Source of the DNA: a virus
IMG/VR virus record: IMGVR_UViG_3300030060_003743
Span: 1-61,212 of that record
Strand: one strand, 5' to 3'
DNA length: 61,212 bases
The notes beneath the pieces were generated by a model. The model made no database searches, had not been told where the DNA came from, and was given only the letters and a program-made list of their open reading frames with translations. This document shows, piece by piece, positions 1 to 61,212 of this stretch (positions are counted from its first letter, which is position 1; each line of letters begins with the position of its first letter). The position numbers and the translations under genes were made by a program.

Positions 1-100
1 AGCCAAATAAATTCTTTTTACATTGTCGGCCATCTTGTACACAACAGACCATTGTAAAGGTGTAAAGTCCTGAGCTTCATCTAGAATCAAGACTTCTAGC
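1..100. repeat. Left copy of terminal overlap (circular join)
   Basis: This stretch is repeated at 61113-61212 with one difference, G at 99 against A at 61211. It lies inside the helicase reading frame in both places. Removing one copy and joining the ends restores a continuous helicase ORF. That is the signature of a circular or circularly permuted assembly, not of a biological terminal repeat, because phage terminal repeats rarely fall mid-gene at an assembly edge. The single mismatch could be population variation or an end error. Confidence 0.93.
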
Positions 101-693
101 GGCGGAAACTCAACTTCGTCTATTGCTCGTTGAATCATATCTGTAAAATCTATAAAAGATTGTTTTTTGTAATGCTCATAAGTTGCTATCTTTCTACAAA
201 ACACATCTAAACTATCTTTTTTATAAGACTCTTTTTTATACACGAGCCGTGGGTCTTGTAACATGTTTCTGGCTTTATCATACACACCCAACGACCAATC
301 TTTGTAGGTAAAGTTATCGTCAGCTAATCTTGCGTCAGAAGTTTTAATGAAACTATTTTCAAGAGCAAAGTCAATCATGCAATTCTTAGGATCAAATACC
401 TCTTCTTCAAAATACTGCCTACAATACTTATGTAAAGTTTTAAATCTTAAAAAATCATCTTCAGTGTATTTAGGAAATGCAGCTAAAGCTCTATCCCGAG
501 CCGTGTTAACTGCTTTGTTGGTAAAAGATATAAAAGCTATGCTTTGTGGATCTATATCTTTTTTTAGATAACCCTTCAACACTCTTTCAATAAGAGTGTG
601 CGTCTTACCTGTGCCAGGAGGACCAAAAATCTTAATGGTCTTCTTGTATATTTGTTTCTGCTTCTGCAGACCTGAATTTTTTGTGGTGGTCAT
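1..693 (-). CDS. UvrD/Rep-like SF1 DNA helicase, N-terminal part (continues at 60180-61212)
   Basis: This is the amino-terminal 230 or so residues of a superfamily-1 helicase that continues across the circular join into 60180-61112. Read on the minus strand from the ATG at 693, residues near 24-31 form a Walker A site, GPPGTGKT, followed by an SF1 motif Ia-like segment (FISFTNKA). The DExx box, LILDEAQDF, lies at the window edge near positions 55-85. Known SF1 helicases of this kind unwind DNA with 3'-5' polarity during replication or repair. The start overlaps the end of the primase gene by about 60 bases, suggesting cotranscription. The joined gene is 1626 bases, 541 residues, in frame. The match to SF1A is clear; the exact role in phage replication is inference. 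Confidence 0.9.
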   Translation of the reverse strand, partial: MTTTKNSGLQKQKQIYKKTIKIFGPPGTGKTHTLIERVLKGYLKKDIDPQSIAFISFTNKAVNTARDRALAAFPKYTEDDFLRFKTLHKYCRQYFEEEVFDPKNCMIDFALENSFIKTSDARLADDNFTYKDWSLGVYDKARNMLQDPRLVYKKESYKKDSLDVFCRKIATYEHYKKQSFIDFTDMIQRAIDEVEFPPLEVLILDEAQDFTPLQWSVVYKMADNVKRIYLA

Positions 694-2212
694 CGTCGAT
701 CTCACTTACTTTTTTAGATTTTTTAGGCTTTAACTTTGTATGACTTACAAACTCTGGCATTTCAACACACCAAACGTTTTTTTCTTTTTTAACATACTCT
801 TTACGAACACAACCGAGCATTCGCAGAGCATCTGAGGTAGTGCTAAATATCTTTGATCCTTTTTTCTTTAGAAAACTATCTAATGTAATTTTTTTAAAGT
901 AGCATACGTTTGTGTTGGTATCTAAAATAACGTAACCATCTTTTAATTTTTCAAATTTATCTTGTTCTATATGCGATTCAAAAAAATCTTTTAACATAGA
1001 ATACTTCTCTTCCTCTAGGGTATCTGCGTAAGCATGATCTTTATTTTCTACTGCTTGTTCTACAATACCTTTCATTAATAGTTCAAAAGGACTTGGCCCT
1101 TTTCTTGGTTTAGGTAACGTCATCCAAAATTTACCATACCTTAAAAGTTTTACCCTGAAAGCCTTTTCATCTTTCATGTCCTCTGGACTTACTATAACAT
1201 GTTGATTTTCATAGTCGAACTCATAATAAGTATTTTTAGGATCTCTAATATAAGTAATATTTTGAAAGTTATCTATGATTTCAGGAACTGCCTCACCGAT
1301 ACCTAACCTTCTTGATTTACACAAATCTTTATTACATATTGGTTGTAATTCAGGGTGTTTTGGTGGACATTGATATTCGTAACTAGACTTATGAACTGAC
1401 TTAGCCAGTGCACTCACTTCGTTTCTTTCTAATGGTTTAGTAAATACAGCTAAATTTCTTTGCTGCGCTATCTCTTCAATTTGTTGCATGGACAGAGACG
1501 TGGTTTTTTTCATTTCTAAAACCAATATGTTAAATAAATAGTTATTACGATTATTAGAGGACCAACCTTCTTGTATTAATTTTTGCACACAAGGTGGGTA
1601 ATGACTCCAATCAGATTCAATATCATATTCTTGTACTCTATAATTATAAAAATCTTCCGGAGATATTTTTTTTTCTTCAGCTATCTCTAAAAATCTACCT
1701 GCCATAACAGGATTATTTCTATCGTCAAACGCAAATTCCATAGAAGAATTCATGTTGAAATAAGGCATGTTTAACATTTTGTTGCATGGAAACACCTCTA
1801 AAGCTTGAAAATACTGTGTGTTGATAGCATTAAGTTTTTTTAAAACTTTGTTGGTTTCTGCCGGCTCTGATAAAAATATAAATATGTGTAAACCACCAGA
1901 CTTCGACCTGACAGCTACCAAAGGTAAATTGTATTTATTTATAATATCTACATATTTTTTTTCTGAATAACTTTTATAATTATGAGGATCTACGTCTATA
2001 CATCCCCAAACGCACTTACCGTTTTTTTCAGGTTTAATACCAATTCTAATAGAACCATCTAAATGCTGCTTCCATAAAGATTCAGTGACTGGTTCATGAA
2101 TAGTCTGATATTGTGCGGATTTCTTCCCCCTCTCGTCGTCCTCACCCGTAAGTGAGGACTTGAGATAACAGGTATCATCTCCCGCAAATAATGTTAAAAA
2201 TTTGCGGTTCAT
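632..2212 (-). CDS. Archaeo-eukaryotic primase (TOTE-type AEP), 526 aa
   Basis: This is probably the phage DNA primase, making primers for the family A polymerase at 58319-60187. The N-terminal half matches the AEP domain known from TOTE systems: metal-binding IDVD at residues 72-75 and an SGGLHIF strand at 105-111 giving the catalytic histidine 109. A Cys-containing CKSRRLGIG segment near residue 300 resembles the linker cysteine motif of PrimPol-type proteins. The C-terminal 200 residues are lysine-rich and unassigned. No helicase domain is fused to it, but SF1 and SNF2-like helicases flank it. It starts three bases after the upstream gene stops (2215). No DnaG or T7-type primase is visible elsewhere in the window. 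Family assignment rests on motif order, not on a search. Confidence 0.8.
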   Translation of the reverse strand: MNRKFLTLFAGDDTCYLKSSLTGEDDERGKKSAQYQTIHEPVTESLWKQHLDGSIRIGIKPEKNGKCVWGCIDVDPHNYKSYSEKKYVDIINKYNLPLVAVRSKSGGLHIFIFLSEPAETNKVLKKLNAINTQYFQALEVFPCNKMLNMPYFNMNSSMEFAFDDRNNPVMAGRFLEIAEEKKISPEDFYNYRVQEYDIESDWSHYPPCVQKLIQEGWSSNNRNNYLFNILVLEMKKTTSLSMQQIEEIAQQRNLAVFTKPLERNEVSALAKSVHKSSYEYQCPPKHPELQPICNKDLCKSRRLGIGEAVPEIIDNFQNITYIRDPKNTYYEFDYENQHVIVSPEDMKDEKAFRVKLLRYGKFWMTLPKPRKGPSPFELLMKGIVEQAVENKDHAYADTLEEEKYSMLKDFFESHIEQDKFEKLKDGYVILDTNTNVCYFKKITLDSFLKKKGSKIFSTTSDALRMLGCVRKEYVKKEKNVWCVEMPEFVSHTKLKPKKSKKVSEIDDDHHKKFRSAEAETNIQEDH

Positions 2213-2214
2213 GA

Positions 2215-3057
2215 TTAAAATACAACTTTGTCTTCTTCTTTAGTCTCGGACTTTAGTTGCTTGCTTTGTGCCGTAATTACTTCTTCCACCTTATCAAAGT
2301 CAACTTTGTTGAATATGTCAAACTCCTTAGCACTTAAATAAAAGTCCTTAGTCATTCTACATATCTCTGCATCATCAGCTGACTTAACAGGCTCTAGATG
2401 ACGATCAAACTCTATGGACCAACCTGGCCAATTACCTTTGTTATTAGATTCTTGAACCGTGGTTAACCTATAGATAGTCGCCCAACTAGGTGGGTTGAAA
2501 AAGCCTTTTGAACCCTGAACTCTTTTAGATGCCATTTGAGCATTCCAAAGTTTAGACTTCTTTTTCTGTGTAGATTTCATGGTGATCAAAGCACTTTCTA
2601 TTGGTACATAATCTTCATTTAAAATGTACACAAAGTGATTGCCGGTATCCTCTACGTAATTACCATTGGGTAGTCGATCCCTACCATCGTCACCTCTTGA
2701 GGTTTGCGATAGTATTTGTGGATCGATATGTATGTTAATAGGTCTGCCAGGAGAATCTCCACGGTCAGCCCACTCGTTAAAAGTGTTAACATACAAACAA
2801 GGCACAACTAGCATACCGTCCTTGCCTCGGTAGATAGAACTGGTAACTTCATTGTAGATGTCACCAACCTTAGCATCTTCGTTATACTTTGCGTCTTGTG
2901 GGTTTAAGACAGGAGAGTTACTACTTAATAATTTTAAGATAGGTAACTTCATGTCTCGTGCGGTAATGTTTTCAGTGCCTTGACCAGCGTACTGCTCAAA
3001 GTCACTGGCGACCATTACTTCTCCGCCTTGCTTCGTCTTACTTACTGCTTTCGTCAT
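2215..3057 (-). CDS. Conserved hypothetical replication-region protein, 280 aa
   Basis: No catalytic motif was recognised. The protein begins with a short basic leader (MTKAVSKTKQGGEV), then a mostly beta-rich, tryptophan-containing middle (residues 60-200), and ends with an acidic lysine/glutamate tail (KEEDKVVF). An acidic tail on a beta-rich body placed next to a primase is the layout of many phage single-stranded DNA-binding proteins, so an SSB role is a reasonable guess but not shown. It sits between a coiled-coil protein (3067-3600) and the primase with gaps of 2-9 bases, so it is very likely in the same operon, driven from the promoter near 3631-3659. Confidence 0.7.
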   Translation of the reverse strand: MTKAVSKTKQGGEVMVASDFEQYAGQGTENITARDMKLPILKLLSSNSPVLNPQDAKYNEDAKVGDIYNEVTSSIYRGKDGMLVVPCLYVNTFNEWADRGDSPGRPINIHIDPQILSQTSRGDDGRDRLPNGNYVEDTGNHFVYILNEDYVPIESALITMKSTQKKKSKLWNAQMASKRVQGSKGFFNPPSWATIYRLTTVQESNNKGNWPGWSIEFDRHLEPVKSADDAEICRMTKDFYLSAKEFDIFNKVDFDKVEEVITAQSKQLKSETKEEDKVVF

Positions 3058-3066
3058 TTTTACTCC

Positions 3067-3600
3067 TTACTTGATAGTAGTTTTGTTTGCGACGTAAACC
3101 CCAAAAAGATCCATAGGAACCGAACGGCCTTTTTCAATCTCTGTTTTAACATAAGATTTAAGAGTCATTGGTTCCACTTTCATTTTTTGAGATACATTGA
3201 GTTTTCTTTCCACTAGCTCCTCTACAAGAGCAGTAGCTACCGCATCTTCAGATTTACCAAAGTTTAAAGAAACAATGTTTTTTATCATGTCCCCTGCATC
3301 ATTCTCACGAAGCCAATCAAAAGCTTCGTCTCTCTTAGATTCAGGGATCCTAGCAGCGTAAAATTGACTGACTTTAACAGTTTTACCGTCTTCAGTCTTA
3401 ATCATAGATACGCCAGCTTCTTGCATCAGATTAGGAATAACTTCTTCAGAAATAGTTTTTTCTTCTTCCTTAAGATGTTTTAGAACTTCTTCCGTTTTTT
3501 CTATTTCTTTCTGAGTCTCTAATAACTTGTTGCAAGATTTAGAGATGTCTTTCAACTTCCCTGTGTCTACCGATAAGGCAGATTCTGCTTCTAAGTCCAT
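3067..3600 (-). CDS. Coiled-coil hypothetical protein, 177 aa
   Basis: This is the first gene of the leftward replication operon. Residues 15-60 form a long glutamate/lysine-rich heptad-like helix (KEIEKTEEVLKHLKEEE), followed by a compact region ending near residue 170. No enzyme motif is seen. A strong ribosome-binding site (GGAGGTCCT read on the minus strand) precedes the ATG at 3600. The operon promoter TTGACA-N17-TATTGT lies 31-59 bases upstream. The position suggests an accessory protein for replication or recombination; nothing in the sequence fixes its function. Confidence 0.68.
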   Translation of the reverse strand: MDLEAESALSVDTGKLKDISKSCNKLLETQKEIEKTEEVLKHLKEEEKTISEEVIPNLMQEAGVSMIKTEDGKTVKVSQFYAARIPESKRDEAFDWLRENDAGDMIKNIVSLNFGKSEDAVATALVEELVERKLNVSQKMKVEPMTLKSYVKTEIEKGRSVPMDLFGVYVANKTTIK

Positions 3601-3630
3601 AGGACCTCCTATATAATTTATAGAAACTAA

Positions 3631-3659
3631 ACAATAATATTAATATATTGCATTGTCAA
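3631..3659 (-). promoter_or_regulatory. Sigma70-like promoter for the leftward replication operon
   Basis: On the minus strand, TTGACA (3654-3659) is followed by 17 bases and TATTGT (3631-3636), ahead of the gene starting at 3600. It overlaps a second promoter facing the other way (3648-3676), so the two transcription units may be controlled together. This is a sequence match only. Confidence 0.6.
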
Positions 3660-3676
3660 CAAATAAATACTATTAT
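3648..3676 (+). promoter_or_regulatory. Sigma70-like promoter for the SNF2-like helicase
   Basis: On the plus strand, TTGCAT (3648-3653), a 17-base spacer and TATTAT (3671-3676) precede the ATG at 3709, with GGAG as ribosome-binding site 6-9 bases before it. Its -35 region overlaps the -35 region of the leftward promoter. RNA polymerase could therefore fire in only one direction at a time. Confidence 0.5.
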
Positions 3677-3708
3677 TCCTATAAATTATTAGAAAAATTG
3701 GAGCTAAT

Positions 3709-5121
3709 ATGGAATATAAGTATAAGACCGAACCCTTTGAACACCAGAGAAAGGCTTTATCTGAGGGCGCAAACAAGCATAATTACGCTTACCTCATGGA
3801 AATGGGCACAGGAAAAACTAAAGTTTGTATTGATAACATGGCACACTTGTGGCTACAAGACAAAATATCTTTAGTTTTAGTTGTTGCTCCTAACTCAGTT
3901 TACCAAAATTGGAAAACAGAAATAGAAAAGCACTGTCCTGTAGAAACTAATATACACGTTTACAAGATAGATAAAAACAAAAATTTTAAAATAGACGTAG
4001 AAAAGTTAAATTTTTTGCTTATAAACGTCGAGGCTTTTAGCCATAAATCAGGATTTGATTTTATTAACCCGATCGTTTACACCCATTGTGACGAAATGTG
4101 CATGGTGGTTGACGAGTCTACTACCATTAAAAATAGGAAAGCAAAAAGAACTAAAACTATAATAGAGGTAGGTCAAAACGTGGTTTATAAACGTATTTTG
4201 ACTGGCTCTCCAGTAACGAAATCTCCGTTAGATTTGTTTAGTCAATGTCAGTTTTTATCTAATGCCATACTAGGAACTGATAATTATTTTGTTTTTAGGG
4301 CAAGGCATTGCGCCATGAAACACATAGCTTTGCCAGGCAGAAACGTGCAGATACCCCTAATAACTCATTACATGAATCTTGAGGACATAGAGCATAGACT
4401 TAAAAATTATTCTTATCGAGTTAAAAAAGAAGAGTGTTTAAAGCTGCCAGACAAGATATATCAAAAAAGATTTGTGCAGTTGAAAGGAGAGCAGTTGGCG
4501 GTATATGTTACTCTAAAAAAACATGCCAGAGCTTTATTTGAGGATCAAGAAGTAAGTTATAATAATAAGTTAACTGAAATAATTAAGTTGACGCAGGTCT
4601 GCAATGGTTTTTTAAAATCAGATGAAGGTGTCATATCAGATTTAGGCAATGCAAAATTGCAAGAGCTTTTAAATATTTTAGATGAGCTAGATGGTAAAGC
4701 TATAATTTGGGCAGATTACATACACAATATAGAACAAATTAAAGAAAAATTAGATAAAGTATATGGAGAAGGCAGTAGTGTTACCATATATGGTGACGTT
4801 TCTATACAAGACAGAGAAAAAGCCATCAAAGACTTTCAAACATTAGACGAGGTTAGATTTATTGTGGGTAACCCTACCGTGGGTGGGTATGGTTTAAACT
4901 TAACTAAGGCATCCACTGTCATTTATTTTTCAAATAATTTTAATCTAGAAACTAGACTTCAATCAGAAGACAGAGCTCACCGCATAGGGCAAGAAAAAAA
5001 TGTAACTTACATAGACATCATAGCTGAAAAAACTATAGATGAATTTATAATTAGTCTTTTAAATAAAAAATTAAAGATTAGTGCGGAGACTTTAGGTGAA
5101 GAAGTTTTATCGTATTTATAG
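3709..5121 (+). CDS. SNF2/DEAD-like superfamily-2 helicase, 470 aa
   Basis: This is an SF2 ATPase of the SNF2/HepA type, expected to translocate on duplex DNA using ATP. The Walker A site is GTGKT at residues 33-37, and the Walker B box is VVDEST around 133-138. The C-terminal lobe ends with the SNF2 motif VI pattern SEDRAHRIGQ. The length is that of a bare two-lobe core with no accessory domains, as in many phage versions. It is one of only three rightward genes in the genome, has its own promoter, and ends in a terminator-like hairpin against the convergent exonuclease gene. A role in replication restart, recombination or displacing host proteins is inferred from family and neighbours. Confidence 0.9.
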   Translation: MEYKYKTEPFEHQRKALSEGANKHNYAYLMEMGTGKTKVCIDNMAHLWLQDKISLVLVVAPNSVYQNWKTEIEKHCPVETNIHVYKIDKNKNFKIDVEKLNFLLINVEAFSHKSGFDFINPIVYTHCDEMCMVVDESTTIKNRKAKRTKTIIEVGQNVVYKRILTGSPVTKSPLDLFSQCQFLSNAILGTDNYFVFRARHCAMKHIALPGRNVQIPLITHYMNLEDIEHRLKNYSYRVKKEECLKLPDKIYQKRFVQLKGEQLAVYVTLKKHARALFEDQEVSYNNKLTEIIKLTQVCNGFLKSDEGVISDLGNAKLQELLNILDELDGKAIIWADYIHNIEQIKEKLDKVYGEGSSVTIYGDVSIQDREKAIKDFQTLDEVRFIVGNPTVGGYGLNLTKASTVIYFSNNFNLETRLQSEDRAHRIGQEKNVTYIDIIAEKTIDEFIISLLNKKLKISAETLGEEVLSYL

Positions 5122-5162
5122 GTAAATTTAGGGGGTACTAACGGGTCGGGTAACCTCTAAAA

Positions 5163-5197
5163 AGCTCTATATGAGCCTCTCAGGAGCTCGTTTTTTT
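5163..5197 (+). terminator. Probable intrinsic terminator of the SNF2-like gene
   Basis: After the helicase stop, a GC-rich imperfect stem (GAGC at 173-176 of the block with GCTC at 186-189, alternative pairing AGCTC/GAGCT) is followed by GTTTTTTT. It overlaps the last codons of the convergent exonuclease gene. The stem is imperfect, so confidence is moderate. Confidence 0.5.
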
Positions 5198-5905
5198 CAT
5201 GATTTTGCGAAAATCTTGCATTTTCTCCAACCATTTGTCTTCATACTCTTTTAACATGGTTTCGCTCATAACGTACTTTTGAAACACTAAATCTTTGGTG
5301 CATATTAAAATTAGACCTTGACGTATGTCTCCATACTGTAATTTGTGAGCCAAAGAGTAAGCACCAATTTGGTAAAAATAATCTTCAATCCATTCTTCTC
5401 TTTTAGGTTTATTGCTTTGTTTAAAATCTGCAATTGTAGGCTTACTCGCATATTCACATATTAAATCTGAAGAGCCAGCCCATTGATCTTTATATGCTAA
5501 ACTTACTTCAGTTCCATAAACTCTAGAAAGATCTTGTAAATTTTCAATAATGGTATGAGCCATCATTCTTGGAAGACTTCCCTCTTTAGATAAATTAAAA
5601 TACCCCTGACCATTCATATACTGTTCTAAAACATAGTGCATTTCTGTGCCTCTAGTTGCAGCCTGGCTCGTGATTCGTGCGGCTTCTTCATGGCCTATTC
5701 GATCTCGCCACCTTTGAAGTCCTTGTTTTTTTTCTTTAGACTGTGTGGTGGTTAATATAGTAGTAACACTAGGAACTTTTTTGCCATCCACATCGTAAGT
5801 TCTAAAATTGTCGCCATCGTCTCTACTGTAAAAACCGTAATTAAACTTGTTATCTTTTATAAAATCACTTACCGTAAAAACTTGGTCATTTCTCGTCAAT
5901 ATCAT
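5180..5905 (-). CDS. PD-(D/E)XK exonuclease (RecB/Cas4-like), 241 aa
   Basis: This is a nuclease of the PD-(D/E)XK fold, probably a DNA exonuclease used in recombination or host DNA degradation. The metal-binding set is visible in order: H90 (TEMHYVLEQY), E133, D147 in AGSSDLI, and D160-F-K162 in IADFKQ, followed by the QIGAY motif (Q179, Y183) typical of RecB/lambda-exonuclease relatives. The length matches single-domain phage versions. It overlaps the dehydrogenase gene upstream by 20 bases (5886-5905), so the two are translated from one message. Whether it pairs with an annealing protein is unknown; no clear RecT/Erf was found. Confidence 0.85.
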   Translation of the reverse strand: MILTRNDQVFTVSDFIKDNKFNYGFYSRDDGDNFRTYDVDGKKVPSVTTILTTTQSKEKKQGLQRWRDRIGHEEAARITSQAATRGTEMHYVLEQYMNGQGYFNLSKEGSLPRMMAHTIIENLQDLSRVYGTEVSLAYKDQWAGSSDLICEYASKPTIADFKQSNKPKREEWIEDYFYQIGAYSLAHKLQYGDIRQGLILICTKDLVFQKYVMSETMLKEYEDKWLEKMQDFRKIMKKTSS

Positions 5906-6644
5906 TTTTTATATCTTTATTATATTTTATAATTTCTGCGATTATACTAAGGTCCACCTCATAATACAAAGCGGAGCATCTTATGGCTTCAACGTCTTTT
6001 GGAAAACAAGGTCCGCCAAAACCCCGATCTTTAGTGACAAGCGTGTGGCTGGCATTTATTCTTTTATCTAAAGCAACACCTTTACGAACATTATCAAAAT
6101 CTATGCCTGACGCTTTACAAAAATCATAAACTTGATTGAAAAAACTAACTTTTGTCGCTAAAAAAGCGTTTCTAAAATATTTAACAGCTATTAGTTCTTC
6201 TGGGTCTGCTGTTATTATGTGAGGGCAACTAGGAAATATTTCTTTAAACAATTTAATCCAAAACGATACTTCTTTTCCTCCAATCATTATGTGTTCTTGT
6301 TGGCGAATGTCATCCAAAGCTTTGTCTGCTCTTAAAAATTCAGGAGAGTATGCAATTTTTTTGTCAAACTTATCATTAATATATGACCAGCCCTGCACTG
6401 ATATGGTGCTTTTAATTAATATAGGCACATCAGGGCAATCTTCTAAAACATCTGTTACGTGAAGCATGTTACAAGCACCGGCAAGACCTTTTGGTGTTGG
6501 CACGCAAATAACAACAGCGTCTACATCCGAACTAATTTTTTTGTCGTAATGTTTTGGATCTATTATTTGAGTTTCGTGATAGTTTTGTAAAACAGCAGCG
6601 TAGGCTCTACCTACGTGACCGTAACCAGCTATGCCTATTTTCAT
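5886..6644 (-). CDS. Short UDP-glucose/GDP-mannose dehydrogenase-like protein, 252 aa
   Basis: The N-terminal NAD-binding Rossmann motif GIAGYGHVGRAYA is at residues 4-16, and the substrate-oxidising cysteine lies in GGPCFPKD (C213). The conserved lysine and asparagine of the central helix are in AVKYFRNAF (K155). Full-length family members are about 390-440 residues with a C-terminal UDP-binding domain. This one stops after the central domain, so it is either a minimal form or has lost UDP-sugar specificity. If active it would oxidise a nucleotide sugar to a uronic acid, which fits the two phage glycosyltransferases at 17478-19209. Start and stop overlap neighbours by 1 and 20 bases. Confidence 0.85.
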   Translation of the reverse strand: MKIGIAGYGHVGRAYAAVLQNYHETQIIDPKHYDKKISSDVDAVVICVPTPKGLAGACNMLHVTDVLEDCPDVPILIKSTISVQGWSYINDKFDKKIAYSPEFLRADKALDDIRQQEHIMIGGKEVSFWIKLFKEIFPSCPHIITADPEELIAVKYFRNAFLATKVSFFNQVYDFCKASGIDFDNVRKGVALDKRINASHTLVTKDRGFGGPCFPKDVEAIRCSALYYEVDLSIIAEIIKYNKDIKNDIDEK

Positions 6645-6997
6645 TATTGTCCTAGTGGATTATCGTCTTTAAGTATATCGTAAACTTTAGCTAATTCTCT
6701 TTCCATCCAACCAGCTAGTTTATCTTCCATATCTTTCATTTCTACATCTAATTTTTCAATACCTTCGTACAATTCTGTGGTAGATTTGTTGTTAAACTGA
6801 ACTCGTTCCTCAACTGCAACCAGTCTTTCCTGTAACTGAGAAGTATCTGTTGCCACAAAATTTTTAACGGCTTCTTCTGTATGTTCCACTCTCGTAGCTA
6901 AATTGGCGACCCAATAGACTGTTGAACCTATCGGCACTATCGCCCCCAAAACTAGACTCAAAAGTAATCCCGACGAGATCGTAAGAGTTTTGTTCAT
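6644..6997 (-). CDS. Membrane-anchored coiled-coil protein, 117 aa
   Basis: The N-terminus carries one clear transmembrane segment (residues 8-31, LLLSLVLGAIVPIGSTVYWV), followed by a long charged coiled coil (residues 35-105). This is the layout of XhlA-like or spanin-like phage lysis accessory proteins; a similar but shorter protein lies at 8766-8993. A good ribosome-binding site, AGGAGATGATTT, precedes the ATG at 6997, which lies inside the end of the upstream gene in another frame (134-base overlap). Role in lysis is inference. Confidence 0.65.
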   Translation of the reverse strand: MNKTLTISSGLLLSLVLGAIVPIGSTVYWVANLATRVEHTEEAVKNFVATDTSQLQERLVAVEERVQFNNKSTTELYEGIEKLDVEMKDMEDKLAGWMERELAKVYDILKDDNPLGQ

Positions 6998-8348
6998 AAA
7001 TCATCTCCTGTTGTATGGACAACGTTTCTGTTATTTTAATCGTATCTTGCATAACTTGCAAATATACTGCTGGTAACAATATTTGACCCAAAGAATCAAC
7101 GCTAATTACCTTAGATTTAGTTTCGCTTTTAGTTGTTTTAGCCACAGTTTTAACCTTTGGTTTAGGCTTATCTTTTTTGACGGTGGACTTTTTAGAATCA
7201 TTTTTCTTTTTAGACTTGTCGTTTTTAGGTTTACTTTTTTTGACGACTTTACTTTCATCACTTTTGATTTCGGTTTCGTCACTGTTTGATAACTCGCTTG
7301 TTGCATCAGTTTCATTCTCTGTTGTTGTCTCTTCTGATTCATTTAATGTGCTCTCCGTATTTTCTATTTTTTCTTCATTAATGCTTTCATCTATCTCGGG
7401 TACTTCTATTTCTACAATTTCTTGAGTTACTTCAACCTCAGATACGGGATTTAAGTCACTTACATCAGGAAGTTCAACTGATGTTATAGGGGCAACTACA
7501 AGTTCAGGCATATCTACTTCAACAGGCACATCAATAGTGGTGGGGATATTTACACTAACAGGTGTTATTTCAATAATTGGCTGTTCTAATATTATTTCAT
7601 TAGTAACAGACATTTCTAAATCAAGTCCGCCAACAATAGAGTTGGTTATCTCTTGCTCAACTATTTGTTCTATTACGGGCTCAACAATGACAGTTTGTTC
7701 TATTACGGGCTCAACAATGACAGGTGTAATTACAACAGGTTCTACTATCGGAGCTACATATTGTTCTGTGGTTACAGTAAAATTCAAATTGTCGATGATA
7801 GGCCCATACCAGTTACTGCTGTTACCTGTATCATTACCCGTGATTGTCAGATTAAGTGAGGTATCGTCTGTATTGAAATCGCCTGTTACATCTTTAGTAA
7901 AAGAATAGCTTTCCCAGCCATCTTCATATGGCACAGCTACAGATTCAGATATTACCTCTATTTCAGTTGCACTTTCAATGGTAATGGTAGACACCACCGT
8001 ATCATCAGCCCCAGCATTACACCATTCACTGCCTGAGTTACCACAACCGATGGAATCAAAATTCATATTAATTTCTTTAATTAAATGATTTTCCGGTAAA
8101 CTGGATGTATCAACATCTTGACTTATGTTACCACCTTGATACCTAAATCTTACACTTTTAGATGCTGAACCAGAATAAGTCGCAGGGTCTCTTTTGACCT
8201 TATCTTGGTTATTATCAGACAACTCCCAGCCATTGGTATCAGTTGTAAAATTTGGATTATTGAGTAGGTTGTCCGTAGTCGTTGACTCGGCGTGGCTTAC
8301 TGATATTGATGCGAATGCCAGGAGCATCCACAAGGTTACCTTGTTCAT
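6864..8348 (-). CDS. Exported low-complexity protein with possible carbohydrate-binding module, 494 aa
   Basis: Residues 1-20 form a Sec signal peptide with an SHA cleavage site. Residues 25-195 look like a beta-sandwich carbohydrate-binding module (NPNFTTDTNGWEL start, DNLNFTV end). Then come Val/Pro/Glu repeats built on VIVEPVIEQ, an acidic Ser/Glu/Thr stretch, and a Lys-rich block near 360-415 (KKSKPKNDKSKK). A signal peptide is uncommon for phage virion proteins; the product may act in the periplasm or outer membrane of the infected cell. Both ends overlap neighbours out of frame (92 and 134 bases). No family name is proposed. Confidence 0.65.
   Translation of the reverse strand: MNKVTLWMLLAFASISVSHAESTTTDNLLNNPNFTTDTNGWELSDNNQDKVKRDPATYSGSASKSVRFRYQGGNISQDVDTSSLPENHLIKEINMNFDSIGCGNSGSEWCNAGADDTVVSTITIESATEIEVISESVAVPYEDGWESYSFTKDVTGDFNTDDTSLNLTITGNDTGNSSNWYGPIIDNLNFTVTTEQYVAPIVEPVVITPVIVEPVIEQTVIVEPVIEQIVEQEITNSIVGGLDLEMSVTNEIILEQPIIEITPVSVNIPTTIDVPVEVDMPELVVAPITSVELPDVSDLNPVSEVEVTQEIVEIEVPEIDESINEEKIENTESTLNESEETTTENETDATSELSNSDETEIKSDESKVVKKSKPKNDKSKKKNDSKKSTVKKDKPKPKVKTVAKTTKSETKSKVISVDSLGQILLPAVYLQVMQDTIKITETLSIQQEMIYEQNSYDLVGITFESSFGGDSADRFNSLLGRQFSYESGTYRRSR
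7664..7723 (-). repeat. Tandem 30-bp repeat, two copies, in the low-complexity gene
   Basis: Two perfect 30-base copies (7664-7693 and 7694-7723) encode the repeated VEPVIEQ-type unit. Perfect identity at DNA level points to recent duplication by slippage or recombination. Confidence 0.85.
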
Positions 8349-8769
8349 CTAGTTTTACCATCCCTCTTTCGATGTAAAGTTTTTTTGCTTCTTCTCCTAT
8401 TTTACCATCAATCGGACATGGAGAATTTGAGTCCCACATGGCTTGCCAGACCCGTGGATCTTGACACAAGATTGCAGTGGCAGAAACACGAAGTCCTAGT
8501 TGAGCCATGGCCCTACTTAGCTTAATGCGTTCACACGTCTTATCAACGACATGTATACCCGCTGAAGCATTGAATAAGCTTGTGCCCAATGCGCCTGACC
8601 TTACGACCACACACACATCGCTACCTCCACCTATTGAAACCGATGGCGATATGGCAGAAGCTGGTGGTTGATCCTTGTAGTAAATATTGCTATCTGCAGC
8701 GAAGCTGTCGGTGACATACAGTAATAACCAAGCTGATGCTAGTATTGTAATTAAAGTTGTCCATTTCAC
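8257..8769 (-). CDS. Exported hypothetical protein, 170 aa, GTG start
   Basis: The protein has a signal peptide (about residues 1-25, ending SFAADS), so export is expected. The mature part has four cysteines (residues near 53, 79, 102 and 118) that could form disulphides. The start is GTG at 8769, overlapping the previous stop as GTGA, with GGAG upstream; no in-frame ATG is available early. Its last 92 bases also encode the signal peptide of the next gene in another frame. No family was recognised. Placement beside membrane-coiled-coil proteins suggests a function at the envelope. Confidence 0.65.
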   Translation of the reverse strand: MKWTTLITILASAWLLLYVTDSFAADSNIYYKDQPPASAISPSVSIGGGSDVCVVVRSGALGTSLFNASAGIHVVDKTCERIKLSRAMAQLGLRVSATAILCQDPRVWQAMWDSNSPCPIDGKIGEEAKKLYIERGMVKLDEQGNLVDAPGIRINISKPRRVNDYGQPTQ

Positions 8770-8993
8770 TTCATTTTCTCCAGAATAGTATCAAGTTTAT
8801 TAGAGTTTTTATTGACTTGATCTTTTATGTACCTTATCTCTACCTCCATCACTTGAACTTTATCAACTTTAGTTTTGATAAGTTCTTGCTCTTTCACTAA
8901 GTCATTAATTTTAGCGGTAGACGTGCCCCAAGCTATGCCTATTAAAACAAAAGGTGAAATTATATAAATTACATTTTTAGGATCTATTCGCAT
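8766..8993 (-). CDS. Small membrane coiled-coil protein, 75 aa
   Basis: One transmembrane helix (residues 8-24, VIYIISPFVLIGIAWG) is followed by a coiled coil of Lys/Glu/Val heptads to the C-terminus. The architecture matches hemolysin XhlA-like or spanin subunits. It overlaps the large upstream gene by 17 bases and the downstream gene by 4. A lysis or envelope role is likely but not proved. Confidence 0.6.
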   Translation of the reverse strand: MRIDPKNVIYIISPFVLIGIAWGTSTAKINDLVKEQELIKTKVDKVQVMEVEIRYIKDQVNKNSNKLDTILEKMK

Positions 8994-11900
8994 CGCTCCT
9001 CCCTTGTCTTTGTGCTAATAATGAACCTATTGGATCATCCGGAAAAATGCTTTCATAAGTTAATTGATCACCTTCATTTTGTCGTGGGGGTGGTACCATA
9101 GGTGCAGGTGATGTAGGAGCCTCTGGCACCGTGGCAGGTGGCTCTTGTGGCTCAGGTGCCGGTGTTTGTGCAGGTGGTGGATTAGGACTGTTGTACTCCT
9201 TTTCTTTTCTTTGCCTAGACCTTTCAAGAGTTTTGTAAGCATCTTGTATTTCTTGAGGTAATAACCTCCTACGATAAATGTCAGGAAACATTCTTCTTTG
9301 TAATCTAGGGCTTAAATCATCGTAATCAAAATCTGCTTTTGGTACAAAAGTAGGACCCTCGTTTAACAGTCTACTTATTTCTTCAAAAGTAATCTTGCTA
9401 ACATCTACTCTAGACGGTTTATCAGCTTCTTTCTGTTCTAATCCGGGAGGATCGCCGAATAATTTTTCTAATAGGTAAGCAGTAGAAACTCTTTTTCTTG
9501 GCATTACATGATCCATGATATAAGTACTTTGAATGTCTTTAACTCTTTGTTCTGGCGATGCGATATCTAACAAAGCTCTTGCAGCTTTAGGGTCTGCAAG
9601 AAATCTTCCTAATTTACTTAAGCCAACTATCGATATAACTGTTGCAGGTAAGCCTATACTTCCTATTGAAGCTCCACCAATTAATAATTTTGTTGGATCT
9701 AAAATACCACTAAGACCTTGTAAACCTAACCTTCTTGTTAAGAATTGAGAAGTGTTGCCCGGTGCAGCACTTTCAAGTTGTTCAAACACTTCAGTCATTT
9801 TTTTCAAAGCATTTAATTGTGTGTCTGCTTCTTTTACAGTTCTACCTGATTGTATAAACATTTCTTTTAGAGCAGCTTCACCCCCTTCATCACCCAAGCC
9901 TAAATAATTTTTAAATTTAGTTACGTTAAAGTCACCAGCTTTTTCAGGAGAAAAGTCCAATACATTAAAGTTAATATCGTCTTTTATTTTTAATATTGAG
10001 TCTGGTTTAAATGACCTTGCTACTGAAAACTCTTTAGCCGCTGGATTCAAATCCATACCTCTAACAAATTCTGGAAACTCATCTAAACGTTTGTAATCTG
10101 TAACTCCTGCTTTTTGAGCTTTTGCTGTTATCTCTTGTATGCTTAAAGCTTGCGCACTCGGTGCGTTGGTAAAAGCTTGAGCGTAAGCGTCAAATAAATG
10201 TCTAGACGTCATTCTCTCCATGGTAGTTTGACCTATTTGACGTAAATTATACCTTTGACCAGGTCCAGAAGTTAAATCTTTAATATCTCTTTTAGGATTT
10301 TTGCCACCAAGTAACCCTGCGAAATCTGATATAGTTTGAGCATCTTTGCTTCTAAAAACAACTTTAGAAAGATGGTTAAACATACCTGCTGGAGTTACTT
10401 TTTCTGAGCCAGATATATCAAACAATGTTAAATTAGTAAATAAATCGCCATCCTGAGCTTTTAAAGCTCTAGCTACCGCTGCGTCATTAAAAGGCATAAC
10501 GCTAGCAAAGAAAAAACCATCTCCCATTCTCTGCGACTCATAAAAAGATTTTAAATCAATTTTTGTTTGCATACGTGCACTGGCAGGAATATTTGCTCCA
10601 TCCATAGCTTTGTTAAAAGCAACCTCTCCTGCGTCAAAAAATCTTAAATCTTTTTCTAACGCAAATTTTATGTCAAATAAACTGGTTAACTGTTTTCTAG
10701 AAATTTTATCTGCTCCTTCTCCTATGGCTTTATTAATAATTCTATGCAGATCAAAGAATTCTGCCCCACTTATATAAAGAGGTGATATTTCGTCTGCTGC
10801 TCGTGCATCAGCACGAAATCCATCAAGTCCAGATGCTAAATCATCTAAAAAAGTTCCTTTACCAGCTAACCTTCCAGCTTCAGTTGCTCCTACACCAAAC
10901 CCTTCACCTTTTATAAATTGAGGTAAGTTGCTAAATTCTTCTAAAGCTTTTCTTGCTGCTCCTAGAGAACTGTTCATTGGTATGAGCTTTTTATCTTTTA
11001 AAGTTTCAAAGTTGTCTAATTTTAATTTAACGTTTTCATAAAGACGGTCTATCATGCGGTAGTTTTCTTTGAAGTTCTCTGCCATTACATTCCTTAACTG
11101 ATAGCCAAATAAATTAGCGTGTTGTACAGGACCGAAAGCTTTAATGTGTTCTAAAAAATTAGCACTTATTCGTTTTTGAGATTCAGCAAATTTTGGTGCG
11201 TAACCTCTAGAAGCACCGGGTAATACCCCTATGGTTCTACCATAACTGTTGACTAATTTACCCATAACAAAATCAGTATTAGCTAAAGCTGCTAAACTTA
11301 AAGTATCTTCTTGACCAGCATTAATTGCATATTTAAGTCTTCTTTTAGAAACCTCTCCACCAGTTCCCGTCAAAAACTTGGCTGCAAACTTGCCCATGGG
11401 TATCAAACCATAAGACAATATACCCTGTGTTCCTAAACCCCAAACTAAAGATTGAGTGTAATCATCCACTGCTCTGGTCAATATTCTTTCTGTTGGAGTT
11501 AGAGCATCAAAATCTCTTTTGTTTAAATCTTTTAAATCTAATTGTGAGGTGATGGCTAAACTTTTGTTAAAGTTATCTAAATCATACAACCCTCCACCAG
11601 CCACACCACCGACAGGAGCTACAAAAGTTAAACCTTTTAACTCAGCTTTTGTAGCTTCAGTCAATCCATATTTTCTAGCGACCTTAGCTTGTGCAGGTAT
11701 TCTACTTAAAGCAGGTAGTAAACCCAAAGATACTTTATCTAAAAATCCTGTGGTCAATTGAAATACTTTACCTATACCACGAGGTGCTTTACTCATTCCT
11801 TTAAATATTTTACCTAAACTTTGCGAAGTGCTTCTTGTTTCAATACCCAGTTTTTCTTTCAACGCTTGTGGTGCTTTAGTTCCAAAACGAGTACCAAATT

Positions 11901-12204
11901 TTTCTATGTCCGCTTTTATGGCTTTGTTGTTTTTACCCATATAGCCAAGGTAAGCTGTCGCCTCTCCACCTAACACTGCGTAGTCCCTTCCCTCACCTTG
12001 TTTTGGATCAAAGCCTGCTTCTGCTTCTGCAGCTAAATAATCTCTACCGACAAATATTTTATCTTCTATGGCTTGCACACTTTCAGGACCTGTCAAGATC
12101 CCCTCTTTTAAAGCTTGATCAATAACATTTCTTTCTTCAGTGGATAATTTAGTTACATTTAATCTGTTCTCATCAATTGCTTTTTGTAAAGTAGATATGT
12201 CCAT
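8977..12204 (-). CDS. Large putative internal virion (ejection) protein, 1075 aa
   Basis: This is the longest product in the window. It is mostly helical with several apolar stretches (for example around residues 165-215 and 265-285) and ends in a Pro-rich tail (TPAPEPQEPPAT near 1010-1050). No peptidoglycan hydrolase motif was seen. Size, helix content and its place at the end of a run of head-to-tail genes resemble the T7 gp15/gp16-type ejection proteins that leave the capsid with the DNA. That comparison is by position and style only. Confidence 0.65.
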   Translation of the reverse strand: MDISTLQKAIDENRLNVTKLSTEERNVIDQALKEGILTGPESVQAIEDKIFVGRDYLAAEAEAGFDPKQGEGRDYAVLGGEATAYLGYMGKNNKAIKADIEKFGTRFGTKAPQALKEKLGIETRSTSQSLGKIFKGMSKAPRGIGKVFQLTTGFLDKVSLGLLPALSRIPAQAKVARKYGLTEATKAELKGLTFVAPVGGVAGGGLYDLDNFNKSLAITSQLDLKDLNKRDFDALTPTERILTRAVDDYTQSLVWGLGTQGILSYGLIPMGKFAAKFLTGTGGEVSKRRLKYAINAGQEDTLSLAALANTDFVMGKLVNSYGRTIGVLPGASRGYAPKFAESQKRISANFLEHIKAFGPVQHANLFGYQLRNVMAENFKENYRMIDRLYENVKLKLDNFETLKDKKLIPMNSSLGAARKALEEFSNLPQFIKGEGFGVGATEAGRLAGKGTFLDDLASGLDGFRADARAADEISPLYISGAEFFDLHRIINKAIGEGADKISRKQLTSLFDIKFALEKDLRFFDAGEVAFNKAMDGANIPASARMQTKIDLKSFYESQRMGDGFFFASVMPFNDAAVARALKAQDGDLFTNLTLFDISGSEKVTPAGMFNHLSKVVFRSKDAQTISDFAGLLGGKNPKRDIKDLTSGPGQRYNLRQIGQTTMERMTSRHLFDAYAQAFTNAPSAQALSIQEITAKAQKAGVTDYKRLDEFPEFVRGMDLNPAAKEFSVARSFKPDSILKIKDDINFNVLDFSPEKAGDFNVTKFKNYLGLGDEGGEAALKEMFIQSGRTVKEADTQLNALKKMTEVFEQLESAAPGNTSQFLTRRLGLQGLSGILDPTKLLIGGASIGSIGLPATVISIVGLSKLGRFLADPKAARALLDIASPEQRVKDIQSTYIMDHVMPRKRVSTAYLLEKLFGDPPGLEQKEADKPSRVDVSKITFEEISRLLNEGPTFVPKADFDYDDLSPRLQRRMFPDIYRRRLLPQEIQDAYKTLERSRQRKEKEYNSPNPPPAQTPAPEPQEPPATVPEAPTSPAPMVPPPRQNEGDQLTYESIFPDDPIGSLLAQRQGRSDANRS

Positions 12205-14994
12205 TTATCTTCCTCCTCTACCTCTAGTAACTGGTCTAGCTTTTTCTGTTTCTTCTCCTTTTTCTGGAAGAATTTTATCTTCTAAATCTAAATTATCAAT
12301 TCTATCTTTAGTGTCGATATCGCTTTCATCAGGAATTGTTTCTGGTTGAACAGTGGTGTCAGGAGCACCTGGATCAGCACCTTGCAATTTAAACCTATTG
12401 TACCTAGTATCCTTAATAACATGATAATATCTATGTTGTTTGTTAAGTAAGGTATCAATTGATTGACCACCGTCAATAGATTCTTTAAGTTTATCCCTAT
12501 ACTTTCTAAGCATATCCTCTAATAATTTCTCATAATTACCCGTTATTTGAGCTGGTGTTTTTCCAAAAGTTACTATTTCTGTATTCTTAGCCATTTCTTC
12601 TAAGTCATAAACAGTCAAACGATCTTTTTCTTTGTAAACGTTTGCTAACAAATATTTCATACGTGTTTCTATAATCTCTAACCTAGAAATCATTTTAATA
12701 ATGTCATCGCCTGATATATATTCAGGTAAACCTGTTTCTGAATTCTTTATCTCATAATTTTCACCTACTTTATATCCTTTATATTCAGTAACTTTACCAG
12801 CATCTACCTCCTGTATTCTGCTTAAAGCTTTTTCTTGCAGTGCATCACCATCAGCTAAGTTTTTTTGTAGCTTCTTGTAAGCATCTCGTCCTTTCTTTTT
12901 CAATTCTAGAGAGGCTTTATCAGTGCCTGTTATGTTCAACCAAGCGTCTTTTTCCCCGTTCGGACCGACTATTTTACCTTTGTCTAAAATTTCATTTATA
13001 ATCCTATCTCTACTTGAATCTATATTACCGTAACTCTTAGCATTTATTTCACTAAACTGGTCTATACTTTTAAAAATTTCAGATGGAACACCTAGTGCTT
13101 TTTCTACAACTTGCCTAATCGCACCACCACTAGAAGTTAGGTTAGGGAAATTTCGCATAATGTTTAAAACATCCTCAATGTTTACTATACTTTCATCAAG
13201 TTTACTCATCATAGCCAATTTATCTAACAAGACGTCATCATCAGCAACTGGAATATCTTTACCGTCAGCTATTGCAGCTTTAAAAGGTGCGTATTCTTCT
13301 GTATCAAATATAGGATCATTTAATTTTACATAAGTTACATCGCCGTCTGGCATTTGTACTTGCACTATAGTCGATCCAAATTCATCTTTTCCAGCATTAA
13401 AAGTTTTGTAAGGAATATACTGATTACTTGGGTCTGAAACAAGTATTCTGCTATCCAAATTTTTTGGTTTAGAAGCTTTTCTTATATCGTTAAGATACTT
13501 TTCTTTTTCTTTTAAATAATCTGTAACAGCATCACTTCCGCTTATTAAATTGTCTCTTTGTTCTTTTAAAAGAGCTTTCATATCTTCATCTAAAGTTGCG
13601 TCTAAATCTCTTTGATATTGCATATAGTCGGCAGCTAAACTTGCTCTAGTTTGTTTTTCTTCTTGATAAAGCTGTAGCATGTCCTCTGAATATATTGTAC
13701 TAGCTCTTGCCGCAGCTTCTGCAAAACCCGCCATGCCTGTTGCATTAGTAGGTGCAGACAAGTTGTTGAAAAAATTATAAGCTGCATAATTAGCTGTTTC
13801 ATTTGGTAAATCTAAGCCAGCATTTTTTCTAAAGTCATCATAAAATTGATCAAAGGATTTTCTTTGTTTATTATTTAATTTAGCTTTTTCAATTTCTATT
13901 AGTCTATTAGCTTCTTCGTACCCCTCTAAAAAATTAAAATAGTCTTTTTCTGGTCCTGCGGGATCACGATCATCTTTGAGTTTATTGTCTAGCTCCTCAT
14001 TCTCTGCTAAGTTTGATAAATAATTTAAAGTGCCGCTATCTCCGCCTTCTATTCTTTGTTCTATGGCATCACTAACCTGTTTTATAGACTTTTCATTAAT
14101 TTGACTGGCAGGAGTTAAATCATCGCCAACATCAAATCTAACTTTTTGGTTAAGCTCTGCTTTTTTTTGCATGGCTTCAGTTTCTAACTGTTCTTTCTCT
14201 GTGATTTTAAGAAGTTCTTTATCCAAAACCTCTTGAAAAGTTTCGCGTGTATCCTCTTTGGTGAGATTTCTACCTGATCTTCTAGCGTCTGTTACTTTCT
14301 CTGGATCAGGAATACCTTTTTCTTTTGTAGCGTAATAACTGTCACCTACTTGTATATAATGAGAGTCTTTAAGATCAGAGGGTTTTGTAGATCTTGTTAC
14401 TTTCTCTGATTCAAGAGAATAAGGATATTGAGTCGCTAAAGTCGGGTCAGACAATACTTTTTGTGCAAACTGTGGACCAGGTTTATTACTTGGTATAAAT
14501 TCGGAACCTATTCCAGCTATTAAACCTGTAGCTATAGCTCTTCCTGCTCTATTATAACCACTACCAGTTGAATCTATAAAATTTGCAAGTCTGTTAATAG
14601 CTTTGCCTTTTAATCCAAAACCTTTTACAAGTTCTGGAGTAAATAAACTTGAAATACCAAGTTCACCAACACCTTGTACCACACGTTGTTGTGGTTCTGC
14701 AGCACCATACATGCTAAACGAACTATCTTCTGGCCTGTCTATACCTCTAAGACCTTGTGCCACATCAAAAGCACCACTTGCAGCAAAACCTAAGTCCGCT
14801 ATGCCTGCAGTTTGCACTGCTCTTTTACCTAAAGCTTTTCCTGTGCCACCTGGTTTTAAACCTCGATAAGCGCCAGGTCGCATGACTCCACGACCTCTCA
14901 TGATGTTTTGACCAGTTCTAACTAAAGCAGGTAGACCGTAACGTAAAGCTGCACGTCCCGCCATCATTACTGCTGGTGCTAAGAAAAAAGCCAT
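12205..14994 (-). CDS. Large putative internal virion protein, 929 aa
   Basis: The N-terminal 160 residues are Gly/Ala-rich and weakly hydrophobic (MAFFLAPAVMMAGRAALRYG). The rest is charged and helical with long Lys/Glu coiled-coil stretches, and the extreme C-terminus is basic (RPVTRGRGGR). The gene stop and the next start are adjacent (12204/12205), and its own ATG is directly against the previous stop (14994). It is probably a second ejection protein. No enzyme motif was found. Confidence 0.65.
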   Translation of the reverse strand: MAFFLAPAVMMAGRAALRYGLPALVRTGQNIMRGRGVMRPGAYRGLKPGGTGKALGKRAVQTAGIADLGFAASGAFDVAQGLRGIDRPEDSSFSMYGAAEPQQRVVQGVGELGISSLFTPELVKGFGLKGKAINRLANFIDSTGSGYNRAGRAIATGLIAGIGSEFIPSNKPGPQFAQKVLSDPTLATQYPYSLESEKVTRSTKPSDLKDSHYIQVGDSYYATKEKGIPDPEKVTDARRSGRNLTKEDTRETFQEVLDKELLKITEKEQLETEAMQKKAELNQKVRFDVGDDLTPASQINEKSIKQVSDAIEQRIEGGDSGTLNYLSNLAENEELDNKLKDDRDPAGPEKDYFNFLEGYEEANRLIEIEKAKLNNKQRKSFDQFYDDFRKNAGLDLPNETANYAAYNFFNNLSAPTNATGMAGFAEAAARASTIYSEDMLQLYQEEKQTRASLAADYMQYQRDLDATLDEDMKALLKEQRDNLISGSDAVTDYLKEKEKYLNDIRKASKPKNLDSRILVSDPSNQYIPYKTFNAGKDEFGSTIVQVQMPDGDVTYVKLNDPIFDTEEYAPFKAAIADGKDIPVADDDVLLDKLAMMSKLDESIVNIEDVLNIMRNFPNLTSSGGAIRQVVEKALGVPSEIFKSIDQFSEINAKSYGNIDSSRDRIINEILDKGKIVGPNGEKDAWLNITGTDKASLELKKKGRDAYKKLQKNLADGDALQEKALSRIQEVDAGKVTEYKGYKVGENYEIKNSETGLPEYISGDDIIKMISRLEIIETRMKYLLANVYKEKDRLTVYDLEEMAKNTEIVTFGKTPAQITGNYEKLLEDMLRKYRDKLKESIDGGQSIDTLLNKQHRYYHVIKDTRYNRFKLQGADPGAPDTTVQPETIPDESDIDTKDRIDNLDLEDKILPEKGEETEKARPVTRGRGGR

Positions 14995-16052
14995 TACCCC
15001 ATCACTCCTGTGCCAGCAAACAGATTAGGTTTATTTGCAGTTAACACTTTACCTACTTGACCAATAGTTTGTGCATACGGATTAGCTCCGGGAGCCGAGG
15101 TTGCTGTCACTTGACTCGATGCAGTTGGTAGTGCCGTCATGATACCTTTTTGGAATTCAATACGTTGATAAGGCTCATAAGCTCTAGCTATGTCAGTTTG
15201 TCTTTGACGATCTAAAGCTGCTTGTGCGATACCTCTTTGTTGTGCTCCCACACCCATTTGTTGCTGTATATCTTGAGCTTGCATTGCTTGTTGTTGCGCA
15301 CCCAACCCAACAAACTGTTGTCCTATGCCTTGTTCAGCACCTGTTCTAAATTGTCTGTCTGACATGGCAGCACTCAAAGCGTTACCAAAAATACCTGCTT
15401 GAAGCTGTCCTATTTGGCCTAATCGGGCTCTTTCTAGTTCTGCTGATGCTACTCCCTCTCTACCACCACCAAACGCTCCAGATCTTACTGCATTTGCACT
15501 TAAGGCATCTTGACCCATGGCCGCTTGTCTATTAATTTCGTCAATAGCAAATTGACTATACGGATTTAAAAAAGATTCAATATTTAAAGGTGCGCGTGCT
15601 GCCGCTTGTGCCGCTTCAGTTGCAGCAATACCTTGTTGTAAAGCCGGAGTTCCTACCCCTGTTTCACCAGCTAAAGTAAAAGCACCTTGTTCTAAAGCTG
15701 TGGGTGCTGCCACTTCATAAGCTGGTATGTTGATCGGCTGAGAAGTTAAATCTGCTGCTGTATCAAATAAGGCTAATTTTCTAGCTTCTATCTCTGGAGC
15801 TTCACGAGCAAATGTAGTTGTGGTATCTGGTGTGGTAGTTCCACCCCCACCACCACCGAAGTATTGTGTTAAACCAGTTTCATCATTAACTGTGCCACAA
15901 CCACCATGTGCAATAAGAAGTTTTCTTTCGTATTCGTTTACATGAGCTAAATGTACATCTTCTGGATGTCCGTGAGCCGTGATTTCTTTATAAAGCTGTT
16001 TAAACAACTTTATCTTTTCTTGCATATTTAATTGTTTTGTATCAATACTCAT
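14994..16052 (-). CDS. Ala/Gln-rich putative internal virion protein, 352 aa
   Basis: The chosen start is the ATG at 16052, which overlaps the previous stop as ATGA and has a GAGAAAG ribosome-binding site; a longer reading from 16115 would overlap the acetyltransferase-like gene for no reason. After a Gly run near residues 66-70, the body is Ala/Gln/Gly-rich (LGAQQQAMQAQDIQQQ around 240-260) and looks like a helical assembly protein, as in small ejection or tail-hub proteins. No catalytic motif. Part of the 9-17.4 kb putative ejection cluster. Confidence 0.65.
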   Translation of the reverse strand: MSIDTKQLNMQEKIKLFKQLYKEITAHGHPEDVHLAHVNEYERKLLIAHGGCGTVNDETGLTQYFGGGGGGTTTPDTTTTFAREAPEIEARKLALFDTAADLTSQPINIPAYEVAAPTALEQGAFTLAGETGVGTPALQQGIAATEAAQAAARAPLNIESFLNPYSQFAIDEINRQAAMGQDALSANAVRSGAFGGGREGVASAELERARLGQIGQLQAGIFGNALSAAMSDRQFRTGAEQGIGQQFVGLGAQQQAMQAQDIQQQMGVGAQQRGIAQAALDRQRQTDIARAYEPYQRIEFQKGIMTALPTASSQVTATSAPGANPYAQTIGQVGKVLTANKPNLFAGTGVMG

Positions 16053-16462
16053 AATTCTTTCTCTATTTGTACATGTGTCTTTACATACCCTTTGTGTTTT
16101 AAAACTCTTTCCCATCCAGGTCTTGCAAACACCTCCATTTTCTTACAACCCTGCTCCTTTGCCCATGCAGCTATATCATCAATGTGATGAAACCACCTTT
16201 TATACATTACGCCTGTGGTGATTTTAATATCACAGACTTTAATTTTAGGGTAGTTTCGTACTTCAGTTACAACCGAGGCGTACACTTTGTCATTGTCTCC
16301 AACTATCAACCAAAGTTGAAATGTACCTTTCTTGCATGCCGCTAATACATCTTTAGCATCAAACCCTCCGTTTGTATCGCATGCCAGCTGTATCATTTCT
16401 ACTGCCAAAGGCCACACTTTTTCTACATCATTTTGATTAAATAATACAATTTTAGTTTGCAT
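16049..16462 (-). CDS. GNAT-fold protein resembling T7 gp13, 137 aa
   Basis: A small protein with an acetyltransferase-like (GNAT) layout: N-terminal VEKVWPLAVEMI helix, central strands (QLWLIVGD, VYASVVTEV), and a C-terminal WAKEQGCKKMEVFAR helix-strand ending in HKGY. T7 gp13, an internal core protein, is known to have the same fold. The acetyl-CoA binding loop (Q/RxxGxG/A) is not evident, so catalysis is doubtful and a structural role in virion assembly is more likely. It overlaps the next gene by 4 bases (ATGA) and the previous one by 11. Confidence 0.7.
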   Translation of the reverse strand: MQTKIVLFNQNDVEKVWPLAVEMIQLACDTNGGFDAKDVLAACKKGTFQLWLIVGDNDKVYASVVTEVRNYPKIKVCDIKITTGVMYKRWFHHIDDIAAWAKEQGCKKMEVFARPGWERVLKHKGYVKTHVQIEKEL

Positions 16463-17432
16463 TAACTAAGTCGTAAATCCTTTTCATTTGATCTTGCTGA
16501 TTGTAAAAAAATTTAGCACCTTTACTACGCATATCTTTAAAGTCCTCAGGATTTGCACCTGACATGATGCCTGCTCCAAGAACAGCATCTGCACGAGAAA
16601 CAAACTCACCATCAGCGAGTTGTGCTAACATAGTGTCTGTATCTTTATCACCTGTGCCAGAGCCGTCTTCAACATAACCTTGCGCTCTAACATAATTATT
16701 AATATCATTTTCATCGTGTTCCATTTTGCTAGGTAAGTAATTTACACCACCTTCATTGAAAGCTGCTATACCTCCCTTTGCTCTGTAAAGAACATTACTT
16801 GGAGTATAATCATAAATATCTGTCACAGGCTCTCCCATTACTGGCGCTCTGTCTGTAAGACCTTTTAATTTTTCTAAGTTTTCTTGATACATTTCAGCAC
16901 TAGGCCCCATAGGACGATTTAATTCTGGTTGAACTTGTGGTGGTAAACTTTGTGGAATTATAGAAGATCCTATACCATAACCTATTAAAGCTTGGTTATC
17001 CATTAAAGCTTTACCAAACTTAGCGCTATCTCCTAACAAATTAGCCATGACACCAGTGTTTCCTGTTAAACCCGTGCCAATAGTATTAGGTGAAAATTTA
17101 GGAGCACTTGTTCCTGCTGCGCTTTTCAAAAGTGCATCTGATCCAAAGCCTGTTGGAGTTGAAGTAACAACACCTGCCCCAGGCCCACCTGCAGCTATGG
17201 TGTCCGCTAAAGGAGCAGTTGTTCCTGCCTTACTTAAATATTCACCTAGTTTGCCAGTAGCCGTAGCTCCAGCACCACCGAGTAGTCCTGCTTTTATAGA
17301 ATCTCTAGTGGATGCCCCTAATAATTTAGAGGTAAGAAAACTAGACAGACCTGCACTTATGGCTGTACCAAATGTGCCTGCCCCTGCAGATGTTAATATT
17401 GCATTTATGCCGAGAGATATTGGATCAATCAT
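16452..17432 (-). CDS. Putative virion protein with KGG motif, 326 aa
   Basis: The start was placed at the ATG at 17432; a TTG 12 bases upstream is also in frame. The first 130 residues are Gly/Ala/Ser-rich and weakly hydrophobic. A Pro-rich link leads to RAKGGIAAFNEGG near residues 220-232 and an acidic segment (DDGSGTGDKDTDTMLAQLADGEFVS) characteristic of marine phage virion proteins. The ADGEFV motif is often seen in ejection or tail-lysin partners. No enzyme motif. It is the first gene of the ejection cluster. Confidence 0.65.
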   Translation of the reverse strand: MIDPISLGINAILTSAGAGTFGTAISAGLSSFLTSKLLGASTRDSIKAGLLGGAGATATGKLGEYLSKAGTTAPLADTIAAGGPGAGVVTSTPTGFGSDALLKSAAGTSAPKFSPNTIGTGLTGNTGVMANLLGDSAKFGKALMDNQALIGYGIGSSIIPQSLPPQVQPELNRPMGPSAEMYQENLEKLKGLTDRAPVMGEPVTDIYDYTPSNVLYRAKGGIAAFNEGGVNYLPSKMEHDENDINNYVRAQGYVEDGSGTGDKDTDTMLAQLADGEFVSRADAVLGAGIMSGANPEDFKDMRSKGAKFFYNQQDQMKRIYDLVNAN

Positions 17433-17477
17433 TTCCCATTTCAACTCCTTTATAAGCTTATAAGGACTAGTTTACCC

Positions 17478-18290
17478 TTATTCTGTAGCGCTATCAACAC
17501 CATCACAGGGTTTCATTTCATCCCACAAACGTCCTGTATATTGAAATTCACCAACGTGTGTAATGTAATCCATAATGTAACAGTAACATTTACCACCGGT
17601 GTTACGCCACAACCTACAAAAAGCAAAGTCTTCACCTAAAAAACGTTTGTTTTTTGCATCATAATAAGTGTCAAAAAAGTTATACAGATAAGGTTTTTTC
17701 TGTAATTTACCGTCAATTAAACTTTCTTGGTGTATCTCCATGTCAGGATATGACTTTATCAAAGTATCAAAAACTTCTCGTTTAATAAGCATACAGCCAG
17801 TGGGTGCATGGGTGACTTCAATTACACCCTCACCCTCTATCTTAATGGCCTCACTATCTTCTAATCGTAAGGGATAAGTATTACAATTGACATGTGCTTC
17901 GTGAGCCGTGGTCACATCACCATGTAATATTTTTTGAATGAGCCTATCAAACTTAATATCTTTTAAAGGATAAGGCACAGAGATGACGTCCTTGTCAGCC
18001 TCAAGCATACTCCATATGCTGTCAGAGGAAAACGCAATATCTGAATCTATAAAAAGCATGTGTGACATTTCGCTTTTTAAAAAAGAAGCAGCACATAAGT
18101 TTCTGCCCTGCGTTACCAGTGATGATTTTATCATTTCAAAAACAACTTTAATACCTTTTTCCATGCAGTTTTTTTGAAACTCCAACATACTTTGTGTGTA
18201 ATGTATGGATACTTCACTATGGACAGGTGTGGCCACATATATACTTATGTTTTTGTCTTCAAGCCATAAAGGTTTACTTGGGTCTTGCAT
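17478..18290 (-). CDS. GT-A glycosyltransferase, 270 aa
   Basis: A nucleotide-sugar transferase of the GT-A fold. N-terminal IYVATPVHSEVS starts the Rossmann-like half, the QGRNLCAASFL segment precedes the metal-binding DSD at residues 82-84 (MLFIDSDIAF). A later conserved GEDFAFCRLW segment (about 225-234) resembles the acid-helix of GT-2-like enzymes. It would transfer a sugar to a virion or host-surface acceptor. It overlaps the GT-B gene by 17 bases, so both probably serve the same glycan. Substrate unknown. Confidence 0.85.
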   Translation of the reverse strand: MQDPSKPLWLEDKNISIYVATPVHSEVSIHYTQSMLEFQKNCMEKGIKVVFEMIKSSLVTQGRNLCAASFLKSEMSHMLFIDSDIAFSSDSIWSMLEADKDVISVPYPLKDIKFDRLIQKILHGDVTTAHEAHVNCNTYPLRLEDSEAIKIEGEGVIEVTHAPTGCMLIKREVFDTLIKSYPDMEIHQESLIDGKLQKKPYLYNFFDTYYDAKNKRFLGEDFAFCRLWRNTGGKCYCYIMDYITHVGEFQYTGRLWDEMKPCDGVDSATE

Positions 18291-19209
18291 CTAAAGCACC
18301 CTCTAAAAAAATAATCCACTGCACTGCTTTTTTGTCCCAGTGGTAAAACCTTTTTGTGTACTCTTGTTGTAAGCACAAATGATCATATATAAAATCTTCA
18401 TGCAAATGATCCATGCCAACTTTGATTGCATGAGCAAAGTTTTGCGCTAGTTTAGTGTAATTGTCAGTGTAATTCACATATATAGGAAATTCAGCACAAG
18501 TTTCAAACAACGCGCCATAGTTTGTTACCACACAATATAGACCTGCAGCCATGGCTTCTAAAGCTGATATGCAAGATGTTTCTTGCCAGATGCTAGGGTA
18601 AGCAAACATATGATAATCACTTAATTTGTCCAAAATAACCTCGTTTGGTTGATATCCGATGTAGTTAACATTTGGTAATATTTTTGCTTGATCAATTAAT
18701 TTTGACCAATCGTCTTGATTATTTTTGTTGAATTCTTCCCCGTATATCTCACAACTACTGTATACATCTAATGTAATATTTTCATCTTTTAAATATTGCA
18801 TGGCTAACAAAAGCACATTTAACCCACGCCAAGGAGTTGGTTGAAACACTAATCGTAGTGTCTCGCCTTTTTTGTACCTTCGTAAGTGTGGAAAGTGAGT
18901 AACGCCATTTTTTATAACATGACACTTTTCTGTTGGTACGTCATAAAGCATTCTATACTTTTCATAATTCCAATGTGAATTGAACACATACCAATCGTAA
19001 ACGTCATGGTTTCTTTTATCTTCGAAAAAAGGTTTTATATTAGGCTGGTCGTAACTATTTTTTTGCCATAAGATATTAATCTTGTTTTTATCTACGGGCA
19101 CTTTACCCGGCACTGATGTACAGATTTGAAAGTTGTCTAACAGGTTTTTATCTACATACTTATGTAAAAACTCTAATTGTAGTTCTGTGCCACCTTTAGG
19201 CTCAATCAT
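18274..19209 (-). CDS. GT-B glycosyltransferase (GT4-like), 311 aa
   Basis: The C-terminal half shows the donor-binding features of GT4-type enzymes: PTPWRGLNVLLLAM near residues 125-138, then YPSIWQETSCISALEAMAAG with the conserved E-x7-E pair. The N-terminal acceptor domain is short. The start is the ATG at 19209 with GGGGAGACGA upstream; a TTG at 19221 also exists. It is followed at once by the GT-A gene. Likely glycosylates a capsid or tail component or modifies host polysaccharide; the acceptor cannot be read from sequence. Confidence 0.85.
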   Translation of the reverse strand: MIEPKGGTELQLEFLHKYVDKNLLDNFQICTSVPGKVPVDKNKINILWQKNSYDQPNIKPFFEDKRNHDVYDWYVFNSHWNYEKYRMLYDVPTEKCHVIKNGVTHFPHLRRYKKGETLRLVFQPTPWRGLNVLLLAMQYLKDENITLDVYSSCEIYGEEFNKNNQDDWSKLIDQAKILPNVNYIGYQPNEVILDKLSDYHMFAYPSIWQETSCISALEAMAAGLYCVVTNYGALFETCAEFPIYVNYTDNYTKLAQNFAHAIKVGMDHLHEDFIYDHLCLQQEYTKRFYHWDKKAVQWIIFLEGALDARPK

Positions 19210-19393
19210 TCGTCTCCCCAAACAAATCTAATTTTGGAACTATAATAGTAACATCACGTTGAATATCTTCTTCTTTAGTAGAAGTGTTCGGATCTTTTAT
19301 GTCCTCTTGAGCTTGTTCCTCTGAGGCATATTCAAGACCTGACTTTTTGTTTGTGATTTTAGTTTTTGATTCACAATCTATAGTAATCGTCAT
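19202..19393 (-). CDS. Small acidic hypothetical protein, 63 aa
   Basis: A charged protein (many Glu, Asp, Lys, Thr) with no motif. It overlaps the glycosyltransferase start by 8 bases and follows the virion gene at 19403-19744 by 9 bases, so it is embedded in the operon. The function is unknown. Confidence 0.55.
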   Translation of the reverse strand: MTITIDCESKTKITNKKSGLEYASEEQAQEDIKDPNTSTKEEDIQRDVTIIVPKLDLFGETND

Positions 19394-19402
19394 GGCTGTA
19401 TT

Positions 19403-19744
19403 TTAACCATTTTCTTGCGATCTGTCTAATTGAGCGTAGGAGATTACTCCAGACAGTTTCGCAGCTGTTTCTGCAGTCATTTTTAATATATCGCCTTCTT
19501 CTAATACTAACGTATTGGTAATAATATCGGTCGTGCTTGTAGCAGCAATGTCTTGATTACCAATGACATGCGTAGCTGATGCAGAAGTATCTGTTAGTTT
19601 TGTGGTCAAAGTCACTGCACTACTGTGTATGTTGACTGCTTGTATTTGTTTAATTAATAATCTTGCGTTGCTAGGTGCAGTTAACACCGAAGTTTCGTCA
19701 GTATTTGCCAGGGTGAAACCTTGATTTTTATATTGAATAGTCAT
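19403..19744 (-). CDS. Small virion-type beta protein, 113 aa
   Basis: A Thr/Ser/Ala-rich beta-strand protein (TLTTKLTDTSASATHV, residues 60-80) with the look of a phage decoration or tail-completion protein. Its ATG overlaps the stop of the 54-residue gene as ATGA, indicating coupled translation. No family name is offered. Confidence 0.6.
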   Translation of the reverse strand: MTIQYKNQGFTLANTDETSVLTAPSNARLLIKQIQAVNIHSSAVTLTTKLTDTSASATHVIGNQDIAATSTTDIITNTLVLEEGDILKMTAETAAKLSGVISYAQLDRSQENG

Positions 19745-19905
19745 GATATAAACCAGTTAAAAGCATCTTGCTCATTTTTTAAATCAGTTTGAAAAGAAAA
19801 ATTTAGTTGATTTTTTAGAGTATTTAAGGACTCAAGTATTTGTCTTTGGTTACTAACATCGTACTCATCTTTAGGTTCGGGTATTGTTACAATTATTTTT
19901 GCCAT
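19741..19905 (-). CDS. Tiny protein, 54 aa, between virion genes
   Basis: An ORF from ATG at 19905 to TGA at 19741 encodes a 54-residue charged protein beginning MAKIIVTIPEP and ending NWFIS. It overlaps the upstream stop as TAATG and the downstream start as ATGA, the same tight coupling seen across this operon, which supports it being real. No known domain; small tail or assembly accessory is a guess. Confidence 0.65.
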   Translation of the reverse strand: MAKIIVTIPEPKDEYDVSNQRQILESLNTLKNQLNFSFQTDLKNEQDAFNWFIS

Positions 19906-22070
19906 TATCTTCTACCGTCTGGTTGTATGTCTGCTCTAAAAGAACCAAATCTCCAGTTCTCATCAGTTGTGGTGTTTTCTATTCTTAAAGCCACCAATCG
20001 ACCTCTAGTTCTAGTGTCTATTTTTTTAGTTGATGATGTTACTGTAAAAGGACCTAGAAGTGAACTAGCTTTTGTTTCACTTGGAAAATCTTTTATCTTT
20101 AAAGTAACAGTAGCGTTACCGCTTAAAACTTTAAAATCTGGTATAAATCTTTTTACTTTCATCATAAATTCGCCTTGTCCGCCATCTACAAAAGCAAAAT
20201 CACCAGATTCGATAAACGCATCAATGCTGGCAGTAGCGTTACCATTTTGATCTGATTGATTAACACCTTTTTCATGTTGATAAGTGGTTGTTGCACCATT
20301 GGTTGTGCTTACACCTTGAATGGTTGGAAAGGTAGGCGCAGTAGAAGATGCAAACTCTGTCGCTATCGGCTTGTCAAATAAATACTTGTCAGCATAAGTT
20401 GTTCTAGCTAACGAACTGGTAGTCCATACCCCTTCTCTATAGTTGAACGTAACACATCTATCAATTGAATTTGAACCTGCTTTAGGGTAAAACCAATTTA
20501 TTTCCGTGAAAAGAGAATTATAATTACTATAAACTATTTCACCTGAGTCATAGTTAATACCTAAGTCGTCGGTATTAACATTCGTAAACACAAAATCTTC
20601 TACTGAACATGGTAAGCGTTTTACTGTGCCGTCAAACACAAAAAAGCCTCCAGATTCACCCATCCAATACACAGCACCATCTACATACACTAGGGCATGT
20701 TGACCAATTAAACCGCAGTTAGAACCCACCTGTTGAATACTAAAAGTAAAAGGAGGCCCAACGAACTGCATAGTATAAGCAGAGGTATCGGTTAATATTA
20801 AGATATAATCTTTGGCCCTAGTTGCCCCAACAATTCTACTACCGGAGTCTAATCTAAACGTGCCTGCTGTATTTGTTGATACAGGCGTGTAATCAGTTCT
20901 ATCTTCTTGATCACTAAAACGAATAAACATTTTGTCTTGTGTTGTGCCAGTGCCTATTGTGGTCTCTGTGCCTAAGTGTATCAAGTGTCTGTCTCGACCT
21001 GATACTAATGACATAACACTTTTGGTTGGATTATTACTACTGGCAGTTGCTCTTGTGGTTAAACCACTGGTTGGATTCCATTCAAAAGTTTTACCATCGT
21101 GTACTGTAACAATCAGTATTGTGCCAAAATTGTCTAACGCAAAATTAGCAGGTTCTAAAGTTACATCTGTAGTTGCTGATGCGTTACCCCAAGCAACAAA
21201 GTTAGTCGCATCGGTAACGACTGCCTCATCATCGTGTGCTGCACGAGTTGAACCCAAAGCCGCTCTAGTAATGCCTGTTAAATCATTACTAGAAATGCCT
21301 GTGTAAGTGATTAATTCTGAACCGACTAAAATGTGTCCAGATGAACTAAAACCAGATGTTGATGTTAAAGTCACCGCAGTGCCAGAACCTCCAGTACCAG
21401 CTGTATTGTCACCCAACGCACCGTTTAAATCATTCTTAGTTAAAGCTATTGTTTCACCACCCCATTGTGCCACACCCCAACCATAACCTGCGGTTGCTTG
21501 AGCTGGACCAAATTTAACATATGGATTTACATTACACCCTGTTGCACCAGTTACACCAGCCCCAGATTCTACTTTACTCATGGTGACGGTAAATGTGTCA
21601 GTTGCTCGTGTAACCACTTCAAACGTATTATCAGTAAAATCTGTTGCTACAAAACCCGTGCCACTACCTGGAATAGTCATATTACTAAAAGTAAATAGAT
21701 CACCTACAGCCAAACCATGTGCCGTTTTGTTTACCGTTAAAGTAGCTGAATTGTTGGTAGTCGTATAAGTGCAAGAAGTTAATGCGGTATCCAGCGGTGT
21801 TACGTCATAGTAAGCACCTCCATAATAAAGAACCAAAACTTTATTGGTAGCTATTGCTAAATACTTATTACCATCCAAGTCAGTCCAGTTGTGTGTGTCT
21901 CTTGCAGCACCAGCTATAGTATTTGCAGTTAGCTTCTCCCAACCACCGATCTTTTCTGGTTCGCCGTACCTAAATCTTACAAAGTCGCCATCAATCCATG
22001 TGCTTTCCGCAACGGATTCACTCATTTGTTTGTTAAAACCTGGTTTAAATGGCACTTTAATTAATGGCAT
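19905..22070 (-). CDS. Tail stabilisation-type virion protein (P22 gp10-like in role), 721 aa
   Basis: The N-terminus (MPLIKVPFKPGFNKQMSES, then WIDGDFVRFRYGEPEKIGGW) is a hallmark of large marine podovirus tail proteins; the body is long, beta-rich, with repeated Thr/Asn/Gly strands like a propeller (residues 60-560). By size and neighbours it may be the equivalent of the P22 packaged-DNA stabilisation or T7 tail-tube B protein. The oxygenase/desaturase cassette lies directly upstream, so late transcription likely covers both. Confidence 0.75.
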   Translation of the reverse strand: MPLIKVPFKPGFNKQMSESVAESTWIDGDFVRFRYGEPEKIGGWEKLTANTIAGAARDTHNWTDLDGNKYLAIATNKVLVLYYGGAYYDVTPLDTALTSCTYTTTNNSATLTVNKTAHGLAVGDLFTFSNMTIPGSGTGFVATDFTDNTFEVVTRATDTFTVTMSKVESGAGVTGATGCNVNPYVKFGPAQATAGYGWGVAQWGGETIALTKNDLNGALGDNTAGTGGSGTAVTLTSTSGFSSSGHILVGSELITYTGISSNDLTGITRAALGSTRAAHDDEAVVTDATNFVAWGNASATTDVTLEPANFALDNFGTILIVTVHDGKTFEWNPTSGLTTRATASSNNPTKSVMSLVSGRDRHLIHLGTETTIGTGTTQDKMFIRFSDQEDRTDYTPVSTNTAGTFRLDSGSRIVGATRAKDYILILTDTSAYTMQFVGPPFTFSIQQVGSNCGLIGQHALVYVDGAVYWMGESGGFFVFDGTVKRLPCSVEDFVFTNVNTDDLGINYDSGEIVYSNYNSLFTEINWFYPKAGSNSIDRCVTFNYREGVWTTSSLARTTYADKYLFDKPIATEFASSTAPTFPTIQGVSTTNGATTTYQHEKGVNQSDQNGNATASIDAFIESGDFAFVDGGQGEFMMKVKRFIPDFKVLSGNATVTLKIKDFPSETKASSLLGPFTVTSSTKKIDTRTRGRLVALRIENTTTDENWRFGSFRADIQPDGRR

Positions 22071-22074
22071 AATA

Positions 22075-22665
22075 CTAAGTATATTGCTTACCGTTCATCC
22101 AAGCAACCACTGCGTGTCGTTGCCCTTCATACACTGTTTCGCACCCGTGCAAGGTCCATGAGGGAAATATAATAATATTACCTTTTTCTTGTGGTGGAAA
22201 AAACTTTTCACCAACACCATTAACAAGGTAAAAAAGACCACCTTTAAAATTATCGTTTAACACGGTAAGACAAGTAAGTTTACGCACATAGTCTTGATTT
22301 GTTTTAAACGAATAGTCAACATGTGTTGTGTATTTACCGTTACGCTTATATATTAAGTATTCCGACTGGCTACAGTAACTTAGATCATATTTCCAATTTT
22401 GAAAATTAGCATCTAAAGATGCAGTAACTAAATACGATGTAATTCCAGTATATGTAGGCAGTTGTATTGTTTTAACATCTCTAGTTTTCTTCTTAACTTT
22501 TTCATCATAATTTTTTTGTTTTTTATTTTCTATTTCAACTTTTGCTGGTTCAGCTTTTTTTGAACTCCACTTATTGTAATAATAATCACAAACATCGTGA
22601 GGTATACCTTCATCTTTTTGATAAATCCAACAAGGCACATGTAAATTATCTTCTTTGTCTTTCAT
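22075..22665 (-). CDS. 2OG-Fe(II) oxygenase (prolyl-hydroxylase-like), 196 aa
   Basis: A non-haem iron dioxygenase with the facial triad H115-x-D117 (THVDYSF), H173 (WTLHGCE) and the 2-oxoglutarate-binding R183 (GQRHAVV). The FPSW strand before H173 and KGGLFYLV at 141-148 are typical of the prolyl 4-hydroxylase family. The first 65 residues are a charged extension with a Lys-rich stretch. It would hydroxylate a protein side chain or a small substrate. A second enzyme of the same family lies just upstream. The substrate is unknown. Confidence 0.85.
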   Translation of the reverse strand: MKDKEDNLHVPCWIYQKDEGIPHDVCDYYYNKWSSKKAEPAKVEIENKKQKNYDEKVKKKTRDVKTIQLPTYTGITSYLVTASLDANFQNWKYDLSYCSQSEYLIYKRNGKYTTHVDYSFKTNQDYVRKLTCLTVLNDNFKGGLFYLVNGVGEKFFPPQEKGNIIIFPSWTLHGCETVYEGQRHAVVAWMNGKQYT

Positions 22666-22673
22666 ATTTTCTC

Positions 22674-23357
22674 CTAAAATGCAGGTACTACAATATCATC
22701 ACTAAGATCTTCTTTAGCAACATTAACAGCTTCCCAATTAAAAAAATGTGTAATGCAGTATCGACCATCACCAAATGTAGCATCTTCAAACATTTTTACT
22801 GCAAAAACTTGATGCTCTAAATAACTTGGAAACATAACCATGCGGTTTGACAAACACTTTATGTTTTGGTTTGATTGTGTAAATTTAAAATTGCCGCCTT
22901 TATATTTTTTTGGTTCTTTGTGTAGCCATATAACAAATGTAAATTGTGTGCCATCGGAGTGTGGTTTATATTCTTGATCTTCATCGTAATAACTTACCAT
23001 AGTTGCATCGGTGTTAGTGCCAGCATAATTATCGTGATGTAAAGGCATAGCCTTTTTAACAAGGTCTTTAAACTCTTGTGACCTTTGTTTATACAAACAA
23101 TTTAAAATATGTGAGAACTGTTTACCTTTCGGTGTGTACAAATCCCAAAGGTAAAATCTAAATGAATTTGATTTTGATACACCTTTTTCATCATGGGCCA
23201 CCACAGTATTCTCTGCTTTTTCTATTGTGGCAACATCACGACTTGTGTAAAAATCTATTTCTTTCCATACATTAATAAGCTCTTCTTCAGTATACCAGTT
23301 GTCTATTTGTAAGTATGGATATAAAGGGTCTTTACCTATTTTAATTTTCCAAGACAT
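22674..23357 (-). CDS. 2OG-Fe(II) oxygenase (prolyl-hydroxylase-like), 227 aa
   Basis: The iron site is H133-x-D135 (YKPHSDGTQF) and H182 (YLEHQVF), with R199 (GDGRYCI) placed to bind 2-oxoglutarate. KGGNFKF and MVMFPS are the usual core strands. It starts within the end of the desaturase gene (22-base overlap), so the two are cotranslated. It differs from its neighbour at 22075-22665 outside the core, so the pair look like distinct enzymes, not a recent duplicate. Known phage members are widespread in marine viruses, mostly without a proven substrate. Confidence 0.87.
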   Translation of the reverse strand: MSWKIKIGKDPLYPYLQIDNWYTEEELINVWKEIDFYTSRDVATIEKAENTVVAHDEKGVSKSNSFRFYLWDLYTPKGKQFSHILNCLYKQRSQEFKDLVKKAMPLHHDNYAGTNTDATMVSYYDEDQEYKPHSDGTQFTFVIWLHKEPKKYKGGNFKFTQSNQNIKCLSNRMVMFPSYLEHQVFAVKMFEDATFGDGRYCITHFFNWEAVNVAKEDLSDDIVVPAF

Positions 23358-24097
23358 TCTAATTTTTTTAACAAGTTTATCAAAAACTTAATGTGGTCTA
23401 TTTCATACCATTTAACTGCAATTGTCAAATTGCTAGGATTTGCGTGATGATTATTGTGATATGGGTGCATCAAAATAAAAGGTAAATGAATATTTCGTGA
23501 ATTATCATTAGTTTCAAAGTTTTTATATCCAAACCTATGTCCAAAAACATTAACCCAAGAAGCGGCATGTAATGAATATACTGCGGGTAAAGCAAACAGG
23601 TATAACGCTAGTTTAATATTTACTAATATAAAGAACATAACTACGCTCCAATAAATAACATAGTAGTATTTTTTTACAATTACATGGGATTTATCTTTTA
23701 TTAATTTTTTAATTAATTTTGAGCTAATTACAGAATTTTTTTCTGTACCAATCCAAAACCAAGTTCGCCAACCATTTTCAGCAGGATGCGGGTCTCCGTC
23801 AACGTCAGAATATTTATGATGTGTAGAGTGATTTGCTGCCCATACCATGGGTGGTCCTTGTAAGCCAAAGATAGCACATGCGTTTAAAAACAATTCTAAT
23901 GGTCTAGCGACTGTAAAAGCACCATGTGACAAATATCTATGACAATATCCCTCTATGCCTAACTTTGCAAAAAACACAATACCTAACAAAGTAAACCATA
24001 AATAAGTTAAATCCCATAAATAAAAAAGACCTATTATAGCAAATAGGTGCATGAGACCTTGTGATACTAATAATTTGTGATGATCTGTTAAATTCAT
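23336..24097 (-). CDS. Membrane fatty acid desaturase, 253 aa
   Basis: All three histidine boxes of the acyl-CoA/acyl-lipid delta-9 type desaturases are present and in order: HRYLSH (53-58), HSTHH (90-94) and HNNHH (214-218), plus the GHRFGY segment near 187-192. Four hydrophobic segments flank them (about 12-48, 62-84, 145-172). The enzyme would insert a cis double bond into fatty acyl chains using di-iron and electrons from a host donor. It is overlapped by the cupin gene (ATGA) and by an oxygenase. A desaturase in a tail-gene operon is unusual; it likely adjusts host membrane fluidity or lipid A during infection (inference). Confidence 0.93.
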   Translation of the reverse strand: MNLTDHHKLLVSQGLMHLFAIIGLFYLWDLTYLWFTLLGIVFFAKLGIEGYCHRYLSHGAFTVARPLELFLNACAIFGLQGPPMVWAANHSTHHKYSDVDGDPHPAENGWRTWFWIGTEKNSVISSKLIKKLIKDKSHVIVKKYYYVIYWSVVMFFILVNIKLALYLFALPAVYSLHAASWVNVFGHRFGYKNFETNDNSRNIHLPFILMHPYHNNHHANPSNLTIAVKWYEIDHIKFLINLLKKLECLGKLK

Positions 24098-24489
24098 TTA
24101 TAACCTTTAATTAATCTTTGCGATGGTATGATTTTATTATTTACTATGACAGATGTGTTCTGTCTTGTTTTTCCCATAAACATTATAGTGTAAACAGGTT
24201 TTTCAGCGACTATTTTATGAAAATTTTTGTAAGGTAAAAAATTTAACCATCTTTTTTTTGTTTTTTTCCCATTTACTATTTCATCATAAGTGCCCCATAA
24301 CAAAAACGAAATAAAACTTCCTTCATGATTGTGTGGCACTTGTTCAACTGGAAATATTTTAGAAAACAAAATTGTCAAAAAAGGCGTCCAAATACCCCAC
24401 CTTTTTATTGTAAAATTACCAGTTCGAGTTATGACGTGTGTAGCACCTAGCCCAGAGTTTTTATAAATCTTTAAGAAGGACTTTATCAT
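24094..24489 (-). CDS. Cupin-like protein, 131 aa
   Basis: The start is set at the ATG at 24489; an upstream TTG reading (24534) would overlap the previous gene further. The core shows a cupin signature: PHNHEGSFISFLLWGTYDEI (metal-site histidines and a glutamate) followed by FLPYKNFHKIV and PVYTIMFMGKTRQ. This matches a family of single-domain cupins known in phages and bacteria, usually of unknown reaction. It is the first gene of the oxygenase/desaturase block, suggesting a metal-dependent partner enzyme acting on the same substrate class. Confidence 0.7.
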   Translation of the reverse strand: MIKSFLKIYKNSGLGATHVITRTGNFTIKRWGIWTPFLTILFSKIFPVEQVPHNHEGSFISFLLWGTYDEIVNGKKTKKRWLNFLPYKNFHKIVAEKPVYTIMFMGKTRQNTSVIVNNKIIPSQRLIKGYK

Positions 24490-25279
24490 AACCACCACTA
24501 CCATCGTCTTTTGGCACCATGACATATTCCCCAATGTTAGCTTTATTTACACTTTGAGCTATTCGATTGCCATGATTATCATATTTAGGCAGCACTATCT
24601 CTGTGTCGTCTAAATTAGTAAGTTCATCTGCAAAATCAGCTGTGTATTCAACATACAAATCAGAATTATCACCATACACTTGTGTTCTAATTAAATGTGT
24701 AAATAAACGCACAGATACTAATTCTTTTTTATCATTAAATTGAAATTGGTAACTGTCATCAGCGTGTAATTTTTTACTGGCAGATATTGGCATTGCTATG
24801 CTGCTATTTAAACTATTAGCCCACGCAAACACTTTATCGTTTGCACCTTGCACATACACTGATTGTTTTTTTAAATTGTTAAAATCTTTATCAAACATAT
24901 CGGAAATCCTATACACAGATAAGCCCTCTCCAAGAGGTTGCATAGAATAAGCATTATTATCTTTGTAAAAAACTTCAATAGTTTTTGTGGTGTTATCTAA
25001 ATCATAAATATAACGCATGAAGTCTTTGTCTAACAATAAATTGTTTTGTATTTTTGCAACAGAAGCGTGATTAGAGTCAACTGAACATTGATGAATAGTT
25101 AAAACATTTGCATCACCCATGTCTACACCTATCATGTTTACTTCAAAAGGAAATGTTTCGCCAGAAAATTTATCTGTAATTTGTTTTTTTAATTTAACGA
25201 TTTCCGTGTCATCTGGGTTACCCCAGTACGCTCTGTTGATTACCTTTTTGTTTTCAATATAAGCTCTAAATAAATACAT
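24461..25279 (-). CDS. Hypothetical protein between fibre and enzyme genes, 272 aa
   Basis: Mixed alpha/beta, acidic, no recognised motif. Residues 1-30 (MYLFRAYIENKKVINRAYWGNPDD) are unlike the fibres around it. It ends GSGGYDKVLLKDL, inside the cupin start. Its ATG overlaps the stop of the glycine-rich adhesin gene by a single base. It could be a fibre chaperone or tail-tip component because such genes commonly follow adhesins; this is positional inference only. Confidence 0.6.
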   Translation of the reverse strand: MYLFRAYIENKKVINRAYWGNPDDTEIVKLKKQITDKFSGETFPFEVNMIGVDMGDANVLTIHQCSVDSNHASVAKIQNNLLLDKDFMRYIYDLDNTTKTIEVFYKDNNAYSMQPLGEGLSVYRISDMFDKDFNNLKKQSVYVQGANDKVFAWANSLNSSIAMPISASKKLHADDSYQFQFNDKKELVSVRLFTHLIRTQVYGDNSDLYVEYTADFADELTNLDDTEIVLPKYDNHGNRIAQSVNKANIGEYVMVPKDDGSGGYDKVLLKDL

Positions 25280-26178
25280 TACGATACTGCTCCTTGAACG
25301 TTTCCACTACCATCTTCAAATGTTACTTGATTACCAGCTAAATTGATAGCCTTACCTGCTGCTCCACCAGATGCCCCACTGTTGGTTCCGGCTGAACCAG
25401 CTTGTCCAAAGCCACCACCAGATCCCCCAGTACCTGCTGGGCCACCAGATGCCCCGCCACCTTGTCCAGCCGCACTAATGCTTCCCGCTTGTCCTGCTGT
25501 CGCTGCGCCACCACCAGATGCTCCACTAGATCCACCTTGTTGACCTTGGCCTCCGCCTCCGCCACCGCCAGAGAACTGTTGAATTAATTGACCACCTTTA
25601 ACAGGTTGTGTAACTTGAGATCCTTTACCGCCTCCGCCGCCGCCTCCGCCGCCACGGATATTTCCACCATTGTTTTGAATGGTAGTGTTAATTCCTAAAA
25701 CTACAGCAGGCTGTCCCGCTGAACCAGCACCACCCTGTGCGTTTTGACCGCCACCAGCTCCACCAGCTCCACCTCTACCGACAATTTGACTGTTGTTAAT
25801 AATTTTTACAGTGTCTCCAGATGTCCATTGGTTACCTGTGTCAATCGCTGAAGCTCCTGTAGATCCTACAATTGCTTGTACGGTGAGCGTAACATCTGAG
25901 TTACCCGCAGAATAAGTGCCACCTCTATTAGAGAATATGTTGTAACTTTGTGTGGTTGAAGAAATAGTAAGTGCAATTGCCACTCGATTTGTACTGCCAT
26001 AAAACTGAGACACAGCGATCGTGCCACTACTTGGAATACTACCTGCATCACCAGAGGTGCCAGACGGCACATTGTCGCCACCTGCGTAATATTCACTTAA
26101 TGATATTGGATTACTACCTCCAAACTCAGTTTGAATAGCAGAAAACGCTAAGGATGAACCTGCACTAGGTATTGCCAT
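25279..26178 (-). CDS. Glycine-rich tail adhesin-like protein, 299 aa
   Basis: The first 65 residues carry the phage tail motif FSAIQTEFGGSNPISLSEYY. From about residue 130 the protein is built of glycine runs (GGGGGGGGGKG, GGGGGGGQGQQGG, GASGGPAGTGGSGGGFGQ), like the polyglycine-helix sandwich of T2-type gp38 adhesins. That would make it the receptor-binding tip. It directly precedes the uncharacterised 24461-25279 gene and follows an S74 fibre, which fits a tip or fibre-assembly unit. The polyglycine fold is inferred from composition, not from alignment. Confidence 0.75.
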   Translation of the reverse strand: MAIPSAGSSLAFSAIQTEFGGSNPISLSEYYAGGDNVPSGTSGDAGSIPSSGTIAVSQFYGSTNRVAIALTISSTTQSYNIFSNRGGTYSAGNSDVTLTVQAIVGSTGASAIDTGNQWTSGDTVKIINNSQIVGRGGAGGAGGGQNAQGGAGSAGQPAVVLGINTTIQNNGGNIRGGGGGGGGGKGSQVTQPVKGGQLIQQFSGGGGGGGQGQQGGSSGASGGGAATAGQAGSISAAGQGGGASGGPAGTGGSGGGFGQAGSAGTNSGASGGAAGKAINLAGNQVTFEDGSGNVQGAVS

Positions 26179-27397
26179 TTTCTAACTTCTCCACTTTCTT
26201 TTCTAATTCTTTAATCGCTTCTATAAGAACACCGACTAAATTACCGTATGCAACAGACATATACTCGCCTTTATCGTGTACGACCTGTGGCATAACTTTT
26301 TGTATTTCTTGTGCTATGACCCCTGTGCCCTCTCTACCCTCTCTGGTAAAGGTAACACCTCGCATTTCTTTTACTCTGTCTAAAGCGTTTTTAATTGTTT
26401 CAATGTCATCTTTTAATCTTTCATCAGAAAAAGCCGTGACATCATTATTAAAAGTAGCTGCACCTGCAGCACTCATATCTAGTGTTAGAGCGGTAATTGT
26501 TGAACCACCATCGTTGCCTTTAAAAATCATGTCCTTATCACTCACAGCACTTTGAATTACAAAGTCTGATGAGCTATTTTGTAATCGACCTATCTCAGTG
26601 CCTGCGTCTTTAAAAATAATATCTGCACCATCTGCATCTAGTATAACGTCTCCTGGCGAATCTAAAATCATGTCAGAGCCGCTATGTAAAGATTGATCTC
26701 TTGTTTTAAACTGCCAACCAACTGTACTATCTCCTGAATAAACTAATGTAAATGCTGCTCTTTCGTTAGCCACCACTAAATCAGAACTAGCTCCATTTAT
26801 ATTAGAACTGTTACGACCGACAGTTAAATTGTTAGAGTCAAACGTATTTTCAGAATCAAGAAAAGTTACTTCATCTCCCGCAGCTGGTGAGGCAGGTAAG
26901 GTAATAGTTCTTGCTCCACCTGAAGTATCTACTAATATTTGTGCTCCAGCTTGCACGGTTTCATTTGCACTAATTACACGCCAAAATCTTGTTTCTTGAT
27001 CTTTTACTATATCTGTGCCATTGGAGTGGCAGACATAGTGGTTTCCTTCACAAAGTAAAAAACCAGTTTGACTAGTGACTTTAAAAGTTAAAGTATTACC
27101 ATCGTGATTTGTGCCATCAAATATATTAAAAAACTTTTCTATACTAGCAGGCATATTTACTGTTCTATTTGCAGCTAATGTTCCTGTAAATTTAAGAGTC
27201 ATGTTTCTAGCATTAGATACCGCGGCATTAGACATAACTAACGTAACATCAGATGAAGCCACATCTATTTCCTGATAACCTGCGATCGCTTGTTGTATGA
27301 CGTTAAAATTAGTATTGGTTTTATCACCCCATGTGCCTGGATTTTCTCCAGTAGCCATAAGTTCTATTTTTAAATCGCTTGAAAATGTTGATGCCAT
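26165..27397 (-). CDS. Tail fibre with C-terminal S74 chaperone, 410 aa
   Basis: The N-terminus (STFSSDLKIELMATGENPGTWG) is a tail-attachment motif. Residues 200-320 are beta-repeat shaft (ADGADIIFKDAGTEIGRL). From about residue 325 the peptidase S74 intramolecular chaperone starts (FSDERLKDDIETIKNAL), with the serine expected to cleave the chaperone off after trimer folding. The C-terminal coiled coil is ELEKKVEKLEN. Overlaps the adhesin gene by 14 bases. A paralogue with nearly the same chaperone lies at 27795-29972. Confidence 0.87.
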   Translation of the reverse strand: MASTFSSDLKIELMATGENPGTWGDKTNTNFNVIQQAIAGYQEIDVASSDVTLVMSNAAVSNARNMTLKFTGTLAANRTVNMPASIEKFFNIFDGTNHDGNTLTFKVTSQTGFLLCEGNHYVCHSNGTDIVKDQETRFWRVISANETVQAGAQILVDTSGGARTITLPASPAAGDEVTFLDSENTFDSNNLTVGRNSSNINGASSDLVVANERAAFTLVYSGDSTVGWQFKTRDQSLHSGSDMILDSPGDVILDADGADIIFKDAGTEIGRLQNSSSDFVIQSAVSDKDMIFKGNDGGSTITALTLDMSAAGAATFNNDVTAFSDERLKDDIETIKNALDRVKEMRGVTFTREGREGTGVIAQEIQKVMPQVVHDKGEYMSVAYGNLVGVLIEAIKELEKKVEKLENGNT

Positions 27398-27435
27398 AAT
27401 AGTTACTCTCTTTGTTTAATTCATTATATAGTTCT

Positions 27436-27792
27436 CTACGCTACCTTTTCAACCTCATCTACATCAGTCCATGTTTGTGAAGTTCCTGTGCTGACAGCTG
27501 TCCATGTTTGTGCGGTGCCAGTGCTTACTGTTTCCCACGCCACACCATTTGCAATGCCTGCCGTAGCCGTTAATGCAATACCAGTTATATCTACAGGCGT
27601 ATTAAGATCAATAGACAGACTTCCCACCGAAGGCGTCATCGCTGTGCCTGTGACAGAAACGTTGGCGTCTGCCGTAGAAGAAGATGAACCTGCGTTCATA
27701 GATAAGGCTGAACCAGTTACAGCAACAGCTAATACTTGCTCCTGCATAGTTGCAAATGACTGTTCTGCAAATGCTACTGTACCGAAACTCAT
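27436..27792 (-). CDS. Small Thr/Ala-rich virion protein, 118 aa
   Basis: Low-complexity beta-rich sequence with repeated TGTAxTWT units at the C-terminus (TGTAQTWTAVSTGTSQTW). It lies between the two S74 fibres and shares their expression. Possibly a fibre-associated or decoration protein; no family identified. Confidence 0.6.
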   Translation of the reverse strand: MSFGTVAFAEQSFATMQEQVLAVAVTGSALSMNAGSSSSTADANVSVTGTAMTPSVGSLSIDLNTPVDITGIALTATAGIANGVAWETVSTGTAQTWTAVSTGTSQTWTDVDEVEKVA

Positions 27793-27794
27793 AG

Positions 27795-29972
27795 TTAACT
27801 CCTGTTTTTCAGTTCGTCTACTTCATTTTTTAAATCTTTTATTGCTTCTATAAGAAGTCCTACTAGATTGCTATAAGCAACTGATTTGATTTTATCTTCT
27901 GAATCATCTTCTCTAACTACCTCTGGAGCTATCTTCTCTACTTCTTGAGCAATAACACCCATTTGCCTTTCGCCGTCAACATCAATTCTATTAAATGTTA
28001 CCCCACGCATTTGACATACTTTGTCTAAAGCATCTGGTATTGTTTCTATATTTTCTTTAAGTCTTACATCTGAAAACGCAGTCACATCGTTATTAAAAGT
28101 TGCTGCTCCAGCCGCTGACATGTCTAGTGTCAATGCTGTAATTTCTGAAGAACCATCATAACCATTAATTTTTAAATCTTTATCAGCAGTATTTACTCTA
28201 ATAAACATATCATTGGACGCATTATAAATTTGACCATACTGAGTTCCGTTATCTAAAAATCTTACATCTCCATCAGTGTCAGCATCTAATTCAATTCTAC
28301 CAGCACTATCAAGTGTTAAATCACCACTCGATAAATCTATTTCTGTGCCGTCTATCGTAATATTATCAATAGAAACTCCAGCGTCTGCCGTTACCGCTCC
28401 GTTAAAAGTTGCCGCTCCAGCAGCTGAACCATCTAGTGTTAAAAATGTGGTATCTGAGCCACCATCGGTACCTTTAAATATTATATCTGAATCATTTGCC
28501 GTAGCGTCAATCGTAATGTTTCCAGAAGATGTTGAAATAGTGACTGCTGCATCCCCCTCTGTAATATTGTCTGCTGCCAATGAGCTAACACTGGCTGCTG
28601 CAAAAGATAGCGTTCCACTGCCGTTTGTTTTTAAAAAGTGTCCATCGCTGCCATCAGCTGTTGGCATATTAAATGCAGTTCCACCAGAGGTCATGATTAT
28701 CTTACTGCCGTCAGAGGCAAAAGATTCATTTGCATCATGAAATTGTAAAGTAGGTGTGCCACCAGAGTCTGTTAATAATAAACCAGTGTCATGCACATGT
28801 GTTAAAGCTATTTCATCATTAGCACCAAAAGATAAAATTGCACCATCGTGTTGTAGTTCTAAATCTTGAGTTAATGTTACATCTCCGTCAGATCCTATTG
28901 CTATAGCGTCTGTATCTGAGGCAGAACCTATTTGTCCGCCATCTGCTATAGTAATACCACCTGAGTGCACGTCTCTCTGGCTAAAAGTCACCACCCCATC
29001 CGAAGCTATCGCTATTGAATCAGTGTCACTGGTATGCCCTATGTTTGTGCCATTAATAATTATATTATCAACAGTTAATGTTGTTAGTGTGCCAAGTGAT
29101 GTAATGTTGGTTTGTGCGGCTGTTGTCAAAGTCACATCTGCAATGTAAGTTTTTATTCTTGATACTTCACATTTCTTTTCTGTACCACCAGCACCATCAT
29201 CAACAATAATTAAATCAGCATCTGCTAATGCAGCACCAATGTCTGATGCACCATCTATATCTAGTGCTCCTATATCTACTTTATTGGCTGTCGAAATAGT
29301 TGCTAATTTTGTATCCGCGATCGCTGCATCTGAAGCTACACTTGCATTGACTACAGCGTTGGCAGCTAATTGATCAGCACCTACCGCATCATCAGCAATT
29401 TTAGCTTGAGTTACATTGTCATCTACAATTGAGGCTGTTACCACAGCACTTGCAGCTAACTGGTCTGCACCTACAGCATCATCGGCTATCATGGCTTGTT
29501 CTACGGCGTCATTAGCGATGGTGAGGGCCCCACCTGAGGCTATTGTTGCGTCACCACTTAATGCGACCTCTTCATAACTAGTGCCATCTGCAACTAATAT
29601 TTTTCCAGATGTTACATCTGGCATAATTAGTTTAGCTGGTAAAGTTAGATTGTTATTGGCATCTAAAACGGTTGCTTTACTTGCAGGTAAACAACAAAAA
29701 ACAAACTTAGTGCCTGCTGAAAAATCTACTGCACTGTCACTGTTTGAACTTGATATTACAGTAGTACGAGCAAGAGTTGAACTATCTGAAGATAAAGTAC
29801 CTAAGCCAACTTCAAATTCAGCATTTAAAACAATACAGTAATAAGTTGTGTTGCTGTTGCCGATACCAGCAGCAAATGTTTCAAAACCTGATACAGCACC
29901 GCCTAACGTTACAGTTCCTGTGCCTGTTGTCGTGGTTGTTTCTTTTACACGGTCATTGATTACTAACGCCAT
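27795..29972 (-). CDS. Long tail fibre with C-terminal S74 chaperone, 725 aa
   Basis: N-terminal 130 residues form an attachment/head domain (MALVINDRVKETTTTTGTGT). Residues 145-235 repeat IADDAVGADQLAA-type units characteristic of phage fibre shafts. The last 115 residues are the S74 chaperone (AFSDVRLKENIETIPDAL, then QMGVIAQEVEKIAPEVV) ending in a short coiled coil. The shaft-to-chaperone junction (LTLDMSAAGAATFNNDVTAF) is identical to that of the 410-residue fibre, showing duplication or recombination. It probably makes the main lateral fibre. Confidence 0.88.
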   Translation of the reverse strand: MALVINDRVKETTTTTGTGTVTLGGAVSGFETFAAGIGNSNTTYYCIVLNAEFEVGLGTLSSDSSTLARTTVISSSNSDSAVDFSAGTKFVFCCLPASKATVLDANNNLTLPAKLIMPDVTSGKILVADGTSYEEVALSGDATIASGGALTIANDAVEQAMIADDAVGADQLAASAVVTASIVDDNVTQAKIADDAVGADQLAANAVVNASVASDAAIADTKLATISTANKVDIGALDIDGASDIGAALADADLIIVDDGAGGTEKKCEVSRIKTYIADVTLTTAAQTNITSLGTLTTLTVDNIIINGTNIGHTSDTDSIAIASDGVVTFSQRDVHSGGITIADGGQIGSASDTDAIAIGSDGDVTLTQDLELQHDGAILSFGANDEIALTHVHDTGLLLTDSGGTPTLQFHDANESFASDGSKIIMTSGGTAFNMPTADGSDGHFLKTNGSGTLSFAAASVSSLAADNITEGDAAVTISTSSGNITIDATANDSDIIFKGTDGGSDTTFLTLDGSAAGAATFNGAVTADAGVSIDNITIDGTEIDLSSGDLTLDSAGRIELDADTDGDVRFLDNGTQYGQIYNASNDMFIRVNTADKDLKINGYDGSSEITALTLDMSAAGAATFNNDVTAFSDVRLKENIETIPDALDKVCQMRGVTFNRIDVDGERQMGVIAQEVEKIAPEVVREDDSEDKIKSVAYSNLVGLLIEAIKDLKNEVDELKNRS

Positions 29973-29981
29973 GTTTCACCT

Positions 29982-30419
29982 CTATGCTATTCGTATAACA
30001 GCAGCTGATGAAGTAAAAGCAGGGAATTGAATAGTAAAAGTTCCAGATGTAGCTGTTTTATCTGAACCAAAATTTAACACACATACTGCTGGATCACCAG
30101 AAGCTGTGTCGTTGTAAATTAAAGCACCCCTTGCTGTTAACGTAACACCTGTAAAAGATAAATCAGCAAAATCAACTAATGCTGTGTCAGATGATAATGA
30201 TGTACCTGCATTTGTCAAAGCACTCCCCCCAGAAGCATACTGACCTGTAGCCGATACCTGATTGTCTGTAGTGAATGATGTGGTTGATTTTCCTAAAGTA
30301 GCACTACTGGTATACAGTGCTAATTTAAAACTATTACCACCACTTGATTTAAAATTGTGTGTGGCCTCTAATAATTCTTTTTTAAATGAATTACATATTG
30401 CATTGGTTGTTATAGCCAT
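29982..30419 (-). CDS. Putative virion beta protein, 145 aa
   Basis: A Ser/Thr/Ala-rich sandwich-like protein (KLALYTSSATLGKST at 32-46; residues 100-140 strands). The pattern 'ICNSFKKELLEATHNF' then 'KLALYTS' is typical of small marine phage virion proteins. One base overlap with the upstream adaptor-like gene (30419). Exact place in the particle unknown. Confidence 0.65.
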   Translation of the reverse strand: MAITTNAICNSFKKELLEATHNFKSSGGNSFKLALYTSSATLGKSTTSFTTDNQVSATGQYASGGSALTNAGTSLSSDTALVDFADLSFTGVTLTARGALIYNDTASGDPAVCVLNFGSDKTATSGTFTIQFPAFTSSAAVIRIA

Positions 30420-31087
30420 TATCTTACTCCTTTGACATTTGGTGAAACTGATGGAATAGGCATTCTAGGCACTCCATCTTCATACTGTCCTCGTTTTCTG
30501 TGCCCCATTTGTTGCATAGCAAACTGCTGTATCTCTTCATTGTACTTTTGTTTGTATAGATTGTACATATCGGTCGGCCCTTTTAAATAGCTAAAACACT
30601 CAGTTAAAACACCATGTAACAATAAACTCTCTTGGTTTGTAGACAAAAACGTAGTTGTTGAGCTATTAAAATGCGGTGGGTCAATAATATAATTAATTTG
30701 TATGCTTAAAGTGCTTGATGGTATTGGTGCTATTATAATTGTAGCATCATCCCAATTAGCGTAATACTTTGGTGTTCCAGTCGCGTCGCCAGGATTAAAC
30801 TCAGATATAAAACTAGTATCTCTTTTTTCTAAAAATATTCGATTACTACTACTTGTTACTTGCACTGATCTTAAATAAATCATGTCCTCTGGCATACTTA
30901 CAAATCTTTGAGATGCCACCGTAGTAGACGTTTTGTATGCTCTTAAATCATCGTAATCTACTTTCCCAGCAATATCTAATTCAATATTACGGATAAATTG
31001 ATCTATTAACGTATCGGACAAAACATTAGAATCTACTTCAGTGTAGTTTCTGACTTGTGTTAAAAAATTAGCGTGTGTAATACTCAT
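30419..31087 (-). CDS. Head-to-tail adaptor-like protein, 222 aa
   Basis: The N-terminal helices (residues 1-45, VRNYTEVDSNVLSDTLIDQF), a strand-rich centre with DDATIIIAPIPSSTLSIQINY, and a C-terminal helix bundle after LLLHGVLTEC follow the layout of phage adaptors of the T7 gp11/P22 gp4 kind. This protein would form part of the ring below the portal. A second protein with the same plan is at 32227-32916. Assignment is based on secondary-structure pattern and position. Confidence 0.68.
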   Translation of the reverse strand: MSITHANFLTQVRNYTEVDSNVLSDTLIDQFIRNIELDIAGKVDYDDLRAYKTSTTVASQRFVSMPEDMIYLRSVQVTSSSNRIFLEKRDTSFISEFNPGDATGTPKYYANWDDATIIIAPIPSSTLSIQINYIIDPPHFNSSTTTFLSTNQESLLLHGVLTECFSYLKGPTDMYNLYKQKYNEEIQQFAMQQMGHRKRGQYEDGVPRMPIPSVSPNVKGVR

Positions 31088-31425
31088 GATATGCTTATTG
31101 TAACCTCACCCACTGCAGTGTTTAATTGTCTTCTTATGTTTTGAACTGAACCATCTTCCTGTGGAACTTGAGAGCTCACGTCAAAACTTACGAACTGATT
31201 AGGATCTAAACTCACAGTTAAATCTAATGGCTTTCTAGGTCTTGGATTATATAAAGCAACTGCATCCGATTGATGATGTTTTCTTCTAATTTGTGGATGT
31301 TTTGCTTCGTACTCAGATTTATGAACTATAGATCCATTCCACTCTTTTACCATTTCTTTATATGGAAACTCCATACCTGACCTGTCAGATATTGCTTTTG
31401 CGTATTTTCCTTTTGCGTACGGCAT
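31084..31425 (-). CDS. Small conserved marine-phage virion protein, 113 aa
   Basis: Residues 8-50 carry the pattern KAISDRSGMEFPYKEMVKEW followed by KHPQ, a short domain seen in tail genes of many marine phages where the serines are often cysteines (zinc-ribbon-like). Here the cysteines are absent, so zinc binding is lost. The C-terminal half is beta-rich. Start overlaps the adaptor gene as ATGA. Confidence 0.65.
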   Translation of the reverse strand: MPYAKGKYAKAISDRSGMEFPYKEMVKEWNGSIVHKSEYEAKHPQIRRKHHQSDAVALYNPRPRKPLDLTVSLDPNQFVSFDVSSQVPQEDGSVQNIRRQLNTAVGEVTISIS

Positions 31426-31433
31426 AGTTACCT

Positions 31434-31820
31434 CTAATACAATTTAGTTGGCCTATTACGACCTAACTTACATTTAACTTTGACACTACCACCTTTTTTA
31501 AAATATTTCTCTGGGTTAGGACCAAGGTATTCTTCATTACTATCAAGTTTTTTTTCAATATAGCCTCTTTTTTTTCTACCTCGTAAAGTTCTGTCCCTTC
31601 TTTTAAGCATGACATCGCCTACACCCGCATCTTTCATATTCTGCTCTATCATTTTTTCAACACGCTCTCGCTTTTTTTCTGCTCTTTTTCTAGTAAACTC
31701 ATCAACTTTTTTACTTTCACTAATATTTCTAAGCTTTATAGAATGTAGCATCCCTTTTTTAACTCTTAAAGTTCTATTGATAGCTGTTTTAAGTTCTTTT
31801 AACGGTATACCTCTAGGCAT
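31434..31820 (-). CDS. Basic protein with C-terminal KGGSVK tag, 128 aa
   Basis: Very Lys/Arg-rich and helical. It ends with KKGGSVKVKCKLGRNRPTKLY, almost the same tail as the neighbour at 31829-32224 and related to the end of 43921-44241. This shared C-terminal tag suggests a common targeting or cleavage signal. Function unknown; perhaps a DNA- or scaffold-associated virion protein. Confidence 0.65.
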   Translation of the reverse strand: MPRGIPLKELKTAINRTLRVKKGMLHSIKLRNISESKKVDEFTRKRAEKKRERVEKMIEQNMKDAGVGDVMLKRRDRTLRGRKKRGYIEKKLDSNEEYLGPNPEKYFKKGGSVKVKCKLGRNRPTKLY

Positions 31821-31828
31821 TTGCTCTC

Positions 31829-32224
31829 CTAATATAGTTTAGTTGGTTTATTACGACCTAGTTTACATTTAGCTTTAACACTACCGCCTTTTTTATATTT
31901 ACCTGGCCCAGTGTATTCTTCATCTTTTTTTATTTTTTTAGCCACGTAACCTCTACCAGTTGGTGGTCTACCTTTTTTATCACGCACATACAAATCTTTT
32001 AATGCTCGTTGAGTATTTTTATCTTTCATTAACATGTCATTCATGTTTTCGTTACTACCATAAATGTAAGAAGCTGCATCTTGACGCAAAGGATCTAAAT
32101 TAGGAAATAAATCTTCTATTTTTTTATTTTCTTGAGAATTAATATTAACCTGTAAAAGATTTTTTATACCTCTTTTTTTAGACCTTATTCTTTTTGCACC
32201 TAAACTAGTTGGTATTCTAGGCAT
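31829..32224 (-). CDS. Basic protein with C-terminal KGGSVK tag, 131 aa
   Basis: A paralogue-like partner of the preceding gene. The N-terminal half differs (LGAKRIRSKKRGIKNL), but the last 40 residues (KKDEEYTGPG then KKGGSVKAKCKLGRN and PTKLY) are nearly shared. High positive charge suggests contact with DNA. Located next to the adaptor-like gene 32227-32916. Confidence 0.65.
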   Translation of the reverse strand: MPRIPTSLGAKRIRSKKRGIKNLLQVNINSQENKKIEDLFPNLDPLRQDAASYIYGSNENMNDMLMKDKNTQRALKDLYVRDKKGRPPTGRGYVAKKIKKDEEYTGPGKYKKGGSVKAKCKLGRNKPTKLY

Positions 32225-32226
32225 AA

Positions 32227-32916
32227 CTAACTCCCTGCTGGATAATAACTTTGCGGAGTAATATACACCGAAGTTCTTTGTCCATCTTCTTCTAAAGCTC
32301 GTTTTAATTCATCTTCATATATCATTTTATTTTGCTGAACTAATTGAGGGTTTATTTTCATGGCTAAGTAATAAGCCAGACCGGCAACCATACAAGGTAT
32401 AAATCTAAAAGCCACATCAGCTTGATTAGTATAAGCACCAGCATCTTCAATACGTTCCATAAAATAATATTTAAGATGTGTAAATGTACTCGCGTCAGGT
32501 GTTTGATACAAAGTAATAGTAGGTGTGGTTTGACGATCAACATAGTATTCAGACGGTTGACCAGTAGCACCTTTATTATTTTTTGACGCATAATCACTTC
32601 TTGATATTTTAGTCAAAGACACATCAGTGGTTGAAGTAGTTGTCCCACTTGAACTACTGATATACGCTTCTAAAATGTCACTAGTGTTTGAAGGTGCAGT
32701 ATAAGTTGCAGTGCCCGAAGTTAAGGCTTGTGTGTTTAATGCCACTTTCCATAAGTGTACGCCACGATTACCCCACTCAGAAAACAAAATATTAAGACTG
32801 CGACGAGCAGACCTAAGATCACGGCCGCTATTAGTTCTAACAGCACAGCGCTCATATGCTTCCTCAATGATGTCATCGATATCAAGATCAAATGCAGTTG
32901 TACCTGAAGTAGCCAT
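32227..32916 (-). CDS. Head-to-tail adaptor / tail-tube-A-like protein, 229 aa
   Basis: The opening FDLDIDDIIEEAYERCAVR and the RSLNILFSEW helix, then a strand region (TATYTAPSNTSDI), and the C-terminal AYYLAMKINP helix match the T7 gp11-like tail tubular protein A family common in marine podoviruses. It would bind below the portal. It is the clearer of the two adaptor-like proteins in the window. No missing parts seen. Confidence 0.78.
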   Translation of the reverse strand: MATSGTTAFDLDIDDIIEEAYERCAVRTNSGRDLRSARRSLNILFSEWGNRGVHLWKVALNTQALTSGTATYTAPSNTSDILEAYISSSSGTTTSTTDVSLTKISRSDYASKNNKGATGQPSEYYVDRQTTPTITLYQTPDASTFTHLKYYFMERIEDAGAYTNQADVAFRFIPCMVAGLAYYLAMKINPQLVQQNKMIYEDELKRALEEDGQRTSVYITPQSYYPAGS

Positions 32917-32924
32917 CTAACCTC

Positions 32925-33512
32925 CTAAAAAGTACCTTTAAATTTTGTACCTCTAATTGCAGCACCTTGTCCTTTAGTCACCATACCACCTTGTGCTCTA
33001 CCTTTAGGAGCACCTTTACCAATGATGTCAGCTTTAGATGTTTTAGACTTTCTTTTAGGTCCTCTTTTTTTAGCTGCCTTCTGTTTTTTTCTTTTTTCTA
33101 TTTCTACAGCAGTTAGCGCTGCACCAGCACCCGAAGCTACCTTAGCTGTATCTGAAAATCTTTTTTTAGATTTTGGAGAGGCAACACCTCTTTTATTAAT
33201 ATCAAGTATTATTTTTTTCAGATTTGCTATTTCTCCACCCATTTCTCCTTTAGTCATTTCTTTCATTAAATAGCCAGATAGTTCCTTTCTTCTAGATAAG
33301 AAATCTTTTTTGCCTTTGTTTTTACCAATACCTGACAAGCCTAATCTTCTTGCTATAAAATCACCTCTGCCCGCTTTAACAACACCACGGCCCATTAATA
33401 TGTCTTTCATGGTTACTTTGCCATCACCTGATAGATCTGGAAATTTTTTCTTACTGCCTTTTTTTAAACCTTTTGCTTTTAACTTTTTTAAACCTTGTTT
33501 TAAATTACTCAT
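32925..33512 (-). CDS. Basic virion-type protein with EF-hand-like loop and KGG end, 195 aa
   Basis: Residues 24-36 form a calcium-loop-like sequence, DLSGDGKVTMKD, as in dockerin/EF-hand repeats, a feature I associate with small marine phage proteins. The C-terminus is GGMVTKGQGAAIRGTKFKGTF, a conserved tail. The remainder is Lys-rich. Probably a minor virion component; calcium binding is inferred from the loop alone. Confidence 0.68.
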   Translation of the reverse strand: MSNLKQGLKKLKAKGLKKGSKKKFPDLSGDGKVTMKDILMGRGVVKAGRGDFIARRLGLSGIGKNKGKKDFLSRRKELSGYLMKEMTKGEMGGEIANLKKIILDINKRGVASPKSKKRFSDTAKVASGAGAALTAVEIEKRKKQKAAKKRGPKRKSKTSKADIIGKGAPKGRAQGGMVTKGQGAAIRGTKFKGTF

Positions 33513-33520
33513 GTCAACTC

Positions 33521-33799
33521 CTACACGTCTATTAAACCGCCGTAATATTTTTTATCAATCGTTCTTACATTGGTGGGTTTACCACCAACCCCTTGAGCTT
33601 TCGCTCTCTTTCTTGTTACAGCAGAGCGTATCTGACCTTTACTCATACTAGCAGCTTTTGACGCTGGAACACATTTTGGATATTTACGTTTAGAGCCTTT
33701 TGCACTTTTACGCCCACACTTCTTATATCCACCTCCTTTTTTAGGAGCACCGATATCTACCCAGTCTTCCTGAAACCATTTTTTCAGTCCACTTGCCAT
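33521..33799 (-). CDS. Small conserved phage protein (DUF5872-like), 92 aa
   Basis: The core GLKKWFQEDWVDIGAPKKGG and KYPKCVPASKAASMS is the pattern I recall for DUF5872 proteins of T4-like and marine phages, of unknown function. Two cysteines are near residues 28 and 43. It ends in KKYYGGLIDV. Lys-rich, perhaps nucleic-acid-associated. The family name is from memory and should be checked by profile search. Confidence 0.72.
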   Translation of the reverse strand: MASGLKKWFQEDWVDIGAPKKGGGYKKCGRKSAKGSKRKYPKCVPASKAASMSKGQIRSAVTRKRAKAQGVGGKPTNVRTIDKKYYGGLIDV

Positions 33800-34074
33800 T
33801 ACATTAAATCTTTGTAATAAGCAGCAGCTGACGGGTTACTCATTGACATGCCGTCAACATCCATTTGTATAATAGATCCTGATGTATCACCTGATTCAAC
33901 AAACGTACCTTCTTTAGCTGGTTTTGGACCTCTAAAGTCTTTACGTTTCTTGCCTCCCGGACCTTTGATTTTACCTGCGCAAACCTTACTAGCATACGCA
34001 TTAGCATAAGCTGATGGATAAACATCAAATTTACGTTTTGCCGCAGCTTTACCTCTTGGACATAATTTTGGCAT
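33799..34074 (-). CDS. Small conserved phage protein, 91 aa
   Basis: Contains LCPRGKAAAKRKFDVYPSAY and then ANAYASKVCAGK, a recognisable short domain found in many marine phages with no known function. The start is ATG at 34074 with GGAGGTGTAT upstream; a GTG at 34080 is in frame but would sit in the ribosome-binding site. One-base overlap with the DUF5872-like gene. Confidence 0.72.
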   Translation of the reverse strand: MPKLCPRGKAAAKRKFDVYPSAYANAYASKVCAGKIKGPGGKKRKDFRGPKPAKEGTFVESGDTSGSIIQMDVDGMSMSNPSAAAYYKDLM

Positions 34075-34123
34075 ATACACCTCCTTGTTACATACCTTTA
34101 AATATTAACAGTTTTTATAAACT

Positions 34124-34222
34124 CTATCTAGACCTTACTTGTTTCTTCTTTTTTTTCTTTTTCTTCTTTTTCATTGGTGGTTTAGATATCTGTTTGCTCA
34201 TCTGTGCTCTTGTTATTGACAT
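34124..34222 (-). CDS. Poly-lysine mini-protein, 32 aa
   Basis: ATG at 34222 to TAG at 34124 encodes MSITRAQMSKQISKPPM followed by ten lysines and QVRSR. It is too short for normal gene calling but has a GAGG ribosome-binding site, starts inside the end of the endolysin gene and fits the operon spacing. Mini-proteins with an 'AQMxKQIxKPP' opening and lysine run are familiar from marine phage virion operons. May neutralise DNA in the capsid; inference. Confidence 0.6.
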   Translation of the reverse strand: MSITRAQMSKQISKPPMKKKKKKKKKKQVRSR

Positions 34223-34677
34223 TTACTATACCTCGTTTTTCCATTTTCGTCTTTTTCAGCCACTAAATAGTTTTCCCTATTAGCGTACTCACTAACAAAA
34301 GATACATGTACCCAACCGGAATTAGGATCTATTGGATCATGAAATTCTAAAATTACCTGATCATAACCGACATTTTTACTAATCCAATCGGCTAAGTCTT
34401 TATTAGATATGCCAGGAATCTCTAAATCGGCTGCTTGACCTTTGCAATGCTGTGACCTAGATGATGAGCCAATTTTTTGACTTAACTCTGGTGAACGGTA
34501 TCCTGATGTAATGACAACAGGTTTTTTAAAATAATTTCTAATAGGTTGAAGAACATTTTCACATAAGGTTTGAAGATTTACGATGTGTTCCTTGTCGGGA
34601 CTGTTATCTATACCACATCGCTCTGCTGTTTGTGATTTAGTAAGTTCTGCTAAAGTAAAATTGTCTGATAGTCTCAT
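34213..34677 (-). CDS. Peptidase M15 endolysin (L,D/D,D-peptidase), 154 aa
   Basis: A zinc peptidase of the M15A (peptidase M15_3) type that cuts peptide cross-bridges in peptidoglycan during lysis. Visible motifs: SGYRSPELSQKIG, then SSRSQHCKGQAADLE with the H-x6-D zinc ligands near residues 74-81, and GWVHVSF carrying the last histidine. Length equals single-domain phage enzymes, with no signal peptide or anchor, so it needs a holin; a candidate is at 41054-41434. Confidence 0.88.
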   Translation of the reverse strand: MRLSDNFTLAELTKSQTAERCGIDNSPDKEHIVNLQTLCENVLQPIRNYFKKPVVITSGYRSPELSQKIGSSSRSQHCKGQAADLEIPGISNKDLADWISKNVGYDQVILEFHDPIDPNSGWVHVSFVSEYANRENYLVAEKDENGKTRYSKCQ

Positions 34678-34794
34678 TTATCTTTTTGATTTAAGAACTC
34701 CTTTTAATGTTTTTGCTTGTTTTGCATGAGTTCTACTGGCTTTTGTTAAACCTTTAATAACTTTTTTTACTTTTGTTTTTGCATTTTTTTTCAT
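34678..34794 (-). CDS. Tiny basic protein, 38 aa
   Basis: ATG at 34794 to TAA at 34678 gives a 38-residue Lys-rich helical peptide (MKKNAKTKVKKVIKGLTKAS start). A clear GAGG ribosome-binding site precedes it, and its stop codon is directly against the endolysin start. Function unknown, likely another small virion or DNA-binding peptide. Confidence 0.6.
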   Translation of the reverse strand: MKKNAKTKVKKVIKGLTKASRTHAKQAKTLKGVLKSKR

Positions 34795-34805
34795 ACATAC
34801 CTCTT

Positions 34806-34940
34806 TTATAGAATGATAAGTAGAACTGCTAAGACGATAATAATAGCGTCTCTTATCTTACAGCTTTCACAAGTCCAAGTATCTTTATACTTAGACCATG
34901 CACTATCTACTTTTTTGTACATATTAGTTAACATTTCCAT
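34806..34940 (-). CDS. Small protein with C-terminal membrane helix, 44 aa
   Basis: The chosen ATG at 34940 has a strong AGGAG site; the longer reading from 35027 would overlap the upstream gene by 100 bases. The product has a CESC pair in the middle and a terminal transmembrane helix (AIIIVLAVLLIIL). Tail-anchored, so probably inserted in the inner membrane. Its place right before lysis genes makes a pinholin-like or antiholin-like role possible but unproved. Confidence 0.55.
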   Translation of the reverse strand: MEMLTNMYKKVDSAWSKYKDTWTCESCKIRDAIIIVLAVLLIIL

Positions 34941-35251
34941 CTTCTCCTCGCTTGACATATGCGTTTGTTTGGTGTTTTTCGACAGTTTACATTGTGCATC
35001 TTTGCTTGACCAGCACTTCTCGCACAAAATGATTTTCTACGTTTTGCAGATTTACTGCCTGGTTTGACTTTTCCTGTTACAGCAGTTTTTAATTTACTTC
35101 CGGGATTCATACGACGATAAGCCTTAACACCCGCTTGTGTCATACCAGCACCGGATTTAGTAGGTCTATAGTTTCTTTTGTTTCGGGCAGGCATACCACC
35201 CTTAGCAAAACCCACTAAATCATTTGTATATTGTTCAACTGTAATATCCAT
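34928..35251 (-). CDS. Basic conserved marine-phage protein with KGG motif (DUF6321-like), 107 aa
   Basis: Carries FAKGGMPARNKRNYRPTKSG then AGMTQAGVKAYRRMNPGSKL and a Cys-containing C-terminus (RKSFCARSAGQ, ARRRWKC). I associate this pattern with the DUF6321 family of marine phages; its function is unknown. The strongly positive charge and four cysteines suggest DNA or metal contact. Family name to be confirmed by profile search. Confidence 0.75.
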   Translation of the reverse strand: MDITVEQYTNDLVGFAKGGMPARNKRNYRPTKSGAGMTQAGVKAYRRMNPGSKLKTAVTGKVKPGSKSAKRRKSFCARSAGQAKMHNVNCRKTPNKRICQARRRWKC

Positions 35252-35253
35252 AA

Positions 35254-35676
35254 TTAATCGTAGTTTTTTGTAAACTCTGCGATCACTGTATAAGTATTAC
35301 CAGAATCAGCTGCACCTGGAACAACAAAGTTAACATCACTTTGATTAGAATTAGATGAAGTGTTAGCGGGTATACCACCAAACTCTCTAAAGTCCCAATA
35401 GCCTGAGTCCACCAATGTAACAATTGGTATGTCACCATCTGAATCTTCAAAATCTAATCTTGCAAATGAGTCACCACCGTCGCCATTAGCACAAGACCAC
35501 CAAATTCTTTGTGGGCTTACTGTTGTAACGGATTGTCCATTTTTATTATCTGCTAACGCAGAGACATCGGCAAAGACTGTTGTACCGCCCGTGCCATCTG
35601 ATTCGTTTACTATTTTGATTACTACTCTCTTATCATTCTCTTGTAAGATTGTAGGTCCTGTTACTGTGTCTGCCAT
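35254..35676 (-). CDS. Putative virion beta protein, 140 aa
   Basis: A beta-rich acidic protein (RIWWSCANGDGGDSFARLDF and YWDFREFGG) resembling small tail or decoration proteins of marine phages. It is the first gene after the hairpin at 35701-35754. No further assignment possible. Confidence 0.65.
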   Translation of the reverse strand: MADTVTGPTILQENDKRVVIKIVNESDGTGGTTVFADVSALADNKNGQSVTTVSPQRIWWSCANGDGGDSFARLDFEDSDGDIPIVTLVDSGYWDFREFGGIPANTSSNSNQSDVNFVVPGAADSGNTYTVIAEFTKNYD

Positions 35677-35702
35677 AGTTTCCCTCCTTAATCAAGAAAC
35701 AA

Positions 35703-35751
35703 GGAAGCGAAGGTACTTTCTATCATTCTAAAAAAAATGTTCTTCGCTTCC
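35703..35751 (-). other. Long-loop inverted repeat between virion genes
   Basis: GGAAGCGAAG (35703-35712) pairs perfectly with CTTCGCTTCC (35742-35751), leaving a 29-base loop that contains T8 on the minus strand. It lies in the 85-base gap between two virion genes. It does not look like a classical terminator because the T run is in the loop. It may be an RNase III-type processing site or leader structure. Confidence 0.6.
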
Positions 35752-35761
35752 CTTAGTTATA

Positions 35762-36388
35762 TTAAGCGTCGTAGCCTTTTAATTCAATAAGTAATTTACC
35801 AGCTGTGTAATCTGCATCTGTAGCATCACCAGTTGTTAAATATAAGAACGCATCAGCGGCAGGCACGGCTGTAAAGTATACTTTACTACCTAATGTCGCA
35901 TCACCAGCGTTAACAAGTAATGTTTCTGTTAAGTCACCGATTGCTCCGTCTTCAACCCCTGTGCCCTCTGTAGCAGAATGCACGTTAATGTCTGGGTCAC
36001 CACCAGCAGGTGCTTCAAAGCACTCCATACTACCTGTTAAAATAGTACCATTTCTTGCAGCTGTAATTTGACCAATATGACAAACTAAAGATGTACCATT
36101 TACACCTATGATGTCACCTGAACCTGTTGATCTCAAACCTGTTAAATCAATTAAAATTTGTGTAGTAATAATACCACCACTTTGTATCACAGAACTTCTG
36201 TAAATTGTTCCAGAACCTGTAGTAATACCAGTGCCAGCTTCTACAGGCATGGTGTTGGCATCAAAAGATGCGATACCGCTAGAATCTATGCTTGATTGTG
36301 TTGTGAAAGCTCCAGTAGTTGCGTTCTTACTAACGACTGTAAAGCCGCCTTCTGATCTGACTGGACCTGAAAATGTTGAATTAGCCAT
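35762..36388 (-). CDS. Putative virion protein downstream of capsid gene, 208 aa
   Basis: Beta-rich, Thr/Gly-rich (MANSTFSGPVRSEGGFTVVS opening; the first residues are typical of head fibre or decoration proteins of marine phages). It follows the capsid gene after a terminator, so it can be expressed from its own leader at 36389-36478. GGAG ribosome-binding site precedes the ATG. Function as decoration or head-fibre is inferred from its neighbours. Confidence 0.68.
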   Translation of the reverse strand: MANSTFSGPVRSEGGFTVVSKNATTGAFTTQSSIDSSGIASFDANTMPVEAGTGITTGSGTIYRSSVIQSGGIITTQILIDLTGLRSTGSGDIIGVNGTSLVCHIGQITAARNGTILTGSMECFEAPAGGDPDINVHSATEGTGVEDGAIGDLTETLLVNAGDATLGSKVYFTAVPAADAFLYLTTGDATDADYTAGKLLIELKGYDA

Positions 36389-36406
36389 AATTATCTCCTA
36401 AGTAAA

Positions 36407-36447
36407 GAATACAGTCTTTAGGTCGTCGACTATACGCGTCTGTATTC
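36407..36447 (-). other. Inverted repeat in leader of 35762-36388 gene
   Basis: GAATACAG (36407-36414) and CTGTATTC (36440-36447) are perfect complements, 25 bases apart. The region lies between the capsid terminator and the start of the next gene, so it would form a stem in the leader RNA or an operator-like palindrome. The loop includes a GTCGAC palindrome. Confidence 0.5.
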
Positions 36448-36478
36448 AAGTTGTTTGTATAGTAAATTTATTATACCT

Positions 36479-36506
36479 AAAAAAAAGGGGACTCGTAAGT
36501 CCCCTT
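36479..36506 (-). terminator. Intrinsic terminator after the major capsid gene
   Basis: On the minus strand a perfect 9-bp stem AAGGGGACT/AGTCCCCTT with a TACG loop is followed by T8 (36479-36486). It sits 23 bases after the capsid gene stop and should cut or attenuate transcription, setting high capsid expression relative to later genes. Confidence 0.9.
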
Positions 36507-36528
36507 AATCTTTCCTCCAAAGAACTAC

Positions 36529-37440
36529 TTACGCAGCTCCAGGTGAACCAAATATTCCTCTTGGATCCGAGAATCCAAATGAATATCTTTCTCTCGCTTT
36601 GAACCTCACGTTACCGGTATCGAAGTCACCTTCCATAGCAGTTTTGATTGGTGCTCTAACAAACTGTTTTAGTCCATTAGGTGCATCAGTCATGATGAAG
36701 AAAGCATCTGTGTCAGTTAAATAATGGTTAACTCTGTAGCCTTGTGGGATCATACCCATTGAAGACATAGCGTTAATATCATTATCGGATGTACCGACAC
36801 GTTGAGGTGTTTTTAATATTCTTTCCGCTGTGAACTGAAGTTCTTTAGGAATGACTAACTTAACACCTTGTAATGCAACTTTTAAACCTCTTTCATCAAC
36901 AAATGCAGCAATGTCAATCATTGACTGCTCTAACGATGTTTCAGAAAGGTCAGAAGCTGTTGACAACTCATTAGCAAATGTACCTCCGTTTGTTAGAGGG
37001 TGCACAGCTGAACATAGTTCAACTCCGTCACCACCTGTGAAACTTGAGTTAAAAGCGTTGTTAAGCACGTTAGCAGCTTTCACTTGTTTAGTGTTAGCCA
37101 TTGAACGAGCCAGTGCTCTTGTGTAACGACCTGCTAATCTGTCGTATAAATTATCTTCAATTGCTTCCTCTGTAATAGCGAAAGCCATTGCGATAGTTTC
37201 ATGTGTGTACCTTGCTGTAAAACCTTCTTGCGCGGTGTCAAATGCTACACCTTCACCTTCAGATTTTACCGGTGCCGAGCCGAAACCAGACAAGATAACT
37301 TCTTCTTCAAACGCTCTGTCAGAGCTCTCTGAATCAAAAATTTCAGCGTGTTCGTTTTCGTATCGGTTATACTCTAGTCCAAAAAGAGCGTTAAGCCCAG
37401 GCTCTAACTCTTTGACTAGTTGGGATCTTGAAATAGCCAT
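36529..37440 (-). CDS. Major capsid protein, 303 aa
   Basis: The main shell protein by position (after scaffold and decoration genes, before a strong terminator) and by composition. The sequence shows an N-terminal helix (SRSQLVKELEPGLNALFGLEY), the E-loop-like region (GFTARYTHETIAMAFAITEE), a spine helix with RLAGRYTRALARSMANTKQV, and a C-terminal RERYSFGFSDPRGIFGSPGA, consistent with HK97-fold capsid proteins of marine podoviruses. Strong AGGAGG ribosome-binding site. Exact subfamily was not determined. Confidence 0.87.
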   Translation of the reverse strand: MAISRSQLVKELEPGLNALFGLEYNRYENEHAEIFDSESSDRAFEEEVILSGFGSAPVKSEGEGVAFDTAQEGFTARYTHETIAMAFAITEEAIEDNLYDRLAGRYTRALARSMANTKQVKAANVLNNAFNSSFTGGDGVELCSAVHPLTNGGTFANELSTASDLSETSLEQSMIDIAAFVDERGLKVALQGVKLVIPKELQFTAERILKTPQRVGTSDNDINAMSSMGMIPQGYRVNHYLTDTDAFFIMTDAPNGLKQFVRAPIKTAMEGDFDTGNVRFKARERYSFGFSDPRGIFGSPGAA

Positions 37441-37450
37441 AGTTAACCTC

Positions 37451-38035
37451 CTAAGCTAGACCGGCGCCTTTTTGGCCGAATATGTGGTTTTGAATAATTA
37501 CGCGCACATTGGTTGCATCATTGCCGACATCACTGTTATCAGGGTCTCTTGAAATATCAATAGCCTTGAGAGGTAATGCGGCAGTAGTTGCTCCAGTAGT
37601 TACATCTAATTCAGCACCAGATATACCGGTTGTTGTGCTTCCAGCTGATGTGTATACGATATCAAAGTTACCGAATAAGTCAGCTATAGGAAAAGCAGCA
37701 TCTGCTTGAATTTCAAATATAACCATTGGGTCGTCAATTATAAACGCTTCAATATCAGAAGCATTTGTGCTCGCAGGGTAATGATTGGAAAAAGTTTCTT
37801 TTCCACTGGTTGGGTCCGTAAAACGACATCCGTTAAAAACACCCACGATAGGAACTGTGCCACCATCGGCATGTACCTCAACTGTTCCGCCAGTGACTTG
37901 GGCTACCATGTCACCTTTAAAAATTGATGTTCCATAATTCGCAGCTATTCTATAACGAGTTTGTCCTCCAGTGTAGGGTGTTCCACCTACTCTGCCTATC
38001 GGACGCATACCAAATGCAGAATCTTGGTTTGCCAT
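37451..38035 (-). CDS. Putative capsid decoration protein, 194 aa
   Basis: The opening MANQDSAFGMRPIGRVGGTPYTGGQ and the body (YGTSIFKGDMVAQVTGG; FNGCRFTDPTSGK) are typical of a beta-sandwich protein encoded immediately beside the capsid gene in many marine phages. It probably decorates or stabilises the shell. It has its own good ribosome-binding site and a 10-base gap to the capsid gene. Confidence 0.7.
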   Translation of the reverse strand: MANQDSAFGMRPIGRVGGTPYTGGQTRYRIAANYGTSIFKGDMVAQVTGGTVEVHADGGTVPIVGVFNGCRFTDPTSGKETFSNHYPASTNASDIEAFIIDDPMVIFEIQADAAFPIADLFGNFDIVYTSAGSTTTGISGAELDVTTGATTAALPLKAIDISRDPDNSDVGNDATNVRVIIQNHIFGQKGAGLA

Positions 38036-38087
38036 AATTAAACTCCATAAAAATAGTTAAACAAATGTGGTTACAAAAGTTAAAAAA

Positions 38088-38561
38088 TTAAGACTTTCTG
38101 TTACCACCAAAAGTTACACGAGACTGTCTATCAATATTGACAGGCATCTCTGGTCGTTGCTCCTTTAGAATGTCTTGATCAACTGCTTTTACTTGGTCAG
38201 AAGTAATATCTTGAAAATACTTCTTGCGTTGCTCGACTATTTCTTCAGGTATCCTTGCCAACACAAGGCCTCCAACCCCGATTAACCCCTGATGTTTGCC
38301 TTCATGGATTACTGGATAGTCGTGGTCACCAATTTCGTTTTGAACTTCTTCAGCTCTAACAAATTCCCAACCTTCTCTGAGTTTTTTAGAAACATTACCT
38401 GAATCCATAAAACCCACACTTTCTACCCTAATCCACCTATGACAATAACCTTGCGGTGCAGGTGGTGCATCTAGACTTGATGGTGGCGTCCAAGGTCTAT
38501 TACGAACATCCTTTTTCTCTTGGCTCGCGCGTGAGGTTTTCTTTACTGTACTTTTAGTCAT
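38088..38561 (-). CDS. Hypothetical head-module protein, 157 aa
   Basis: A basic N-terminus (TKSTVKKTSRASQEKKDVRN) leads to a compact body containing YCHRWIRVESVGFMDSGN and LREGWEFVRAEEV, a pattern common in marine phage head operons without assigned function. The C-terminus is charged. It is three bases downstream of the scaffold gene. Confidence 0.62.
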   Translation of the reverse strand: MTKSTVKKTSRASQEKKDVRNRPWTPPSSLDAPPAPQGYCHRWIRVESVGFMDSGNVSKKLREGWEFVRAEEVQNEIGDHDYPVIHEGKHQGLIGVGGLVLARIPEEIVEQRKKYFQDITSDQVKAVDQDILKEQRPEMPVNIDRQSRVTFGGNRKS

Positions 38562-38564
38562 CGT

Positions 38565-39464
38565 CTACTCCTTCACGAATTTCGCGTATTCTTCTAGTGG
38601 CACCCCTAATTTTTTAGCTATCGCTACTTGTGAACGGGTGAGTTTCACGGTTCTGCGTCCTTGCTGTTTACGCCCCGCCGAGGCAACAGTTTGTACGGGT
38701 TTTTTATCTTCAACAAACTTATTAGGAAAATAATCCTTCATTCGTTTATCTATCTCATTGTAATACTCATCAGAGTCAACTGTAAAGCCCTCTCTTTCAA
38801 TTAAATTTTTATGAAGACTAAAAGCAGCATCAGTCATTACTTCATCTGTACCAAACCAAGTGTTATCTTCTGCCCAAGCTTTAGCTTTTACGCTTGGTTG
38901 AGCAGGCGCTGGTTCTTCAGCTTGTTGCTCTAATTGAGTTTTTCTTTGTTCAGTTTCTTGTAACTTAATTTTACCTTTTTCTTTTTCTACAGCTAAACGG
39001 GTCAACTCGTCTTGAGCTTCAACCATTTTTGCGCTGTCTTGAGTATCAACTGCCTCTTGCAATTTAACTTTTGCTTGTTCTCTTTGAGCATCTACTCTGG
39101 CATCAAACTCTTTTAAAAAGGTTTCGTCACTAGTAACTTGACTTTTCTCAATATTCGAATACTTGTCTTGCAAACCTTTCGCATAATCAAGAGCAGCTTT
39201 TTCTCTTCTTTCTGCTTCTCTCATCTTACGAGTTAGTTTATCAATTCTTTTTTGTGTTTTTTCTGATACGTCCTGTAAATTGTCTTTAGTTTTTTCTTCT
39301 TCAACAATTTCAGCTTTATCGTTATTAACTGGATCAGTGTATCCTAAATCAACTTCAGGGGTTGCAGTAGATCCTTCAGTTGTAGAGGGTTGCTCTACAT
39401 CAACGGAACTTTCTTCAACATCATCAGTATCTAATTCAACATCTTGTACTTGTGCTTCTGACAT
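38565..39464 (-). CDS. Scaffolding protein, 299 aa
   Basis: A very acidic N-terminus (DVELDTDDVEESSVDVEQ), a long coiled coil with Gln/Lys/Glu heptads (residues 70-190) and a basic C-terminal helix (GRRTVKLTRSQVAIAKKLGV) are the classic scaffold layout. The C-terminal helix normally contacts the capsid protein. It precedes the decoration and capsid genes in the order of transcription, as expected. No protease motif is fused to it. Confidence 0.78.
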   Translation of the reverse strand: MSEAQVQDVELDTDDVEESSVDVEQPSTTEGSTATPEVDLGYTDPVNNDKAEIVEEEKTKDNLQDVSEKTQKRIDKLTRKMREAERREKAALDYAKGLQDKYSNIEKSQVTSDETFLKEFDARVDAQREQAKVKLQEAVDTQDSAKMVEAQDELTRLAVEKEKGKIKLQETEQRKTQLEQQAEEPAPAQPSVKAKAWAEDNTWFGTDEVMTDAAFSLHKNLIEREGFTVDSDEYYNEIDKRMKDYFPNKFVEDKKPVQTVASAGRKQQGRRTVKLTRSQVAIAKKLGVPLEEYAKFVKE

Positions 39465-39473
39465 ATTTTACTC

Positions 39474-39905
39474 CTAAAATAGTGCGAGGATGTCCTCGGG
39501 TTTTTCAATAGTCCCAATAATTTCATCATCGTTAATGATTCTATGTTCTCCAAACTTGGTTTTAAATCTAGCGCCAGCATACCTACCTATTACTACAAAC
39601 TGACCTTCTTTACACCAAGGGGTTGAAAATTTTTCTGTATCTTTGTAACACATGTCGCCCATTTTAACGACATAGCCTACTACTGATGTCATCTCAGAAG
39701 TTTCTAAAGTTTGTTCTGATAAGGCAATACCACCTTTAGTTGTTTCAGACATTTTCCACATTTTAAGTAAAATACGGTAACCGACTGGATCAGGTAATTG
39801 ATCCATGTGTTTTAAATAATCTTGTGTTGGTTTAGGGGCGTCTTCTTTTTTTTCAGGCAATATAGTTTCATCTACTATATATTTAGGTTTGATGATGCTA
39901 GTCAT
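39474..39905 (-). CDS. GroES-like co-chaperonin, 143 aa
   Basis: Residues 36-143 follow the GroES/Cpn10 beta-barrel: PVGYRILLKMWKM, the mobile-loop region with KGGIALSEQTLE, then VGYVVKMGDMC, EGQFVVIGRYAGARFK, and the closing INDDEIIGTI. The mobile loop sequence GGIAL matches the IxL-type hydrophobic hook that binds GroEL. About 35 extra N-terminal residues are present. Phage co-chaperonins such as T4 gp31 assist capsid folding; the location between scaffold and portal genes supports the same role here. One cysteine pair (C-Y-K/ WCK) is unusual. Confidence 0.8.
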   Translation of the reverse strand: MTSIIKPKYIVDETILPEKKEDAPKPTQDYLKHMDQLPDPVGYRILLKMWKMSETTKGGIALSEQTLETSEMTSVVGYVVKMGDMCYKDTEKFSTPWCKEGQFVVIGRYAGARFKTKFGEHRIINDDEIIGTIEKPEDILALF

Positions 39906-39908
39906 TTT

Positions 39909-40088
39909 TTACTCTACTCCTTTTTGCAGGTCTTTTAAATCCTGTAGCAACAGCTCCATGCCGTTGAGCTTTCCTTTAGCATACGCCAAAGATTCTTGAT
40001 TGTCTACACTGTATACAATGTGTTCTTTTAAATCAGCTATTCTTTTTTCTAAAACCATTTTAACGGTTAACAAAGTATCTATATCCAC
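39909..40088 (-). CDS. Small helical protein, 59 aa, GTG start
   Basis: GTG at 40088 follows the upstream TAA directly; the frame runs to TAA at 39909. The product (DIDTLLTVKMVLEKRIADLK start) is an amphipathic two-helix protein with a KLNGMELLLQDLKDLQKG end. No other coding option explains the 180 bases. Probably a small virion-assembly factor; function unknown. Confidence 0.6.
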   Translation of the reverse strand: MDIDTLLTVKMVLEKRIADLKEHIVYSVDNQESLAYAKGKLNGMELLLQDLKDLQKGVE

Positions 40089-40769
40089 TTACTTTTTTTT
40101 CTCCGGTGCATATAAATTATTAAAAGTGTATTCCCAATCCATGTAACTGTCATGTGCCTCCGCTTTATGTGTCCATTGAGACGGAATAAAGTCAGGTGGA
40201 CCATTGCCTGTAACCCACATAGCAGGAGAGGTAACTCTTACTCTATTGTTTGGTAAAGCCACAAAACAACCTTTCCATGGCCCTTCGGTCAACGCTAAAA
40301 CATGTGATTGTTTATGTTGTGCTGGATCATCAGCTATTTCACTGTTGGTATAGTCTACCGTAAAATAGTATTTTGCTGTATAAAACTCACCTTCAATACG
40401 AGCTAACCAAGGACTAGAACTGGTTCGATCAAAGACAACGATGGAATGATCTCTGGAGGAAACATCCCAAGGTTGCGCAATATGAGTTGGCATAGGTGGT
40501 GGCATCTCATCTAGTGGTTCATCTTCAACTAAGGCGGTGATTGGCATACGAGCCCACATGGCACCACCATGCGGATTTTCTAAACGATTCTCTTCATCTT
40601 CACAACCAGTAAAAATGACTTGAAAACTCAAACAACGATCTGGAATGGTATTAACTGCTATAACATAACAGTGTAGGAATTCACCGTGATAAGCACGATG
40701 GTTATGTGTAAATTCTTTTCTGACCCATGCCTTTAAAACTAAAGGTATGTTTGATATCAAATGTGACAA
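40089..40769 (-). CDS. Hypothetical protein, 226 aa, TTG start
   Basis: No in-frame ATG exists near the beginning; TTG at 40769 has AAAGGG seven bases upstream and is the best start. The sequence is Trp/Pro-rich (PWDVSSRDHSI, WKGCFVALPNN, MWVTGNGPPDFIPSQW), mixed alpha/beta, with no motif I recognise. Its position in the head module suggests a capsid or neck role. Confidence 0.6.
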   Translation of the reverse strand: MSHLISNIPLVLKAWVRKEFTHNHRAYHGEFLHCYVIAVNTIPDRCLSFQVIFTGCEDEENRLENPHGGAMWARMPITALVEDEPLDEMPPPMPTHIAQPWDVSSRDHSIVVFDRTSSSPWLARIEGEFYTAKYYFTVDYTNSEIADDPAQHKQSHVLALTEGPWKGCFVALPNNRVRVTSPAMWVTGNGPPDFIPSQWTHKAEAHDSYMDWEYTFNNLYAPEKKK

Positions 40770-40771
40770 AT

Positions 40772-41044
40772 TTAACCCTTTGTTATTTTATATCCCATTC
40801 TTCTAGCAGCTGCTCTTAAACCGGCAACTGACATTTTAGCGCCACCTTTAGCGTAGCCTTTAGCCATCTTACCGCCCATAGCTTTCATCATTTTAGCTCC
40901 ACCTTTAGCATAACCTTTGGCCATCTTACCACCTCTAGCTTTTAATGTTCCAGCTGGTGTTGGTTTCATTGGTCTAACTTTTCTAGCTGGACTTGCTGGT
41001 TTTATTCCTTTTAATCCTTTTTTCACTTTTGGTCCTACTGCCAT
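40772..41044 (-). CDS. Basic KGG-repeat protein, 90 aa
   Basis: Two imperfect copies of GGKMAKGYAKGGAKM are the core of the product, in an otherwise Lys/Ala/Gly/Pro-rich protein. The repeat is also visible in the DNA. The KGG motif recurs in other small proteins here. Likely DNA-associated in the head; no enzyme motif. Confidence 0.6.
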   Translation of the reverse strand: MAVGPKVKKGLKGIKPASPARKVRPMKPTPAGTLKARGGKMAKGYAKGGAKMMKAMGGKMAKGYAKGGAKMSVAGLRAAARRMGYKITKG

Positions 41045-41053
41045 GTCTTCCTC

Positions 41054-41434
41054 CTACTTAGTAAATTTACCGATTGATTTTAACCCAAATGATGCTCCAA
41101 TACTAGCCATAATTGACCACTGTAACCATTCAGGAAATGTAGCTAAAAACTCTATACCTCTTGCAACAAATGGTTGAAAGTAAGGTATAAAGCTAAAAAT
41201 TATGATTGCAATAAAACAAATTGTCCAGGCTTCATCTTTCCAAGAATCATCACTTGCCTTTGCCATAGCAGTTTCCCACTCAATTTTACCTTCTGCTACT
41301 TTCTTTTGCACTGCAACTTTTGCGTCAATCTCTGCTATTTTTAAATCAGATTTAGCTTTTGCTTTTTTAGCAGAATGTTCAAAGTAACCACCAACAGCTT
41401 TTGATAATCCATTGACTATTAAACCTATCATCAT
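41054..41434 (-). CDS. Putative holin, 126 aa
   Basis: The N-terminal half is charged and helical (KAKAKSDLKIAEIDAKVAVQ), then two or three transmembrane segments follow from residue 70 to 120 (WTICFIAIIIFSFIPYF, then IEFLATFPEWLQWSIMASIG). This layout, with a FQPFVARG turn, resembles three-TM phage and gene-transfer-agent holins. It is the best candidate to release the endolysin of 34213-34677. It overlaps the next gene as ATGA. Confidence 0.65.
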   Translation of the reverse strand: MMIGLIVNGLSKAVGGYFEHSAKKAKAKSDLKIAEIDAKVAVQKKVAEGKIEWETAMAKASDDSWKDEAWTICFIAIIIFSFIPYFQPFVARGIEFLATFPEWLQWSIMASIGASFGLKSIGKFTK

Positions 41435-41589
41435 TTAACTCCTATAAATTTTTGACCTTTAACTTGAATACCACTGACACCTTTGTAAGGGCTCCTTGCA
41501 CCTACATCACGAAATGGACAACCACCTTTTTTCAAACCTTGTGGGTTGGGTCCTCGTTTAGGTGGCACTGTTTTACTTAGTTTTTTCAT
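41431..41589 (-). CDS. Tiny basic protein, 52 aa, after the portal
   Basis: An ORF from ATG at 41589 to TGA at 41431 encodes a Lys/Gly/Pro-rich 52-residue protein (KKLSKTVPPKRGPNPQG, then CPFRDVGARSPYKG). It overlaps the portal stop by 17 bases and the holin start by 4, the same coupling as its neighbours. Small proteins with KRGPNPQGLKKGG are common in marine phages; function unknown. Confidence 0.65.
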   Translation of the reverse strand: MKKLSKTVPPKRGPNPQGLKKGGCPFRDVGARSPYKGVSGIQVKGQKFIGVK

Positions 41590-43918
41590 CTTTACCAGTG
41601 TCCTGTTTTAACTTATCACGCATAATGTCTAACTTATCATCTGCAACTCGTATTCTTTCTTTACTTGCAGTTTCAGCGTCTTCACGTTGCATTCTTTCTA
41701 AATCAATGTTTTGCTCAAACTCTTCACGTTTTCTTTGCTCTTCTGTAGCAAACTCTTGACTTCTACGTTGAATATCCATGGCACGCATATCTAACTCTTG
41801 TTGTTTCAATTGCACCAATGGGTCTGGCTTCTGATTACCCATCTCTAAGTTAACCAGTTCTTCGGTTAACTGAGTTATGGTTTCTGCCACCATAGAATCA
41901 AATAAATGTTTAAATCCTTCTGGATCTCTTTGTGCTACCTCCATCATTTCGGGTTTACTTTCCACAATTTGTTTTACTTGTGCGGTAGCTTTAAACGATA
42001 TGTGTTCCGATACGTGCCCTTGTAATGCAGCATATACTGCAGGATTTGCTTGTACCATTCTTGATTGCATAAACTTAGTATGTGCTAAAATATGTGCATC
42101 ATGGTTTTGAAATGGAAAAGCCGTTAACATTTCTCCACGAAGTGCCGCTGCATTTTCAAGACCAGGGTCTCTTGGTACAGGTTGTGGGGCTGGTTTTAAT
42201 AAAGACTCTATGTCTTTAGTGCCTAACGCTGCGTACACTCTACGATACGCCTCATGCACGTTATGTAATTGCGGGTTAGAAGTAGCTATTTGTAATTGAG
42301 TTTGAGCTAAAGTCACTCGTTGTGTCATAGAAAAGATGTTAGGGTCTGCGACCGGTAATACATCTACTTCAGGACTAAAATCCATTTGTTTAATCATACG
42401 CTCTGCGTTATATACCGCATACGGATAAATAGGGGGTAAATAGGTAGAAAATACATCACTTAATAACCTAAACTCTTGACGCATTGCGTAATAACATCTT
42501 TTATGTATCGCACTCATGACCCGTGAACCGCGTTCCAAGAGAGCCACTGTTGTACCAACAGCCCTATTTTTGCCATCTTCGCCCACTTGCATGTCAGCGA
42601 TGGCCGCGAATCTTTGACCAGCTTGTACGACAAAACCTAATAATTGAAACAACGTTTGACTTGGTTCTTTAAATGGTAGTATTTGAAATTGATCCTTTAT
42701 ATTTCCACCGGGTGCATCTACGTCTCTAAATTCACCTGGTTGAAATGGTTGATCCTCGTCACGTATGCGTAAGCCTCTTGCTTTGAAGCCAGCTGGTAGG
42801 TTAGACAAGGTCCCCGCATCAAGAAGCTGTCTAAGAGAAGCAGTGGCAGTTTTACTTAATCCACCAATCATGTGTATTAAACCAAACCCATAGAAACCTA
42901 AGCCCGGTAAAAACTTGTAGTGTACAAAAAACTCTTTGCGTTTGAACAATTCATCGTTTGGCTCGTAGTTTCTGTAGATAGATAAAATCTCTCTTGAGCC
43001 TTCATCTAAAGTTACAATATAAGGTATTTTAATATTTTTTTTATCGTCCTCAGACTCTTCTAAATACAAATCAACGTGCATTTCTAAAACATTAAACTGA
43101 TAATCTTTATCTAAATCTCCGCTAGAACTAACACCACCTAACTCATCGTATTTGTCTTGCACTGTGCTGTCATCGGTTCGGCTAGGTAAAATATCAACGT
43201 CACGATAAAAACCTACTTGTTGTTTTTTAAGAATATCATTTTCACTCATGCGCACTAAATGTGTAATTCGTTCGCAATCGTTTAAATCAGTCGCATAGTA
43301 TGGCACCACTAAATCTTCTGCAGGCACGAATTTAGATACGGCACGTTGCATAACGTCATCATAGTACACTTTTTTAAAAGCTGATCCTGCTAACGGTAAA
43401 TAAAACAACAACTGGTCAAACTCAGGTGTATACTCTTCCATCTTTTCGGTAATCATGTAATTCATGAATTCTTGCACACGGTCTGCTTGTGCTTCTTTCT
43501 CTGGAGTGACTGAACCCACTATTTTGGTGTTGACTGGACCATCGGAAGGTAATAATTCTTTGTAAGCTTGAGCTTGAAACTGTGTCACTGCCTCAGCTAA
43601 CATTGGGTGAGTAACTGAACTGGCACCTAGAAACGGGCCACTTTCATTGTTGTACTTAAAACCTAATAAATCTAATCCTGAAGTATAAGATTTTTCCCAA
43701 TCGCTTCTGGATTCTTTGTCTCTTTTGTAATCAGCCAATAGATCGTTAGCCATACTGGCTAATTCACGTTCATCCATATTTTCTGCAAGATTGACATAAA
43801 AGTCTTGTTCTTCTTCCTGAATCTCTTCCTCAACAGTTTCATCTGTTATTTCTACATCAACAGGTTCGACAGCATCTATTTCTTCTTGCGTTACTTCAAT
43901 GTTATCTTCAACAGCCAT
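41573..43918 (-). CDS. Portal protein, 781 aa
   Basis: The dodecameric head vertex protein through which DNA enters and leaves. An acidic N-terminus precedes RSDWEKSYTSGLDLLGF and the LLPSDGPV segment; the middle (FYGFGLIHMIGGLSKTATAS and LLQLLGFVVQAGQRFA region) and the C-terminal Gln/Glu/Arg coiled coil (EFEQNIDLERMQRE) follow the layout of large P22-type portals of marine podoviruses. Size is normal for that class. It lies between terminase/polyvalent genes and the scaffold, as expected. Confidence 0.85.
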   Translation of the reverse strand: MAVEDNIEVTQEEIDAVEPVDVEITDETVEEEIQEEEQDFYVNLAENMDERELASMANDLLADYKRDKESRSDWEKSYTSGLDLLGFKYNNESGPFLGASSVTHPMLAEAVTQFQAQAYKELLPSDGPVNTKIVGSVTPEKEAQADRVQEFMNYMITEKMEEYTPEFDQLLFYLPLAGSAFKKVYYDDVMQRAVSKFVPAEDLVVPYYATDLNDCERITHLVRMSENDILKKQQVGFYRDVDILPSRTDDSTVQDKYDELGGVSSSGDLDKDYQFNVLEMHVDLYLEESEDDKKNIKIPYIVTLDEGSREILSIYRNYEPNDELFKRKEFFVHYKFLPGLGFYGFGLIHMIGGLSKTATASLRQLLDAGTLSNLPAGFKARGLRIRDEDQPFQPGEFRDVDAPGGNIKDQFQILPFKEPSQTLFQLLGFVVQAGQRFAAIADMQVGEDGKNRAVGTTVALLERGSRVMSAIHKRCYYAMRQEFRLLSDVFSTYLPPIYPYAVYNAERMIKQMDFSPEVDVLPVADPNIFSMTQRVTLAQTQLQIATSNPQLHNVHEAYRRVYAALGTKDIESLLKPAPQPVPRDPGLENAAALRGEMLTAFPFQNHDAHILAHTKFMQSRMVQANPAVYAALQGHVSEHISFKATAQVKQIVESKPEMMEVAQRDPEGFKHLFDSMVAETITQLTEELVNLEMGNQKPDPLVQLKQQELDMRAMDIQRRSQEFATEEQRKREEFEQNIDLERMQREDAETASKERIRVADDKLDIMRDKLKQDTGKDEKTK

Positions 43919-43920
43919 AA

Positions 43921-44241
43921 TTAAGTTATCCTTGTTTTTCTATTTTTGCCTATTTTACACTTAACTTGCACGTATTTCCCTTTTTTTAATTTAGGTATAG
44001 ACGCGTCAATTTTTTTTACAGAAGTTTGAAATATATCAAATGCAGGATTTTTAGCACTAAAAGCAGTTTTAAAAGCTTTGTTTTTTGCTTCTATTTTGCT
44101 AATTAAATTAGGATTTTTTCTTTGATATGATTCAATGCCTTTTTTTATGGTTAAAGGGTCTACCTTTTTAGCATACCTCTCCATAGCTTTTTTTACGAGC
44201 TTTTCAGTTGTTTTAGATATGTTTTGTGCTTTTGTTGCCAT
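43921..44241 (-). CDS. Basic protein with KGKYVQVKCKIG tail, 106 aa
   Basis: Lys/Ala/Ile-rich and helical. The C-terminal KKGKYVQVKCKIGKNRKTRIT resembles the tail tags of the two proteins at 31434-32224. It has no other motif. The position, immediately before the portal, suggests a head function. Confidence 0.6.
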   Translation of the reverse strand: MATKAQNISKTTEKLVKKAMERYAKKVDPLTIKKGIESYQRKNPNLISKIEAKNKAFKTAFSAKNPAFDIFQTSVKKIDASIPKLKKGKYVQVKCKIGKNRKTRIT

Positions 44242-44253
44242 ATTATCTAAAGT

Positions 44254-46776
44254 TTACCACTTAAATATATCTACCACTAGCCCACCCTCAGCTTTATACT
44301 GTTTAATGGGTAGCTCTTTCATGTTTTTAGGAACCTTAATAGCCACGCTTTTATAATACAAGTTAGCATCTACCTCAAACATGTCTATGAACCTATCTTT
44401 ACTCATACCTAAAGAATCTGCATAAATAAGTCTTTCTTCAGGTGTAGCAAAAGCCGCTTCATGTTGAAGATAATTCCTATAATCTAACCCTAAATCTTTA
44501 TACAATTCTTTATTTTTTTCAGGTCTTAATATTTTATAAGGTTTTTTTGGATCTGATTTAGCGACATCAATTTGCAAAACTTCTGTGTTATACCTTTTAG
44601 CCAAATCTTGCAACTCTTTAACCACGATTGCTGTTTGTTTTGACATTGCTTTGCCGTCATAAGGCACTTCTCGCCTTACTCCCTCTGTTCCATCGTACAC
44701 TTTTGTCTGACCAGGAAATCCTGCTTTCCCGTTTGCAGTGCCGTAAAATTTAAAGTTTCCTGCGGTAGAGCCTCCTGTAGTATAACCTCTTAGATGATGC
44801 ACGTATTCAGTCGGGTTTATAGAAACATAGTCTGCATCCAACTCTGCAGCATTTTTTAACATTTTTTTTAAGGCATCGTTAGCCCAATCATCCCCTTCTT
44901 TTAATGGCATAAAATTAGCCACATCGTTTTGTAAATAAAGATTTTCTATAGCATCTCTAGGACTAGGGTCAACATTATCAAGTTCATATCTAGTAATAAA
45001 ATCTTGTCTCTCTTTTACAGCTTCTTCAAGTTCTTTACCCTTTAACCCAACTTTAAACGGTTGTCTTTTAAGCCTATCAATGACGCTGGTTTTAATTTTA
45101 TTGTTAAATACTTTTTTTGTGTTTTCTAATTCTCTGTATCTTTTTTCATCGTTTGGAGTAATACGAAAAGCTTTTTGATTAATTTCTATCTGTTCATCTA
45201 AAGCAGCACGTATTTGATCTTTATAAAGTCTACCATCAAAGTCCGGATTTACTGGACTAATTCTTGCATATTCTGCAGGTTCACCACCCATAGCTTTTAC
45301 TAATTGCTGTGTGGTTTGTTGCGGGCTTTGTAATTCATCGATGGCTAAAGTCTTTTTACCATCCAAAGTTGTTCTTTTACCAAATCTTGTCCAATAAAGC
45401 ACATCAACAACTCCCGCAGATTCCATTCCTTCCGAGCCAGTTTTTTCAGCTTTACCCGATATAAACTCATAATGGTTTGGCCTAAAATTTTTGTTTTTTT
45501 GAGTCGTTGTGCTCACAATACTATTATCTGGAAAATACGCTACATGTTCGTAATAATTTTCAGGTGACCACATACGATACCCTGTTTGATGTCCAAATTT
45601 TGGAAGTCTTCTATTTTTTTTATTAGAATCTATAAGTCTTGCCATGCCCTCAAACTGTTCATTTAATTGTTGTTCATTTTTAATTACATCTCTTACTCCT
45701 TGTATTACATCATCAGGAATAAAAGCTCTATTCTCAGGGGTTAATTTACCAATAAACCCTGTGATACCTTTTAAAGTGTCCATATAATTTCCTTGAACAG
45801 CAGTATCAGATATATCTAGTTCAGTGTGATGGTCGCTTAATTTTTTTCTTAACGTTAAAAATCTTTGAGACACTCTTAAATTTCTCTGCGCTAAACTATT
45901 GACATTTGCCAATTCTGGATCTAACGCTTTATATATCAGTCTACCTAATTCTCCTGCAGCAACGTCTGATGAATTACCTAAGTCAGCATCTCTAAATGCT
46001 TTAGCTAAATTTGTAAGTGCTGGCTCATAAGTGGCAACTGCTTTTTTGTTTAGCGAGTCGATGTTACGCAACGAATCAAAAAATATATCATGCGATTCCA
46101 TTCGATGCACCATCATTTTATTGACAGGAGAGTTGTTGATCATTTCAAGTAAAGTGCTTTTTGAAATAGTAGCGTTTTGATCTGCAGCAAACTTTAAAAA
46201 ACCATCTGTTAAATTACCTTGGCTATCATATCGAGCAATGTTTAAATCATCTAACTCTTCCTTTCTAATGTTTTGTCTAAATTTAGATTTGCCGCCTGCT
46301 TGTTTTATATATTTTGAGGTTATTTCACCACTTAATACTTTGTTGTTACTAAATAAATTAGCCCACTCTTTTGCAGGTAGGTTTTTTTTACTAGGGTGTA
46401 ACGCAACAAAGTCAAACAAGGCAGACCCACCGTTAGGTGTAATTTTACCAGTACCATTAGTTAAGGGGTTGTCTAGAACCATTTCTTTTATTTTTGCTAA
46501 CTCAATGCGTTCCGCCTCCAATATTTTAGGAGTTAAAAACTCTTGTTGGTTTTTTATTTTAACTAAATCATTTTTTAAAATTTCACGTTCTGAAAGTACG
46601 GGTTGTTTGGGTTTTTCTTTTACAACTTTACTTGCCGCTTTTATAACAGGACCCACCCCACGAACCTTAGAAAAAAGAGCAAGCGCCCCAATACCAAGAC
46701 CAGTTCCACCAAGAATTTTTAACTTATCTTGTGTATCCTGACTTAAGCCAGGTGATTTAGTTTCTATTTCGGCCAT
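44254..46776 (-). CDS. Polyvalent-protein-like large protein, 840 aa
   Basis: A long helical protein with one hydrophobic segment near residue 25-40. Around residues 440-520 and 635-700 it shows the LPD (large polyvalent protein) pattern: ENYYEHVAYFP, DVLYWTRFG, KKTLAIDELQSPQQ, then WANDALKKMLKNAAELDADY and VYDG. Such domains are known from polyvalent proteins delivered with phage or plasmid DNA. It starts three bases downstream of the terminase gene, ends 13 bases before the basic 106-residue gene, and finishes YKAEGGLVVDIFKW, close to the KGG-tag ends. Could be ejected into the host; inferred. Confidence 0.68.
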   Translation of the reverse strand: MAEIETKSPGLSQDTQDKLKILGGTGLGIGALALFSKVRGVGPVIKAASKVVKEKPKQPVLSEREILKNDLVKIKNQQEFLTPKILEAERIELAKIKEMVLDNPLTNGTGKITPNGGSALFDFVALHPSKKNLPAKEWANLFSNNKVLSGEITSKYIKQAGGKSKFRQNIRKEELDDLNIARYDSQGNLTDGFLKFAADQNATISKSTLLEMINNSPVNKMMVHRMESHDIFFDSLRNIDSLNKKAVATYEPALTNLAKAFRDADLGNSSDVAAGELGRLIYKALDPELANVNSLAQRNLRVSQRFLTLRKKLSDHHTELDISDTAVQGNYMDTLKGITGFIGKLTPENRAFIPDDVIQGVRDVIKNEQQLNEQFEGMARLIDSNKKNRRLPKFGHQTGYRMWSPENYYEHVAYFPDNSIVSTTTQKNKNFRPNHYEFISGKAEKTGSEGMESAGVVDVLYWTRFGKRTTLDGKKTLAIDELQSPQQTTQQLVKAMGGEPAEYARISPVNPDFDGRLYKDQIRAALDEQIEINQKAFRITPNDEKRYRELENTKKVFNNKIKTSVIDRLKRQPFKVGLKGKELEEAVKERQDFITRYELDNVDPSPRDAIENLYLQNDVANFMPLKEGDDWANDALKKMLKNAAELDADYVSINPTEYVHHLRGYTTGGSTAGNFKFYGTANGKAGFPGQTKVYDGTEGVRREVPYDGKAMSKQTAIVVKELQDLAKRYNTEVLQIDVAKSDPKKPYKILRPEKNKELYKDLGLDYRNYLQHEAAFATPEERLIYADSLGMSKDRFIDMFEVDANLYYKSVAIKVPKNMKELPIKQYKAEGGLVVDIFKW

Positions 46777-46778
46777 GG

Positions 46779-48254
46779 TTAATAGTACCTATATTCTTTA
46801 GGGGGACGATCTTCATCGTCTCTATAGTCTGAGTATAACTCAACAAAGTTTCCTTGGCGATACCTTAGTATTGCTTGAGTCGTGGAATCAACATAGTCAT
46901 CGTTAGCGCCATGCGGAAAAGCCGCACATTCATCAATCACATCTTCCGCAAATTTTTCACCATATGGGTACCACACTGCACCACTTTCAAAGACGGGTGC
47001 ACAACTGTTCACTCTCGTATGTTTGTCATTCCCTCTGGTTGGGGTAAATGGCACCACTGGAATACCCATGCGCCTAAACTCTTGGGTCAATGGTTCACCA
47101 GATGCTTTTTGCTCGACGATGATTGTTTCTGGTTCCCAGTATTTGTGAGCGTCCAACGCCACTGCCTTAAGTTCTGGAAAATCGTATTTACCACGAATCG
47201 CATCTAACAAAATAATATTCGGCGCACCACCCTCTTCAGGAAAAAATACACCCCATGTGGTAATCGCAGAATAGTCTGCCGTTTCTTTTTTTGAAAAGGC
47301 TGTATCATAACTTTGAATAACATGTTGTAGCATGGGCAAACCTTCTTTCTCCCAAGGTCGCCACCAATCTCGTTTAAGTATCGCACCCTCTTCTGAGGTT
47401 GGTTCTTGCATATATTGTGCTGACCAGTTTCGAATTGGAATACTTGCTTTAATTTTTTCTAATTCTTCTAGTTCCCAATACTCAGGCCAAACTGGGTTCC
47501 CTGAGTCGAGAATCGCTGGAAAAGAAACTTGTCGCCAAGTGTCCGCTTTGGGTTCGGTTTGAGCCTTCAACAGTCTACCTGTTAAATCGTCCTCGGCCCA
47601 ACGAGTCATGACCACCAAAATCGAACCGCCAGGTTGCAAACGTTGTCGGGGTCCTGAAGTGTACCATTCGTACGCACGCTCCATGGCAGTATCAGACATA
47701 GAATCTTGTTCCGTGTGTGGATCATCAATAATCAGTAAGTCCGCACCACGACCCGTGATGGACGAACCAACACCCGCAGCATAGTATTCACCACCTTGAT
47801 TAGTTTCCCACCTACCTTTGGCTTTAGAGTCCTCACGCAGTTTCACATCGCCAAATATTTGTTTGTATTCTGGTGAATCAATAATGTTACGAACCTTAGC
47901 TCCGAACCTTGCCGCAAGTTCTGTATTGTGCGAGACCTGCATAATTTTTAATTTTGGATACTTACCAATAATCCAAGCAGGGTAGTATACAGAAGCAAAT
48001 TCAGATTTAGTATGTCTAGGGGGCATGTTGATAATGAGCCTCCCTTTTCTTTGATCTGCTATATCTGTAAATTCTTTTGCAATAATCTGATGATGACCCC
48101 ATTCTTCAGGCTTTTTTGATTTTCTACAAATAAAATCAGGCCATACCTCTTGCACAAAAGCTAAAAAATTATCCTGACAAAGTTTAATATGCTGTATCCA
48201 AAGTTTTTCTACTTGGAGCCTTAATTGTTCGGTGGTCATTAGTTCCGTTTGCAT
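46779..48254 (-). CDS. Terminase large subunit, 491 aa
   Basis: The packaging motor. ATPase Walker A-like PPRHTKS at about residues 78-84, Walker B LLIIDDPH near 176-183, a motif III-type VMTRWAEDDLTG, then the nuclease domain with SYDTAFSKKETADYSA (metal Asp), VEQKASGEP and a terminal NDDYVDSTTQAILR. Length is normal. The start may be 48254 or an internal ATG at 48239 with GGAA upstream; a TATAAT box sits only seven bases before 48254. The small subunit is about 5 kb away at 53471. Confidence 0.93.
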   Translation of the reverse strand: MQTELMTTEQLRLQVEKLWIQHIKLCQDNFLAFVQEVWPDFICRKSKKPEEWGHHQIIAKEFTDIADQRKGRLIINMPPRHTKSEFASVYYPAWIIGKYPKLKIMQVSHNTELAARFGAKVRNIIDSPEYKQIFGDVKLREDSKAKGRWETNQGGEYYAAGVGSSITGRGADLLIIDDPHTEQDSMSDTAMERAYEWYTSGPRQRLQPGGSILVVMTRWAEDDLTGRLLKAQTEPKADTWRQVSFPAILDSGNPVWPEYWELEELEKIKASIPIRNWSAQYMQEPTSEEGAILKRDWWRPWEKEGLPMLQHVIQSYDTAFSKKETADYSAITTWGVFFPEEGGAPNIILLDAIRGKYDFPELKAVALDAHKYWEPETIIVEQKASGEPLTQEFRRMGIPVVPFTPTRGNDKHTRVNSCAPVFESGAVWYPYGEKFAEDVIDECAAFPHGANDDYVDSTTQAILRYRQGNFVELYSDYRDDEDRPPKEYRYY

Positions 48255-48260
48255 TCAAGT

Positions 48261-48289
48261 ATTATAACCATAACTAGACGTTTTACCAG
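48261..48289 (-). promoter_or_regulatory. Promoter-like sequence before terminase
   Basis: TATAAT at 48261-48266 (minus strand) is placed seven bases ahead of the ATG at 48254, with only a weak -35 (CTGGTA, spacer 17). If used, the transcript would start near the first ATG, leaving the internal ATG at 48239 as the leadered start. Moderate support. Confidence 0.4.
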
Positions 48290-48339
48290 TGTGTGCGTCT
48301 ATTCGACTTGCCAGCTTTACTACGGCGTGTGTGTGTCGG

Positions 48340-48359
48340 GCGTTTTCGTTATCGGGAAA
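48340..48359 (-). repeat. Repeat family A, partial unit (A0)
   Basis: A single right-hand half, GCGT-N8-TCGGGAAA, upstream of the terminase gene. The left TTCCCG arm is not evident. The spacing is exactly eight bases as in the other eight copies. Confidence 0.6.
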
Positions 48360-48370
48360 ATCCAAAAAAC

Positions 48371-48400
48371 AAAAAAAAGGCTCATTCGAAAATGAGCCTT
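48371..48400 (-). terminator. Intrinsic terminator of the 48459-48925 operon
   Basis: On the minus strand a perfect 10-bp stem AAGGCTCATT/AATGAGCCTT with a TTCG tetraloop is followed by T8. UUCG tetraloops are exceptionally stable, making this the strongest terminator in the window. It separates the short genes from the terminase promoter. Confidence 0.93.
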
Positions 48401-48408
48401 GCAGAAAT

Positions 48409-48439
48409 GGTGGTTATTCGGGGATATTGAATAACCACC
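48409..48439 (-). other. Second perfect hairpin beside the terminator
   Basis: GGTGGTTATTC (48409-48419) is a perfect 11-bp complement of GAATAACCACC (48429-48439), loop 9 bases. No T run follows directly; the terminator's stem starts ten bases later on the minus strand. Two stable hairpins in a row may protect the 3' end of the message or act as a regulator. Confidence 0.65.
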
Positions 48440-48458
48440 CTGCCAAAATCAATTAGCT

Positions 48459-48617
48459 TTATTGATGTTTATCCTCTAATTTTTCCATTAGTTTTTTTTC
48501 TAATCCTTCGTAAAAGTTTTCCCATATATTTCTAGGTACACTTGAAAGACGCATATCCTTTTTAGCCTTTGCAATATATCTTTTTATTTTCTTTTTTTCT
48601 TTTTCGTATTCGTTCAT
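48459..48617 (-). CDS. Small charged protein, 52 aa
   Basis: ATG at 48617 overlaps the preceding stop as ATGA; the frame runs to TAA at 48459. The product is a Lys/Glu-rich helical peptide (MNEYEKEKKKIKRYIAKAKK start). Followed by the two hairpins. No family. Confidence 0.6.
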   Translation of the reverse strand: MNEYEKEKKKIKRYIAKAKKDMRLSSVPRNIWENFYEGLEKKLMEKLEDKHQ

Positions 48618-48925
48618 TCTTCCCCCTCAACAATTATGTCATTATTGGTATTTTCTTGCGTGATGAGTAACTTATCTTTTATAGGTTTTAATATCATCAT
48701 TATATGTAACATCAAGTCTTGCGATTGATTAGTACCCTGATACTTAATGCAATTTTCAGTTACTATTTTTTCAAGTAATCCAAAAAGTGTTATGTAGTCT
48801 AATTGGTCATTTTCAATTACACCTTGAATTGCTTGTTCAATATCCTGTGTATTTCTTAATTGACTTTCACAAAATTCGACAAGGTCAAACCCATTGTTTG
48901 TATTTCTATCATTATTATTTGGCAT
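48614..48925 (-). CDS. Hypothetical acidic helical protein, 103 aa
   Basis: Asn/Gln/Glu-rich and helical (QDIEQAIQGVIENDQL; ILKPIKDKLL) with no recognised motif. The start has the conserved leader ATTAATCAACATTGGG ten bases upstream, shared with other short genes of this region. Function unknown. Confidence 0.6.
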   Translation of the reverse strand: MPNNNDRNTNNGFDLVEFCESQLRNTQDIEQAIQGVIENDQLDYITLFGLLEKIVTENCIKYQGTNQSQDLMLHIMMILKPIKDKLLITQENTNNDIIVEGEE

Positions 48926-49053
48926 TTTATTTTCCCAATGTTGATTAATATTATCTAACCTCTTAATTATGGACTTATTAATATTAATTGCAATAGTTAA
49001 CTGTAATTAAATTTCAACACGAATGGACGTTTTCCCGCACCGAGATTTTGATG

Positions 49054-49125
49054 ACGTTTTCCCGACCCGTACCGGTTTTCTTTAATAGGCGAAAATTTAA
49101 AAAAAACGTCAATGATCTCGGGAAA
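49054..49125 (-). repeat. Repeat family A, unit A1
   Basis: Left arm ACGTTTTCCCGACCCGTACC and right half ACGT (49106-49109), N8, TCGGGAAA (49118-49125). TTTCCCGA-type arms are complementary, so the unit can form a stem with a large loop. The middle is AT-rich with an A run before ACGT. Confidence 0.85.
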
Positions 49126-49129
49126 TCTT

Positions 49130-49191
49130 AAAAAAACGAGCTCCTTATTTGCGATATTTCAACTTTCGGTATACTAGACTACCTCGAAAAT
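49130..49191 (-). repeat. Repeat family B, copy 1
   Basis: 62 bases nearly identical to 49694-49755 (60 of 62 match). It contains a T7-9 run on the minus strand next to GAGCTC and an AGTATACC palindromic part. It lies between unit A2 and unit A1, upstream of the gene starting at 48925. Confidence 0.85.
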
Positions 49192-49213
49192 TTTAAGTTT
49201 TAACACGAATGAA

Positions 49214-49281
49214 CTCCCGACCCGCACCGGTTTTCTTTAATAACCACAAGCCACAAAAAAAACGTAATCGATATCGGGAAA
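49214..49281 (-). repeat. Repeat family A, unit A2
   Basis: CTCCCGACCCGCACCGG at the left, ACGT (49262-49265), N8 and TCGGGAAA (49274-49281) at the right. It begins on the minus strand a few bases after the stop of the gene 49284-49637. Confidence 0.85.
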
Positions 49282-49283
49282 AT

Positions 49284-49637
49284 CTAATATGACGTTCTTT
49301 TTATTCTACCTATAAAGGGTGCGATTTTCTTGTTCACAAAATCTAAAACATCTTGAAAATTTTCTAATTGTTCACACGTTTTAGAATGACTGTAATTGTT
49401 AACCTCCATAATCGTAAATCTAGGACTATCTAAAAAACCTTGAGAAACTGCTTCCCGGTCTTTTAAATTTTTCTCATCTATCCAGATTTGCCACCCCTTG
49501 AAAGCGAACGAGGGACAAGCGTCATTATGCCATGATGAATTAATCCACTGATCCGGCAAATCGATATCAGCAAAAGTTTGTTCCCACCCTTCAAGCATAC
49601 TACAGCTTTTCCATTTATTGTCTTGTACTTCTAGCAT
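49284..49637 (-). CDS. Hypothetical protein, 117 aa
   Basis: Start taken at 49637, where GGAGGTATAATA gives a good ribosome-binding site; a longer reading from 49676 exists. Trp-rich with mixed alpha/beta (GWEQTFADIDLPDQW; FKGWQIWIDEKNLKD). No motif recognised. Preceded by block B2 and a TATAAT-containing promoter, followed by unit A2. Confidence 0.6.
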   Translation of the reverse strand: MLEVQDNKWKSCSMLEGWEQTFADIDLPDQWINSSWHNDACPSFAFKGWQIWIDEKNLKDREAVSQGFLDSPRFTIMEVNNYSHSKTCEQLENFQDVLDFVNKKIAPFIGRIKRTSY

Positions 49638-49665
49638 TATTATACCTCCAATGTTGTGATAGCTT

Positions 49666-49695
49666 ATTATATACATATAATGCGATATAAAGCAA
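49666..49695 (-). promoter_or_regulatory. Promoter-like region of the 49284-49637 gene
   Basis: TATAAT at 49666-49671 with a TTGCTT -35 about 18 bases upstream (49690-49695) on the minus strand. The predicted leader ends in ATCACAACATTGGAGG, matching the shared leader motif of this region. Confidence 0.5.
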
Positions 49696-49755
49696 AAAAA
49701 CGAGCTGCTTATTTGCGATATTTCAACTTTCGGTATACTAGACTACCTTGAAAAT
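49694..49755 (-). repeat. Repeat family B, copy 2
   Basis: 60 of 62 bases match copy 1 at 49130-49191. It is upstream of the promoter of the 49284-49637 gene, next to unit A3, giving the same order (A, B, promoter, gene). Confidence 0.85.
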
Positions 49756-49790
49756 ACAGGGTTTTAGGGCTTCAAAAGTTACGATCTAAA

Positions 49791-49865
49791 TTTTCCGGAC
49801 CTGAGACCGGGCAGGCTGCTTTTAATGCGAAAAAATCATAAAAAAACGTCAACTTTATCGGGAAA
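49791..49865 (-). repeat. Repeat family A, unit A3
   Basis: TTTTCCGGACCTGAGACCGGG left arm (slightly changed), A-run, ACGT (49846-49849), N8 and TCGGGAAA (49858-49865). The interval 49677-49976 around it has no gene. Confidence 0.8.
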
Positions 49866-49928
49866 TTTCAAAAAAAATCGGAAATGACAACAAAGATGAG
49901 TAAAAAGATAATCCATAGACGAGGGAAA

Positions 49929-49946
49929 ACTAGCCCGAGGGCTAGT
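49929..49946 (-). terminator. Hairpin after the 49977-50261 gene
   Basis: ACTAGCC/GGCTAGT, a 7-bp perfect stem with a CGAG loop, followed on the minus strand by TTTTCCC. A short T run makes it a moderate terminator. Confidence 0.55.
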
Positions 49947-49976
49947 AAAATTAAAATTTCCAAGTATTTTCCCCTA

Positions 49977-50261
49977 TTAAATAAACATTTTGCCAAAATT
50001 GGAATTTAAAAGTTCTTTGACGAGGTATCTAGTGACCTTAATTCCACATTTAGTTTGATAGTTATAAGAGCCAATGATGTTTGCTACTATGGTAAACGAA
50101 TATTCCTTCATGAGATTAGAAATTTGATTTGATATATCAACTTCTTCGCACAAAAATTCATAAACTTTCATTTGCTCATGGCTTTTAAAACCACCTTTTT
50201 TTGCGATTGCGTCTAAACTAGCTTTATATTCTTTCGAATAATGTCTTACTGTATATGGCAT
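49977..50261 (-). CDS. Hypothetical protein, 94 aa
   Basis: Start set at ATG 50261 with TAGGGGGAAATACT before it (again the leader motif with AACATTAGGGGG). The helical, basic product (MPYTVRHYSKEYKASLDAIA start) shows no domain I know. Hairpin terminator follows. It may be a small regulatory protein. Confidence 0.58.
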   Translation of the reverse strand: MPYTVRHYSKEYKASLDAIAKKGGFKSHEQMKVYEFLCEEVDISNQISNLMKEYSFTIVANIIGSYNYQTKCGIKVTRYLVKELLNSNFGKMFI

Positions 50262-50335
50262 AGTATTTCCCCCTAATGTTTTTAAAATACACCCCATTTT
50301 ATGCTTTTTTTGCCAAAAAGTAAAATTTTTGACGT

Positions 50336-50377
50336 CCTTATTTGCGATATTTCAACTTTCAAGGTACTAGACCATGC
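50336..50377 (-). repeat. Repeat family B, partial copy 3
   Basis: The first 25 bases (CCTTATTTGCGATATTTCAA then CTTTC) are identical to copies 1 and 2; the remainder is changed (AAGGTACTAGACCATGCC). It is upstream of the gene starting at 50261. Confidence 0.75.
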
Positions 50378-50404
50378 CGATTTTTTTAATTTGACAAGAC
50401 AAAT

Positions 50405-50480
50405 TACCGGTTGTGCAGCGCACGGTTCTGGAAACTTAAACATGAAATCCAGTAAAAAAGGCGACAACCATGTCGGGAAT
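50405..50480 (-). repeat. Repeat family A, divergent unit A4
   Basis: Right half GCGA-N8-TCGGGAAT (50461-50480) keeps the eight-base spacer but has changed the ACGT. The left arm TACCGG is at 50405-50410. It includes the first copy of the 49-base direct repeat. Confidence 0.55.
50415..50463 (-). repeat. 49-base direct repeat, copy 1
   Basis: 46 of 49 bases match 50529-50577, the spacing being 114 bases. Carries a GCGCACGG word that also recurs at about 50681. Confidence 0.75.
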
Positions 50481-50528
50481 TTCCACAAAGACTGTCCAAA
50501 CCTCATCTACGGCCGTGAAAAAAGAAAC

Positions 50529-50577
50529 GCAGCGCACGGGTCTGGAAACTTAAACATGAAATCCAGCAAAGAAGGCG
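50529..50577 (-). repeat. 49-base direct repeat, copy 2
   Basis: Second copy of the repeat at 50415-50463, three mismatches. It immediately precedes unit A5. Confidence 0.75.
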
Positions 50578-50593
50578 TGGATCGTAACGGGAG

Positions 50594-50670
50594 TTTTCCC
50601 GATCCGCGGAACCTGGATGGCTTCTTTATATGCAAATCAATAATTTATAGACGTTTCTAGCATCGGGAAA
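50594..50670 (-). repeat. Repeat family A, unit A5
   Basis: TTTTCCCGATCCGCGGAACC left arm and ACGT (50651-50654), N8, TCGGGAAA (50663-50670). Followed by a GCGCACGG word. Confidence 0.82.
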
Positions 50671-50742
50671 TCCTAGTCCAGGCGCACGGCTTCAGGTCAT
50701 CGCTGAAAACCTTGTACCTAGTGCATTGTGCCAAGAGACTTA

Positions 50743-51141
50743 TCATTTTCCCGCACCGCGCGCCGCCCGATGTATTAACAAGATTAATTTTTCATCAAAG
50801 ACGTCAGCCGCATCGGGAAATTCTGCAATTAGATGCACGGCTCTCGAATCATGGACTTCTAGAAGTTTGAGAGCGCACTGCGAGGCATGAAAATTTAAGA
50901 TAAAAGACTTTCCACCAACTTGTCTATGCTTAATGTGCCAATTAATTTGAAACTTTGAAAGGTTGCAATTCTTAACCTCATTGGCTTTTAATTCTAACCA
51001 AAAAGAACTGCCATCAATACACCCATAGATGTCAGGTATTCCATTGATTGTAGAGGATTCTATGCGAGTTAAAAACCAGCTTTTTTGTGTCTTTTGAATC
51101 AGGTTAAGTCTTTTCCAAATTTTTGATTCTGTTATCTTCAT
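50743..51141 (-). CDS. VRR-NUC-like nuclease, 132 aa
   Basis: A small endonuclease of the VRR-NUC/Holliday-junction-resolvase-like PD-(D/E)XK group: E at the N-terminal helix (TESKIWKRLNLI), GIPDIYG with the metal Asp near residue 37, and FWLELKAN with the E-x-K at residues 48-50, then LSKFQINWHIKH. Such enzymes cut branched DNA. Its last codons run into the left arm of unit A6, so the gene's C-terminal 25 residues come from repeat sequence. Terminator of the upstream operon lies right before its start. Confidence 0.82.
   Translation of the reverse strand: MKITESKIWKRLNLIQKTQKSWFLTRIESSTINGIPDIYGCIDGSSFWLELKANEVKNCNLSKFQINWHIKHRQVGGKSFILNFHASQCALKLLEVHDSRAVHLIAEFPDAADVFDEKLILLIHRAARGAGK
50746..50820 (-). 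repeat. Repeat family A, unit A6 (inside gene end)
   Basis: TTTTCCCGCACCGCGCGCCG, ACGT (50801-50804), N8, TCGGGAAA (50813-50820). It overlaps the 3' end of the nuclease gene, showing that the element can extend a reading frame. Confidence 0.8.
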
Positions 51142-51146
51142 TCTAC

Positions 51147-51177
51147 AAAAAAAACCCCTGCAAGTATGAACAGGGGT
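51147..51177 (-). terminator. Intrinsic terminator of the 51222-52634 operon
   Basis: ACCCCTG/CAGGGGT, 7 bp perfect stem with a 10-base loop and T8 on the minus strand (51147-51154). Located six bases before the nuclease ATG, so that gene needs readthrough or a promoter of its own. A weaker GAGCT/AGCTC stem (51187-51203) precedes it. Confidence 0.85.
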
Positions 51178-51221
51178 ATAAGTGTTGAGCTTTTTGTTAG
51201 CTCGAGGATATGACTTAAATA

Positions 51222-51473
51222 CTACTCGCCAACTAAGAAATCTTCAAGTTTTTTTTGACTGGCAGATTCTATGACTTGGTAAAAATCTTCCGTATCAAAA
51301 TACGGACTGCTATGAATCCATTGGGTATTGTCTACCATAATACGCAAATCTTGTGCATTAAATCCATAATCTATGTACTGCCTTACAGCTTGATTAAAGT
51401 TTCCATGAATTATACTTTCGCAAATTTCATCAAACTGTTTTTGCGTTCTATATTCCTTTTTAGTTTTTTCCAT
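51222..51473 (-). CDS. Hypothetical small protein, 83 aa
   Basis: Helical and charged (MEKTKKEYRTQKQFDEICES start; GFNAQDLRIMVDNTQWIH middle). No domain was recognised. Small genes in this position are commonly early, host-take-over functions, which is a guess. A good GAGAGT ribosome-binding site precedes the ATG. Confidence 0.58.
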   Translation of the reverse strand: MEKTKKEYRTQKQFDEICESIIHGNFNQAVRQYIDYGFNAQDLRIMVDNTQWIHSSPYFDTEDFYQVIESASQKKLEDFLVGE

Positions 51474-51485
51474 TTAACTCTCCTC

Positions 51486-51836
51486 TTATTGTTCACATTC
51501 ACATGAAATTCTTGAATGTATATCGTCGTAAGCTGATGATAAATTATAGTACCCTTTACCCTCACACATTTTACATTCTATTATTTCTTTTTTTGTTTCA
51601 ATAGTAGCCATGTCATTAGGTTTGCGATAGCAGTAACCATAATTAATAGCTCTTAAAATATAATATTTACCTTTTGGTAAAACCTTTACGACATCATCAA
51701 AATCAGATTCGTTAGCGCCTATGCTTAAAGCTATTGAATCTAACTTTTCAGCATCTACTAGTACTAAATCACCCGATACGGCTTCGTCATGTTCCCCAAA
51801 ATTGTCTATAAATGTTTCGTGTTCTTTATCCATCAT
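51486..51836 (-). CDS. Zinc-ribbon-containing hypothetical protein, 116 aa
   Basis: An acidic N-terminal half precedes a C-terminal zinc-binding cluster: CKMCEGKGYY (near residue 89) paired with CECEQ at the very end, as in half of a DnaJ-type zinc finger. Suggests protein or RNA binding. Another DnaJ-like zinc ribbon protein is at 54967-55182. Confidence 0.62.
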   Translation of the reverse strand: MMDKEHETFIDNFGEHDEAVSGDLVLVDAEKLDSIALSIGANESDFDDVVKVLPKGKYYILRAINYGYCYRKPNDMATIETKKEIIECKMCEGKGYYNLSSAYDDIHSRISCECEQ

Positions 51837-51842
51837 TCCCCC

Positions 51843-52634
51843 CTATGCTATGCAGAATCCACCAGACATTTTACAAAACTGAATAAAATCTTGAACGTTT
51901 TCCACATCAAAATTAAAATCAGCTTGTGGCTGGTATTGGTCAAGTAAAGAAAACAACTTTTTCTTATCTTCACTTTTAAGTTTATCTTCAAATTGTTCAA
52001 ACGTTATTCTAATACCTAACGAATTATCAGCAATTTTATATTCTTGATTCATTTCATACTTACGAAATAGCTTTTCAATTTCAGGCATCACCTCTTGATG
52101 ATTATATTCTTTTGCTTTTTTAGTCATCTTTGCCCATTTTATTGCCTCTTTTTCAGTATGACCATGTTTAATTAGTGCTTCTAAAGAACTGGATATTCTT
52201 AAAACAACATCCTCTTTGACTTCATAAAAATCATTAGAATGCCAAGCATCTCTGTCTTCTTCTTTAATCTCTCCTGTGAATTTTCCTATGTACTCGGCTA
52301 GGGGATGCCAATACCAAACATTATTATAGAAATGAAAACCTTCGTTTTCATTTATAACTTTAGACATCATTTTTTTAATATCGTGTTGTGTTTGTTCAGG
52401 CAAACCACTAAGTTTTTTTACTATATTATCAAGTTCTTTTTTCATGTCTTCATCTTTTAAAGGTGTTCCATGAAATAGCTCTACGAGTGAAATTTGGCGA
52501 CCAGTTTTATTGTATGCAGTAAAAGCATTAAAGTTTATGTCGTGGTTTTCGCATTTGTCTAAAAAAGGTTTCCAAACTTTTCCTAAATGTTCCTGTGAAT
52601 AAGCAGGACTAATTCCAAATAAATCAAAACCCAT
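51843..52634 (-). CDS. MGFDLFG-type conserved hypothetical protein, 263 aa
   Basis: The opening MGFDLFGISPAY, the NNVWYWHPLAEYI segment and the HSNDFYEVK segment recall a phage/bacterial family with MGFDLYG starts and unknown function. The gene has the conserved leader ATTAATCAACATTGGGAG and a TTGTAT-N16-TATTAT promoter. Repeat units A7 and A8 are upstream. Probably an early gene. Confidence 0.65.
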   Translation of the reverse strand: MGFDLFGISPAYSQEHLGKVWKPFLDKCENHDINFNAFTAYNKTGRQISLVELFHGTPLKDEDMKKELDNIVKKLSGLPEQTQHDIKKMMSKVINENEGFHFYNNVWYWHPLAEYIGKFTGEIKEEDRDAWHSNDFYEVKEDVVLRISSSLEALIKHGHTEKEAIKWAKMTKKAKEYNHQEVMPEIEKLFRKYEMNQEYKIADNSLGIRITFEQFEDKLKSEDKKKLFSLLDQYQPQADFNFDVENVQDFIQFCKMSGGFCIA

Positions 52635-52668
52635 AATTATCTCCCAATGTTGATTAATGTGTACCCTT

Positions 52669-52696
52669 ATAATAGCAAATATTCAAGCATATACAA
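52669..52696 (-). promoter_or_regulatory. Promoter for the 51222-52634 operon
   Basis: TTGTAT (52691-52696), 16 bases and TATTAT (52669-52674) on the minus strand, about 35 bases before the ATG at 52634. The intervening leader carries ATTAATCAACATTGGG. It is divergent to the plus-strand promoter at 52889-52917. Confidence 0.55.
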
Positions 52697-52732
52697 GAAA
52701 TTAATACTTTTTTAAAACGCTTGACTTTCAAG

Positions 52733-52805
52733 TTTCCCGAGCGCGGGACCTGGTTTTTTCCAATAATCTAGTAATTTAAAAAAAGACGTAATTAATGTCG
52801 GGAAA
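52733..52805 (-). repeat. Repeat family A, unit A7
   Basis: TTTCCCGAGCGCGGGACCTG left arm, ACGT (52786-52789), N8 (AATTAATG) and TCGGGAAA (52798-52805). It shares 47 identical bases with unit A8. Confidence 0.88.
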
Positions 52806-52818
52806 TCTCACCACTGAG

Positions 52819-52880
52819 TCCCGGATCCGGGCTATCAATAATCTAGTAATTTAAAAAAAGACGTAATTAATGTCGGGAAA
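52819..52880 (-). repeat. Repeat family A, unit A8
   Basis: TCCCGGATCCGGGC left arm, ACGT (52861-52864), N8 and TCGGGAAA (52873-52880). The right 47 bases (52836-52882) are identical to A7 (52761-52807), so these are a recent tandem duplication, while the left arms differ. Confidence 0.88.
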
Positions 52881-52888
52881 TCCCACAG

Positions 52889-52917
52889 TTGACATACCCT
52901 ATTTAATCCTATGTAAT
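52889..52917 (+). promoter_or_regulatory. Strong sigma70-like promoter with apparently leaderless start
   Basis: TTGACA (52889-52894), 17-base spacer and TGTAAT (52912-52917). The expected transcription start is about 52924, one base before the ATG at 52925; no ribosome-binding site is present. It lies directly after repeat unit A8. Confidence 0.7.
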
Positions 52918-52924
52918 TATATTT

Positions 52925-53236
52925 ATGGAACAAAAAATAGACAAGTTTGGTAATTTAACCATACCTCTTTTTGACATAATTGATCAAAAAGACGCTGATA
53001 AATTTTATTATTTTTACATGGGCTTAGATAGGTCAATAAAAAAAGTAATAGAAAACGCTTTTTATCAGGCGTACACAAAAAATCTTTTAGATAGAAAAGA
53101 ACCCCATATCTTACATCGTGAGGAAAACGGCATCACATATATTGAGGTTGATCCTAGTGACATAATAAGAAATATAGAGATTATCAAAAAAATTATAGCC
53201 ACTAATGAAGTCGTACAAGAAGATGAAAACGAGTAA
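52925..53236 (+). CDS. Rightward small hypothetical protein, 103 aa
   Basis: A helical charged protein (IDKFGNLTIPLFDIIDQKDA; DPSDIIRNIEIIKKIIATNE) with no recognised domain. It is the second of three rightward genes, and appears to start at or next to the 5' end of its message. The orientation and strong promoter suggest early expression. It overlaps the next gene by 32 bases. Confidence 0.65.
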   Translation: MEQKIDKFGNLTIPLFDIIDQKDADKFYYFYMGLDRSIKKVIENAFYQAYTKNLLDRKEPHILHREENGITYIEVDPSDIIRNIEIIKKIIATNEVVQEDENE

Positions 53237-53474
53237 ACATCCTCTGTATATAGTTGTGTGGAAAGACCACACGTCTAACTCTTCCTGGCAAACTGAAGAA
53301 GAAATAAAAAAAGAAAAATATATATTAGCTTATAGTATAGGCTATTTACTTCATCAAGATAAAGAATGTGTTAAATTATGTAATACTTATACCTCTGACG
53401 AAGGGTACGGAGGTTTAGATCTTATTTTAAAATCTTGTATTGTTGAGATGTACGAAATAGAGATAATAGACTAG
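53205..53474 (+). CDS. Rightward small hypothetical protein, 89 aa
   Basis: Contains HPLYIVVWKDHTSNSSWQTEEE near the start and YTSDEGYGGLDLILKS near the end. The first part resembles small cytosolic phage proteins with VVWxDH; no function known. The ATG lies in the end of the preceding gene, and the stop overlaps the convergent small terminase stop by a few bases (53471-53474). If the start is instead the ATG at 53223, the product is six residues shorter. Confidence 0.62.
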   Translation: MKSYKKMKTSKHPLYIVVWKDHTSNSSWQTEEEIKKEKYILAYSIGYLLHQDKECVKLCNTYTSDEGYGGLDLILKSCIVEMYEIEIID

Positions 53475-53971
53475 TCTTTAACCTCACCTTGAATTATGAT
53501 TGTGTTAGCTCCAACTTTATCTTCAAGCTCTTTTAGTCTAGTTTCGAGCTGATCTCTAGACATTCCCTCTAAAGTGCTATGTGTTATTTCTTTCTTATCA
53601 ACATATTGACCGGCTAACTGACCAGACCTGAACTCTGCATTTATTGCTGCAGTATACTGACCCTTTTGCTCACTCCCATCTCTCAACCTTTCTAAAGTTT
53701 TATATCTTCTAAGTTTGTCTTTTTCATATTTGGCTTGTTCTTCACTCAACCTTATCTCTAAATACCTACACACATGCGGATTTGCCTCAGGACTAGTCAA
53801 CTTACTGGCCAAAGCCATAGCAGAATTATCACTCTTTGAACTGTAACCAGCTTTAATTAAGGCGTCTTTTTTAGATATAGTTCCCCAGTTTTCAACCAAA
53901 ATATCTACAAAAGCTTTTTGTTTTTCTGTCAAATCTTGAGAAGATCTGACTGTTTTTGGTTTTTGTGGCAT
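53471..53971 (-). CDS. Terminase small subunit, 166 aa
   Basis: A DNA-binding packaging subunit. Residues 12-70 form a helix-turn-helix domain: LTEKQKAFVDILVENWGTIS, KDALIKAGYSSKS, then SKLTSPEANPHVCRYLEIRL, the usual Terminase_2 layout. A coiled coil with SEEQAKYEKDKLRRYKTL follows. It should recognise the packaging site. The non-coding stretch with tandem TTTTCCTA words directly upstream is a candidate. Separated from the large subunit by about 5 kb, which is unusual. Confidence 0.87.
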   Translation of the reverse strand: MPQKPKTVRSSQDLTEKQKAFVDILVENWGTISKKDALIKAGYSSKSDNSAMALASKLTSPEANPHVCRYLEIRLSEEQAKYEKDKLRRYKTLERLRDGSEQKGQYTAAINAEFRSGQLAGQYVDKKEITHSTLEGMSRDQLETRLKELEDKVGANTIIIQGEVKD

Positions 53972-53988
53972 AACATTCTCCTGTAATT

Positions 53989-53994
53989 ATTATA
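53989..53994 (-). promoter_or_regulatory. -10 box of the small terminase gene
   Basis: TATAAT at 53989-53994 on the minus strand, with a CAGGAGAATGTT ribosome-binding region before the ATG at 53971. No good -35 was found, so an activator or phage factor may be needed. Confidence 0.45.
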
Positions 53995-54049
53995 ATGTAA
54001 TTACTTACAAATTAAAAATATAAAAAAAAATCGCAAGTTCCAGTCCTCT

Positions 54050-54149
54050 TTTTCCTATTTTATAGGAAGTTTTCCTAGTTTTTTCCTAGTTTTTTCCTAG
54101 TTTAAATTCAACATAAGCCTATTGGTATGCTATTTTTCCTATTTTCCTA
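54050..54149 (-). repeat. Six TTTTCCTA words (iteron-like), three at 11-base period
   Basis: Words begin at 54050, 54070, 54081, 54092, 54134 and 54142. Three have an 11-base period (54070-54099), about one turn of the helix, as is common for multimeric protein-binding sites. On the minus strand the word reads TAGGAAAA. Confidence 0.8.
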
Positions 54150-54248
54150 AAATATTTGTTAATTTTATACTTTTTTTTAAAAAAAAGTTCTAAGCAACTG
54201 CATTATAGAAATTGACTATGATTAATATAATGTTATCATAGTGTCACT

Positions 54249-54291
54249 GAGTACGTGATTCTCTTCCCCCAATGTTGATACTCGCGTACTC
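54249..54291. other. Inverted repeat around an orphan leader motif
   Basis: GAGTACGTGA (54249-54258) and TCGCGTACTC (54282-54291) are complementary except for one pair, with a 23-base loop holding TATCAACATTGGGGG, the leader motif found before genes 48925, 49637 and 52634. No gene follows it, so it may be a small RNA or operator. Confidence 0.55.
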
Positions 54292-54293
54292 TC

Positions 54294-54767
54294 TCAAATT
54301 ATCTTTGATATAAAAATAGTGGTCACAAAGTAATTCGGAGTAATTAATATTTCATCTCTTAACTTTTTAGTTTTTCTTCTTAGCCTTTGTTTTTCTTTTA
54401 AATTATCTAAACAATTGATTTTTTTGTACATTTTGTTATAGGTGTGCCACATTAACTGTCTTTTGGTAAACCTAACAACCCTGCTGGCAACTGCTTTTTT
54501 GTAAGAACTGATAACTGATTGTGCGTCAATGTCCGCACAGGTGCACACCTCTTGAAATTTAGATCCATTGTCTAATATCCAATTATGTGCCTCTAATTTT
54601 ATTAAAGAATTTTTTCTATCAGAATTAGTGATTAAAGTATCTTCAACCGCTGTTGTTAAAACAGACCTCCAAAGTTTTTTTTCACAACTTACACCGTCGT
54701 CTATTAACACATCTCTAGACATTTTAAAGCCCAGTGTTTGCAAAACTTCTGCTGATAAATTACTCAT
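54294..54767 (-). CDS. Conserved small phage protein, 157 aa
   Basis: Start at ATG 54767; TTG 54773 is in frame but less likely. KKLWRSVLTTAVEDTL followed by AHNWILDNGSKFQEVCTCADIDA is a widespread phage pattern (W-R-x-V, A-x-x-W, F-x-x-V-C) that I know only as an unnamed family with a helix-turn-helix appearance. Basic C-terminus with KEKQRLRRKTKKLRDE. Possibly a transcription regulator. Confidence 0.65.
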   Translation of the reverse strand: MSNLSAEVLQTLGFKMSRDVLIDDGVSCEKKLWRSVLTTAVEDTLITNSDRKNSLIKLEAHNWILDNGSKFQEVCTCADIDAQSVISSYKKAVASRVVRFTKRQLMWHTYNKMYKKINCLDNLKEKQRLRRKTKKLRDEILITPNYFVTTIFISKII

Positions 54768-54769
54768 AA

Positions 54770-54988
54770 TCAATGCCCGTAGGTTTTGATTAATGTAGAT
54801 AACATTTTTTCACAAACAAGTAAAGTTTGAGTGTTGTGACCTTTTTTAATAATTAAATATTCGTTATACAAGGCCTCCATGAGATGGTTTTTTGCCTCAT
54901 AATCCATGTCGGAGAGGTCAACGTCTTTGAACTGTTCCAAAGACATTTCTATGATATTTTCCCAGTCTATGTTTTTCTTTGACGACAT
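54770..54988 (-). CDS. Small acidic hypothetical protein, 72 aa
   Basis: Helical (MSSKKNIDWENIIEMSLEQF start), no motif. It overlaps the zinc ribbon gene by 22 bases and is followed one codon later by the 157-residue gene, so coexpression is clear. Confidence 0.58.
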   Translation of the reverse strand: MSSKKNIDWENIIEMSLEQFKDVDLSDMDYEAKNHLMEALYNEYLIIKKGHNTQTLLVCEKMLSTLIKTYGH

Positions 54989-55182
54989 GAGTCATTTATA
55001 TCATCTTCTTCAACAATATCCAATAACTCATAGCCAGTGTGCCCAGTTCCATCGCATTTTGGACACAACATAGTACCTTCTCTAATCTCCACCACATTAC
55101 TTGGCAGTGGCGAATGATCCGTGTTGCGTGTACCATTTCCCGAGCAAGCCTCACATATTACATATTTTTTTACAATCGCCAT
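54967..55182 (-). CDS. DnaJ-type zinc ribbon protein, 71 aa
   Basis: Two CxxCxGxG motifs, CEACSGNG (residues 9-16) and CPKCDGTG (residues 38-45), form the half of a DnaJ zinc finger. No J domain. A stand-alone zinc ribbon of this kind could bind unfolded host or phage proteins, or nucleic acid. The C-terminus is acidic. Confidence 0.72.
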   Translation of the reverse strand: MAIVKKYVICEACSGNGTRNTDHSPLPSNVVEIREGTMLCPKCDGTGHTGYELLDIVEEDDINDSCRQRKT

Positions 55183-55190
55183 TTTTTCTC

Positions 55191-55400
55191 CTATAAAACT
55201 TTTTCATTAAGATTGTCCAACAAACTCTTCTTAAAAGCTTCCTGGTCAACACCCTCACTGATAGATAGTTTCTCTACCTCTTCATCTAGCATTTTAGTAA
55301 TTTGTGCGGCTGGCCCACGATAATTGTGTTTACTTACCGCTTTCAATAACTTATGATCTTCAACCTTAACAGCTACACTTTTCCACTTAGTTGCATCCAT
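55191..55400 (-). CDS. Small hypothetical protein, 69 aa
   Basis: The sequence has a short strand (WKSVAVKVEDHKLLKAV) followed by two helices, reminiscent of ribbon-helix-helix regulators with RGPAAQITKMLDEEVEKL. The similarity is weak. Located between the zinc ribbon and PAPS-reductase-like genes in one operon. Confidence 0.5.
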   Translation of the reverse strand: MDATKWKSVAVKVEDHKLLKAVSKHNYRGPAAQITKMLDEEVEKLSISEGVDQEAFKKSLLDNLNEKVL

Positions 55401-55419
55401 TTAATAAATCTCCGTAAAA

Positions 55420-56265
55420 TTAATCATGACAAAAACAAGTTTCTTGGTTTGGTTCGTCATCGTCAAATAGTTCGCCTTGGTTTCTTGTATTATCTAACAA
55501 AGTTTGGTAGTTAGCACGATCTTTTCTAAAAAAATGCACCATGTTATCACTACCTATTTTCTTGCCTTCTTGTTCGATCCACCAATCTGCAAGCTCTGGT
55601 TTTATCTTCATCATATTTTGAATTGTTTTAGCTCCTTTTAAGAAACATAAATCACAATTACCATATGGTGTTTTACCGCCGTTGTTGATTAGTCGTAAAT
55701 CAAAATCATTATTTGTCCAAAAATTAAAAACGTCTTTGACCGTAGCTTGTGCTTCATACAATGGTGCCTCGGTATCCCAACGTTCTTTTGCGTTAGCTCT
55801 CTCTAACCTGGCCACTCGGTGTGGCTCATCATATCTTAACCCAATATAATTGTTCCAATGTTCAAAGCCCAACTCTTGCATTAAAAATGCTTTCATGGGT
55901 TTTATTTTTAAATAACTCGTACAGTACCGTGTCACGGGGTTCGGTAAAAATTGTTTACTATCAATGAGTTGTCCATAAGGTTCCCCGTTTCTCGATGCAG
56001 TTTCATACGTAACCACACGATACTTATGTTCTTGCTCCAGGTCACATTCAATCCAGTAAATTGGTACGTTCCAACGCGTTGAACATTCGTTTACAAAATC
56101 TAAAGTTTCTGGCATCTCTTTGCCAGTGTTAGAGAACACGACCGGTAAATCGTCTGGCAACTTACCATCATACTCGTCTAAAATTTTACGTAACATGTAA
56201 CCGCTTGTCCTACCTCCTGAAAAACTAATACAACCAGGTGTCTCTACCCTATATGGACTTTTCAT
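55420..56265 (-). CDS. PAPS-reductase/PP-loop family protein, 281 aa
   Basis: The start is ATG at 56265 with GGGAGATCAA upstream. The N-terminal PP-loop is SFSGGRTSGYML (near residues 13-24), and the downstream YCTSYLKIKPM with Cys and GNCDLCFLKG are typical of phosphoadenosine phosphosulfate reductase-like proteins of phages. Cysteines near residues 211, 214 and a terminal CFCHD suggest metal or thiol chemistry. Known relatives act in sulfate activation, tRNA thiolation or DndC-type DNA modification; the substrate here cannot be told. Confidence 0.8.
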   Translation of the reverse strand: MKSPYRVETPGCISFSGGRTSGYMLRKILDEYDGKLPDDLPVVFSNTGKEMPETLDFVNECSTRWNVPIYWIECDLEQEHKYRVVTYETASRNGEPYGQLIDSKQFLPNPVTRYCTSYLKIKPMKAFLMQELGFEHWNNYIGLRYDEPHRVARLERANAKERWDTEAPLYEAQATVKDVFNFWTNNDFDLRLINNGGKTPYGNCDLCFLKGAKTIQNMMKIKPELADWWIEQEGKKIGSDNMVHFFRKDRANYQTLLDNTRNQGELFDDDEPNQETCFCHD

Positions 56266-56620
56266 TTGATCTCCCTTGCAAGTTGCAAATGACTCTCGTA
56301 ATGCCGTCATCGTCTGTCACATATTCTACCAAATCATGCAGCTTATAGTTAGTGTTATATGCCGGTTCATTATTAACCAAACCGATACCTTTTTTTCGGT
56401 CGCCTTTTATTATTTTAACCCACATTTTTTCTAAAACTTTTTGACCATTACGAACCGTAACAGAGTCATCAATAGGAAAATAACAATAGATAAAATCTTT
56501 AGGTACATCAGGGTTATTTTTTACCGTCAAATACATTTCAACACCGTGCTCTTCACAGGTGTATACAATATTATCTTCCGCCTCTTCTAAAAGTTTTTTT
56601 AATTTTCCTTCTTTTACCAT
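56249..56620 (-). CDS. Hypothetical protein, 123 aa
   Basis: Start at ATG 56620 with a GGGGG stretch upstream; ATG 56635 is also in frame. Mixed alpha/beta (EEHGVEMYLTVKNNPD; YCYFPIDDSVTVRNG). No motif found. It overlaps the PAPS-reductase-like start by 17 bases. Confidence 0.58.
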   Translation of the reverse strand: MVKEGKLKKLLEEAEDNIVYTCEEHGVEMYLTVKNNPDVPKDFIYCYFPIDDSVTVRNGQKVLEKMWVKIIKGDRKKGIGLVNNEPAYNTNYKLHDLVEYVTDDDGITRVICNLQGRSNEKSI

Positions 56621-56718
56621 TATAAAAACCCCCATACAATTGTTGCTAGTATAACTAAAAATATTGCTTTTGGAAAAAACAATAAAAGTGCTAACAGTAT
56701 TAATAATTCTTTAATCAA
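56620..56718 (-). CDS. Tiny hydrophobic membrane peptide, 32 aa, TTG start
   Basis: TTG at 56718 to TAA at 56620 encodes an almost entirely apolar peptide (IKELLILLALLLFFPKAIF start). Its ends overlap neighbours (TAATG at the 3' end), as real genes here do. It would span the membrane once. TTG start and lack of relatives lower confidence. Confidence 0.42.
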   Translation of the reverse strand: MIKELLILLALLLFFPKAIFLVILATIVWGFL

Positions 56719-57010
56719 AAGGTATGTCTTGATAGTCTTCTGGTTCTCTACAGCGTTTTTCACTTTTGGCCAGTACATGACAAGTTTCTAAGTTAAGAAC
56801 CGGAGTGTAGACACACATGTCTTTAAAAGATTCTCCTTCGGCTTTACCAATTTTAGTGAGAGTTAAAGTGCCTAAAGAAATATTCTTTAGCTTATCGTAA
56901 TTAACATCTAACTTGTCAGGATCCCACTCCATTTTAGCCAGACGTTTATCTATCTCTTCGACCATAGCTCTAAAATATTTTGACTGGCTTTTAAATTTAT
57001 ATGATTGCAT
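56711..57010 (-). CDS. Hypothetical protein, 99 aa
   Basis: Helical N-terminus (MQSYKFKSQSKYFRAMVEEI) then a small beta region with CVYTPVLNLETC and CREPEDYQ, four cysteines in total. No family was recognised. Part of the same dense operon. Confidence 0.56.
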   Translation of the reverse strand: MQSYKFKSQSKYFRAMVEEIDKRLAKMEWDPDKLDVNYDKLKNISLGTLTLTKIGKAEGESFKDMCVYTPVLNLETCHVLAKSEKRCREPEDYQDIPFD

Positions 57011-57224
57011 CTTTGCTCCTAGTGTTGACCAAATCTTCTATATCCATACCTTTTTCTTTGTTTGTTTCAAAACGTACAAAATCAGATTGGTTTTTATTCA
57101 ACTCTTCATGTTTGTGCATGTAAGTAATTAACCACTCTAATGCCATTTCTAGATGAAGGTTTGGCTCGTCACCCGTTCTAGCAGATCTTTTTTTTCCAAT
57201 CCAGTAAGACCAAGATAATTTCAT
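56997..57224 (-). CDS. Hypothetical protein, 75 aa
   Basis: Start is ATG at 57224, one base overlapping the previous stop. Charged and helical with LSWSYWIGKKRSARTGDEP at the start and LHLEMALEWLITYMHKHEEL in the middle. Function unknown; small early-type gene. Confidence 0.55.
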   Translation of the reverse strand: MKLSWSYWIGKKRSARTGDEPNLHLEMALEWLITYMHKHEELNKNQSDFVRFETNKEKGMDIEDLVNTRSKDAII

Positions 57225-57454
57225 CACTTATCCTCCTCTCCTTCTAAAGATATGTCGCTTTTTACATAAACCCTAGACCACCACCAATTACTTGGTTGAT
57301 CGTCATGTTCTACCACGTATATTCTCTCAGGGCAATCGTCTATCCAGGTTTGAAAAGCTTCTCTTCTATTCTCACGTTCTTCTAGCTCTTGTTGTTCCTG
57401 TTCCTCTTGTTGTTCCTGTTCCTCTAGTTGTATCTGATATTCTGCTTCTGTCAT
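57224..57454 (-). CDS. Glutamate/glutamine-rich hypothetical protein, 76 aa
   Basis: Residues 5-30 are a low-complexity EQQEEQEQQELEE run encoded by tandem TTGTTCCTGT-type repeats, then a folded part with W-rich DCPERIYVVEHDDQPSNWWW. Overlaps the HNH-like gene by 4 bases. No known domain. Confidence 0.55.
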   Translation of the reverse strand: MTEAEYQIQLEEQEQQEEQEQQELEERENRREAFQTWIDDCPERIYVVEHDDQPSNWWWSRVYVKSDISLEGEEDK

Positions 57455-58173
57455 ATGATTAGTTCACTCCTAAGTTTAGTAATTCCTACTTCACTTTTAG
57501 TAGGAACTTTTTTTGGATCTGGGTTTTTTAAACCATTTTCAAAAATATGCACCACCATTTTCATAACCTCTGGTGGTAAATTTCTTTTTGCTAAGTTTGC
57601 ACCGTAAGTGCAAAACACAATGTTACTTCTCTTTCTGCCTTTAGTTTTAGTGTAACCAGCCTGTGGCACCAATTGATCAGTGGATATGTTGCCGAGCGGT
57701 CTCTGCACACCCATGTCATAATTCCAACGAATCCAAGTAAACGGCTCTCCTGTGTATGGACAAAAGTAACCAAATTCTTTTTTTTGTTTTACCCATAAAT
57801 TCCAAAAAGATATAAATGTAGGATGTTCATGTATAAATCCATGTTTCTTTGCATTATTAACAGTGCCTCGCCACAACTCATGTAGGTACAACTGTTCGTC
57901 ACCTTTCTCTTTTAGAGCTATTCTGTTCTCTCTGTACTGCTCATCCATCTTCTTTTGTTTAGCTGATTGTCGATAGGCTTTTCTAGCCGCCATGCCTTTT
58001 GAACTAGACCTATATTTTCTTTGACTTTCTCGATAGCCTTCAGTTTGAGCATACCTCGCACTGCTGGCTTTGCCTTTAGCACTCTTATCATACTTTTTTT
58101 GAGTGGTTTTACGATTTGCTTTTTTTTGTTTTTTGTTTAATAAGTCTTTTTTCTTTGTATATTGATTTGCCAT
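57451..58173 (-). CDS. HNH-like protein, 240 aa
   Basis: ATG at 58173 with TTGGGAG upstream is chosen. A basic N-terminal tail (QYTKKKDLLNKKQKK, many Lys/Arg/Ala/Ser) resembles DNA-binding repeats. Residues near 150-215 show an HNH layout: CPYTGEPFTW, then NISTDQLVPQAGY, SNIVFCTYGANLAKRN, the last with the N-x3-K of HNH nucleases. The usual first His/Asp is replaced (STDQ), so activity is doubtful. Could be a homing-type or host-DNA nuclease relative. Confidence 0.65.
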   Translation of the reverse strand: MANQYTKKKDLLNKKQKKANRKTTQKKYDKSAKGKASSARYAQTEGYRESQRKYRSSSKGMAARKAYRQSAKQKKMDEQYRENRIALKEKGDEQLYLHELWRGTVNNAKKHGFIHEHPTFISFWNLWVKQKKEFGYFCPYTGEPFTWIRWNYDMGVQRPLGNISTDQLVPQAGYTKTKGRKRSNIVFCTYGANLAKRNLPPEVMKMVVHIFENGLKNPDPKKVPTKSEVGITKLRSELII

Positions 58174-58270
58174 TTTTACTCCCAATTAGTTAAAGAAAGC
58201 GAGCTGTTTCGAGTATCATCAAACTCATTTTTAGGAACAAACAACCCGCCCTCACTTAGCGTCAAATACA

Positions 58271-58299
58271 ATAATGAAGGACAAGCTATTATATGTCAA
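58271..58299 (-). promoter_or_regulatory. Sigma70-like promoter of the 54.3-58.2 kb operon
   Basis: TTGACA (58294-58299), 17-base spacer and CATTAT (58271-58276) on the minus strand, inside the 145-base gap after the polymerase stop. It is the only good promoter between the polymerase and the small early genes, so probably drives them all. Confidence 0.55.
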
Positions 58300-58318
58300 G
58301 ATAAATCTCTAATTAATC

Positions 58319-60187
58319 TCATACTACCTCGCCGAAATCTTTTCCTAACGCTACGTCAACCACACTAGGCACCTTAAGTTCTATGCAGGTTTCCATAATT
58401 TTAGTAATTTTTTCGACTTGTTCTTGATTTACTATACTGAAACAAAGCTCATCATGGATTTGCAACATGGGTGTCATACCCTCTTTGTGGCAGTCAACGA
58501 CAGCTTGTTTGGTTTGATCAGCGGCACTACCTTGAATCAACCTATTTAACGCTTTATATGTAAAAGCACGTTTTATGTTGTTGGCACCGTATTTTGCAGA
58601 AGCGTTCTCAAATCGCTCCGCAGTGTGTATTCCAAAATCTTTGGGCTCCCACATATCAAAACGACATTTACGCCCTAATTTCGTCCTTATAACGCCTTCT
58701 GAGGCCGCTTTTTGCATACATTTATCAGACAAAAGCTTCACAAATGGCACTTTGTTGTTATATTGATTAATTAAATTAGTGGCTTCTTGAGAATCAAGTC
58801 CTAACATACCAGCCAACTTGTGTTTACCCATGCCATACATAAGACCTAAACCTATGGTTTTAGCTTGTTTACGCTCTATACCAACCAGGTCTGCGACTGT
58901 TTGATGAAAATCTGCGTCAGCGTTAGCGTAGGCTTCTACTAATTCCTCAGAACCAGTTAAACCTTCATCGACAGAAGCTGCATAGTGCACCACGAGCCGT
59001 GGTTCTTGTTGCGAATAGTCAAAGCTACCCCACTGGCAACCTTCTTCCGGTAAAAACAAACCTCTAATCAGTGGCCCAAACTCTTTGGATCTTGCTGGTA
59101 GTTGCTGTAAGTTTGGATTCGACATGGCCAGTCGACCACTAACTGTGCCGCCCTGATCATTTTTAATTTGTCTAATTTCTGAATGAATGCGTCCTTTATG
59201 TTCATATTTTAAAATAGAACTAATAAAGGTGTTATGAAATTTATTTACCTCTCTTGCCTGAACGATAAGTTTACTAATCTCATTAGGATTATTATTTAAC
59301 CAATTTTGTGTAAAGCTTGGTTCATCTGTTTTAGTTCTAGGGTACTCAATACCTAACTTATCAAAAGCAAATCCTATTTGTCTTGCAGCCCAAATATCAA
59401 CGTCCTGCCCAACTAACTTTTTAATTTTTCGCAATATCTCTTGTTCTTGTTTTTTAAAAGTAAACTGCATCTCAACTGTTTTATCCATGTCTACTCGAAT
59501 GCCAGTTTCTCTCATCTGCACTAAAATGGGTAACAGAGATTTTTCTAACTCCCAAATGGTTTCCAGACTTTGATTATATATTTCGCCTTTAAACCTCTGC
59601 CATAACAGAAGCGTGAGCCGTGCGTCTTGCTCTGCGTAGAAACCAACATGCTCTGCTGGTAACTTCCACATCTCACCTTTCGGGTCTACCCCGTGTTGCT
59701 GTGCAGCTTCTATTAAACCAGTCTCTGCTTTAAGTTCGCCAAGATAATCTTTCGACAACGAGTTTAAAGTGTAACTGTATCTATTTTCATCAATCAAAGC
59801 ACCGGCAACCATGGTGTCTACGATTTCGCCGTTAACATCAATATTCATCGACCGTAACCAGCCAACATCGTACTGAGCGTTATGAAATATTTTTGTCGCA
59901 GGCAAAGCACAAACATCCTTCATGTATTTAATGACCTGCTGCTTAATTAAATTACCACCACCAAAATGTGCAAAAGGAAAATACCCCTGCCACCCTTCAA
60001 CGGCTACCGCAAACCCAATGACATAACCACTTTTGGTTGCCCAACCTGCACCTTTACCATCTCTTAGTCCTTCGTCGCAAGTTTCTAAGTCAATCGCTAT
60101 CTCATCATAACCACTCAAATCTTTGTATTCGTTTGGCGCTGACCAAATGTGTTTTTTAAAGTTAAAAGTTAACTGCAGATTAGACAT
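58319..60187 (-). CDS. Family A DNA polymerase with 3'-5' exonuclease, 622 aa
   Basis: The replicative polymerase. The DnaQ-like proofreading domain begins with IDLET (D33, E35), has FHNAQYDVGWL and ends with YAEQDARLT. The polymerase domain shows motif A GSFDYSQQEPRL, motif B KTIGLGLMYGMGKHK, and motif C HDELC at 578-582. No 5'-3' exonuclease is fused, as in T7-like phages. Ends before a promoter gap; starts inside the helicase end by 8 bases. Its helper proteins here are the AEP primase and SF1/SNF2-like helicases. Confidence 0.95.
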   Translation of the reverse strand: MSNLQLTFNFKKHIWSAPNEYKDLSGYDEIAIDLETCDEGLRDGKGAGWATKSGYVIGFAVAVEGWQGYFPFAHFGGGNLIKQQVIKYMKDVCALPATKIFHNAQYDVGWLRSMNIDVNGEIVDTMVAGALIDENRYSYTLNSLSKDYLGELKAETGLIEAAQQHGVDPKGEMWKLPAEHVGFYAEQDARLTLLLWQRFKGEIYNQSLETIWELEKSLLPILVQMRETGIRVDMDKTVEMQFTFKKQEQEILRKIKKLVGQDVDIWAARQIGFAFDKLGIEYPRTKTDEPSFTQNWLNNNPNEISKLIVQAREVNKFHNTFISSILKYEHKGRIHSEIRQIKNDQGGTVSGRLAMSNPNLQQLPARSKEFGPLIRGLFLPEEGCQWGSFDYSQQEPRLVVHYAASVDEGLTGSEELVEAYANADADFHQTVADLVGIERKQAKTIGLGLMYGMGKHKLAGMLGLDSQEATNLINQYNNKVPFVKLLSDKCMQKAASEGVIRTKLGRKCRFDMWEPKDFGIHTAERFENASAKYGANNIKRAFTYKALNRLIQGSAADQTKQAVVDCHKEGMTPMLQIHDELCFSIVNQEQVEKITKIMETCIELKVPSVVDVALGKDFGEVV

Positions 60188-61212
60188 CCTTATTCTCCTG
60201 TATGTAAATTAAATAGTCTTTGCCAATTGGGTAATTATACTTATGGTCAGTTGATAATAAATGCAAAGAATCTTTAGCTCTGGTAACACCTGTGTAAATA
60301 ACTCTTTTTTCATCAGACTGCTCTTCAACATTTTTATGAGAAAAAGATGCTGGCCAGTTTGCTTTAGAATACAATAACACGTTGTCTGCCTCTCCCCCTT
60401 TAACAGAGTGTATAGTATCAATAATTATTTTTGGATCAGAGTCTAACGCTTTTTGTCCGTAACGTTGTAGCAAACGAACAAAGTACAACACCTGAGTAGG
60501 TGTAAAATTACGTTTTAAAATGTGCCACCATTCAAATTCTTTTTCAATTAATTTTAATTTTAAACCACACCACTCAACTAAATAATTAAAATCAATAACA
60601 ACATTGTCGGGTATGTTCATCCAAAATTTAGCTTGCCTGAAAGAAACATCTTCTAATTCTCTTATGTAGCGATACATGTTTTCAGCTTCACTTTTATCAA
60701 TACTTTTGTTTTTTTGCAGTTTAGTCCAACTCTTAATCGCTTTCCACTGTTTTTGATCAAAAGACTTATTGCCCTTATTGTCAGAAAAATACAAACCTGA
60801 AGTTTTAGCAAAGACCCGTAACTCATTAACAGTGGTGTTAACTCTACCTAGTACATACCAAGTTCCAGGCAAGTCTCCCACAGGCACTTCATTAAAATTT
60901 AAGTAACGTTTTACTGCGCCCTCTTTTTCTAAGTAATCATACTCTTTGTCCACACTGTCTATTATACCTCTTCTTATTATTTGTGAGAAATGATGAATGT
61001 CTTTTCCAAAACGTCTTGTTTTACGTAAGACAACTTTTCGTCCTGGAAAATACTCAGTGAAATATTTAGGATCAGCACCGTTCCAACGATAAATACCTTG
61101 ATCATCATCGCCAGCCAAATAAATTCTTTTTACATTGTCGGCCATCTTGTACACAACAGACCATTGTAAAGGTGTAAAGTCCTGAGCTTCATCTAGAATC
61201 AAGACTTCTAAC
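60180..61212 (-). CDS. UvrD/Rep-like SF1 helicase, C-terminal part
   Basis: Continuation of the helicase starting at 693; the frame enters from the window edge (the ATG at 61202 is internal). Visible motifs after the join: LILDEAQDFTPLQW (motif II) at the edge, AGDDDQGIYRW (motif III), VLRKTRRF (motif IV-like), later VDTIHSVKGGEADNVL (motif V) and KRVIYTGVTRAKDSLHLL (motif VI). These are the UvrD set in order. It overlaps the polymerase start by 8 bases. No missing motif. Confidence 0.92.
   Translation of the reverse strand, partial: LEVLILDEAQDFTPLQWSVVYKMADNVKRIYLAGDDDQGIYRWNGADPKYFTEYFPGRKVVLRKTRRFGKDIHHFSQIIRRGIIDSVDKEYDYLEKEGAVKRYLNFNEVPVGDLPGTWYVLGRVNTTVNELRVFAKTSGLYFSDNKGNKSFDQKQWKAIKSWTKLQKNKSIDKSEAENMYRYIRELEDVSFRQAKFWMNIPDNVVIDFNYLVEWCGLKLKLIEKEFEWWHILKRNFTPTQVLYFVRLLQRYGQKALDSDPKIIIDTIHSVKGGEADNVLLYSKANWPASFSHKNVEEQSDEKRVIYTGVTRAKDSLHLLSTDHKYNYPIGKDYLIYIQENKDV
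61113..61212. repeat. Right copy of terminal overlap (circular join)
   Basis: Repeat of 1-100 with one mismatch (A at 61211 for G at 99). See the left copy; together they show a closed circle of about 61,112 bp. Confidence 0.93.

Follow-up and report, generated by a model that had tools for sequence, protein, structure and literature searches.

The interval between the two terminase genes of a pelagiphage carries a repeated DNA element, in one orientation, that stands at gene boundaries and of which the place rather than the sequence is shared with related phages. Directly observed are the sites and their synteny, a word shared by the sites of one genome, a strand bias, a near-confinement to the interval and one displaced block of genes. 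We tentatively regard the elements, with a probability of roughly 0.4, as DNA-level boundaries of promoter-gene-terminator cassettes in a terS-terL island, homogenised within each genome by recombination and comparable to the promoter early stem-loops (PeSLs) of T4-like phages.

The window, by which we mean the whole stretch of DNA that was analysed (a virus record of 61,212 bp), belongs to an HTVC023P-type pelagiphage, its large terminase subunit (TerL) having 74% identity with the one of Pelagibacter phage HTVC023P and 63% identity with the HTVC027P protein. Pelagiphages of this group are very abundant in the ocean and have SAR11 bacteria as hosts. In the sense of TerL, which is the minus strand of the window, an element of about 75 bp consists of TTTCCCGA-N8-ACGT, a T-run (in most copies), an AT-rich stretch, a G+C-rich part and CGGGAAA (in most copies); its pairing arms are TTTCCCGA and TCGGGAAA. 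The features in the window are as follows.

46779..48254, minus strand: large terminase subunit (TerL)
48340..48359, minus strand: degenerate core GCGT-N8-TCGGGAAA, with the TerL start codon about 100 bp downstream of it
49034..49129, minus strand: element 1, with core at 49106-49125, T-run, G+C part and CGGGAAA arm; second TTTCCCG arm at 49031
49130..49202, minus strand: spacer repeat D2, copy 1, 73 nt
49208..49285, minus strand: element 2, core at 49262-49281
49694..49766, minus strand: D2 copy 2, immediately upstream of ORF 49284-49676
49780..49870, minus strand: element 3, core at 49846-49865
50323..50395, minus strand: D2 copy 3, immediately upstream of ORF 49977-50297
50400..50485, minus strand: element 4, degenerate, core at 50461-50480
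50585..50674, minus strand: element 5, core at 50651-50670; full-length match to a model of relatives only, E 0.02
50738..50824, minus strand: element 6, core at 50801-50820, within the g4 3' end; the most position-conserved site among relatives
50743..51141, minus strand: g4, small nuclease-like protein
51222..52634, minus strand: g5, g6 and g7, three small genes with two elements before and a terminator after them
52725..52809, minus strand: element 7, core at 52786-52805
52808..52884, minus strand: element 8, core at 52861-52880; its right half repeats 50 bp of element 7 almost exactly
53471..53971, minus strand: small terminase subunit (TerS)

An earlier note on this DNA, made from its letters alone, had listed nine sites (48340, 49106, 49262, 49846, 50461, 50651, 50801, 52786 and 52861), and all were recovered, including the two with an altered ACGT (GCGT at 48340 and GCGA at 50461, the latter also with TCGGGAAT for TCGGGAAA). 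Seven copies match ACGT-N8-TCGGGAAA exactly and these two nearly, all nine on one strand; over the 61-kb window the exact pattern is found seven times on the plus strand and never on the minus strand, and a backward control pattern gave no match. With up to two mismatches there are ten matches, as compared to 2.56 ± 1.62 in dinucleotide shuffles, none of which (0/100) attained ten, and all nine plus-strand copies of TCGGGAA in the 61 kb fall within the nine elements. The restriction to the interval between the terminase genes that the note had described holds for every site in the window. It is not a mere consequence of gap shortage, since non-coding DNA amounts to 2062 bp outside the interval and 1850 bp within it; the nine gaps of at least 100 bp outside are all without an element. 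The one copy said to lie inside a gene end, at 50801, indeed overlaps the 3' end of ORF 50743-51141. The general claim of a non-random repeated signal in gene gaps, bipartite in appearance and specific to this phage, could be upheld.

Two of the claimed details hold in part. The eight spacer bases are largely unlike each other, as had been stated, except that the last base is A or G in eight of the nine copies and that the copies at 52786 and 52861 belong to a 50-bp duplication. Complementarity of the left to the right arm is complete in some units and weaker elsewhere: in an alignment of eight units, two units pair at all positions (8/8) and three at 7/8, one unit reaches 6/8 and another two 4/8, and the site at 48340 is armless. 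A T7-type promoter was considered and rejected, ACG and GGGAAA being one base further from each other than in the T7 promoter, and the part between being unconserved. Reading the sites as promoters of a single-subunit RNA polymerase would need a direction opposite to most genes, and no phage RNA polymerase was found among the larger window proteins scanned. An attC-like integron site was likewise rejected, as the arms misfit the attC consensus.

The conserved TTCCC and GGGAA arms, together with a G+C-rich part that may fold, could also indicate structured small RNAs, but this is highly improbable: no Rfam family scored above chance in the window or in four relatives, promoter-like sequences stand behind the elements, and none of the five consensus pairs showed a compensatory change in 18 elements from relatives. 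Covariation of the arms is thus absent from these 18 elements, TTCCC/GGGAA being the sole conserved pairing. The lack of compensatory changes supports a DNA-level reading, and the signal apparently works at the level of DNA.

Comparison with eighty loci of relatives, in which TerL is 82-96% identical, changes the description of the element. The exact motif is absent from these loci, and the 8-base spacer that had been thought of as fixed is not conserved in homologues, which instead show tandem 6- or 7-mers at the corresponding sites. In other viral contigs the exact motif in its 14-base version gave single chance-type matches only, a longer version and the spacer repeat gave none in the viral collection, and a 16-base tandem of CGTTCCCGTTCCCGTT gave, over all viral contigs, mostly single and mostly chance-type matches plus the known relatives. 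What is conserved, judging from the sequences, is the position of the sites and not the N8 spacing, which is peculiar to this phage. The words of the relatives differ from those of the window, one word being common to all or most sites of a genome (TTCCCGTTCCCG, TTTCCCGTTTCCCG, TCCCGTCCCG, TTCTCGTTCTCG and others), and in 8-mer counts of the interval a single word was strongly over-represented in each of many relatives (TTCCCGTT, TTTCCCGT, CCGTCCCG, TTCTCGTT and others). The signal had been suggested to be phage-specific, which turns out to be more apt than the sequence alone could reveal, in that the word differs by genome. In L176 and L173 two words are mixed, and in a few relatives, e.g. 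L131, no word was recognised.

A sequence model built from 18 elements of six relatives, with the window elements excluded, gave 90 matches at E ≤ 0.05 in 83 relative loci, 88 of them in the TerL sense, a count that includes the seeds of the model, which match by construction. When both strands of the 61-kb window were searched, its top two matches were elements 5 (E 0.02) and 6 (E 0.15) on the expected strand, which supports homology between the elements of the window and those of the relatives, the individual scores being modest. Syntenic sites occur at the g4 3' end, ahead of genes B, C and the g7-like D, and behind D; in several relatives a lone TTCCCG stands some 100 bp ahead of TerL, which matches the place of window site 48340. 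In cultured HTVC023P (L207, 470-568 and 2927-3090), three tandem 33-bp units stand behind the TerS gene and related units behind the g4 homologue.

The clearest case is the end of g4, a gene with weak similarity to phage helicase, endonuclease and Holliday-junction-resolvase families and with a homologue in 56 of the 83 relative loci (tblastn). A similar coding stretch is followed here by each phage's own word in frame: AATCATA repeats in L150 and L155, an 18-bp repeat of CTACCAGATAGT in L157 and L160, seen at this site only, and a GCTTG repeat in HTVC027P, words that are tied to the TTCCCG element by position and repetition and not by sequence similarity. The word of each lineage supplies the codons for the C-terminal tail of the g4 protein (as in the window, L127, L150, L157, L182 and L192), so that this tail is wholly different between phages with the remainder conserved.

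In whole contigs and in named phages the words are almost wholly limited to one strand and to the terS-terL interval. In whole contigs TTCCCGTTCCCG was found 41 times and CCCGNNTCCCG 23 times, on one strand per contig and at positions compatible with the interval upstream of TerL. HTVC027P, of which the own word is GCTTGAAGCTTG, has 16 of its 17 GCTTG tandems inside the interval, and 023Pt_psg01 has all five copies of GGGCCCACCC there. In both, word direction follows TerL even beside genes on the opposite strand.

The main rival reading is that of multi-site operators or insulators, in which a putative phage DNA-binding protein would bind its own word at each boundary and control or block transcription of the island. 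We consider this possible but on balance doubtful. Short asymmetric words in a single orientation, in gene gaps, several per genome and with a lineage-specific consensus are what has been published for stoperators (PMC6550527), and the elements usually lead into a promoter-like stretch with a common TTATCCGATAA-like motif. Furthermore, HTVC023P and HTVC027P have the host HTCC1062 in common but not the word, so that a recogniser, if any, should be phage-encoded. However, a DNA-binding domain was found in none of the island proteins scanned, the sites lie within about 5 kb and not genome-wide, and their orientation follows TerL in HTVC027P and 023Pt_psg01 despite opposed neighbouring genes. When 14 genomes were searched for a protein that changes with the word, a replication-module pair (window 3067-3600 and 2215-3057) gave the strongest split; this best co-varying module fits the words in one clade only and beyond it does not track them, and same-word and different-word pairs overlap. 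These proteins (window 2215-3600), Pam3 gp33-like and gp34-like, share only 45% and 31% identity with those of the phage of L127, in spite of 96% identity in TerL. An acidic tail with PF, like that of single-strand binding proteins, closes several of the gp34-like members.

In the gaps of relatives, a terminator is often followed by the element or elements, then in some gaps by a palindromic block, and finally by a promoter-like sequence bearing the TTATCCGATAA-like motif and the gene, an order judged by eye in 28 downstream stretches; the promoter-like sequences thus follow the elements and lie outside the repeated core. D2 copy 1 of the window is similar to the AGGTAGTnTAGTACCT block that separates element and promoter in relatives. 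In promoter-like sequences of the island, the TTATCCGATAA motif is inverted and found between the -35 and -10 hexamers or shortly after them (L182, L191, L167, L181 and L186; gaps before B, C, D and E), and it is a probable operator of a phage regulator. It is quite unlikely that the elements themselves are intrinsic transcription terminators. Among 60 elements of relatives, 11 indeed have a strong hairpin (< -8 kcal/mol) before a T-run, as compared to 1.24 in shuffles, and some of these hairpins are formed by the word itself, but none of the nine window elements has one, and several sites have, ahead of the element, a terminator-like hairpin that is distinct from it.

The place between the terminase genes, and the polar, iteron-like arrangement of repeats with a T-run (an A-tract on the other strand), would also suit a packaging or replication signal, i.e. 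binding sites of terminase or an initiator. The earlier note had named an origin or a packaging signal as possibilities, and neither found support: GC skew does not switch at the interval, and the N-terminal, DNA-binding region of TerS is much alike in phages of different words. Co-evolution of TerS and word was likewise not supported, and TerS does not follow the word. L131, in which no word was recognised, has a TerL that is 94% identical, and the sites are scattered over gene gaps across several kb. We thus regard a role in packaging or replication as unlikely.

The cassette-boundary reading is favoured because of three observations: a displaced g7-g6-g5 block, the duplicated elements of the window and the likeness of sites within a genome. 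In six relatives the g8-g4 gap is about 45-60 bp and element-free, and in four of these the g7 homologue is found behind g4. The window has, between g8 and g4, two elements, g7, g6, g5 and a terminator; similarity on the g8 side fades about 20 bp ahead of the first element, and the T-run of the terminator ends just before the g4 start. The displaced block has its elements at the upstream edge. At 51154-51177 the T-run of this intrinsic terminator stops a few bases short of the g4 start codon, so that no space is left for a promoter or ribosome-binding site before g4. Copies shared between sites in the window comprise the almost exact 50-bp duplicate, a 68-bp pair at 84% and three copies of the 73-bp spacer. 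Within-genome likeness in ten genomes was 13.77 for the core (10.9 ± 0.32 in site-preserving shuffles) and 12.77 for the 80-bp flank behind the core (10.02 ± 0.47), values attained in 0 of 2000 shuffles; this test gives inflated results because the genomes are related and the cores were chosen by a pattern.

In the TerL sense, a typical unit would run from one or more elements to a promoter, one or a few genes, often a terminator, and the next element. Copies could recombine within a single replicating pool or from one co-infecting phage to another, which could move such cassettes and could also copy the word between sites; by such copying the sites of one genome would converge on one word and lineages would drift apart. 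We infer that cassettes are moved and homogenised by recombination between elements, and that the elements do not act as transcribed signals. On the other hand, the displaced block is bordered by elements on one side only, gene order is mostly unchanged in close pairs, and recombination alone leaves unexplained both the single strand and the fixed places that persist despite outright replacement of the word. A lineage-private address system, in which a phage-encoded factor reads the boundary word, word and factor change together, and exchange or expression takes place only within a word group, is not very likely; if true, it would constitute an isolation barrier between co-infecting pelagiphages. 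Shared places with lineage-private sequence offer a handle on the gain, loss and expression of accessory genes in pelagiphages, and cultured HTVC023P and HTVC027P make the readings of the element testable.

A narrow search of the open literature yielded no description of the elements; in a paper on 80 HTVC023P-type genomes (PMC9599517) the word 'intergenic' is not used and no mention of 'repeat' concerns them. None of the known systems with which they were compared fits fully. The core of PeSLs is a promoter plus a stem-loop, whereas that of the pelagiphage elements is a short, often tandem word, which moreover varies by genome at shared places. Nor are the pelagiphage elements regularly terminators (stem-loop terminator in 0/9 in the window and 11/60 in relatives). 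PeSLs are also referred to as 'mobile regulatory cassettes', and the likeness lies in repeated composite elements that stand, close to promoters and terminators, in the gaps between the small genes of a variable island, and to which cassette shuffling is attributed (PMC4503421, citing Arbiol 2010 and Comeau 2014). Stoperators of cluster A mycobacteriophages are asymmetric and occur in one orientation at many sites, each phage group having its own consensus (PMC6550527). The pelagiphage sites share the asymmetry, the single orientation and the group-specific consensus, but they are limited to the terS-terL interval instead of being genome-wide, consist of tandem words in most relatives, and have no repressor candidate among the proteins scanned; HTVC027P is also reported to be lytic (PMC12753301). 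Since the elements lack a tested defining feature of each of the two systems, they were filed as neither PeSL nor stoperator. A third parallel is provided by the dialects of DNA uptake sequences, in which a short word is common to one lineage and replaced in another. Although the pelagiphage case concerns a phage, with few sites, fixed places and no uptake, it has in common with these dialects a word that is shared within a lineage and replaced elsewhere.
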